Assembly: GCA_036504895.1 (NCBI GenBank)
Contig: DASXUJ010000020.1
Location: 1 to 35,612 of the forward strand
Length of the DNA: 35,612 nucleotides
DNA from: Syntrophorhabdaceae bacterium
Lineage (GTDB): Bacteria > Desulfobacterota > Syntrophorhabdia > Syntrophorhabdales > Syntrophorhabdaceae
Reading direction: 5' to 3'
The notes below the pieces were generated by a model. That model was not told the origin of the DNA. It did no database searches and worked only from the letters and a program-made list of their open reading frames with translations. Shown here in pieces: positions 1-35,612 of the stretch. Position numbers and translations under genes: made by a program. The first letter of the stretch is position 1, and each line of letters starts with the position of its first letter.

Positions 1-214
1 CGCAGTGCCGCGGTATCCTCCTGATTGACCAGGTTCAACTTATTATAAGACATTGAAGTCTCTTCCGTAGACTCATGTCTCTCCAATTCTCCGGTGGGGC
101 GTGATGTGAAGAACCATTAACGGGCCATTCTTCTATGGGAGTTGACGCCGTGCGCCCGGACAGGCCTGCTGAAGGCGGAATGTCCTGCCCGGGCAGGTCC
201 GGCAAAGGAGGGAA

Positions 215-460
215 ATGTTGGATAAGAGCATAACTGACAATATTCCGGACCACTGGTATCAAAAAACGGCGACGAAATTTATTTGCCTACGCTGCAAGAG
301 GAGTTTTAGCCGCGAATATAAGCCAAAAAGCCTGCGGGGCAGGAAGGGGGAGCATGGGTCAAATATGTTTTCCCTTTGGGCCTGGTACAATTTCAGGCGC
401 CATTTGCTGAAGTGCCGGACCGGGGGCATCGGCTTTAATAAGGATGGGGACTTCGGATAA
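215..460 (+). CDS. small Cys/His protein, putative zinc-binding
   Basis: An 81-residue basic protein of unknown function. It has a CxxC pair near residues 24-27 (sequence CLRC, followed by KRSF) and an HLLKC (HxxxC) near residue 65, which together look like a C2HC zinc finger. A GGAGGG ribosome-binding site lies only 2 nt before the ATG at 215. The TTG at 218 has better spacing and may be the true start. It ends 42 nt before the PII gene in the same direction, so the two could be co-transcribed. I do not recognise the family. The main doubt is its short length; the Cys/His pattern and the ribosome-binding site argue that it is real. Confidence 0.45.
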   Translation: MLDKSITDNIPDHWYQKTATKFICLRCKRSFSREYKPKSLRGRKGEHGSNMFSLWAWYNFRRHLLKCRTGGIGFNKDGDFG

Positions 461-472
461 GAAGCGACATAG

Positions 473-844
<372 letters not shown>

Positions 845-922
845 GCCGGGAAGCAGACAGGTTCGGGCTGCGCCGCCACTCCCGCCTGCTATTCCATTTC
901 CTGTGAGAAGAAACAAAGAAGC

Positions 923-951
923 TTGACAATCATTATTACCTATGGTATATA
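923..951 (+). promoter_or_regulatory. sigma70-like promoter in a convergent intergenic region
   Basis: TTGACA at 923-928 and TATATA at 946-951 are separated by 17 nt. The promoter points away from the PII stop into the region opposite the 3' end of the porin gene, where no coding gene lies on this strand. If active it would make a short or antisense RNA. Confidence 0.4.
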
Positions 952-962
952 ACGGTAGAGCG

Positions 963-984
963 TTATGCATAAGGTTATATAACC
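963..984. repeat. two abutting perfect palindromes
   Basis: TTATGCATAA (963-972) is directly followed by GGTTATATAACC (973-984). Both are perfect palindromes. They sit just downstream of the candidate plus-strand promoter at 923-951, in the position of an operator. Their function is unknown. Confidence 0.5.
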
Positions 985-1018
985 ACGACCTTCGTGCTTC
1001 ATCTCCTTTCTATAAGCG

Positions 1019-1049
1019 GCCGCTTCAGCACCCGGAATGTTGAAGCGGC
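1019..1049. other. stem-loop in convergent intergenic region
   Basis: GCCGCTTCA (1019-1027) pairs perfectly with TGAAGCGGC (1041-1049) around a 13-nt loop. It lies 33 nt past the stop of the minus-strand porin gene and could protect or end that mRNA. There is no T-tract on either side, so a classical intrinsic terminator is not demonstrated. Confidence 0.4.
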
Positions 1050-1081
1050 TGTTCCATACCCTTACTTGCGTAAAAGCGACG

Positions 1082-2479
1082 TCAGAAGAAATACCAGCCC
1101 CCCACCCTAAAGGCCTGTTGCGTCGCATCCTTGCTGAGCCCGTTCGGGATGACTGTCCCGCCCGAGGTCACGGTTCCATAATTGGCGTATCTGCTCACGA
1201 AATATGCATATTCGGCCCCGAAACGAACCGCTTGATTCAGATCGTAACAGAGGCTGACGATATATTGGGTGACGTTCTGCGGTGTATTGGCATGAATGAA
1301 GCGGGCTCCGGAGGGCGAAAGAGCCCCGGTGAAATCTTTGCCGAGATCGTTTCTAAGGTACCCATACCACCCGTTCACGAAGAGACTATCGGTGAGGAAA
1401 TAGGTTATCTGGCCCCAAAGGCCGTACATTCTGGGTGCGACGAAATCGGGCAAAGGATCTGTGGCGGGCTGCGGGGCTGCGGGAGACGTGCCGCGCGGCC
1501 GTGAGTAGGAACTGACCGCATAGGTCCTCGACTGGAGCCATGAAGGGTTCTGAGCGGTGAAAAGCACGCCTGAAAGGGACAGGGCTCCCGCCTTGCTGCC
1601 CTGGCTTTCAGGTATCACGGGAATAAACCCCTTGAAGGAAAGACCCCAGGAATTGACATCCTTGTCGCCGTAGGAGAGGGACGTGGGCGAGGCAGAGGGT
1701 CCCGTAAAGAGGGTAACGACCTGTTTCTCACGACCATAGAACCCCTCGAGGCTGAGGATTGTTTTCCAGGCGCCAACCTTTCCCAGGCTGTCGGTAGACC
1801 AACCCAAAGAGAGCTCGTAAAAAGGCATACCGCTCAAGGTAAAGCTATCCACACCTTCGGAGATGAACCGGCGGTTACTCCCCAGGGTATTGGTAGGGGA
1901 CATGACGGCGAAAGAGAGATTCCAGTCGCGCCGGAATTTGCGCTCTATCCTTACCATGGGCTGACGGAAGCCTTTAATAAAGGGGCTCAAATCCTGGCCG
2001 GAGACGATCATGTTTGCATAGCTCGGCAGAAACCCCCATTTCTGGAACGTATGGCCCACTACCAATCTTGTATTCGCCCAATCGAGGGACATGAAGGCGT
2101 GACGCAAAGCGAAGGTCCCCCTTCCGCTTCCGGCGAAGGTGCCGACAAAATCTCCCTCCACAAAGGCATATGTCCTGGCGTCCCATGCATCGGGGCCCCT
2201 GCTCAGGAAATTAAGACGGGTTCCGGTGGAAGAGGTGTAGAGGGTGCCGTACTTGTCAGCCAGGCTCTCGACATTTCCGAATCCATGCCTGCCTGAATTT
2301 CTGTAGTCGAGCTCATATTTTACATAACCGCCCACAGTCAGATCCCATCTGCTTCCCGCGGTCCCTGCAAAAGAGGCTGAAGCTGAAAGGGCCGACATTA
2401 TGAAGAGGAAGAACAGGACCCGATGTATTTGGGACAGGGGTTCCCTCTTTGTTGCACTGCAGGTCCTGAGATTACGCAT
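1082..2479 (-). CDS. outer-membrane beta-barrel protein (porin-like)
   Basis: A predicted outer-membrane channel or porin of 465 residues. The N-terminus has a basic stretch and then a hydrophobic core (VLFFLFIMSAL), with a likely signal-peptidase site after SASFA. The mature part is rich in alternating aromatic/polar strands, for example GGYVKYELDYR, ending in GGWYFF; a terminal Phe is the usual BAM recognition signal. The pattern resembles the DcaP/porin type of trimeric barrels, but I cannot name the family with confidence. I chose the ATG at 2479; a GTG lies three codons upstream at 2488. The gene stands alone, divergent from the peptide/radical SAM locus and convergent with the PII gene. 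The substrate is unknown. Confidence 0.8.
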   Translation of the reverse strand: MRNLRTCSATKREPLSQIHRVLFFLFIMSALSASASFAGTAGSRWDLTVGGYVKYELDYRNSGRHGFGNVESLADKYGTLYTSSTGTRLNFLSRGPDAWDARTYAFVEGDFVGTFAGSGRGTFALRHAFMSLDWANTRLVVGHTFQKWGFLPSYANMIVSGQDLSPFIKGFRQPMVRIERKFRRDWNLSFAVMSPTNTLGSNRRFISEGVDSFTLSGMPFYELSLGWSTDSLGKVGAWKTILSLEGFYGREKQVVTLFTGPSASPTSLSYGDKDVNSWGLSFKGFIPVIPESQGSKAGALSLSGVLFTAQNPSWLQSRTYAVSSYSRPRGTSPAAPQPATDPLPDFVAPRMYGLWGQITYFLTDSLFVNGWYGYLRNDLGKDFTGALSPSGARFIHANTPQNVTQYIVSLCYDLNQAVRFGAEYAYFVSRYANYGTVTSGGTVIPNGLSKDATQQAFRVGGWYFF

Positions 2480-2560
2480 GCATGTCACCAGAGGCGATAT
2501 TCCTTTTGGTCTCCTGTACCCGGGGGCGATAGGTATGCACGGATAGTGAGCAGCATGGAC

Positions 2561-2588
2561 TTGACATTCCCCGTCTCTATGTTAATGT
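2561..2588 (+). promoter_or_regulatory. candidate promoter of the peptide gene
   Basis: A perfect -35 box TTGACA (2561-2566) is followed after 16 nt by a weak -10 TAATGT (2583-2588), 51 nt before the peptide start. The -35 is convincing; the -10 is poor and may need an activator. Confidence 0.35.
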
Positions 2589-2639
2589 TCTACTTATTAC
2601 CGTGCACCATGCATTCTACAGGAAAGGAGGTGAGAAGTC

Positions 2640-2762
2640 ATGAAAAAAATCTTGAGCAAAGAGGCCCTTGAGAAAGAAGCATCCTTCTGGAGCAGTATGA
2701 AAAAGGCCCTGGAGGAGAGCCCGGCGAAGTCATGCCGCAAGTGAAAAAGCTGAAAAACCTAG
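2640..2762 (+). CDS. RiPP precursor peptide, predicted to contain selenocysteine
   Basis: A tiny peptide gene with an anti-SD-complementary AAGGAGGTGA (2624-2633) 6 nt before the ATG. Conventional reading gives 34 residues, MKKILSKEALEKEASFWSSM then KKALEESPAKSCRK, ending at UGA 2742-2744. In frame follow K-S, a second UGA (2751-2753), K-T and a UAG (2760-2762). With UGA read as selenocysteine the tail is C-R-K-U-K-S-U-K-T, giving evenly spaced C-x2-U-x2-U. A fdhF-like SECIS hairpin begins 1 nt after the UAG. The Lys/Glu-rich leader and short C-terminal core suit a radical SAM substrate, and an SPASM radical SAM enzyme follows. I recall a class named selenobiotic of such peptides; membership is not verified. 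If UGA is not recoded the gene ends at 2744. The gene is seen; recoding and modification are inferred. Confidence 0.75.
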
Positions 2763-2763
2763 C

Positions 2764-2780
2764 GTTGCAGGTTCTGCAAC
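2764..2780 (+). promoter_or_regulatory. SECIS-like hairpin directing UGA recoding
   Basis: GTTGCAG pairs with CTGCAAC around the triloop GTT (7 perfect pairs). The RNA GUUGCAGGU-UCUGCA-ACCAA is nearly identical to the apical part of the E. coli fdhF SECIS as I remember it, GUUGCAGGU-CUGCAC-CAA, including the loop GU bound by SelB. It starts 10 nt after the second in-frame UGA and 19 nt after the first; in fdhF the shared segment starts about 12 nt after the UGA. It lacks an obvious bulged U, which fdhF has. The sequence also loosely resembles a tRNA T-arm, but the T-loop consensus is absent. Confidence 0.6.
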
Positions 2781-2789
2781 CAAAAGAGT

Positions 2790-2828
2790 GAAGGCAGATA
2801 TGACTGTCCGTCATATCTGCCTTCTTTT
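2790..2828 (+). terminator. intrinsic terminator/attenuator between peptide and maturase genes
   Basis: GAAGGCAGATATGAC (2790-2804) and GTCATATCTGCCTTC (2810-2824) form a perfect 15-bp stem with loop TGTCC, followed by TTTT. It lies between the peptide stop and the ribosome-binding site of the radical SAM gene. Partial termination here would give much more peptide mRNA than enzyme mRNA, as is common in RiPP loci. Confidence 0.7.
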
Positions 2829-2847
2829 ACCCTAAAAGAGGAGCTAT

Positions 2848-3909
2848 ATGTCCGTCAACGGATCCTTTTCTTTTTTCGTCCAGTGGCACCTTACTGAGAG
2901 GTGCAATCTCGCATGTACCCACTGTTATCAGGGAGAAACGTCTCCGAAGGAGCTATCTCTCCCTCAAATCCTCTCGGTTATGGAGCAGATATCGACTATG
3001 ATCGCATCATGGTCCGAAGCGTACGGCATCGATTTTACGCCGAGTTTTAATATCACGGGCGGCGAGCCCTTCCTGCGGCGAGACCTCTTCCGGATACTTG
3101 AAGCGGCAAAAGCTCGTGGAGTTGCCGTCTATCTGCTTACCAACGGTACCCTTATCGACAGGCAGCGGGCGAAGAGACTGAGCGATCTCGGCATTGACGG
3201 AGTCCAGGTGAGCCTGGAAGGTCCCCGGGCAATCCATGATCTCATTCGGGGGGAAGGGAATTTTGCCCGCTCCCTTTCAGGTATAGGGCACCTCACGGAG
3301 GTGCGCGTTCCCGTCACACTTAATGCGACTCTCTCGAGGGTCAACTATCTGAATTTCCGTGAAATGATAGATCTTGCACGGGAATTGAGAGTTCAAAGAC
3401 TGGGGTTTTCAAGGCTTGTCCCTTCGGGCAGGGGAACGGGCCTTATGGATGCAATGCTTTCCCGGGAAGAGGTGAAGCGCCTGTATGGGGATATCTTCTC
3501 CCTTGATATCCCGGAGCTGGAACTCGTCACCGGCGACCCGATCGCTTCTGAAATGGAGGATGGATCGGGTGCGAGGGCATTCGATGAGGTAGCTCGGGGA
3601 GGGTGCGCTGCGGCCGTATCCGGCATTACCCTTATGGCCGACGGGACCGTGACTCCCTGCAGGAGGCTTCCCATCCCCATCGGTAACGTGCTCACCGACT
3701 CTTTAAGGGAGATATGGGCTACGTCGGAGGTGCTTCAGAGGCTGAGGAACAGGGATCTTTATAAAGGCAAGTGCGGCCGCTGCGAGCGGTGGTCTTCGTG
3801 CAGGGGTTGCAGGGCCATTGCCTACGCCCATTCTTTTTGCCTGGGGGCGGGAGACTATCTTGCCGACGACCCCCAGTGTTTCATCCAAATTGATGACGAA
3901 AAACATTAA
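2848..3909 (+). CDS. radical SAM/SPASM peptide maturase
   Basis: A 353-residue radical SAM enzyme expected to modify the adjacent peptide. The N-terminal CNLACTHC (Cys19, Cys23, Cys26) binds the SAM-cleaving 4Fe-4S cluster, followed by the SAM-binding [12 protein letters not shown]. The C-terminus is a full SPASM domain for auxiliary clusters: a Cys, then GTVTPC, then [13 protein letters not shown] (C-x2-C-x5-C-x2-C), then further Cys in HSFC and DDPQC. The start is set by AGAGGAG at 2837-2843. It lies about 100 nt after the peptide gene and behind the attenuator hairpin. SPASM enzymes of this size typically install thioether, C-C or epimer changes in RiPPs; the actual chemistry here is unknown. 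It overlaps the last bases of the convergent phosphofructokinase gene. Confidence 0.9.
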
Positions 3910-5075
3910 TACAAGAACATGGGCTTGCCGAGGGTATCCCTCACCTTCGGTTTATACTCCTTAAGGTCGTAGAGGGCCGTCACGTCGACCTGCTTTTTTG
4001 CCGCTACCACGAGATCAAGAGGGACTGTCGTATATATGCCCTGCTGGAGGGCCACCATCCGGCCCGTATGGCCCATGGCAACCTGGTCGAGCGCGAGGTT
4101 TCCGTAGGAGACCGCCACCATCCGGTCAAGCGAATCGGGCGCCCCGGACCTCATTATATAGGCAAGCTGCTGATAGATGATATTGACGCCCGTTCTATCC
4201 TTGATCTCCTGAGCCAGGAGATTGCCTATACCGCCGAGTTTCTTATGGCCGTATGCGTCCGCCTTGCCGCTTTCATAGACTTCACCGCCCAATTGATGGG
4301 CCCCTTCGGAAATAGTCATTATGGCGTAGTGAGAGGGGTTTTTCAAGCGGTCCTCGACGAGAAAATTGGAAAGCCGGTCGACATCGAAGGGGACTTCCGA
4401 GATCACCGCCCGATCCACATCGGCGAGGTAGGCAGCGAAGAGAGAGGTCTCGCCGGAGTTCCTGCCGAAGAGTTCCACCACACATATCCGCTCGTGTGAG
4501 CCGGCGGTGGTCCTGAGGGCATTGATGGAATCGACGGAGCGTGTCACGGCGGTAGAAAAGCCGATGCAAAAATCGGTGCCGAATACGTCGTTATCCATTG
4601 TTTTCGGTATGGCAACGATCTGAAATCCCGCTTTATGAAGATGACTGGCGAAGCTCAGGGTATCATCGCCACCGATGGCGATGATCGCATCCAGGGCAAG
4701 AAAGTCAAGGACCTTAAGTATATGAGGGGTGCAGTCGGTCGTACCGTTCGGTTTCTCTTTGAGCAGGTTTTTGGGTATAAAGGCCGGCACGTCTTCAGGC
4801 TTCATATTGCCCGGATTGGTCCGTGACGTGTGCAGCACGGTGCCGCCGGTCCGGTCGATGGTGCGCACCTTCTCGGCCGGTAGTGAGACGGTCCATTTCT
4901 GCCTGGAATCAGGGTCCTCGGGGTTGAGGCAGAGCAGGCCCATCCATCCTCTTCTGATGCCTATTACATCGATATCGTGCATGTACGCACGGGTCACCAC
5001 GGCCTTAATTGCAACGTTGAGTCCGGGGACGTCGCCCCCACCCGTCAATATGCCGATACGTTGTGTGTGAGCCAT
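3906..5075 (-). CDS. pfp: PPi-dependent 6-phosphofructokinase
   Basis: Transfers phosphate between fructose 6-phosphate and fructose 1,6-bisphosphate, reversibly when pyrophosphate is the donor, so it can serve glycolysis and gluconeogenesis. The 389-residue protein has [13 protein letters not shown] at the N-terminus, GGDDT at 135-139 and PKTMDND at 157-163 with catalytic Asp161. Asp in GGDD (ATP enzymes have GGDG) and Lys in PKTMDND (ATP enzymes have Gly) are the established PPi-type signatures. [10 protein letters not shown] is the F6P-binding region. The ATG at 5075 is preceded by AAAGGAG at good spacing; a longer frame upstream to 5147 lacks support. Convergent with the radical SAM gene. 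PPi use would save ATP in an energy-limited anaerobe. An ATP-using member is the main alternative. Confidence 0.9.
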
Positions 5076-5346
5076 CGAATCTCCTTTAATCGTTCGTGTT
5101 CCGGACGGGGCGGAAGGGACGTCTTGAAGGTCATTCCCTGCCTGCACCTTTCCCGTCAGGTTTATATGCGGCCAACCTTAGGCAAACGTATGCATTTCGC
5201 GTATCGATGTCAATCTCGGGGTACTTTCTTTTTCTCCCCCGGCTATGACGGGGCAAGGGTCCACGACGAGAGATGGGGCGTGAGCTATGAACCGTGGAAC
5301 GGGCCGGATAGGGGTGAAATTACAGAAAGAATTTCAGACAATTTGT

Positions 5347-5574
5347 TCAGGTGTCGTGGGGGCCGAAGAGCTCGGCGGACTTCGTGCCGCGGCCTACCGT
5401 GCTTTTGAGCCAGCTTCTTCCGCCCGGCTTACACTTCTTGTGACGCCAGAGGTCTTTGCCTATATATATGCCCTCGTCTTTGCCTATGCGGCCGTAACAG
5501 ACATAGCACGTATCCCGTCTCAGCTCATTAAAGAGTGGCTCCTGATAATACTTCTTTTTCGATCTTGGGGACAT
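5347..5574 (-). CDS. small Cys/His protein, putative zinc ribbon
   Basis: A 75-residue basic protein with CYVC near residues 23-26 and HKKC near residues 45-48, a C-x2-C...H-x2-C arrangement that suggests one zinc site. It is the last gene of a minus-strand group: its ATG lies 6 nt after the stop of the DUF2939-like gene, with an AAAGGA ribosome-binding site inside that gene's end. I do not recognise the family. The tight spacing and the metal-site pattern support a real gene. Nothing in the sequence tells its function. Confidence 0.6.
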   Translation of the reverse strand: MSPRSKKKYYQEPLFNELRRDTCYVCYGRIGKDEGIYIGKDLWRHKKCKPGGRSWLKSTVGRGTKSAELFGPHDT

Positions 5575-5580
5575 GTCGGC

Positions 5581-6111
5581 TTAGTCCTTTCCCGGTTCTT
5601 CCAGGGTAACTCCCACGAATTTCCAGTAGCCTTCCGCCGTCTTCTTCATCTGTGCGCTCTGCCCGGGTTTTCCCTTGATCCTTACCATGGCATTCTTCCC
5701 TTCTGCGGTAATATCGAGCCGCCATAGGGTCAGTGCGCCAAATTCGTGCAGGTCAAAGCCTGCAATCGGGGGCAGGCCCTTCTGACCTGCCTCAAGAATC
5801 GCACCTGAACGGATGAGAGAGGTGAGATATTCTCTTAAGCCGTCCTTAATACTCGGCATATTCATGAAGACCGCGGCTGCCAGATGGTTGTCCCCTTTTC
5901 CCTGCCTTTTGCTCGCGGCAAAAAGGTTTTTGGCTGCGCTTTCCGCAAGAGAATCGATATCAAGATACTTGAGAGCAGCCTCGGGGTCACGGTGCTCGAT
6001 GGCCCTCGTAAGGAGGAAAATAGAGTAATGGGGAGTAGTCGTCGCGTAGATAAACGCCCCCCCGAGCACGGCGGCCGCCGCTATGCATATTATCAGTACC
6101 TTTCGCTTCAC
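5581..6111 (-). CDS. DUF2939-like membrane-anchored protein
   Basis: A 176-residue protein with an N-terminal membrane segment (VLIICIAAAAVLGGAFIYA) and a soluble domain expected outside the inner membrane. The start YSIFLLTRAIEHRDPEAALKYLDIDSLAES matches my memory of DUF2939 proteins, in which a tyrosine and an AI...D pattern open the domain; the function of that family is unknown. Residues near the end (MKKTAEGYWKFVGVTLEEP) look like the closing strands of an SnoaL/cystatin-like fold, which is inference. It lies between the DUF4337-like gene (30 nt upstream) and the small Cys/His gene, probably in one transcript. Confidence 0.7.
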   Translation of the reverse strand: MKRKVLIICIAAAAVLGGAFIYATTTPHYSIFLLTRAIEHRDPEAALKYLDIDSLAESAAKNLFAASKRQGKGDNHLAAAVFMNMPSIKDGLREYLTSLIRSGAILEAGQKGLPPIAGFDLHEFGALTLWRLDITAEGKNAMVRIKGKPGQSAQMKKTAEGYWKFVGVTLEEPGKD

Positions 6112-6141
6112 TGAAAAACCTTTCCTTCCATTTATCGAACC

Positions 6142-6678
6142 TCAATAAAAGAGAAAGATCGCATCGAGGAAGAAGAATATCCAGCCTACGGTGACGATCA
6201 TTCCAAAATACCAGAGCACTTTCCTCTTTGTCAGGGCAGCGATAGACGAAAGCATGAGGCCGATTTGGAGGAAGATGAGGGCATACCCGTAATTTCCCCC
6301 CCGGTCCTGGGCGATTACCTTCTGTTTTGCCAGCTGGTCCCCTTTCGCCTTGATCTCCGACTTCTCCCGATCATACCGCTTCACTGCTTCCTTATAACGG
6401 GTAAGGGTTTTTTCGAACTGTTGCGAGTTTACCTTTCCGTTTTTGGAGGCGCCTTCGAGCCGTTCCATCTCCATGAACTCGATCTGGATCTCGTAAAGAT
6501 AGGATTTGATGCTTTTGGCCTGATAGTAGCTCCACTGGTTGGTCTCCTGCCCCTGCATGAGTATGGCCCTCGATGAGAATTTACCCATGTAGAGCGTGGT
6601 TATGGCCGCGAGAACCGCCATTACGGCCGTGGAAAGGGCCACCCAGGTCATCCATTTCTCATTTTTTGAATCCGACAT
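6142..6678 (-). CDS. DUF4337 family membrane protein
   Basis: A 178-residue inner-membrane protein of unknown function. A first membrane segment (WVALSTAVMAVLAAITTLYMG) is followed by the conserved QWSYYQAKSIKSYLYEIQ stretch, a charged coiled-coil region (about residues 65-120) and two C-terminal membrane segments (YALIFLQIGLMLSSIAAL and YFGMIVTVGWIFFFLDAIF). This order and the W-YYQAKSIK motif are typical of DUF4337 as I know it. It appears to be the first gene of a three-gene minus-strand group with the DUF2939-like and small Cys/His genes. The two membrane-domain proteins may act together, but no role is known. Confidence 0.8.
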   Translation of the reverse strand: MSDSKNEKWMTWVALSTAVMAVLAAITTLYMGKFSSRAILMQGQETNQWSYYQAKSIKSYLYEIQIEFMEMERLEGASKNGKVNSQQFEKTLTRYKEAVKRYDREKSEIKAKGDQLAKQKVIAQDRGGNYGYALIFLQIGLMLSSIAALTKRKVLWYFGMIVTVGWIFFFLDAIFLFY

Positions 6679-6811
6679 GTCCTGTTAATTCCCCCTCCGA
6701 CAGTTTCAGTGCTTCATCATACAATGGGGCCAACCTGTCAGTCAACTTCGTTCTTGCGTGCACGCAGAGACCGGGGCCCTCCCTTGAGGAGGGGCATTGC
6801 CTTTTTTCGGG

Positions 6812-7945
6812 CTATGATTTTATTCCGTGAATAGGAAAGATGGTTTTTTTTATGAAGTCCACGACCCGTTCAGCCTGTACCATGCACTGCTCCTTTTCAT
6901 AACCTTCCGTAAGAAAGGGCGGCTCTTCAAGTTGGCCTGCGTCTGACTCGGGTCCGTACATCATCCCCCCGACCAGGCCCGTGTGGAGGTCCCGCGGCTT
7001 CAGCCCACAGAATGTAGCCCATGCAAGAGTCCACAGGGCGGCAGTTTTATAGATATTATAGCCCCCGGACCCGAGGGCGAGTATTTTGGGCGAGAGACTG
7101 TTGATGATTGATATCGCCTTGTCATATCCATTACTTGTAAGATTCAGGTGGGCGAGAGGGTCGTCCTTGTGAGTGTCGCAGCCGATGCAGGCCACCACGA
7201 CATCGGGCTTGAAGCTCTCCATAAGGGGGGGCACCACCGACTCGAAGGCATAAAGGTACACCTCGTCGTCGGTACCCGCCTGCACCGGGATATTCACGGT
7301 ATACCCGGTGCCGTCTCCGACGCCCATTTCACCCGCGAACCCCGATCCGGGGTAAAGGCTTTCGCCCGATTCATGGATCGATATAAAGAGGACCTTATCC
7401 GTATCGTAGAAGGCGTTCTGCACGCCGTTTCCATGATGGGCATCCATATCCACATAGGCGACCCGTTGCCCTTTCCGCAGGAGGTCCTGGATGGTCACGG
7501 CAATATCGTTAATATAGCAGAAACCCTCCGCGTGGTTCCTGCCCGCATGATGGAAACCGCCGAAGGGATTGAATGCGAGCCGCGCCTCTCCCCGGTAGAG
7601 GGCCATGGCGCCGTCGTAGGTTGCGCTCGAGGAAAGGAGCGAATACTGATACATAGCCTTGAATAGGGGGTTGTCCTGAGTGCCGAGGCCTGCGCGAAGC
7701 ATCTCCACCGAGAATTCCCCCCGTTCCCCTTTTTTCAGGAGGTCGATATATTCACGGCTGTGGAAAAGATAGAGCAGCTCCTCGTCCATCACGACCGGTT
7801 CCACTATGCGCTGGTTCTCCTCGAATATAAGATCGTACCTGTTCAGAAGCTCGACCATAAGCTTCGCCCGCACCGGCTTGAACGGGTGGGAAGGCTTGTA
7901 TTCGTATTGGGCCAGGTCATAGGAATAGATGAGGATATTCATCAT
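6812..7945 (-). CDS. acuC: AcuC-type histone deacetylase family protein
   Basis: A zinc-dependent deacylase of the arginase/deacetylase fold; bacterial AcuC deacetylates acetyl-CoA synthetase and other acyl-lysine proteins. The 377-residue protein has FHHAG with the His pair (132-133), VDMDAHHGNG with zinc ligands Asp168 and His170, the third ligand in GCDTHKDDPL, and the catalytic Tyr in GSGGYN. These are all the catalytic positions of class I-like deacetylases. GAGGAG at 7951-7956 lies 5 nt before the ATG at 7945 (a second ATG is at 7942); a longer frame to 7996 lacks a ribosome-binding site. It is transcribed away from the membrane protein gene at 8107. In syntrophs heavy acyl-CoA flux causes lysine acylation, a plausible but unproven reason for it. 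Confidence 0.9.
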   Translation of the reverse strand: MMNILIYSYDLAQYEYKPSHPFKPVRAKLMVELLNRYDLIFEENQRIVEPVVMDEELLYLFHSREYIDLLKKGERGEFSVEMLRAGLGTQDNPLFKAMYQYSLLSSSATYDGAMALYRGEARLAFNPFGGFHHAGRNHAEGFCYINDIAVTIQDLLRKGQRVAYVDMDAHHGNGVQNAFYDTDKVLFISIHESGESLYPGSGFAGEMGVGDGTGYTVNIPVQAGTDDEVYLYAFESVVPPLMESFKPDVVVACIGCDTHKDDPLAHLNLTSNGYDKAISIINSLSPKILALGSGGYNIYKTAALWTLAWATFCGLKPRDLHTGLVGGMMYGPESDAGQLEEPPFLTEGYEKEQCMVQAERVVDFIKKTIFPIHGIKS

Positions 7946-8106
7946 AAGGCTCCTCTTAAGAATCTTTTTCTTTATTTCTAGTATGTTTTCAGCCATAATT
8001 CAATACATTATGTAGAGGCCCTGTGGATGGGGATGAAAAGAGGGCTTGCCATAGGTAACCCGGTTAAAATCTTATAAGAGGGACCACTTCAACAAGGATT
8101 TTGCCC

Positions 8107-8766
8107 ATGCTCAAGGGACTATCGGGGAATTCCGTGCCTCTCAGCTTAAAAGTGGCCTATACGGTTTTTATGGCGGTCCTGGTGCCTGTGTATCTCGTCT
8201 CCTATGGACCGACCAATTTTCTTTATTTTTGCGACATTGCGCTTTTCTTTACCCTTATCGCGCTGTGGACGGAAAGTTCCCTTATGGCAAGTATGGCCGC
8301 GGTCGGTATCCTCATACCGCAGTTGTTCTGGTGTGTCGATTTCGGCATCAGGATCTTCGGGTTTACCTTCACGGGCATGACGGACTACATGTTCGACGGT
8401 GGAAAATCCCTTTTTCTCAGAGGCCTTTCCACGTTCCATGGGTGGTTGCCCTTTCTTCTCATTTTCCTCGTAGCCAGACTTGGTTATAACCGCAAAGCAT
8501 TGCCCCTGTGGACGGTTACGGCATGGTCTGCCATGACCTTTAGTTTCTTTTTCATGCCGAGACCAGGAGCGGCAATGATAAACCCCGATGCACCGGTAAA
8601 TATCAATTATGTTTTTGGCTTGAATGAGAACGCGCCGCAAACATGGATGCCGGAATGGGCATGGTTCACGCTTATGCTTACAGGCCTTCCCCTCCTGTTC
8701 TACATCCCTACCCACCTGTTCCTGAAAAGATTTAAGGGAGGGACGCAGGACGGACGGCCGGGTTGA
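8107..8766 (+). CDS. conserved polytopic membrane protein
   Basis: A 219-residue inner-membrane protein with about six hydrophobic segments. Conserved-looking features are DIALFFTLIALW, the charged/aromatic PQLFWCVDF and TDYMFD motifs, LFLRGLSTFHGWLPFLL, and NINYVFG near the C-terminus, ending with a basic cytoplasmic tail. I recall similar uncharacterised membrane proteins in planctomycetes and deltaproteobacteria but cannot give a function. The ATG at 8107 is chosen because AAGGA (8094-8098) is 8 nt upstream; a TTG at 8101 is too close to it. It is followed by its own intergenic region and a separate promoter for the next gene, so it may be monocistronic. Confidence 0.7.
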   Translation: MLKGLSGNSVPLSLKVAYTVFMAVLVPVYLVSYGPTNFLYFCDIALFFTLIALWTESSLMASMAAVGILIPQLFWCVDFGIRIFGFTFTGMTDYMFDGGKSLFLRGLSTFHGWLPFLLIFLVARLGYNRKALPLWTVTAWSAMTFSFFFMPRPGAAMINPDAPVNINYVFGLNENAPQTWMPEWAWFTLMLTGLPLLFYIPTHLFLKRFKGGTQDGRPG

Positions 8767-8822
8767 TTTTGCACGGCCCATCTCTTCCGTACCCCTTTTC
8801 GGTCTTTTGATCCGGGTTTTAA

Positions 8823-8851
8823 TTGACAGGGCTGTGCGGGAGTCGTAATAT
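8823..8851 (+). promoter_or_regulatory. sigma70-like promoter for the exported protein gene
   Basis: TTGACA (8823-8828) and TAATAT (8846-8851) with a 17-nt spacer, about 70 nt before the ATG at 8920. This is close to consensus. Confidence 0.6.
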
Positions 8852-8919
8852 AATGTGAATGAAAAAAGAAATTCCTTCGATGTTTCTCCCATGAAAGATT
8901 GATCTTTTTTCCGAAAATT

Positions 8920-10089
8920 ATGAAAATTATCGCTTCATTCATCATAGTCGTCATAGTAATCTTCTCCGCGGCAGTTTCGTGCGCGGACCCCCCCGAGCAT
9001 GTCGTCGATGCCACGGCGAAACTCGTGCAATACTGCAGCGAATCCAGGGGCAGCGTGGATGAAAGGACGGTAGCCGCCCTCGCCGAATTCGTGATGGGCT
9101 CAAAACCGAGTAAAGAATCAGCCCTTCCCAAGCAAATGGACAGTACAGGGGCCTATTATGAATTTGACATGAAGATCCCCTTTTCCCGCTTTATCGAATA
9201 TTCCTATAACCCTTATATACCGCCCGTAATTACAAGGCCCTCTTCGCTCCGCTACTCCACGTGGTCCGGTCCGAAGGCAGAGACCCAGAGGCTGCCGGCC
9301 AACTGGAAACCGGTGCCTCCAGGCGGGGCCCCCGTAGTGATCCACGGTATGCAGCACGAGTCGGATACACCGGACCTCAATACGGGCGTCTACCATGAAT
9401 ATGATTTGAAACGTACCCTGATTCTGTTCAATTATAAAGGTCGTCAGGCACTGGTCTCCATCTCGAAGCAGCTCGGCAGGTCGAATGTGGGCAAGAAAGG
9501 TTTCATCCTGGGCAGCGACAGTAACTGGAATTATTACTATACCGGAGAGCCGGGCACTCCAAAGGCCGGTCTTGGATGGATAAAGTCTTACATTTACGAT
9601 TATTTTTCCATAGGTGTCTTTGTAGAAACGGGTTCTGCGCCCCTTATGGTCAGGACGGGCGTGTTTCAATGGCTTCGGGCCGGCTGGTCCGGCATAAACT
9701 TCGTAAAATCGAACCATATCCTCGCCGGGATGAAGCGCTTCTCCCGCGACTGCCGGGCGAGCCTTGAATCTCCCCACTTGCCGGCCCCCAATCAGATAAC
9801 ATCGGTCTACCAATGGCTTTCAAATATGCCCTCCGAGGATTTGAAGGCAAGGTATACGGCGCTTCAGCACGGGCACCGCTCCCTGGCCGTCCAATCGGGT
9901 CATATCTCAAAGGCGGATGATGAGGAGCAGGTCTCCTTTGCCAATACGCCTAAAGAGCAGATGCTCCAGGAGATCATGCTGGAGTATCTGAAGGTTTCTT
10001 TAGGGAAGCCCACGGTCCTCGGAAAACAATCCTTCCCGACCGCTCCCCCGCCAATCCGGGAGTCAAGAGAGACTTCATCGGCACAGTGA
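8920..10089 (+). CDS. exported protein of unknown function
   Basis: A 389-residue protein with a clear signal peptide: MKIIASFIIVVIVIFSAAVSC, with a Cys that may fit a weak lipobox (AVSC) or a signal peptidase I site after SCA. The mature protein is rich in Tyr/Trp and contains KIPFSRFIEYSYNPYIPP, a VIHGMQHESDTPDLNTGVYHEYD block, SNWNYYYTGEPGTP and a low-complexity polar C-terminus. I recognise no enzyme motif. No strong ribosome-binding site precedes the ATG at 8920; an upstream TTG at 8899 is possible but would put charged residues before the signal. It has its own promoter (8823-8851). It is probably periplasmic or lipid-anchored; function unknown. Confidence 0.65.
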   Translation: MKIIASFIIVVIVIFSAAVSCADPPEHVVDATAKLVQYCSESRGSVDERTVAALAEFVMGSKPSKESALPKQMDSTGAYYEFDMKIPFSRFIEYSYNPYIPPVITRPSSLRYSTWSGPKAETQRLPANWKPVPPGGAPVVIHGMQHESDTPDLNTGVYHEYDLKRTLILFNYKGRQALVSISKQLGRSNVGKKGFILGSDSNWNYYYTGEPGTPKAGLGWIKSYIYDYFSIGVFVETGSAPLMVRTGVFQWLRAGWSGINFVKSNHILAGMKRFSRDCRASLESPHLPAPNQITSVYQWLSNMPSEDLKARYTALQHGHRSLAVQSGHISKADDEEQVSFANTPKEQMLQEIMLEYLKVSLGKPTVLGKQSFPTAPPPIRESRETSSAQ

Positions 10090-10277
10090 GATCGTCGGCT
10101 TCAGCCTGGTTCGAAAGGGAAATCCCTGGGCAGCCTTGATTGCGAGGTTCCTCCCTTTTCGATTTCTCGCTATTTTCTAATTCCCGAATACGCGATAACA
10201 GCTGAAGGAGGTCGATTAGACAAGCTTCCCCTGTTTCCCGGCCCCGTCATCCATGATATTAATGACCGCAGGAGGTA

Positions 10278-11027
10278 ATGGTGGACGATCATAAAAACGA
10301 CTGTGCGGTCTGCGGGAAACCGCTCGTCTATCCCGATACACTCCGGAGCGCGACCTGCTCGTACTGTAAAAGGCCTTTCGTGGCTAACGCCCTGTGCGAG
10401 GCAGGCCACTACGTGTGCGACGGTTGCCACAGCCTGAGAGGCAATGACCTGATCGAGAGATACTGCCTTTCCGTGGAGACCACGGACCCCCTGGAGACGG
10501 CCCTGGTGCTCATGAGGAGTCCCATGATCAAGATGCACGGGCCGGAACACCATTTTCTCGTGCCTGCCGTGATTCTGAAGGCCTATTACAATGCGTTGAA
10601 TATCCCCGCTGAAGCGGAGTCGGCCCTTCGGATGGCGAGGCAGCGGTCTGAAAAGGTGCTCGGAGGTTTCTGCGGTTTTTATGGCAATTGCGGCGCGGCA
10701 GTGGGCACGGGCATTGCCGTGAGCGTAATTACGGGCGCTACTCCCCTTTCAAGAAAGGAGTGGAGACAAAGCAACCTTATGACCGCAAAGAGCCTCCTCA
10801 CTATCGCCCATCATGGCGGACCGAGATGCTGCAAGCGAAACTCATTCCTTGCTATCAGGGAGGCAGTGGGATTTATCGAAGAGGAGCTTGGTGTTACCCT
10901 TACGAAAGGAGAGCCGAAATGTGAGTTCAGCCATTTGAACAGAGAATGTCTCGGGGAAGATTGTCTTTTTTATGGGGGAGAAGGAGGCACCCGGCCGTCA
11001 CGGGACTTGCCGATAAGACTCCTATAA
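10278..11027 (+). CDS. DUF5714 Cys-rich putative metal-binding protein
   Basis: A 249-residue cytoplasmic protein. The N-terminus is a zinc-ribbon-like region with CAVC, CSYC, a Cys-x3-His (CEAGH) and CDGC within the first 55 residues. The core holds GFCGFYGNCGAAVGTGIAVS, GATPLSRKEW and GGPRCCKRNSFLA, and the C-terminus CEFSHLNRECLGEDC. This set of motifs matches DUF5714 as I remember it, a family seen in methanogens and anaerobic bacteria, sometimes next to or fused with methyltransferases; its function is unknown. The Cys clusters could bind zinc, Fe-S or a corrinoid-related metal (inference). GGAGG is 2 nt before ATG 10278 and 5 nt before GTG 10281, so GTG may be the true start. Its 3' end overlaps that of larC by 6 nt. 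Confidence 0.75.
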   Translation: MVDDHKNDCAVCGKPLVYPDTLRSATCSYCKRPFVANALCEAGHYVCDGCHSLRGNDLIERYCLSVETTDPLETALVLMRSPMIKMHGPEHHFLVPAVILKAYYNALNIPAEAESALRMARQRSEKVLGGFCGFYGNCGAAVGTGIAVSVITGATPLSRKEWRQSNLMTAKSLLTIAHHGGPRCCKRNSFLAIREAVGFIEEELGVTLTKGEPKCEFSHLNRECLGEDCLFYGGEGGTRPSRDLPIRLL

Positions 11028-12179
11028 AGAAAGGATCTTCTTGATGTCTTCGAGCACCTTCCGGTAGGGCAGCCCTTTTTCATCGGCGATTCTCCTCACG
11101 TCTTCAAATTCTATGTGGCTCTTGAGAAGCCTTCCTTTGTCATCGAACCCGTCCTTGATCTGCACGGGTCCATACGCCGTTTCCACGGTCCGCACTTCCC
11201 TCCGGAGCACCCGTCTCTCTTCTTTTCTTACCCTCACGCCGAAGGTGCTCGTCTCGAGAAACACGAGTTCTACGAGGTCCTTCAGTCTCTCCCCGGAGAC
11301 GGTGAGCGATAGTCGTACTCCCGGCCGGCCCTTCTTCATGTACACGGGGAAATAGAGCACGTCGAGGGCGCTGTGAGCCTTAAGCCGCTCCGTCACACTG
11401 CCCAGGTACTCTGTTTCCATGTCGTCGAGATCGGTCTCTATGACCCAGACTTCTTCATCGGTAGAGTATGGGTCTGTCGCCCCAATGAAGACCCTCAGCG
11501 CGTCCGGCCGGTCTGTCTCATAGGTTCCGAGTCCGTAGCCCATGGCGTGGACCTTCATTGCGGGGCATTTCCCATTGTCTTTCACGTAATGCTTCACGAT
11601 GGCGGCGCCTGTGGGTGTGGTAAGCTCCACGGGGAGCTCGAGGAAGACCACGTTATAACCTTTCAATATCTCCACTGTCGCGGGGGGAGGGTTGGGAATG
11701 ATACCGTGGGCAGTCTTGATTGTGCCCCTCCCATGGGGGATGGGACCGGCATATACCTTGTCTATCCCAAGGAAATGAATCCCCTTCGCCACGGACAGGA
11801 TATCTATCAGCGTATCGATATGGGACAGCTCGTGGAGGTGGGTCGATTCTTTCGGGACCCCATGAACACATGATTCCGCCTCGAGAATAATATCCAGTAT
11901 TTCCTTCGCATCCTTCTTTACAGGCTCTTCCACGGCAAGATCGTCAATGATCGCGATCATCTCGGCTGGGGAGAGGTGAACATGAGACTCGGCGATGTCG
12001 AGATGGGTGCCCTCGATCATTCCCTGTCGCATCTTGCGCGGGCTTATGGAAGGCATAGGGAGAGGGATTTTCTTGAGAAGGCCCTCGATCTCGGCAAAGG
12101 GCAATCCTGCGTCGAGAAGGGCGCTGATCGTCATGTCGCCGCTAATTCCGAGGATGGGATCGAGATAAAGTATTTTCAT
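11022..12179 (-). CDS. larC: LarC nickel insertion protein (nickel-pincer cofactor synthesis)
   Basis: LarC inserts nickel, with CTP, into pyridinium-3,5-bisthiocarboxylic acid mononucleotide to make the nickel-pincer nucleotide cofactor of LarA-type racemases. The N-terminus MKILYLDPILGISGDM is the family signature, and STHLHELSHIDTLIDI carries the conserved His-rich motif. At 385 residues it is a single uninterrupted frame, unlike Lactiplantibacillus plantarum, where larC needs a programmed frameshift. It overlaps larB by 4 nt (ATGA) and is the last gene of the ffh-to-larC operon. No larA or larE lies in the window, so the cofactor's user and the sulfur-transfer enzyme are elsewhere. Confidence 0.93.
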   Translation of the reverse strand: MKILYLDPILGISGDMTISALLDAGLPFAEIEGLLKKIPLPMPSISPRKMRQGMIEGTHLDIAESHVHLSPAEMIAIIDDLAVEEPVKKDAKEILDIILEAESCVHGVPKESTHLHELSHIDTLIDILSVAKGIHFLGIDKVYAGPIPHGRGTIKTAHGIIPNPPPATVEILKGYNVVFLELPVELTTPTGAAIVKHYVKDNGKCPAMKVHAMGYGLGTYETDRPDALRVFIGATDPYSTDEEVWVIETDLDDMETEYLGSVTERLKAHSALDVLYFPVYMKKGRPGVRLSLTVSGERLKDLVELVFLETSTFGVRVRKEERRVLRREVRTVETAYGPVQIKDGFDDKGRLLKSHIEFEDVRRIADEKGLPYRKVLEDIKKILSL

Positions 12180-12916
12180 AATCTATTGATCAAGGTGGCG
12201 AAATAGGCGGCCCCGAAGCCGTTGTCGATATTGAATACCGAAATGGTGGAACAGGAATTGAGCATGGCGAGAAGGGCTGTGAGGCCTCCGAAGCTCGCGC
12301 CGTAGCCAATGCTCGTGGGCACCCCTATCACCGGCACCCCGACCATGCCTGCCACCACCGAGGGCAGCGCGCCTTCCATACCCGCGGCCACTATGATAAC
12401 CCTTGCCTCCCTGAGTACTTCGAGGTTGCTGAAGAGCCTGTGTATCCCGGCCACGCCCACGTCGTAAACCTTCTTTGTCTCATTACCGAAGAAGAGGGAG
12501 GTCATGTAGGCTTCCTCCGCGACCTTTGCGTCACTGGTGCCCGCGGAGACTACTACAATGGGGCCCTTTCCTTTGATGGTGCGGTCTTTCTTTATGAAAA
12601 ACAAGCGGCCTTCCTCATGGTAGGCGCCTTCGGGGAATTTCTCCCGGAGCTTCCTGCCCACTTTGCTCTCGATCCGGGTCACGAGGACGTCCACTTCCTT
12701 CTCTCTCATCGATTTGACGATATCGAGGATTTGGGGAAGGCTCTTGCCTTCGCCGAAGATCACTTCCTGAAGGCCTTTTCTCAGGGACCTGTGGTAATCG
12801 ATCTTTGTATGCTCCAGGTCCTCGAAAGGCATGCCTTTCAGGGCATCGTACGCCTCTTCAACCGGAAGTGACCCGTCTTTTACCTTCGTAAGCAGCTCGA
12901 TCAATCTTTTATCCAT
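12176..12916 (-). CDS. larB: LarB nicotinate dinucleotide carboxylase/hydrolase
   Basis: LarB carboxylates nicotinic acid adenine dinucleotide at C5 and releases AMP, the first step to the nickel-pincer nucleotide. The 246-residue protein has an N-terminal helical region with the DYHRSLRKGLQEVIFGEGKS motif and a C-terminal PurE-like domain. In the latter are VVSAGTSDAKVAEEA, GMEGALPSVVAGMVGVPVIGVPTSIGYG, and a closing NIDNGFGAAYFA. Length and motifs match full LarB. It couples to larC by a 4-nt overlap and starts 27 nt after yraN. Older annotation as an AIR carboxylase-like protein reflects the PurE domain. Confidence 0.93.
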   Translation of the reverse strand: MDKRLIELLTKVKDGSLPVEEAYDALKGMPFEDLEHTKIDYHRSLRKGLQEVIFGEGKSLPQILDIVKSMREKEVDVLVTRIESKVGRKLREKFPEGAYHEEGRLFFIKKDRTIKGKGPIVVVSAGTSDAKVAEEAYMTSLFFGNETKKVYDVGVAGIHRLFSNLEVLREARVIIVAAGMEGALPSVVAGMVGVPVIGVPTSIGYGASFGGLTALLAMLNSCSTISVFNIDNGFGAAYFATLINRL

Positions 12917-12943
12917 TACTCCCTTTTTTGAGCGAAGGCAGGG

Positions 12944-13303
12944 TTAGAACCCCAAGTCTACTATAAAGGCGTATTTTACTATTTTTATATTTTCCCTGTC
13001 TATGCCCACCACATCGAACCGCACCTTTTTGTCGAAATATTTATGGTCCTTGAGGTAATACGTGGCTGAGCGGATGATGTGCTGCTGCTTCTTCCTGTCC
13101 ACCGCGAGGAGGGAGCCGCCGAAGGAAGATGAATTTCTCTTCTTGACCTCCACGAACACAAGGTAACCTCCCTCTTCTGCGATAATGTCAATCTCCCCGA
13201 AGAAATTCCTGTAGTTCCGCTCGATGATCCTGTATCCATTCCGGGATAAGGTTTCTACCGCCCTTTCTTCGCCCTCTTGTCCCTCTTCCCTCTTATTCGC
13301 CAC
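12944..13303 (-). CDS. yraN: YraN/UPF0102 family nuclease-like protein
   Basis: A 119-residue protein of the UPF0102 family, with a restriction-endonuclease-like fold. The signature GEIDIIAEEGGYLVFVEVKKR contains the Asp and the E-x-K residues of a PD-(D/E)xK site, and KKQQHIIRSATYYL matches the conserved helix after it. Typical length is about 120. It overlaps rnhB by 11 nt, a pairing common in bacterial genomes. Its substrate is not established; a role in DNA or RNA processing is inferred from fold and neighbour. Confidence 0.92.
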   Translation of the reverse strand: MANKREEGQEGEERAVETLSRNGYRIIERNYRNFFGEIDIIAEEGGYLVFVEVKKRNSSSFGGSLLAVDRKKQQHIIRSATYYLKDHKYFDKKVRFDVVGIDRENIKIVKYAFIVDLGF

Positions 13304-13877
13304 AATATTCTTTGACGCCCCGGAAGGTCCGCCTGTGGATTGGCAAGACCCCGTATTCCCCGATGGCCCTTTTATGCTCCGGGGTGGGATATCCTTTATG
13401 GCTCACGAAATTGTAACGGGGATAGAGGGTATGGTACACCTCCATGATCGAGTCCCGAACGACCTTTGCAATTATGGAGGCACTCGCGACAAAGAAACAC
13501 CTGCGGTCGCCTTTTACCACCGGTTTGCCTGCGGGATAGCTCTTGATGCCCATGTTTCCATCGATGAGGAGCAGGTCGGGACTGATGCCCGTGTTCTCTA
13601 ATGCCCTTTCCATGGAGAGAAGGGTCGCCCTCAGGATGTTGATCCTGTCTATCTCTTCATGTGTCGCAATGCCTACGCCGATGGCATAGGCATGTTCGGT
13701 AATCCATGGGAAGAGCTCGAGACGCTGCTTTTCGCTTAAGAGTTTTGAATCGTTTACTTTGGCCCTGCATTCCGGCAGCTCCTTCCAGATAACGCACGAG
13801 GAGACCACCGGACCGGCAAGCGGCGCCCGTCCTGCTTCGTCAATGGCGCCGATCAAGCCGGAGAGACGGCAATTCAT
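13293..13877 (-). CDS. rnhB: ribonuclease HII
   Basis: Cleaves the RNA strand of RNA-DNA hybrids and single ribonucleotides in DNA. The 194-residue protein has GAIDEAGRAPLAGPVV near residue 10 with the first two acidic catalytic residues, LLIDGN with the third, and VVRDSIM with the fourth, followed by YNFVSHKGYPTPEH typical of the family. The usual GRGPLAGPV reads GRAPLAGPV here, a conservative change at a residue close to the active site. Its ATG overlaps the rplS stop by one base, so it is translationally coupled in the ribosomal operon. Confidence 0.95.
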   Translation of the reverse strand: MNCRLSGLIGAIDEAGRAPLAGPVVSSCVIWKELPECRAKVNDSKLLSEKQRLELFPWITEHAYAIGVGIATHEEIDRINILRATLLSMERALENTGISPDLLLIDGNMGIKSYPAGKPVVKGDRRCFFVASASIIAKVVRDSIMEVYHTLYPRYNFVSHKGYPTPEHKRAIGEYGVLPIHRRTFRGVKEYCGE

Positions 13878-14224
13878 TATACGCGTTTTTCTTTCAGCTT
13901 TGCTGCCTTGCCTCTTAGATTTCTCAGGTAGTAGAGTTTCGATCTTCTTATCTTGCTCTTGCTCATCACGTCTATCTTGTCGATAAGCGGAGAGTTCACG
14001 GGGAAGGTTTTCTCGATCCCCACGCTGTATGAGACCTTTCTTACCGTAAAGGTGGCTCTCGTATTCCCACCCCTTTTTCTGATCACCACGCCTTCGAAGA
14101 CCTGGATCCTTTCCTTGTCGCCTTCGAAGATCTTGGTATAGACTTTCACGTTGTCGCCCACGCCGATCTCGGGCAGATCGAGCCTCATATGTTCCTTTTC
14201 TATCAAATCCACCATCTCGTTCAT
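13877..14224 (-). CDS. rplS: 50S ribosomal protein L19
   Basis: A 115-residue ribosomal protein at the 30S-50S interface. Motifs include [32 protein letters not shown] (shown across the L19 core), [18 protein letters not shown], and [16 protein letters not shown] at the C-terminus. Full-length for the family. It follows the RNA methyltransferase-like gene by one base and overlaps rnhB by one base. Confidence 0.97.
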
Positions 14225-14225
14225 T

Positions 14226-14783
14226 TTATCCTCCTCTTACGCCGAATATTCTATCAAGAATTATACCGATCGCAACTCTTAAAGAAAGGTGATTGTAATC
14301 GCCCTTTCCATTGATCGGCATAAGCATTCTGTCGCACTTCCCGACTACTTCGTCCGAAAGACCCCAGCCTGTTCCGAAAAGGATCACTACGGGCCGGACT
14401 CCCTTTTCCATAAGGACCTGAAGGTCCGGGGAGCTTATCGACTTCCCCTCCCGTTCTTTCGAGGAGGTCCCCACTATCAGCGGGTTCTCCCCCATGTCCT
14501 TTACCATCTCGTCAAAATCAGCGACCACTCTGACTTTCTTCAGTGCTTCGCTTCTCGCGGGATTATACTGAGCCCCATAGCCGTGTAACCAGTGGTCCAC
14601 CAACTGGGCCGCTATCTCCCGCTGTCTTACAAGAGGCGTAACAATATAGCACAAACTAATACCAAATGTCATGCAAGTTCTTGCAATGTCGTGTATTTCC
14701 AGGTTTGTCAGGCTCGTGGCAACAATCTCGCCGTTTTTATCGTATACCGGGTAATGGATGACTGCGAGGCTGACGTTATTCAG
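14226..14783 (-). CDS. SAM-dependent RNA methyltransferase-like protein (PF09936 type), probable CTG start
   Basis: A 185-residue SPOUT-like protein of the type found after trmD in Desulfobacterota and some other phyla. Read from CTG at 14781-14783, the protein begins [20 protein letters not shown] and continues through [36 protein letters not shown] and [15 protein letters not shown] to RIFGVRGG. The family N-terminus clearly extends upstream of the first ATG (14672), which would remove 37 conserved residues. No ATG, GTG or TTG occurs in between, and a stop lies upstream. GGAGG within the trmD end is 6 nt before the CTG, ideal spacing. It overlaps trmD by 8 nt. The substrate is unknown; tRNA or rRNA is inferred from context. 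Confidence 0.8.
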
Positions 14784-15510
14784 AAAGGTCCTCCATTACT
14801 TTACGCATAAGTTTTTCGTCTTCTTTCGTGAGAGTAAATTTATCCATCAGGTCCGGCCTCTTGAGAATAGTCTTTCGTATTGACTGCTCCCTGCGCCACT
14901 TCCTTATTTCTTCATGGTTGCCGGAAAGGAGCACGGAAGGCACATTCATATCGAGATATTCCTCCGGTCGCGTATACTGAGGGTATTCGAGGAGGCACTC
15001 TTTCAGGCTCTCATCCACCACGGACTGGTCGTTCCCCAGGACACCGGGAATATGGCGCGAAATGGCATCGATCAGCACCAGGGCGGCGACCTCACCGCCT
15101 GAGAGGATGTAATCCCCGATGGATATTTCCTCGTCCACAAGGGTGAGCACCCGTTCGTCAACTCCTTCATACCGTCCACAGAGGAGGCTCACATGGGAGA
15201 GCCTTGCGAGTCTCTCGGCTGTGGGCTGGTCAAAAACCTTTCCCTGGGGGGTCAGAAGAATGGTTTTGGATCTCCCCATGGTCTTTTCCACATGCTCCAC
15301 GGCGCGGTGGATAGGCTCTATTTTCATCACCATCCCCGGGCCTCCCCCATAAGGGTTATCGTCGCAGGTCCGGTGAATATCCTCCGCAAAATCACGGATA
15401 TTGACGATATTGAACTGTACCAGGCCTTTTTCCGCAGCCTTCCTGATGATGCTCTCCTGGAGGGGCGACGCGAAGAGGTTCGGGAAAAGGGTGAAGATCG
15501 TAAAGATCAT
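14776..15510 (-). CDS. trmD: tRNA (guanine37-N1)-methyltransferase
   Basis: Methylates G37 next to the anticodon to prevent frameshifting. The 244-residue protein contains the SPOUT trefoil-knot motifs LLTPQGKVFDQPTAERLA, LLCGRYEGVDERV and EISIGDYILSGGEVAAL, plus VVDESL...LEYPQYTRPEEYLD, all hallmarks of TrmD. It overlaps rimM by 4 nt (ATGA) and the following methyltransferase-like gene by 8 nt. The order rpsP-rimM-trmD-rplS is the classical conserved operon, here with khpA and an extra methyltransferase inserted. Confidence 0.97.
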   Translation of the reverse strand: MIFTIFTLFPNLFASPLQESIIRKAAEKGLVQFNIVNIRDFAEDIHRTCDDNPYGGGPGMVMKIEPIHRAVEHVEKTMGRSKTILLTPQGKVFDQPTAERLARLSHVSLLCGRYEGVDERVLTLVDEEISIGDYILSGGEVAALVLIDAISRHIPGVLGNDQSVVDESLKECLLEYPQYTRPEEYLDMNVPSVLLSGNHEEIRKWRREQSIRKTILKRPDLMDKFTLTKEDEKLMRKVMEDLSE

Positions 15511-16007
15511 TCGACGAGAGCGCTCTCGTCGATGATGATCGACGAGTCCTTCAGATTCACCTTTTCGATAAATTCCTCGGTAAGAGGAATAAAGATTTCT
15601 TCTCCTCCGGTTGCCACGGTTAAAAGATCCTGTCCTTTCGTGTGCACGACTGCTTTTACTACCCCTATTATCTCATTCTTTCTGTTCGTCACGTTGAGTC
15701 CCATCAGTTGATAATCGTAATACTCGCCGTCTTCTAAAGCCGGAAGGTCTTCCTCCCTCACGAACAGTTCTTTGTTCAGGAGCGGGAAGACCTCCTCCGG
15801 GGTTTCGAATCCTTTTAGCTTGATTAAATACAGATTCTTCTGAATCCTTCTCCCTATGGGGTGCAACTCGGCATACTCATCGCCTTTTCGCACAAACAAC
15901 GAGGCATATCTGAGAAAATCATCCTTTGCCTCGTTGTAATAGCTGACCTTAACTTCACCTTTCAGGCCGTGGGTCCCGACAGCCCTCCCTATAGGGATAT
16001 ACTTCAT
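15507..16007 (-). CDS. rimM: ribosome maturation factor RimM
   Basis: Assists assembly of the 30S head by binding S19. The 166-residue protein has the N-terminal beta-barrel motif IGRAVGTHGLKGEVKV, LKGFETPEEVFPLLNKELFV, and a PRC-barrel-like C-terminal half (EYYDYQLMGLNVT ... LLTVATGGEEIFIPLTEEFIEKV). Its start overlaps the KH gene stop by one base (TAATG), indicating coupled translation, and its end overlaps trmD by 4 nt. Confidence 0.95.
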   Translation of the reverse strand: MKYIPIGRAVGTHGLKGEVKVSYYNEAKDDFLRYASLFVRKGDEYAELHPIGRRIQKNLYLIKLKGFETPEEVFPLLNKELFVREEDLPALEDGEYYDYQLMGLNVTNRKNEIIGVVKAVVHTKGQDLLTVATGGEEIFIPLTEEFIEKVNLKDSSIIIDESALVE

Positions 16008-16240
16008 TACTCGATAATTTCAAGCACCGCTCTCTTCTTCACTTTCGTGGAAGCCGCGCTCAATATCGTTCTCATGGCCCTTGCAGTTCTACCCTGCTTG
16101 CCAATTACTTTTCCAAGGTCATCTTTCGCCACATTCAATTCTATCACGGACGTTTTCTCGCCTTCGATTTCGGATACGTTCACTTGATCGGGATTGTCCA
16201 CCAGCGCTTTTGCGATGTATTCGATTAGCTCTTTCAACAC
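16007..16240 (-). CDS. khpA: KH-domain RNA-binding protein
   Basis: A 77-residue single type-II KH domain protein of the KhpA/YlqC family. [19 protein letters not shown] holds the GxxG loop (GKQG) that contacts RNA. It lies between rpsP and rimM, the standard place for khpA in many phyla. KhpA proteins bind many RNAs and can pair with KhpB; the partner is not in this window. Confidence 0.95.
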
Positions 16241-16276
16241 GATCCCACCTCCATGATTTATTGTGTGAGCTCCTTG

Positions 16277-16531
16277 TTATGTTAGCTCTTTCAACAGTCC
16301 TTCCTTCTTGAACAAGTTTTCGACAGTCTTCGTGGGTCTTGCGCCCTTCGAGTACCAGACCTTGATCTTTTCTCTATTCAGGGTTATCTGAGCAGGGTCC
16401 TTAAGGGGATCATAGGTGCCCACGTTCTCGATAAACCTTCCGTCTCTCGGGGACCTGCTGTCAGCAACTATAATTCGGTAAAACGGTTTCTTCTTTGATC
16501 CATAACGCGTCAATCTGAATTTAACGGCCAA
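16277..16531 (-). CDS. rpsP: 30S ribosomal protein S16
   Basis: An 84-residue ribosomal protein, full-length for S16. It begins [30 protein letters not shown], ending in the canonical motif, and continues with IENVGTYDP. The start codon is TTG (16529-16531), supported by GGAGGTGG 7 nt upstream, and it fits the family start exactly. It follows ffh by 12 nt. Confidence 0.96.
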
Positions 16532-16543
16532 ATCGCCACCTCC

Positions 16544-17875
16544 CTATTTTAATAATAACTGTTTTTGGAGACCTTTCAAGCCCCCTTTTGTAAATTTCTT
16601 CATCATTTTTTTCGTTTCCGTATATTTTTTCATAAGCTCGTTCACGTCCTGAACCTTGGTACCACTGCCTTTTGCTATCCTCACTCGTCGGCTTCCGTCG
16701 ATGATCTGGGGATGTACCCTTTCTTTCATCGTCATCGAATTGATAATCGCTTCCGTCTTCTTGAGGTCCTTTTCGGCCGCGCCGAAGTCTATGGCGCCTT
16801 TCAATTTATTGAGACCGGGTATCATGCTCATGATAGATTCCATGGAGCCGAGCTTTTTCATCTGTTTTAGCTGTTCTTTAAAATCTTCCAGGGTAAACTC
16901 GTCTTTCCTTATCTTTCTTTCGAGCTCCTGGGCCTGTTTTTCGTCAAAGACATCCTGGGCCTTCTCTACAAGAGATACCACGTCTCCCATGCCGAGTATG
17001 CGGGATGCCATCCTGTCGGGAAAGAACGGTTCCAGGGCATCGAGCTTTTCGCCTACGCCCACAAGCTTGATGGGCTTGCCCGTGACTGCCTTAATGGAAA
17101 TAGCCGCGCCGCCCCTCGTGTCTCCATCGAGTTTCGTGAGGATTACCCCATCCACCCCTACTTTCTCGTTAAAAGTAGCGGCGATACTCACCGCATCCTG
17201 GCCGGTCATTGCATCGAGCACAAGGAGGGTCTCCCGGGGATTGAGGAACTTCTTCTGCTCCGCTACCTCGTGTACCATTCCCTCATCGATATGGAGCCGC
17301 CCCGCGGTATCGACGATCATGGTGTCGAAACCGTTTTTCATGGCATGCGCTTTTGCTTCCTTGCATATCTGGACCGGGTCCTTCACATCTTTCAGCGAGA
17401 AGGTGGCTACATTGATCTGGTTACCCAGTTTTGTGAGCTGGTCGATGGCGGCAGGCCTGTATACGTCTGTCGCGACAAGAAGGGGCTTTCTCCCTTTCTT
17501 ACGGAGCATGAGGGCAAGTTTTCCCGCCGTGGTCGTCTTGCCTGACCCCTGCAGACCGATCAGGAGAACCGGAACGGGTGGAGAGCCTGCGATATCGAGA
17601 GGCTTGTTTGTCTGGCCCAGAAGATCACACAACTCGTCAAAGACAATCTTGATGAACTGCTGCCCCGGAGTGATACTTGAGAGGACCTCCTCTCCGAGGG
17701 CCTTGATCCTGATCTTCTCGAGGAAGTCCTTTGCCACCTTGTAATTGACGTCCGCTTCCAGGAGGGCGACACGCACTTCCCTTAAGGAGTCTTTCACATT
17801 GGCTTCGGAGAGTTTGCCGTAACCCCTGAGTTTTTTGAAGGTACTTTCTAATCTTTCCTGTAATTTCTCAAACAT
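16544..17875 (-). CDS. ffh: signal recognition particle protein Ffh
   Basis: The SRP54 GTPase that binds signal sequences on ribosomes and, with 4.5S RNA and FtsY, delivers them to the membrane. The 443-residue protein has the N domain (GKLSEANVKDSLREVRVALLEADV), G1 GLQGSGKTTTAGKLA, DTAGR, TKLDGDTRGG, and a Met-rich M domain (QLKQMKKLGSMESIMSMIPG) ending in a Gly/Lys-rich tail. The family start fits the ATG at 17875. Unusually there is no Shine-Dalgarno before it, and a promoter-like -10 lies only 8 nt upstream (17884-17889), so the transcript may be leaderless. It is the first gene of the operon that runs to larC. Confidence 0.97.
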   Translation of the reverse strand: MFEKLQERLESTFKKLRGYGKLSEANVKDSLREVRVALLEADVNYKVAKDFLEKIRIKALGEEVLSSITPGQQFIKIVFDELCDLLGQTNKPLDIAGSPPVPVLLIGLQGSGKTTTAGKLALMLRKKGRKPLLVATDVYRPAAIDQLTKLGNQINVATFSLKDVKDPVQICKEAKAHAMKNGFDTMIVDTAGRLHIDEGMVHEVAEQKKFLNPRETLLVLDAMTGQDAVSIAATFNEKVGVDGVILTKLDGDTRGGAAISIKAVTGKPIKLVGVGEKLDALEPFFPDRMASRILGMGDVVSLVEKAQDVFDEKQAQELERKIRKDEFTLEDFKEQLKQMKKLGSMESIMSMIPGLNKLKGAIDFGAAEKDLKKTEAIINSMTMKERVHPQIIDGSRRVRIAKGSGTKVQDVNELMKKYTETKKMMKKFTKGGLKGLQKQLLLK

Positions 17876-17883
17876 AGAGGATT

Positions 17884-17913
17884 AAGATACCAAAAAAAGG
17901 CGTCAATAGTCAA
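17884..17913 (-). promoter_or_regulatory. candidate operon promoter just before ffh
   Basis: On the minus strand TTGACT (17908-17913) and TATCTT (17884-17889) are 18 nt apart. Transcription would start within about 2 nt of the ffh ATG, giving a leaderless mRNA. The absence of a ribosome-binding site agrees with this. Other promoters further upstream cannot be excluded. Confidence 0.45.
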
Positions 17914-18053
17914 CTTAATAACGGTTTGCAGGGGGGAACGAAAGGGGCGGCCTTGCTGCGGAGGGCTCCTTCTCTCTTCAAAATTCGTTGGACTCGGCAG
18001 GTCCCGTGGCATTATAATGCTTTCGCAGCCACCCCTACTCAGGAGCGAAAAGA

Positions 18054-18200
18054 ATGAAGAAACCCGTCTGGGAGACAGTGATCGAAAGTAAATATTCCTT
18101 TCTCCTCAGCTCATTGGTTGCGCTGATCGCTTTTCTCCTCTTATCACGTTCAATGAGCTCGCCGATTTTCTCGTCCAGTCCTTTCTCTTTATTATGGTAA
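18054..18200 (+). pseudogene. N-terminal part of the ion channel, separated by an apparent frameshift
   Basis: This frame starts MKKPVWETVIESKYSFLLSS and continues through one membrane helix (LVALIAFLLLS), then runs into unlikely Ser/Pro-rich sequence and stops at 18198-18200. AGGAG lies 8 nt before the ATG, a better start than any in the downstream frame. About residue 30 (near 18140-18150) the sense switches to the -1 frame, which reads TFNELADFLVQSFLFIMVIL and leads straight into the channel. A single missing base would explain it. Either the gene is broken or the sequence has an error. Confidence 0.6.
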
Positions 18201-18745
18201 TACTGGGAATTCTGCGAATACTCCAGGCGGGAAGGGCCCTTTTTTTGCTCTCGGGGATATTGGCGGTCCTCGCCATCTTCTTCCATTACCGCTCCCTTCC
18301 TCCATCCCACACGAAAACCGTTGCGGTTATCGCAAACCTCTCTTACCTTTGTGCCCTCGGTATTACCTTGCTTCTCATGCTCAAGCGCGTTTTCTCCGAG
18401 AAGTCGGTGACCGCGGACACCGTGAAAGGGGGCATTTCAATCTATATCCTTGTCGGGATATGGTGGGAGACCCTGTACAGCACCTTGTGGGCCTTTGACC
18501 GCGCATCCTTCATACAGGACGTACCGAAGGCGGGGAACCCTGATTTTTATTACTTTAGCCTCACGACCCTTACTGCCCTCGGGTACGGCGATATCGTGCC
18601 TGCGAGCCAGTGCGCCAAAATAGCGTCCACCCTTGAAGCAATGGTGGGGCAGGTATACCTGGCGGTATTTATCGCGCGTCTGGTAGGTCTCCATGTTGTG
18701 GGTGCAAACCGGAACGATCAAAAGCAGGGGCCGGCCCGTTCCTAG
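18194..18745 (+). CDS. potassium channel family protein (downstream frame)
   Basis: An ion-channel domain protein. This frame holds several membrane helices (ALFLLSGILAVLAIFFHY, TVAVIANLSYLCALGITLLLML, GISIYILVGIWWETLYSTL), the pore helix and selectivity filter TTLTALGYGDIVP, and a final helix (MVGQVYLAVFIARLVGL). GYGD is the K+ filter signature. The first ATG in the frame (18194) lies inside what should be the second membrane segment, and frame-consistent protein sequence extends upstream to about 18140. The natural start is therefore likely the ATG at 18054 in another frame. As drawn, the protein would lack its first helix. The gene stands alone on the plus strand between the ffh and rplM operons. 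Confidence 0.75.
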   Translation: MVILGILRILQAGRALFLLSGILAVLAIFFHYRSLPPSHTKTVAVIANLSYLCALGITLLLMLKRVFSEKSVTADTVKGGISIYILVGIWWETLYSTLWAFDRASFIQDVPKAGNPDFYYFSLTTLTALGYGDIVPASQCAKIASTLEAMVGQVYLAVFIARLVGLHVVGANRNDQKQGPARS

Positions 18746-19050
18746 GCTTAAAGGGTGAACGGTTCTGCCGGGCACAAATCGAAGGGCTACGGAACAAGGG
18801 GCTGGTCCTCGGCCGGCCGGCGTTCCACGCCTCATGAGAAGTGCGACGGTGAAGAACGGGGGGCATAGAAGAATCAGAAGAAAGACAGGGTCCTTAAGCC
18901 GGGGCGGTTCGATATCGCCATTGGGGGCTTACCTCCGCGTTCATAGAGACAAATGTCCCCGGGGTAATTATACCTGTCCGTTGCCGAAAGGGCGGCACTC
19001 GGTCCCGTGGCAAGCTCACGTTTATAATCAGGTAGGGAGGTCCGGCAATA
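18746..19050. other. intergenic region without recognised gene
   Basis: A GC-rich 305-nt stretch between the convergent channel gene and argC. I see no coding frame with a family resemblance, no convincing terminator with a T-tract and no repeat. Confidence 0.6.
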
Positions 19051-20073
19051 TCAGGGAAATTGGGGTACCCGCAGAAGACCGGCGCGCTCGTCCATGGCAA
19101 GGGCGATATTCATATTCTGGATTGCCTGGCCCGAAGCCCCTTTTACGAGGTTGTCTATGGCTGAAATGAGGACGATCCTGCCGTCCTCGAATGCCTTTAC
19201 ACCGATGTCGCAGTAATTGGAATATCGCGTAAACCTTGTGTCGGGGTAAGCCCCTTCCGCCAAGACGCGAACGAAGGGCTCATTCTTATAAGTCTCCCCA
19301 TAGAGGTCGCGAATGGTCTTTGTGGCTGCCGGGTTCCTCAGCCTGCCGTATATGGTGGTCAATATTCCCCTGTTCATGGGGAGCAGATGGGGAACAAAGG
19401 CCACTTTGATGTGGGAAAGCTTGTGCACCTCTTTCTGTATCTCGGGCTCGTGGCGATGCACACCGACACCATAAGGCTTGAAACCTTCCGATACCTCGCA
19501 GAAGAGGCTCCCGAGCTTTGCCTCTCTTCCGGCGCCGCTTACTCCGGACTTTGAATCGATGAATATATCCCCGTGAAGGAGGTTTGCCTTCAGGAGGGGA
19601 TAGAGGGCCAGAATCGCCGACGTGGGGTAGCAGCCGGGATTGCCGATGAGCTTTGATTTTGCGATCTTGCTGCGATAGAGCTCCGGGAGGCCGTACACGA
19701 GATGGGGAAGGAGTTCACGGGCAGTATGAGGGATATAAGCCCCCTCGTAGATCTCCACGTCCTCAAACCTGAAATCGGCACTGAGGTCGATAATTATGGC
19801 GCGCCCGTCAAAGAGGGCTTTTGCCGTCTCCATTGACTTGCCGTGGGGGAGGCAAAGGAAATAGACATCGCACTTGCCCCGGTGAGGCTCGTCCGTGGGC
19901 TCGAGCCTCTCTTCGAAAATACCGTTCAAGAGCGGGAAGACCTCCGAGATCTTCCTGCCCTTGTACGTATTCGATGTAATAAGCGTGACTTTTGCCTGCG
20001 GATGAGAGAGGAGGTTCGATAGGAGTATGAGCCCCGTATATCCGGTCGCCCCTATAATACCTACTTTCACCAT
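19051..20073 (-). CDS. argC: N-acetyl-gamma-glutamyl-phosphate reductase
   Basis: Reduces N-acetylglutamyl phosphate to the semialdehyde with NADPH, third step of arginine synthesis. The 340-residue protein opens with the Rossmann motif VGIIGATGYTGLILLSNLL, has the catalytic Cys in GNPGCYPTSA, the SGVSGAGR stretch, and the catalytic His region GVHRHEPEI. Length is normal. It starts 6 nt after rpsI and so is probably co-transcribed with rplM and rpsI, an arrangement also seen in other Desulfobacterota. No other arg gene is in the window. Confidence 0.96.
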   Translation of the reverse strand: MVKVGIIGATGYTGLILLSNLLSHPQAKVTLITSNTYKGRKISEVFPLLNGIFEERLEPTDEPHRGKCDVYFLCLPHGKSMETAKALFDGRAIIIDLSADFRFEDVEIYEGAYIPHTARELLPHLVYGLPELYRSKIAKSKLIGNPGCYPTSAILALYPLLKANLLHGDIFIDSKSGVSGAGREAKLGSLFCEVSEGFKPYGVGVHRHEPEIQKEVHKLSHIKVAFVPHLLPMNRGILTTIYGRLRNPAATKTIRDLYGETYKNEPFVRVLAEGAYPDTRFTRYSNYCDIGVKAFEDGRIVLISAIDNLVKGASGQAIQNMNIALAMDERAGLLRVPQFP

Positions 20074-20079
20074 GAGATC

Positions 20080-20472
20080 TTATCTCTTTGAGAACTGGAA
20101 GCTTGCTCTTGCCCCTTTCTTTCCGTATTTCTTTCTTTCTTTGGAACGCGGGTCCCTGGTAATGAGCCCCTGTTTCTTGAGCGTGACCCTCAGGTTCGCG
20201 TTGAACTCGAGGAGTGCCTTTGCAATACCGTGACCCAGCGCCCATGCCTGAGCGGGAATGCCGCCGCCGTAAATGTTGGCTACTACGTCGAATTTTGAGA
20301 GGTGGCCGGTGAGAAGGAAAGGCTTATTCACCATGAGCCGCAGCTCCTCGAGGGGGAAATACTGATCGATCGATCTTCCGTTGATAAGGAAGTTGCCGGC
20401 CCCCGGTTTGATCCAGACTCGCGCTACGGCGGTCTTTCTTTTTCCCGTTGCATAGTATCTTTTATCAGGCAC
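20080..20472 (-). CDS. rpsI: 30S ribosomal protein S9
   Basis: A 130-residue ribosomal protein whose C-terminal tail reaches the P-site tRNA. YYATGKRKTAVARVWIKPG at the start and GGGIPAQAWALGHGIAKALL in the middle are the family motifs. The tail ends FQFSKR, a variant of the usual PQYSKR/PQFSKR. It follows rplM by 12 nt. Confidence 0.97.
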   Translation of the reverse strand: MPDKRYYATGKRKTAVARVWIKPGAGNFLINGRSIDQYFPLEELRLMVNKPFLLTGHLSKFDVVANIYGGGIPAQAWALGHGIAKALLEFNANLRVTLKKQGLITRDPRSKERKKYGKKGARASFQFSKR

Positions 20473-20484
20473 TTTCTTTCTCCT

Positions 20485-20913
20485 TTACGCTAATGCTTTA
20501 GGCATCTGGGCCTTGTGGGGATGCTCGCTTCCCTTATAGACCTTTAATTTGCTCAAAAGCTGCCGTCCGAGGATATTCTTGGGAAGCATGCCCCGTACCG
20601 CCAGCATAATAAGGTCTTCCGGCTTCTTGTTCAGCATGGTGCGCGCGTTGACGACCCTCAATCCTCCGGGATAACCGCTGTAGCGCTCATATGTTTTCTG
20701 CTCAAGTTTCCGGCCTGTAAGCTTGATTTTCTCCGCATTGACCACGATAATGAAATCGCCCATATCCGCATGGGGGGTAAAGGTGGGTTTATTCTTGCCT
20801 CTCAGAATTACCGCTATTCTGGCCGCCAGCCTGCCGAGCGTCGCTCCGTCCGCGTCCATCACATACCAATCTTTCTTTGCTACGTCTTCATCATTCGGAA
20901 AATAGGTTTTCAT
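20485..20913 (-). CDS. rplM: 50S ribosomal protein L13
   Basis: A 142-residue early-assembly ribosomal protein. [62 protein letters not shown] are typical. The ATG at 20913 gives the common length and has AAGGGTGA upstream; an upstream TTG (20928) adds five residues without support. First gene of rplM-rpsI-argC. Confidence 0.96.
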
Positions 20914-20941
20914 AAGTTCACCCTTCAAAAATTTGTTTAAA

Positions 20942-20968
20942 GTAATACATTTTGAGGGGTTAAGTCAA
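20942..20968 (-). promoter_or_regulatory. candidate promoter of rplM-rpsI-argC
   Basis: TTGACT (20963-20968) and TATTAC (20942-20947) on the minus strand are 15 nt apart, about 28 nt before rplM. The spacing is short, so this is tentative. Confidence 0.3.
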
Positions 20969-21033
20969 GCTTTTTATGCGGAAGCGCGTCCGGACCGCAT
21001 GAGCCCCGCCATTGCACCCCTCCCTCCGGTCGA

Positions 21034-22131
21034 TTAGCCATATGTTTGATATATTTGAATTAATTGCGCAGCGCGGTGGTCGCAGGTGTGGCGGGTGCGG
21101 ATAGTTTCCAGTCCGTGAGCAGCAAGGGAGGCCCTCTTTTCCTGATTTTCGGCAAGCTCCGATATGGCGCGGTACATGTCTGACGGGGTGTGGGCAATCA
21201 TATAATCCTTTCCCGGCCGGAAAAGCCCCTCCCTGTCGTCCCATGGCGTACAAATCATCGGGATTCCGCAGGCAAGCGCCTCAAAAGGACGGATCGTCGG
21301 TATGCCCGGGAGAGTCTCGTGGTAATACCTCCGGGGTATGTGGATGGTGATCCGTGCGCCGGCAAAGACGTCGGGGACCCGGTAGTTCGGGATCCAGTTC
21401 CTGTATTCGATCCCCGCCTCTTTAAGATCGTACACCGCATTTTGCGGATAGCGGACCCCATAGGCGGCAAATTTAAGATGTTGTAACGAGCGGGCCGAGC
21501 CGATCAGAAAGGTGCGGGTCTCCTCCGATCTTTCTTCATCGCCCCAATTGCCGATCCATACCACGTCATGGGCCTTCTCCCCCTCTTTGGGATAGAAAAG
21601 GCTTGTATCTGCAGCCTCGTGGAACGTCCATGCACGATCTATGGCGAAGCGCGTACGGTACACATGGCAAAGGGCCTCTCCAAACGCCAGGACCCCGTCA
21701 TAGGCGCCGAGATTGAGAGTTGCGATCGAGTAAGGGAGGCTCACGGCGCGGTGGTGGGTGTCGTGAAAGAGCAGAACAAAATCGCCCCGGCTCCTGCGTA
21801 TATAGCCGACTGCACCGATAAGCTCGGGCTCGTTAAACTCATGGACAATAACCAGGTCGGCTTCCTGGGTGAGACGGTCGACCTCTTCCACGATAGAGCG
21901 GCCGCCTTTGTACATTTCAATCCGGATCTCGGGGAAGAGGCGCGCGAATTCGACTACGGCCGAGGTCCCGTGGTCATGGATCAGGTTATCGGTCGACCAG
22001 TTTCGCGTCGCCTCGCAGGAACGCACTTCATGTCCCTGTGCCATGAGAGACTTCATCAGACCCCGAAGAAAATGGGCGTGCCCGTTGTTCCAGTCGGAAA
22101 TAATAGAATGGACGAAAAAGACGATCTTCAT
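21034..22131 (-). CDS. CgeB-like glycosyltransferase
   Basis: A 365-residue GT-B fold glycosyltransferase, cytoplasmic or membrane-associated. MKIVFFVHSIISDWNNGHAHFLRGL is an N-terminal acceptor-side motif of GT-B enzymes (first 20 residues are the clearest part). The C-terminal donor-binding region reads RPFEALACGIPMICTPWDD followed by GLFRPGKDYMIAHTPSDM, as in the CgeB/Glyco_trans_1_2 group. GGAGGTGA lies 7 nt before the ATG at 22131; the frame is open further upstream to 22167 but without support. It lies 180 nt downstream of a second glycosyltransferase in the same direction. Sugar donor and acceptor are unknown; spore-coat or surface glycan roles of CgeB relatives cannot be transferred. 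Confidence 0.85.
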   Translation of the reverse strand: MKIVFFVHSIISDWNNGHAHFLRGLMKSLMAQGHEVRSCEATRNWSTDNLIHDHGTSAVVEFARLFPEIRIEMYKGGRSIVEEVDRLTQEADLVIVHEFNEPELIGAVGYIRRSRGDFVLLFHDTHHRAVSLPYSIATLNLGAYDGVLAFGEALCHVYRTRFAIDRAWTFHEAADTSLFYPKEGEKAHDVVWIGNWGDEERSEETRTFLIGSARSLQHLKFAAYGVRYPQNAVYDLKEAGIEYRNWIPNYRVPDVFAGARITIHIPRRYYHETLPGIPTIRPFEALACGIPMICTPWDDREGLFRPGKDYMIAHTPSDMYRAISELAENQEKRASLAAHGLETIRTRHTCDHRAAQLIQIYQTYG

Positions 22132-22311
22132 CTGACGCTCACCTCCGGATCTCAGGTACCCGCCCATAGTTATCTATGTTATCTCTCGCCCCGTGTCAGA
22201 CAGGAACTCGGCCGCATTCCACACGGCAGCGCAGGACTTATTCTACGGGCCAGGCGGCCAGGGACTCTCTTTCTCTTCCGCCCCTTTTTTCCGTGGCCAC
22301 CCCGGAGGCCG

Positions 22312-23394
22312 TCAATCCGCGATGCTGCGATAGGCATCTATATAGTGTGAAACCATTTGTTCCGATGTAAAGTTCCGTGCCCGCAAAAGGGCCTTTGCCG
22401 CCAGCGTTTTACAGTATTCTTCGTCCCCGGCCAGCCTGTTGAGATTTTGTGCGAGACCCTGGTTGTCGTCGGGAGAGACGAAAATAGCGCCGTCCGACCA
22501 GGTTTCACGCAAACTGGGGATGTCTCCGAGTACCAGGGCGCAGCCGGCCATGGCTGCCTCGAGAGGAGTAAAGCCGAAGGGCTCGTATCGTGCGGGCAAA
22601 GAATAGACTGCCGCCCGTCCGAACCACGGAGCGAGCTCCTCTTCGGGTAGTTTCCCCAAAAGGCGGACATTATTCCACGAGGTATCCCCCTTTTCAGGAT
22701 GCTCGCTTTCACCCGCGACATACACAGGCCATGCAAGATCGGGTGCCAGTTTCTCTAAGGCGGCAATATTTTTGGCTTCGTCCCGGATACGGCCGACGGA
22801 AAGTATAAAAGGCTCCTTTTGGAAAGGACGGTATAAGTCCATTCGGCGTCCGTTGGGGATCACTTTCGTGGCGGCGAAAGGGCCGTACTCCCGGATGAGG
22901 GATGCGAGCATTACCCTGGAAGGCGCGACTACGAGGTCGGCGGCGTGGAGGCCGTTTTCGACCGTTTCCTTATAGCGCCTCCATGAGTCGGGGGCCTTTT
23001 CTCCTTTTACCGCAGCCCACCAGAAGAGCACGCACGAATGGCCTGCCACCAGTACGGGCGTGTCCCACGGCAGGGTCCCGTGGGCGTATCCGTTAAGGTG
23101 GACCACGTCAGGCTCGAAACGGTCTCTCAATTCGAGAAGCCACTCGCCCGATTGCTCCAGATCTTCCCAGGGGTCCTGCATCCATTCGAGTTTATACCGG
23201 CTCTCGACGAGCTCCAGGTTCGCCACGTGCGCCGCGGCCCGTTGTTGATCGGGGGTAAGGGGGGCGCCCATGGTCGCGAGGACCACCTCGATGCCTCGCC
23301 GCCCCAAGCCGCGGGCGAGCTCGAGTGCATAGGTCCACACCCCACCTACGGCGTCAGCAGTCATCAGGACACGTGCAGGGAATCGATGCATCAT
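22312..23394 (-). CDS. GT4 family glycosyltransferase
   Basis: A 360-residue GT-B glycosyltransferase of family 4. The N-terminal half has MTADAVGGVWTYALELARGL (loop near the acceptor) and DVVHLNGY; the C-terminal half has FILSVGRIRDEAKN, LLGKLPEEELAPWFGRA and the E-x7-E motif in PARYEPFGFTPLEAAMAGCALVLGD. The start lies at a TTG-ATG-ATG cluster (23397/23394/23391) after GAGGTAA; I chose the first ATG. It is followed by the CgeB-like gene, and both probably build the same glycan. I recall such pairs in other genomes next to carbohydrate-metabolism genes, but none lies here, so the product is unknown. Confidence 0.88.
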   Translation of the reverse strand: MMHRFPARVLMTADAVGGVWTYALELARGLGRRGIEVVLATMGAPLTPDQQRAAAHVANLELVESRYKLEWMQDPWEDLEQSGEWLLELRDRFEPDVVHLNGYAHGTLPWDTPVLVAGHSCVLFWWAAVKGEKAPDSWRRYKETVENGLHAADLVVAPSRVMLASLIREYGPFAATKVIPNGRRMDLYRPFQKEPFILSVGRIRDEAKNIAALEKLAPDLAWPVYVAGESEHPEKGDTSWNNVRLLGKLPEEELAPWFGRAAVYSLPARYEPFGFTPLEAAMAGCALVLGDIPSLRETWSDGAIFVSPDDNQGLAQNLNRLAGDEEYCKTLAAKALLRARNFTSEQMVSHYIDAYRSIAD

Positions 23395-23845
23395 CAATTG
23401 ATCGTTACCTCAATTCCGGTCGGGAGAGACCGTTGCTCCTGGATATCGCTATATTTATTATGCATACTCCGGACCATCCCCGGCCTAGATTGATGAGGGT
23501 GTATGTCATCGCCGCTCCGGTTGACGTCCGACTACCGGAAAAAACCTACCACCCTCGAACGAAGAGGCTTTTTATCAAAGCCTCATGGTATGGAACCTAA
23601 ACATGGGTGGATATCTTGTCAACCACCTGTCGCATGGGGGCCGGTTCAGGTGAACTTTCTCATAAGACGGTATTTAAGGAAAATTGGATTGAGTGAGGTC
23701 CGGCGCCTCCCCAAGACAATCAGGAAAGGCGGCTGAATGTCTACAATTGCGCGCTCTCACAAAAAGATGTGAACAAGAGAGGGTCCTTTAATGTTGCCAT
23801 GCCACATGGCCAACGGCCCTGCACCACCGTAGTTGTCCGGGACTC
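23395..23845. other. intergenic region without recognised gene
   Basis: About 450 nt between the GT4 gene start and the end of the DUF2892-like gene. Short open frames exist on both strands but have no ribosome-binding site or recognisable protein. It must hold the promoter of the glycosyltransferase pair, which I could not pin down. An imperfect hairpin occurs near 23793-23814 (GTTGCCATG/CATGGCCAAC). Confidence 0.5.
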
Positions 23846-24292
23846 TTACTGCTCCATAATGCTCAGCGCCCTGTCGGCGCTGGTGGACTGGTCGATGGCG
23901 GTAAAATCGCCCCGAATGGCCTTTAAGGCATAGCGCTCGTAATCGATCTCCTGTGAAGTGCGGAACCCCAGCCGTCTCAGCACGGGTATAGGAGGGCACC
24001 ATCCCTGGAGTGCGTGCTGAAAGAGAAAGCCCGCTACGATGGCAGGGAGAACGAACCATTTCCGGCTTACCGTGGCCCCGAGGGTAAGGCCTACAATACT
24101 TATGGCCGAGGCGTTCGCTTCAATCATACGCTCCACGTCCCATTCTTCATCGAGCTCCTTAAGACGGCGGTCTATGGCCTCTCTCCCCGCCGTCGAATAA
24201 AGCTTGATGGTATATTCAGTATTCCGCCGTATCCGCTCGTTCACTTGCTCCGCGGTATGTACGGGCACCCGCGCCCTCGATGATGGTATCAT
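23846..24292 (-). CDS. DUF2892-like small membrane protein
   Basis: A 148-residue protein. The N-terminal half is charged and helical; residues about 75-112 hold two hydrophobic helices (SAISIVGLTLGATVS and WFVLPAIVAGFLFQHALQGW), followed by the conserved WCPPIPVLRRLGFRTSQEI and a soluble tail with ALKAIRGDF. The W-CPP-hxxLRRLGxRT motif is typical of the DUF2892 / YgaP transmembrane type, where it follows a rhodanese in some proteins. AAAGGAGG sits 5 nt before the ATG. Function is unknown. It stands alone between the glycosyltransferases and tRNA-Arg. Confidence 0.75.
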   Translation of the reverse strand: MIPSSRARVPVHTAEQVNERIRRNTEYTIKLYSTAGREAIDRRLKELDEEWDVERMIEANASAISIVGLTLGATVSRKWFVLPAIVAGFLFQHALQGWCPPIPVLRRLGFRTSQEIDYERYALKAIRGDFTAIDQSTSADRALSIMEQ

Positions 24293-24485
24293 AGGTCCTC
24301 CTTTTTCGGGGATTGTTCATTCCAGAAAGACGCAGCGAGAAGAGCTTTGCTGTCGAACGGCAATCACCGGAAGGTTTCGTTAACGGATATATAATACCCG
24401 CGTTCAATCGCGTCAACAACGGTGCACGTGCCACGAGAGGAATGTATGTGCGGGATTCGGATTTTAAAGGGGAATGCTTATTAAA

Positions 24486-24559
24486 TGCGCCCAGCAGGAA
24501 TCGAACCTGCAACCTTTGGATTCGTAGTCCAACACTCTATCCAATTGAGCTATGGGCGC
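24486..24559 (-). tRNA. tRNA-Arg (anticodon ACG)
   Basis: On the minus strand GCGCCCA pairs with TGGGCGC (7-bp acceptor stem), with discriminator A. The D-arm is AGCTCAATTGGATAGAGT, the anticodon arm TTGGA-CTACGAA-TCCAA gives anticodon ACG, and the T-arm is GCAGG-TTCGAAT-CCTGC. The length is 74 nt. CCA is not encoded. The A34 would be deaminated to inosine by TadA. Confidence 0.97.
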
Positions 24560-24724
24560 ATTTTGATGAGGAAGTATACCACAAAAAGATATCAAAACTG
24601 TAGCAGATTGTTGCTCGTCTTTGGAAAACGTGAATTTTACGCCCTCCCGGGCGGTTTTGCCTCTTGGTCTGTCCGGGGGCCAGATTCGTGAGACTTTCCA
24701 ATGCAGTCATGAAAGTATAAAGAA

Positions 24725-24747
24725 GGGCCGGGCACATGGCCCGGCCC
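24725..24747 (-). terminator. intrinsic terminator of the TRAP transporter operon
   Basis: GGGCCGGGC (24725-24733) and GCCCGGCCC (24739-24747) form a perfect 9-bp GC stem with a 5-nt loop. On the minus strand it is followed by TTCTTTAT. It lies 51 nt after the dctM stop and before the tRNA gene. Confidence 0.7.
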
Positions 24748-24798
24748 CTGAGAGCTTTGTCAAGAGATTGCTGTCCCGAAGGGGACGCAAAAAATCGC

Positions 24799-26109
24799 TT
24801 ACGTCCCCGCTCCCATGAATAGATTGGGAAGCCAGGTCGCGATGCTCGGAAAGAGGAAGAGCAGCAGCGCCGCCGCGAAGAGGCTCAGCAGGAAGGGCAG
24901 CACCCCTTTATAGATCGTATTGAAGGGTACCCCGGTAATGTTCCGTACGATAAACACGCAGATCGCAACCGGGGGGATGATGACCCCGATCATGATGGTG
25001 ATGCCCACCATAACGCCGAACCAGACCGGATCGTAGCCTAGTTTAATGACCGCCGGGTAGAAGATCGGCGTCGCCAGGATCATGAAGGCCAGGTCGTCGA
25101 TAAAGGAGCCTCCCAGGAGGTAGACGAGGATAATGAGGACCATGATGAGGTACCGGGGAATGGGAAGCCCCGTCACCCAGTCGGCCGCGATCATGGGGAT
25201 CTCCGTGACCGCGAGGAAGTGACCAAGCACGGAGGAGCCTGCCACGAGCATGAGGGTCATGACCGCGGTGCGAAGGGACTCATCCCAGGACTTGACGAGC
25301 ATCTTGAAGTTCACCTCTTTCCTCACTGCCGCAAGGATAAGGACCGCCGCGGTCCCGATGGAGCCCGCCTCGGTGGGGGAGAAGGCCCCGATCATGAGCC
25401 CGCCGATAACCACCGCAAAGATGATGATGACCACGATGAACTCGGGCAGGACCCTGAACCGCTCACCCCAGGACGACTTCGGGGTCTGGGGCGCCACCTC
25501 GGGAGATATTTTCACCCACCCGTAGATCACGCAGAGGAAGAGCGCCGAGATCAGGATGCCGGGGACGATCCCCGCGAGGAAGAGCCTGCCGATCGACTGC
25601 TCCACCACGATCCCGTAGATGATGAGGACCAAGGAAGGAGGGATGAGCATCCCGATGGTGCCTACCGAGGCAACGACCCCGGTGGAGAGCTCTTTCTTAT
25701 ACCCGTACCGGTCCATCTCGGGAATGGCGATGCCCGAGAAGGTCGCGACCGTCGCAAGGGTCGAGCCGCACATGGCCTTGAAGATGGTCGCCCCTGCCAC
25801 GGTAGTCATGGCAAGCCCCCCGGGCACGTGGCCCACCCATTTATGAGAGGCCATGTATAACCTCTTCGCGATATTCGAATTGGAGGCGATCTGCCCCATC
25901 AAGACAAAGAGGGGGATGACGGTAAACCCGTAGGTCGTGAAGGTATCGAAGAAGTCCTTGACCAGAAGGTTGCAGGCAGCGGAGAAGGAGACGAGGTAGA
26001 CGAAGCCCGCGAACCCCACGATGGCCATGCAGAAGGCCAATTCGATGCCGGTCAGAAACAGGCAGAGAAGGATGAAGAGGGCGAAGATGCCGACGGTAAC
26101 TTCGTTCAT
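24799..26109 (-). CDS. dctM: TRAP transporter large permease (DctM)
   Basis: The 12-helix ion-coupled permease subunit of a TRAP uptake system, in the inner membrane. The 436-residue protein shows repeated hydrophobic segments and family motifs: GFTVIPLFVLMGQIASNSNIAKRLY (opening part), GGLAMTTVAGATIFKAMCGST, IPPSLVLIIYG, GAFSPTEAGSIG, and GVIIPPVAICVFI. Its start overlaps the dctQ stop by 4 nt. It pairs with DctQ and receives substrate from the periplasmic DctP coded upstream. The substrate is most often a carboxylate; it cannot be read from this subunit. Confidence 0.95.
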   Translation of the reverse strand: MNEVTVGIFALFILLCLFLTGIELAFCMAIVGFAGFVYLVSFSAACNLLVKDFFDTFTTYGFTVIPLFVLMGQIASNSNIAKRLYMASHKWVGHVPGGLAMTTVAGATIFKAMCGSTLATVATFSGIAIPEMDRYGYKKELSTGVVASVGTIGMLIPPSLVLIIYGIVVEQSIGRLFLAGIVPGILISALFLCVIYGWVKISPEVAPQTPKSSWGERFRVLPEFIVVIIIFAVVIGGLMIGAFSPTEAGSIGTAAVLILAAVRKEVNFKMLVKSWDESLRTAVMTLMLVAGSSVLGHFLAVTEIPMIAADWVTGLPIPRYLIMVLIILVYLLGGSFIDDLAFMILATPIFYPAVIKLGYDPVWFGVMVGITIMIGVIIPPVAICVFIVRNITGVPFNTIYKGVLPFLLSLFAAALLLFLFPSIATWLPNLFMGAGT

Positions 26110-26588
26110 TTGCCTGCCTCCTTGACGGTCCTTAGAAGATCGCAGAAGAGGGTGACGCTCTCGAGAAAGCAGCTTAAGGCGAGTCCCCAGGCAATGGGGT
26201 AGAAGGGGAGCTTGAAGCTCGCGCTCACCTCACCCGTGTGCTTGAGGTCGAGACCGTAGAGAATGAAGTTATATCCGATAAATAAAAATAGGGCGATCCC
26301 CATGCACCGGGTGATGGAATCCATCACCTTTCTTCCGGCGGAAGTCATCTTGTCGACCAGCATATCCACATAGACATGGGCCTTCTTCCACGAGGTATAG
26401 GGGATGGCGAAGCCGATCACTATGGAGCCGCAGAAGGAGATGATCTCCATGGAGCCCACGATGGGACGGCCGATGTTGCGCATGAGCACATCGAGCAGGG
26501 TGACGAGCATCATGAATGCGAGCGTCGACCCCGCGATAATATGAAAGACAATATCTACTTTCGAGACTACGACTGAGAAACGGTTCAT
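26106..26588 (-). CDS. dctQ: TRAP transporter small permease (DctQ)
   Basis: The four-helix small membrane subunit that joins DctM. The 160-residue protein has the DctQ pattern: helix 1 (IIAGSTLAFMMLVTLLDVLMRNIG), the conserved MRN/D-x-GRP after it, PYTSWKKAHVYVDMLVDKM, and two further helices. It lies between dctP and dctM, overlapping dctM by 4 nt, so it is co-translated. It starts after a stable intergenic hairpin that separates it from dctP. Confidence 0.93.
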   Translation of the reverse strand: MNRFSVVVSKVDIVFHIIAGSTLAFMMLVTLLDVLMRNIGRPIVGSMEIISFCGSIVIGFAIPYTSWKKAHVYVDMLVDKMTSAGRKVMDSITRCMGIALFLFIGYNFILYGLDLKHTGEVSASFKLPFYPIAWGLALSCFLESVTLFCDLLRTVKEAGK

Positions 26589-26613
26589 GCTGATCCTCCA
26601 CGTTATTCCGGAT

Positions 26614-26641
26614 GGACAAGGGGCGTATATGCCCCTTGTCC
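26614..26641 (-). other. intercistronic hairpin between dctP and dctQ
   Basis: GGACAAGGGGC (26614-26624) and GCCCCTTGTCC (26631-26641) form a perfect 11-bp stem with a 6-nt loop, without a T-tract. It probably stabilises the 3' end of a dctP-only mRNA or causes partial termination, so that the binding protein exceeds the permease. Confidence 0.65.
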
Positions 26642-26654
26642 TTGTTGAAACGGC

Positions 26655-27680
26655 TTAGGGATGGGACTTGATATAGTCGAGGCAGAACTTCATGGTCTCG
26701 TCGCCGGGAAGGCCTTTGGCCTTCATGGCCTTCACGTATTTCTCCTGGATGGGTTTCATCTTGGCGGCGGTCTTCGCCTCTTCTTCCTTCGATGCCTTGA
26801 TGAACTTCACGCCTTTCTGCATGGCGTATTCCTTTGCTTCCTTGTCGAGCTGGTTCCAGAGCTTGCCCTGTTTCTCTATCCATTCTTCATTGAGCTTCTC
26901 GATGGCGGCCTGATCTTCTTTCGTGAGGGAGTTCCATTTGTTCTTGTTCATGATGACATACATGGAGGTCATGTAGGAAACGGCATAGTTCTCGAGGCTC
27001 GTCTTTACCACCTCTCCGAATCTCCAGCCTTTAAGTGCCTCGATGGGCAGCAGGATGCCTTCGCAGAGGCCCTTCTGCAATGCATCATAGGTCTCGGTGA
27101 TAGGCATGGTGACAGGGGCGCCTCCCACGGCGCTCACGATGTCGGCGTTCTCCGCATTTGCCTTGATTCTCAATCCCTTGATATCGTCAATCGAGTTGAT
27201 GACTTTCTTGGTATGGAAGATGCCGGGGGCTGCGCCATGGAGGTACATGACCTTCACGTCGTCGAATTCTTTCGGCTTGAACTTCTGAAAGTATGCGTTT
27301 GCGAGCTTGGTCGCCTGGTAGCCGCTCGTATAGCCAAGGGGCTGCTGGAGGACCTCGCTAAGAGGGAGCCTGCCGGGGGCATAGGCGAGAAGGTTCTGGC
27401 CGATATCGGCGATGCCTTTTACCGTAGAGTCATAGTTCTGCATGGGAGGGGTGAGGGTGCTGCCGGGGAAGTAGGTGATTTTTACCCGCCCGTGGGTCCT
27501 CTTCTCCACCTCTTTGCACCATTCTTCGGAGAGCTTGCTGATGGGGTGCACAGGAGGGAAGAGGTTCGAGTAACGGAGCTTAATTACCTTCTCCTGGGCT
27601 TGAGCCGGTATTGAGGTGAAAAGGAATGCAACGATCATGATGCCCACGATAGTACATATGACACCGAAACCTTTTTTCAT
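26655..27680 (-). CDS. dctP: TRAP transporter substrate-binding protein (DctP)
   Basis: The periplasmic solute receptor of the TRAP system, 341 residues. The signal peptide runs MKKGFGVICTIVGIMIVAFL to a cleavage after PAQAQ/AQA. The mature domain has KLRYSNLFPPVHPISKLSEEW, ITYFPGSTLTPP, GLRIKANAENADIVSAVGGAP (with the conserved Arg that binds the substrate carboxylate) and NKNKWNSLTKEDQAAIEKL. Length and order match DctP. GGAGG precedes the ATG. First gene of dctP-dctQ-dctM with a strong promoter about 220 nt upstream. The ligand is unknown, probably an organic acid. Confidence 0.95.
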   Translation of the reverse strand: MKKGFGVICTIVGIMIVAFLFTSIPAQAQEKVIKLRYSNLFPPVHPISKLSEEWCKEVEKRTHGRVKITYFPGSTLTPPMQNYDSTVKGIADIGQNLLAYAPGRLPLSEVLQQPLGYTSGYQATKLANAYFQKFKPKEFDDVKVMYLHGAAPGIFHTKKVINSIDDIKGLRIKANAENADIVSAVGGAPVTMPITETYDALQKGLCEGILLPIEALKGWRFGEVVKTSLENYAVSYMTSMYVIMNKNKWNSLTKEDQAAIEKLNEEWIEKQGKLWNQLDKEAKEYAMQKGVKFIKASKEEEAKTAAKMKPIQEKYVKAMKAKGLPGDETMKFCLDYIKSHP

Positions 27681-27865
27681 ATAAATCCTCCCATGACGTA
27701 TTATACGGCGTAAGCCGCGTGTTCCCGTGGAAAACTGTTATCCGGTCTCCTGCACCGTAGCAAGATACCTGTTTTTTGTCAATACTGATTTAGTCGGTCC
27801 TGCCTCCCCTATTGGAGGGTTTTCAAATGAATCCGTCGTGCCTCTGCTTCTTTTCCGGACCCTTC

Positions 27866-27893
27866 GCTATATGACTTTATATAGTTATATAGC
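27866..27893. repeat. repeat cluster in the dctP leader, possible operator
   Basis: GCTATAT (27866-27872) is inverted as ATATAGC (27887-27893), and inside it TTATATAG occurs twice in tandem (27877-27884, 27885-27892). The cluster is 10-40 nt downstream of the predicted dctP transcription start, a place for a repressor site or a leader RNA fold. Confidence 0.45.
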
Positions 27894-27909
27894 TAACTTA
27901 GCGTACTAT

Positions 27910-27938
27910 GTTATATATTAGACCAGTTTATTTGTCAA
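27910..27938 (-). promoter_or_regulatory. promoter of the TRAP operon
   Basis: On the minus strand TTGACA (27933-27938) and TATAAC (27910-27915) are exactly 17 nt apart, close to sigma70 consensus. Start of transcription is near 27903, leaving a leader of about 220 nt before dctP. Confidence 0.65.
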
Positions 27939-27970
27939 TAAAATAGCGTCATAAATATACCATTTTAGTA

Positions 27971-27998
27971 AGGAGGTCCCCTGGCGATGGGACCTCCT
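27971..27998. other. perfect stem-loop in the divergent TRAP/PrkA intergenic region
   Basis: AGGAGGTCCC (27971-27980) and GGGACCTCCT (27989-27998) form a 10-bp stem with an 8-nt loop, 33 nt upstream of the dctP -35. The 630-nt region 27681-28310 holds no recognised gene; it contains this hairpin, the dctP promoter and repeats, and a candidate promoter for the PrkA operon. Confidence 0.55.
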
Positions 27999-28103
27999 TC
28001 GTCTCATCCCCGTCTCAAAATTGACGTTTCGGTCGCCGGGAGGCTACTGCCTCTATGTGTTTACATTTAGGTACATCGGCTTTTTTGCAGGGTTCAGGCC
28101 CTC

Positions 28104-28133
28104 TTGACAGGAAGAAGGCACGTCTGGTATCTT
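28104..28133 (+). promoter_or_regulatory. candidate promoter of the PrkA operon
   Basis: TTGACA (28104-28109) and TATCTT (28128-28133) with an 18-nt spacer, about 180 nt before the first gene. A sigma54 site was looked for and not found. Confidence 0.4.
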
Positions 28134-28310
28134 TATTGCATAGTAGGCTGAGTAGAATGAGATGCCATGCAGCTCTTATCCTTTTCTTTTTCACCTCTCT
28201 TCACGAAGGGCAATTCCTCCCATGACCGGTTTCTGATTTCTGCTGCATCCCAGTACTGAAAGATAATACCCAATATCCGGCAAAGCCGGGCCAAACCCAT
28301 GGAGGTTGCC

Positions 28311-30377
28311 ATGAATGAGAATGGTGCAAAGTCGCTTGTTCACCACCTGAAGGAAGTCAAGGAGGGGAACAGGAAGTTCGAAAACGCTTTCGAGAGCGTT
28401 GCCCGCATGATACTCGAAAAGAACGATATGATCGAAAAAGTCATGGTCAATGGAAAGAGCACCTATGACTTCGGGATATTCAGAAAGGGACAGAAGCATG
28501 TGATCGGCATGTTCGATGAGATCAACAGCTTCGTTTCGAGTGTCAAAGATGCAGCGGAAGGGGGCTCTTCGAGGGAGATGGCCTTTGTTCTTGTGGGCGA
28601 GCCCGGCAATGGAAAGACATTCCTGGTAGAGAACCTCTGCGCCCTCTACCGCAGGTTTCTGAGCCAGGTGGAAAACCGCCGGTTCACATTCAACTTTACC
28701 CATCTCGATCGCATGGAAACCTATGGAAAAATAAAAACCGTCCAGTCCCAGACTTTCGAGGACCCCATTATTCTTGCCATGAATCTCTTCCCCTATGATG
28801 GCAGATCGAAGGAATTCCTCGCCGAGCATGGCGGATTCGACGACAGGGAGATCGAAGGACTCTATGAAAACTACAGGCCTCTCGGTGCATGCAGCGACTA
28901 CATCCTGAACGATATGAGAAACAGTGTCGACGGGGATATCGAAAAGCTGCTCGAGTGCATCGAAGTGGTCCCCGTGCCCATGAGCGAGAGCCTCGGGACG
29001 ATTACGGGCAAGTACTCCGCAAAAGACAAGATCACCTCCTCGGCAGTGGACCTTTTGGGTGAGGAATCGATCCAGCGCCTCCTCCACCTGTCCGACCCGA
29101 ATAACCCTTACAGGTTTGACCTCAGGAGGGGGGCCCTGGCACGGGTGGCTGGAGGCGGGATACATTTCAGTGACGAGGTGTTCAAGAACAAGAAAGACCT
29201 CGTCCAGGTATATCTGGGCGTAATTCAGAACCGGTCCATAGAGATCGACGGGTTCCGCTGGCCGATCGATACCCTTATCATAGCCACCAGCAACAACTCC
29301 GAGTTCAACAGGTTTCTCGCAGAGAAAGAAGAGGCGCCCATCGTCGACAGATGCAGGATATGCTACGTAGCCCACAATACCGACTACAGGCTCCAGTATA
29401 GTCTTACGCAGTACGCCCTGGGAAGCGAGGTGAAAACCACTCTCACCAAGGAGCGGCTCCATCAGGATCCGAATCTTAATTACGCGGCCTCAGTAGGGGT
29501 CGTGCTGACACGCCTTCCCAAAACCGAAAAATTGACGGCTATCGAAATGATGAAGCTCTCTGCGGGCGAAGTGGCGGGAGAGAAGAGTATCAAGACCCTC
29601 TCGGAAGTCATCGATATGCTTAACCACGAGCCGGATATCACCAAAAGGTTCGGACAGAAGGGACTAGGTCAGAGGGACCTGGGCAGGGCACTTCAGATGC
29701 TCATGGAAACCTCCGAGACCAATGAAGGTCAGTGCATGTTTGCGGAAGACATCTTCAAGGCCCTGGAAAAGGTAATTCTCGATTATGTGACGGAACCTGC
29801 CGAGAGGGTCAAATACTTCGAGGACCTGAAAGTCGCCAAGGGCCTCTATCGCGAGCGGATTATGACGGAGATGTTTAATGCATACATGGACGAGCCCCTC
29901 GCCATCAAGAGAGACGTGATGAATTACGTCAACATGATAATCGGGGTGGACGCGGAAAACCTCGGCCAGGACAGGATGTGGAAGTATAAGGACCCCCAGA
30001 CGGGTCAGCTCAGGGCATTGAAGATCGATGAGCGTTTCATCCAGAGTGTGGAGGAGAGGCTCGGCCTGAAAACAGAGGAGCAGAGGGAATCCTTCAGGAC
30101 CTCCATTCGAAAGATCTATGGCCAGAAGATTTCCGTCGACCCTGATTATGACTTCATGGACAATATAGAACTGGTAAAGGCGGTCACCGACGTGAGACTG
30201 AAATCGGATATCGCCGGTGCGGGAAGCCTCATAGGCGCCCTTGCAAACAGGACGAACGAGGAGAACCAGAAGCTCTACGACAGGATGATCACCACCATGC
30301 TGGACAAGCTCGGGTACTGCTCGACCTGTGCCCAGAAAACCATAGAATATTTCTGTACGAAAAACGATGAAAACTGA
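28311..30377 (+). CDS. prkA: PrkA-type AAA+ protein (serine protein kinase family), first paralogue
   Basis: A 688-residue protein of the PrkA/YeaG family, AAA+ ATPases reported to have Ser/Thr kinase or AAA+ protease-like activity. Walker A is GEPGNGKT (96-103). GGGIHFSDEVFKNKKDL holds a Walker-B-like Asp288-Glu289, followed by the PrkA stretch QVYLGVIQNRSIEIDG and TLIIATSNNSEF. The C-terminal half (VKYFEDLKVAKGLYRE, FNAYMDEPLAIKRDVMNYVNM, MDNIELVKAVTDVRLKSDIAGAGSLIGALANRT) matches the PrkA C-terminal domain. The ATG at 28311 has GGAGG 5 nt upstream, better than ATG 28299. It overlaps the DUF444 gene by 11 nt and heads a four-gene operon. Confidence 0.9.
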   Translation: MNENGAKSLVHHLKEVKEGNRKFENAFESVARMILEKNDMIEKVMVNGKSTYDFGIFRKGQKHVIGMFDEINSFVSSVKDAAEGGSSREMAFVLVGEPGNGKTFLVENLCALYRRFLSQVENRRFTFNFTHLDRMETYGKIKTVQSQTFEDPIILAMNLFPYDGRSKEFLAEHGGFDDREIEGLYENYRPLGACSDYILNDMRNSVDGDIEKLLECIEVVPVPMSESLGTITGKYSAKDKITSSAVDLLGEESIQRLLHLSDPNNPYRFDLRRGALARVAGGGIHFSDEVFKNKKDLVQVYLGVIQNRSIEIDGFRWPIDTLIIATSNNSEFNRFLAEKEEAPIVDRCRICYVAHNTDYRLQYSLTQYALGSEVKTTLTKERLHQDPNLNYAASVGVVLTRLPKTEKLTAIEMMKLSAGEVAGEKSIKTLSEVIDMLNHEPDITKRFGQKGLGQRDLGRALQMLMETSETNEGQCMFAEDIFKALEKVILDYVTEPAERVKYFEDLKVAKGLYRERIMTEMFNAYMDEPLAIKRDVMNYVNMIIGVDAENLGQDRMWKYKDPQTGQLRALKIDERFIQSVEERLGLKTEEQRESFRTSIRKIYGQKISVDPDYDFMDNIELVKAVTDVRLKSDIAGAGSLIGALANRTNEENQKLYDRMITTMLDKLGYCSTCAQKTIEYFCTKNDEN

Positions 30378-31617
30378 TAAAAAGGGTCCCCCTTCCACAG
30401 CTCTTTACGACAGCTCCGACCTGAGCTTCTTTAAGTTGTCGGTCCCTTCCCCTTACTCCTATATCCATACCATCGGCTCCATAGAAGACCTTATTGAGAG
30501 GGACGTACAGAGGGAGAAGGACGGCTTTCCCAGAAAGATCAGGCTCGGAAGGCTGCTCAAGCCGGTGATCGGAGGCAAGGAGAAGACGGTGGTGGTCCCC
30601 ACCACGGTTGAGGAAAAGTTCTATCATGATTCGCGGAATCCCGACGAGGAGCAGCAGGAAGGTACGGGGGGAACGGGAGACGGCGAGGAGGGTGAGGTAA
30701 TCGGAGAGGAGCCCTTCCATGAGAAATCGGAGGGTGGAAGCGGCGGCCATGGCCAGGGAGAAGGGGGAGACCATGAGATCGAGACTACCCTCTACGATCT
30801 CGGCAGGATCCTTACCGAAAAGTTTCAGTTGCCGAACCTTAAGGAAAAAGGCACGAAACGCTCCATGAAGAAGTTCACCTACGACCTCACTGACAAGCAC
30901 CGTGGTTTCGGCCAGGTCCTGGACAAGAAAGCAACCCTGCGGAGGGTCCTCCAGACGAATATGGGTCTCGGGAGGATCAGCGACCCCACCGACATAGACC
31001 CTGCGTCGCTCCTTGTCTCTCCTCAGGACAGCATTTACCGTATTCTTTCAAAAGAACAGGACTACGAGGCCCAGGCCCTCGTCTTTTTCATCCGTGACTA
31101 TTCAGGCTCCATGTCGGGCCTGCCCACGGAAGTAATTGTGACCCAGCACGTGATGATCTATAGCTGGCTCCTCTTTCAGTACCAGGGGCAGGTGGAGACG
31201 CGGTTTATTCTCCACGATACCGCGGCGCGGGAGGTGCCCGATTTCTACACCTATTACAGCCTCTCCATAGCAGGCGGCACCAAGATGGAGTCCGCCTACA
31301 GGATGGTCAACGAGATCGTGGAAAAAGACGGTCTGGACCGGGATTACAATATTTATGTGTTTCAGGGTACCGACGGCGACGACTGGGACGTGACGGGAGA
31401 GCAGACGGTTCCCGAGCTTGGGAAAATGCTCGCCTACAGCAGCAGGATGGGCATTACGATTACAAGCCCCGGCGAGGGCTCTTATTCGACGACCACGGCG
31501 GGCAGATACCTGGGCGAGGTGGCGGAGAAGCGCCCGGATAAGCTGAAGATCGATCTGATCGGTGACAACCCTGAAGAATCCCGGCTTATCGAAGGCATCA
31601 AGAGGCTTATCTCGTGA
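30367..31617 (+). CDS. yeaH: DUF444 (YeaH/YhbH) protein with VWA-like domain
   Basis: A 416-residue protein of the YeaH/YhbH family, regularly coded with PrkA; in E. coli yeaG-yeaH form an operon induced by starvation. After the N-terminal region comes a Gly/Glu/His-rich flexible linker (about 98-136). The C-terminal half is a von Willebrand A-like domain with the MIDAS motif DYSGSMSG (244-251) after ALVFFIR, and SIAGGTKMESAY with the second metal-site Thr. The linker and MIDAS are typical of DUF444. Sporulating relatives need it for cortex formation, but its biochemical role is unknown. Its start overlaps the prkA end by 11 nt. Confidence 0.93.
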   Translation: MKTDKKGPPSTALYDSSDLSFFKLSVPSPYSYIHTIGSIEDLIERDVQREKDGFPRKIRLGRLLKPVIGGKEKTVVVPTTVEEKFYHDSRNPDEEQQEGTGGTGDGEEGEVIGEEPFHEKSEGGSGGHGQGEGGDHEIETTLYDLGRILTEKFQLPNLKEKGTKRSMKKFTYDLTDKHRGFGQVLDKKATLRRVLQTNMGLGRISDPTDIDPASLLVSPQDSIYRILSKEQDYEAQALVFFIRDYSGSMSGLPTEVIVTQHVMIYSWLLFQYQGQVETRFILHDTAAREVPDFYTYYSLSIAGGTKMESAYRMVNEIVEKDGLDRDYNIYVFQGTDGDDWDVTGEQTVPELGKMLAYSSRMGITITSPGEGSYSTTTAGRYLGEVAEKRPDKLKIDLIGDNPEESRLIEGIKRLIS

Positions 31618-31634
31618 AGAGAGGACGGTAACCC

Positions 31635-33287
31635 ATGGAATTAGTGAGTCAGCACACGAAAAAGATCATGGAAGGGTGCAAGGAGCGGGCAAAAGACGCG
31701 GGCCTTACCTTCCAGACCGAAACGCTTGAATATATCGTATCGAACAAGGACCTCCTCGAGCTCGGCCCGAAGAACATGATCCCCACCCTCTATGATTACT
31801 GGGTTCATGATGTGGAAGTGCTGAGAGAGAAGGGGAAGTACGAGCTTTTCCCCCACAACCCCTATGAGACGGTAATAAACACGAGACCTGCCATCTCGTT
31901 CTATAACGATAACAATCCCGATTGGCTCAACGTGATGATCTTCTACCACGTCCTCGCCCATATCGATTTCTTTCAGAACAACCTCTACTACCGGCATACC
32001 TGGGACGAGGATTTCGCGGGTCAAGCCTTATCGGATAAGAGGACCGTCGCAATGCTCCGCTCCGAGAAGGGCAGGTGGGTCGATTACGTAATAGAATTCG
32101 CCCGCGGCATAGATAACCTGGTCAATTATTACGGGGTCCTTTCCGATTTCGACCGGGCTTCGGAATCGAAGGAATCGAGGCGTCTCGACTATTATTACGA
32201 CATCTTTCTTCAGAAGGTGAAGGGCGTCACCATGACGGAGTACCTGAAGGAGTTGGAACGGTATAACGAGGCCGTCTCGCAGTATGGAGCGATGGGGGCA
32301 TCCGTCTTCTTTTCGGCGGTGGTAAGAAAATATCCCGAATTTGAGGCAATGTTCGAAAGGCAAAACAAAAAAGGGAAATCCGTTCCCCCGGACATCCTGC
32401 AGTTTCTCGAAACCCACTCCCCCTTTCTCCAAAAAGAGGAGAACCGGTGGATGATCACCATTATGGAGATTGTGCGCAAGACCTCCCTTTATTTTCAGCC
32501 CCAGATACGGACGAAGATCATGAATGAAGGGTGGGCAAGCTATTGGCATGATCAGCTTTTCATGAAAGATACCAGGATTAAAGGGAACGAGGTCAACTAT
32601 GCGAGTGTGAATGCAAAGGTTACAGCCCTTCCCCGGATGGGTCTCAATCCGTATGCCCTCGGCATGCGGCTCTTCTCATTCATCGAGGAAATGGCGGGGA
32701 AAGGCAGGCTCGGCTATGATTTTCAAAGAATCACCCGATCGAACGAAAGGAACGATTTCGACAAAAAGAGCGACACGGCCCGTGATTGCGTATTCAAAGT
32801 AAGGAGTAACCTCAATGACTTCGTCTTCATCAATACCTTCATAGATCAGGATTTTGTCGACAGGTACAAACTCTTCGTGACCGGAAGACGGCCGAATGCG
32901 GAAAAAAACGCCTGGGAATATTATGTGAAGAGCAGAAAAGCTGACGACTACAAACAGATGCTCCTCGATTCCCTCTATCATCCGCCTCATATCAAGGTAA
33001 ATGAGGAAAAATCAAAGGAGGGGTCCCTCTATCTCGACCACCGCTTCGAGGAAAAACCTCTCGTCCAGGAATTTATCGCCAATACCATGATGGGCATCGA
33101 ATATCTGTGGGGAGGGCCCGTAAAACTGGAAACCACGGAATTCGTGGCCGAGTCGGATCTGAGGAGGACTGAAAAATATTATTACGGTATGGGGAGAAAA
33201 CTGGCCCAGGGGAGTAAGAAGAAAGTGGCCCGGAGGACGGTTTACACGATGGAAAAACAGAAACTTACCAAAATCCTGATGCAATAG
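31635..33287 (+). CDS. spoVR: SpoVR family protein
   Basis: A 550-residue SpoVR/YcgB family protein. The N-terminal region has PTLYDYWVHD, RPAISFYNDNNPDWLNVMIFYHVLAHIDFF in its essentials (the key part is HVLAHIDFFQNN with His105, His109 and Asp111, a likely metal site), and GRWVDYVIEFARGIDNLV. The C-terminal part has MNEGWASYWHDQL, another His-containing motif (E-G-W-A-x-x-W-H) that is a hallmark of the family, and NPYALGMRLFSFIEE. SpoVR is needed for spore cortex in Bacillus and co-occurs with PrkA and DUF444 in non-sporulating proteobacteria. It starts 17 nt after the DUF444 stop with GAGG upstream. Confidence 0.94.
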   Translation: MELVSQHTKKIMEGCKERAKDAGLTFQTETLEYIVSNKDLLELGPKNMIPTLYDYWVHDVEVLREKGKYELFPHNPYETVINTRPAISFYNDNNPDWLNVMIFYHVLAHIDFFQNNLYYRHTWDEDFAGQALSDKRTVAMLRSEKGRWVDYVIEFARGIDNLVNYYGVLSDFDRASESKESRRLDYYYDIFLQKVKGVTMTEYLKELERYNEAVSQYGAMGASVFFSAVVRKYPEFEAMFERQNKKGKSVPPDILQFLETHSPFLQKEENRWMITIMEIVRKTSLYFQPQIRTKIMNEGWASYWHDQLFMKDTRIKGNEVNYASVNAKVTALPRMGLNPYALGMRLFSFIEEMAGKGRLGYDFQRITRSNERNDFDKKSDTARDCVFKVRSNLNDFVFINTFIDQDFVDRYKLFVTGRRPNAEKNAWEYYVKSRKADDYKQMLLDSLYHPPHIKVNEEKSKEGSLYLDHRFEEKPLVQEFIANTMMGIEYLWGGPVKLETTEFVAESDLRRTEKYYYGMGRKLAQGSKKKVARRTVYTMEKQKLTKILMQ

Positions 33288-33297
33288 GGCAACGAGC

Positions 33298-35592
33298 ATG
33301 ACGAAAGCCGAAGAAGTTCTTCATGGATTAAGCACCAAGATCAGGGAACAGGAGCGCAGGGCCCCTGTAAAGCTTACCGAATTCATGTCCTATGCGAGGG
33401 ATTACCCGGAACGCGTGTTCCGGAACGTCTTTCAAAGAATGTACGATATGGTGATCTCATCGGTCCGAAAAGGCGTGGACGAATATCCGGACGACCCCGA
33501 GTCGATCCAGTACGTATCATATGACTGCGGCAACCTATTCGTGGAAGGCACGGACCACCCTTTTTTCGCAGACCGCCTTTTTGCCAACCGCCTGGTGAAT
33601 CTCTTTTCATCTTTCCGCCACGGGGCACAGCAAAACAGAATATATATATTCGAAGGCCCCCACGGATCGGGCAAGAGCACTTTTCTGAACAACCTCCTCA
33701 TGAAGTTCGAGCAGTACAGCCTGACACCCGAAGGCGGCGCCTATGAGATAACCTGGCATCTCGACAAAAAATCTTTGACCGTGGCAGGAGAAGATGACTC
33801 TCATGCGCTCCTGACCCAATTGATGGGATTGGCTGAAGATTCCCCCTTCCACCCCAAGAAAAGGCTGCAGAAGGAACAGGCCTCTTCTATGTCGCACAAA
33901 GAGTACCTGGATGTCCCCTGTCCCAGTCACGACCATCCCCTTCTCATCGTCCCGAGGGAATACCGGGAAGAGATGATCGACGGCCTCATCAAGGATGAAG
34001 AATTCAAAAAAAAGCTCTTCTCCCATAAACAGTACGAATGGGTATTCAGAGATAATCCCTGCACTGTCTGCCTCTCCCTCTATCAGACGCTCCTCGATAT
34101 CCTCGGATCTCCCGCCAAGGTGTTCGAGATGGTCTACGTACGCCGTTATGAGGTGAACCGCCGCCTGGGCCAGGGAATCAGCGTATTTAATCCCGGCGAC
34201 CGGGGCGCCAAAATGAACGTGGTTACCAACGAGCTTCTCCAGAACCGGCTGAATGCGCTTCTCAAGGATAGTAATCGTGTAAAATATATATTTTCGAGGT
34301 ATGCGAGCACCAATAACGGGGTCTATTCCCTTATGGACATTAAGGCCCATAATAAAGAGCGTTTTGCGAACCTCCACGGCATAATCAGCGAAGGGGTGCA
34401 CAAAGTGGAGGATATCGAAGAAAATGTGAATTCCCTTTTTCTGGCGCTCATGAATCCCGAAGACAGAGAAAATATCGAAGGGGCCCAATCCTTCACCGAC
34501 CGCATTACCCGTATAAAGATGCCTTACGTTCTGGATTACAACACGGAAGTAAAGATTTACAAGAACACTTTCGGGGACCAGATCGAAAAGAGATTTCTTC
34601 CCCGGGTGCTTCAGAACTTTGCAAAGGTCATCATATCATCCAGGCTGAAGGGCGAATCCCAGGGCTGTCAGGAATGGATCGAAGAGCCGGAAAAATACTT
34701 CCTCTTCTGTGATCCGGGCCTTCACCTTCTCAAAATGGATGTCTATGCCGGAACACTGCCTTCGTGGCTCGGCCAGGAAGATAGAAAACGCTTCAATTCC
34801 AAGAGGAGGAGGGCTATTTTCGCAGAGTCCGAGTCGGAAGGGGACAGGGGGTTTTCGGGCAGGGATTCCATCAAAATCTTCAACGAGTTCTTCAGCGTTT
34901 ACGGCATGAACGGTACGCTCGTGAATATGCCGGCAGTCTGCACCTATTTCAGCGAAAAGCGGAAAGACCTTGCGGGGCTCGTTCCCGAGGGGTTCTTCGA
35001 ATCCCTCCTCAGCTCGTACAATTATGCCGTACTCCAGGAAATGAAGGAGTGTCTTTACTATTTCAACAGCGAGCGCGTTTCGATGGATATCCAGAATTAT
35101 ATTTTTGCCACCAATTTCGAGGCCGGTCGCGTGGAGCGGTGCCATTATACCAGCGAGACACTCGACATTTCAGAAACTTTCTTTCAAACCATGGAAAAAC
35201 AGATTCTCGGATCAGGGGCAGACATGGGTCAGATGCGCCAGTTCAGAAGAGAAGTACAGCAGCAATATGCATCCCGGACCTTGACGCAGGAGATCCTCAT
35301 GGACGGAAAACCCCTTGCCGCCACCACTATCTATAATAGCCTCCTTGAAAGGTACGTACACAGTCTGAAGGAGAAGGTAATGGACCCTTTCCTGAAAAAC
35401 GACAACTTCCGGGGCGCCATTAAAGATTTCGGCACCGAAGTATTCAAGACCTACGACAAACGGGTCAGGGACGAAGTCACCTTCCTCATGAAAAACCTTC
35501 AGAGGAAGTATCTCTACTCGTCGAAAGGCGCCAAAGAGATCTGTATCTATGTGATCGACAGCGATCTCGCCCGCACCTTCGCGTCCTCCTGA
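33298..35592 (+). CDS. PrkA-like AAA+ protein, second divergent paralogue
   Basis: A 764-residue PrkA-family protein, fourth gene of the operon, 10 nt after spoVR. Walker A is GPHGSGKS (120-127). Unlike the first paralogue it has a long insert after Walker A with CPSH (208-211) and CTVC (255-258), which correspond to the Cys/His-rich region of canonical PrkA and may bind zinc. The Walker B region reads GVYSLMDIKAHNKERF, with Asp347 followed by Ile where an acidic residue is usual, so ATP hydrolysis may be impaired. The rest keeps LHGIISEGVHKVEDIEENVNS (core of the kinase-like domain) and a C-terminal PrkA domain. It could be a regulatory partner of the first PrkA. No terminator is seen in the last 20 nt of the window. 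Confidence 0.85.
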   Translation: MTKAEEVLHGLSTKIREQERRAPVKLTEFMSYARDYPERVFRNVFQRMYDMVISSVRKGVDEYPDDPESIQYVSYDCGNLFVEGTDHPFFADRLFANRLVNLFSSFRHGAQQNRIYIFEGPHGSGKSTFLNNLLMKFEQYSLTPEGGAYEITWHLDKKSLTVAGEDDSHALLTQLMGLAEDSPFHPKKRLQKEQASSMSHKEYLDVPCPSHDHPLLIVPREYREEMIDGLIKDEEFKKKLFSHKQYEWVFRDNPCTVCLSLYQTLLDILGSPAKVFEMVYVRRYEVNRRLGQGISVFNPGDRGAKMNVVTNELLQNRLNALLKDSNRVKYIFSRYASTNNGVYSLMDIKAHNKERFANLHGIISEGVHKVEDIEENVNSLFLALMNPEDRENIEGAQSFTDRITRIKMPYVLDYNTEVKIYKNTFGDQIEKRFLPRVLQNFAKVIISSRLKGESQGCQEWIEEPEKYFLFCDPGLHLLKMDVYAGTLPSWLGQEDRKRFNSKRRRAIFAESESEGDRGFSGRDSIKIFNEFFSVYGMNGTLVNMPAVCTYFSEKRKDLAGLVPEGFFESLLSSYNYAVLQEMKECLYYFNSERVSMDIQNYIFATNFEAGRVERCHYTSETLDISETFFQTMEKQILGSGADMGQMRQFRREVQQQYASRTLTQEILMDGKPLAATTIYNSLLERYVHSLKEKVMDPFLKNDNFRGAIKDFGTEVFKTYDKRVRDEVTFLMKNLQRKYLYSSKGAKEICIYVIDSDLARTFASS

Positions 35593-35612
35593 GCAACGTA
35601 TCAGAAAGACAT

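Follow-up and report, generated by a model that had tools for sequence, protein, structure and literature searches.

A conserved peptide gene with two putative selenocysteine codons lies beside a radical SAM/SPASM enzyme gene in Desulfobacterota and Nitrospirota

In the window, the whole stretch of 35,612 nucleotides analysed here, we identified a short gene that probably encodes a selenocysteine (Sec) peptide precursor with a CxxUxxUKT core. It is followed by a gene for a radical SAM/SPASM enzyme that would act as the dedicated maturase of the peptide. We put the probability of this reading at about 0.8, and no experimental data are available. That the gene at 2640-2762 carries two UGA codons decoded as Sec, with one SECIS element serving both, is an inference strongly supported by sequence comparison. 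Conservation across ~110 homologous genes is the decisive evidence, and on this ground we accept the decoding. That the peptide is the substrate of the enzyme rests on association only.

The initial annotation of this DNA proposed a peptide reading frame with a ribosome-binding site that passes two in-frame UGA codons before reaching UAG, and all of these elements are present (Table 1). With UGA read as Sec, the conceptual product is MKKILSKEALEKEASFWSSMKKALEESPAKSCRK-U-KS-U-KT-stop, or MKKILSKEALEKEASFWSSMKKALEESPAKSCRKUKSUKT over its full 40 residues. Searches of NCBIfam and Pfam with the peptide gave no meaningful match. The candidate -35 element was not flagged by a promoter consensus scan; a TTGACA-16-TATAAT arrangement is present 5' of the homologous peptide gene in locus L007.

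Table 1. Features of the peptide and enzyme genes, in window coordinates
Feature	Position	Strand	Basis and remarks
Candidate -35, TTGACA	2561-2566	+	Sequence; weak -10 about 16-17 nt further on; inference only
Shine-Dalgarno of the peptide gene, AAAGGAGGTGA	2623-2633	+	Sequence; equivalent site before nearly all homologues
Putative selenopeptide precursor gene, 40 aa with both UGA as Sec	2640-2762	+	ATG at 2640, stop TAG; ~110 distinct homologues
Putative leader, codons 1-31, with conserved (K)EAxFW	2640-2732	+	Family consensus; leader role inferred
Putative core, C-R-K-U-K-S-U-K-T	2733-2759	+	C-x-K-U-x-x-U-K-[S/T/G] nearly invariant in the family
Putative first Sec codon, UGA (Sec35)	2742-2744	+	TGA in 75/75 genes; TGC in one further homologue, L228
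Putative second Sec codon, UGA (Sec38)	2751-2753	+	TGA in 75/75 genes; TAA in one paralogue, L229
True stop, TAG in the window copy	2760-2762	+	Varies across the 75-gene set
Putative SECIS apical hairpin, GTTGCAG(GTT)CTGCAAC, 7 bp	2764-2780	+	Fold; covariation; GGU loop as in the FdhA genes of the same genome
15-bp hairpin followed by TTTTA, terminator/attenuator-like	2790-2824	+	-27.5 kcal/mol, z -6.0
Radical SAM/SPASM protein, 353 aa, CxxxCxxC plus seven SPASM-region Cys	2848-3909	+	PF04055, PF13186; alignment A1; AF2 model

About 110 distinct homologous peptide genes were recovered from metagenome-assembled genomes (MAGs) of Desulfobacterota and Nitrospirota, with the consensus MKK.LSK.ALxKEAAFWxxLKKAxKENPGKV-C[H/R]K-U-K[G/S]-U-K[S/T]-stop and the C-terminus C-x-K-U-x-x-U-K-[S/T/G]. 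The sequences derive almost exclusively from MAGs. Since the family was collected mostly by way of the enzyme, peptides without an enzyme in other phyla would have escaped. The enzyme has ~20 orthologues among relatives, most at 53-58% identity, and 80 named loci in GTDB genomes at 53-61% identity, nearly all of them MAG records. Their titles name Deltaproteobacteria lineages (Syntrophorhabdus, Geobacteraceae, Desulfobulbaceae and others), Nitrospirae and one 'Deferribacteres'.

In the first tabulated set, for which TGA was required at both sites, both were TGA in all 75 distinct genes and the true stop was free to vary (TGA 30, TAA 29, TAG 16). A looser search also admitted Cys codons, plus a stop at the second site, and it returned only two exceptions to the double TGA. 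Both come from genome G269. In L228 the first site is TGC (Cys), with the second UGA and the hairpin retained; in its paralogue L229 the first UGA is intact and TAA stands in place of the second. Genome G269 thus holds two peptide-enzyme pairs, one Cys-x-x-Sec and one Sec-then-TAA, each with a hairpin, as natural single-Sec variants. The comparison of homologues for Cys codons in place of UGA, a check named in the initial annotation, therefore came out positive at the first site (L228/L146), and no Cys codon was found at the second site among the homologues. From the first UGA to the true stop, the sense codons vary in the manner of coding sequence (Lys as AAA or AAG; Ser as AGC, AGT, TCC, TCT or TCG), and at three testable codon columns the synonymous fraction exceeded that of all shuffles (0/2000 each). 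The shuffle tests leave relatedness among the sequences uncorrected.

The hairpin that begins one base past the TAG, 10 nt after the second UGA, was noted at the outset as SECIS-like, and this description stands: it folds, its GGU loop is conserved and its stem covaries. Its minimum free energy is -8.5 kcal/mol, which by itself is unexceptional (z about -1.3 to -1.9). First-order Markov simulations predict 0.003 occurrences per window of a TGA-6nt-TGA combined, at SECIS distance, with a 6-bp hairpin that has a GGU loop; the window contains one. Across the family the GGU loop is kept and the stem changes on both sides. With loops cut to equal length to bring the arms into register, double-changed stem cells numbered 58 against 23.0 +/- 3.7 in shuffles (0/500), and stem covariation was 0.339, with slid controls staying at or below 0.143. 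The untrimmed count agrees, with 15 distinct arm pairs and 82 of 90 pairs formed, where shuffles reached 77 at most. The peptide genes L043 and L044 have degenerate hairpins. Rfam models at permissive thresholds gave only chance-level matches.

In bacterial SECIS models, the apical loop lies about 16-37 nt from the UGA. The GG of the window hairpin is at +17 relative to the second UGA and at +26 relative to the first, and family members span +16 to +28 and +25 to +37, respectively, so that a single hairpin fits both codons. The SECIS of the E. coli fdhF type has a short stem capped by an apical GGU loop. The window hairpin resembles it in loop and stem; it differs in lying 3' of the stop codon and in being one hairpin for two UGAs 9 nt apart. 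The two FdhA (formate dehydrogenase) genes of the window genome carry the same loop (GGUCU) at +19. A second hairpin, resembling a terminator, precedes the enzyme gene (Table 1). Similar hairpins separate peptide and enzyme in most homologues; they are absent from short-spacer members, in some of which the enzyme match starts only 21-42 nt past the peptide stop.

The genome to which the window belongs is equipped for Sec insertion. The search for selA, selB, selC and selD that had been suggested as a check found all four, including the tRNA-Sec gene selC, over curated cut-offs. There are two selD genes, one of them with an in-frame UGA, and an FdhA gene also has an in-frame UGA. The initial annotation would have been refuted by missing sel genes, or by homologues in which neither the reading past the first UGA nor the hairpin was kept; among the homologues both UGAs, the reading past them and the covarying hairpin are conserved. 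Elsewhere in the collection, no selB over the cut-off was found in G109, the MAG of L054 (~85% complete under the handle G054), in which the peptide is present. In G007, the enzyme orthologue is present and neither a peptide nor a selB over the cut-off was found; no Cys-only peptide was found on the contig of that enzyme.

The SPASM radical SAM gene that had been noted 3' of the peptide was confirmed as a protein with PF04055 and PF13186 domains. Its seven SPASM-region Cys are invariant in the 18 members of alignment A1, a pattern consistent with two auxiliary clusters. In the AF2 model (pLDDT 78.6), the closest solved folds are the RiPP maturases SkfB (Z 26.8) and SuiB (Z 26.7), with structural-alignment identities of 24% and 17%, followed by the anaerobic sulfatase-maturating enzymes and ChlB. 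Sequence profiles against solved structures likewise ranked SkfB, PqqE and anSME first. NCBIfam scores all fell below their cut-offs (AhbD 190/500, GeoRSP 163/400, SbtM 152/350). No extension ahead of the radical SAM core that could form an N-terminal RRE was seen (alignment A1; the enzyme's own protein only). Sec within the enzyme itself was considered and rejected, as TGA occurs only at or beyond the gene ends in the 20 orthologues read. A sister radical SAM group from Nitrospirota (L196-L206), with 38-44% identity and the motif FYLQWHIT..CNL.C.HCY, has no Sec peptide upstream.

Peptide and enzyme are closely associated. The peptide lies directly upstream of the enzyme in 69 of the 78 GTDB loci with upstream sequence, and the arrangement is uniform, peptide and then enzyme. 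Among 247 genomes of the phylum of the window, all 10 that bear the enzyme also have the peptide. Two have the peptide only, G016, where the enzyme gene is split, and G219, where the peptide lies 134 bases from the contig end. In seven genomes without a peptide beside the enzyme, covariance model R1 found the peptide elsewhere. These seven unlinked copies indicate that the link between enzyme and peptide is more than shared position. Because R1 was built from enzyme-linked copies, the unlinked hits extend its training set and do not repeat it. The association is not complete. The enzyme is present and no peptide was found in genome G129 and in the genome of L082, and for two close orthologues (L207/L232 and L208/L233) the 8 kb that were read contain no peptide.

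No protease or transporter was found as a conserved neighbour. In the absence of this and of an N-terminal recognition domain in the enzyme, a full RiPP pathway has not been demonstrated. In some lineages, a YceI-like gene (14 loci: L032, L041, L051, L075 and others) or an isoprenylcysteine-methyltransferase-like gene (10 loci: L037, L038, L049, L064 and others) often lies 3' of the enzyme; neither is near the window copy. These names come from reading the sequences, without a profile search. Proteins of both kinds are usually tied to isoprenoid lipids. In four Nitrospirota loci without an adjacent Sec peptide (L077, L086, L087 and L099), a common divergent Cys-rich peptide of ~47 aa, with the C-terminus CFN(K/R)DC(K/R)LR(K/R)QK(S/A)C(K/R)GFEGCPGFKG(K/R), lies on the opposite strand immediately 5' of the enzyme. 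It is possibly another small protein tied to the enzyme. Further along the window, at 11025-12916 on the minus strand, a gene for a nickel insertion protein (PF01969, LarC-like) adjoins one for an AIR-carboxylase-domain protein (PF00731, LarB-like); the pair are likely nickel-pincer cofactor genes. At 28299-35592 on the plus strand, two PrkA-type serine kinase genes lie in one operon-like block.

Several other readings of these data were considered. It is possible that only one UGA encodes Sec and that the other is an ordinary stop, and the two variants in G269 could be taken in this sense, since each has lost one of the codons. However, the second UGA never exchanges with TAA or TAG in the 75-gene set, unlike the true stop, and the codons past it vary as Lys-Ser/Thr up to that freely varying stop. 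L228 moreover has lost only the first UGA and still carries the second together with the hairpin, and we consider a single Sec improbable to a high degree. We give hardly any credence to the notion that the true gene is an overlapping +1 frame starting at 2732 (ATG CCG CAA GTG ...), with the UGAs there by chance. That frame is open for ~19 codons in the window, but in five members with CAT AAA a TAA stands right after the +1 start, synonymous change tracks the UGA frame, and the covarying hairpin would be left unexplained. The SECIS-like and terminator-like hairpins in series between the short frame and the enzyme gene could also suggest a selenium-sensing attenuator, in which reading past the UGAs decides termination at 2790-2824. 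Such a device would not require the N-terminal EAxFW to be conserved at the protein level, nor would it account for peptides apart from the enzyme gene in seven genomes or for the linked members whose short spacer has no such hairpin, and we regard it as very unlikely.

The alternative that deserves more attention, although we still judge it unlikely, is that the two-Sec peptide is never modified. It would then be a finished redox or metal-binding selenopeptide, and the enzyme would make something else or rely on this peptide as its partner or scaffold. The C-x-x-U-x-x-U spacing is like that of CxxCxxC metal ligation, the top enzyme profile, though under its cut-off, is that of a heme synthase (AhbD), and no RRE domain was seen in the enzyme, nor a conserved protease or transporter among its neighbours. 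On the other hand, a leader-like region ending in PGK and followed by a short core looks like a precursor, the pairing with one SPASM enzyme is nearly obligate, and peptide maturases are among the closest solved folds. For these reasons a modified two-Sec precursor remains our preferred reading.

The nearest known system is SbtA/SbtM, called 'selenobiotic' or 'selenobacteriocin' and modelled by TIGR04081/TIGR04082 (Lewis et al. 2021, cited in PMC11002830 and PMC13188914). It is likewise a short ribosomal Sec peptide with a Sec insertion element and a radical SAM/SPASM enzyme. The initial annotation had suggested that the window peptide belongs to this class and that its Sec is altered by a radical enzyme. 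The pairing of a Sec peptide with a radical SAM enzyme was borne out; membership among the selenobiotics was not, as both models fail, and alteration of Sec by the enzyme is inference only. None of the family peptides run against NCBIfam matched TIGR04081, nor did anything in the window genome, and 14 control genomes were equally silent. Against TIGR04082 the window enzyme scored 152.4 bits (cut-off 350), with a match that begins at profile position 199, so that the first ~198 positions are missing; the 18 A1 members behaved similarly (best E 4.1e-45). The SbtA motif is SGUG, in contrast to C-x-K-U-x-x-U-K here. From the failure of both models, the different motif and the missing N-terminal region, we take the family to be separate from SbtA/SbtM.

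Among 119 prokaryotic selenoprotein families, a 2026 review lists one radical-SAM-modified Sec peptide, SbtA (TIGR04081, SGUG) (PMC13188914). The window peptide is absent from that inventory and from NCBIfam and Pfam, and the open-licence literature on selenobiotics, selenoxazole and bacterial selenopeptides offered nothing closer. It was apparently missed because the two UGAs shorten the annotated reading frame to about 34 codons. The family would thus be a second, separate one of Sec-containing radical SAM peptides, although it is not excluded that the family has been described before in places other than NCBIfam/Pfam and the open-licence literature. SkfB and SuiB share the SPASM Cys pattern with the window enzyme, which differs from them in having no N-terminal RRE and in presumed substrates that contain Sec. 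The best profile scores of the enzyme were to the AhbD heme b synthase, NirJ, GeoRSP and ACGX radical SAM proteins, for the window copy all far below curated cut-offs; no Sec peptide is described for any of them.

The mechanism that we propose begins with a precursor of ~40 residues, whose C-terminal core C-x-x-U-x-x-U-K-T would contain one Cys and two Sec, the latter both inserted through the single SECIS hairpin just 3' of the stop. The intergenic terminator-like hairpin may let the cell produce more peptide than enzyme. Judging from linkage, co-occurrence and fold family, the enzyme would attach to the conserved EAxFW leader and alter the Cys/Sec core, for example by forming a seleno/thio-heterocycle or a selenoether cross-link. 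SbtM makes a thio(seleno)oxazole (Lewis et al. 2021, as described in PMC11002830). By analogy this product is the nearest precedent, and either it or a selenoether cross-link is a plausible outcome. The product might bind metal or carry out redox chemistry through its three chalcogens; this, like a metal-binding role of the C-x-x-U-x-x-U tripod, is speculation.

It is conceivable, though doubtful on present evidence, that these genes represent a new and widespread pathway of anaerobic Nitrospirota and Desulfobacterota, in which one SECIS decodes two closely spaced UGAs and a radical SAM/SPASM enzyme turns the Cys-Sec-Sec tripod (CxxUxxU) into a selenium cofactor or metal ligand for primary metabolism. 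If our main reading is true, the peptide would be a second, unrelated radical-SAM-modified Sec peptide beside SbtA. The ~110 natural variants, including the Cys variant and the seven unlinked copies, open testable questions about the action of radical SAM enzymes on Sec, the use of one SECIS for two UGAs, and why anaerobes keep a Cys-Sec-Sec peptide.
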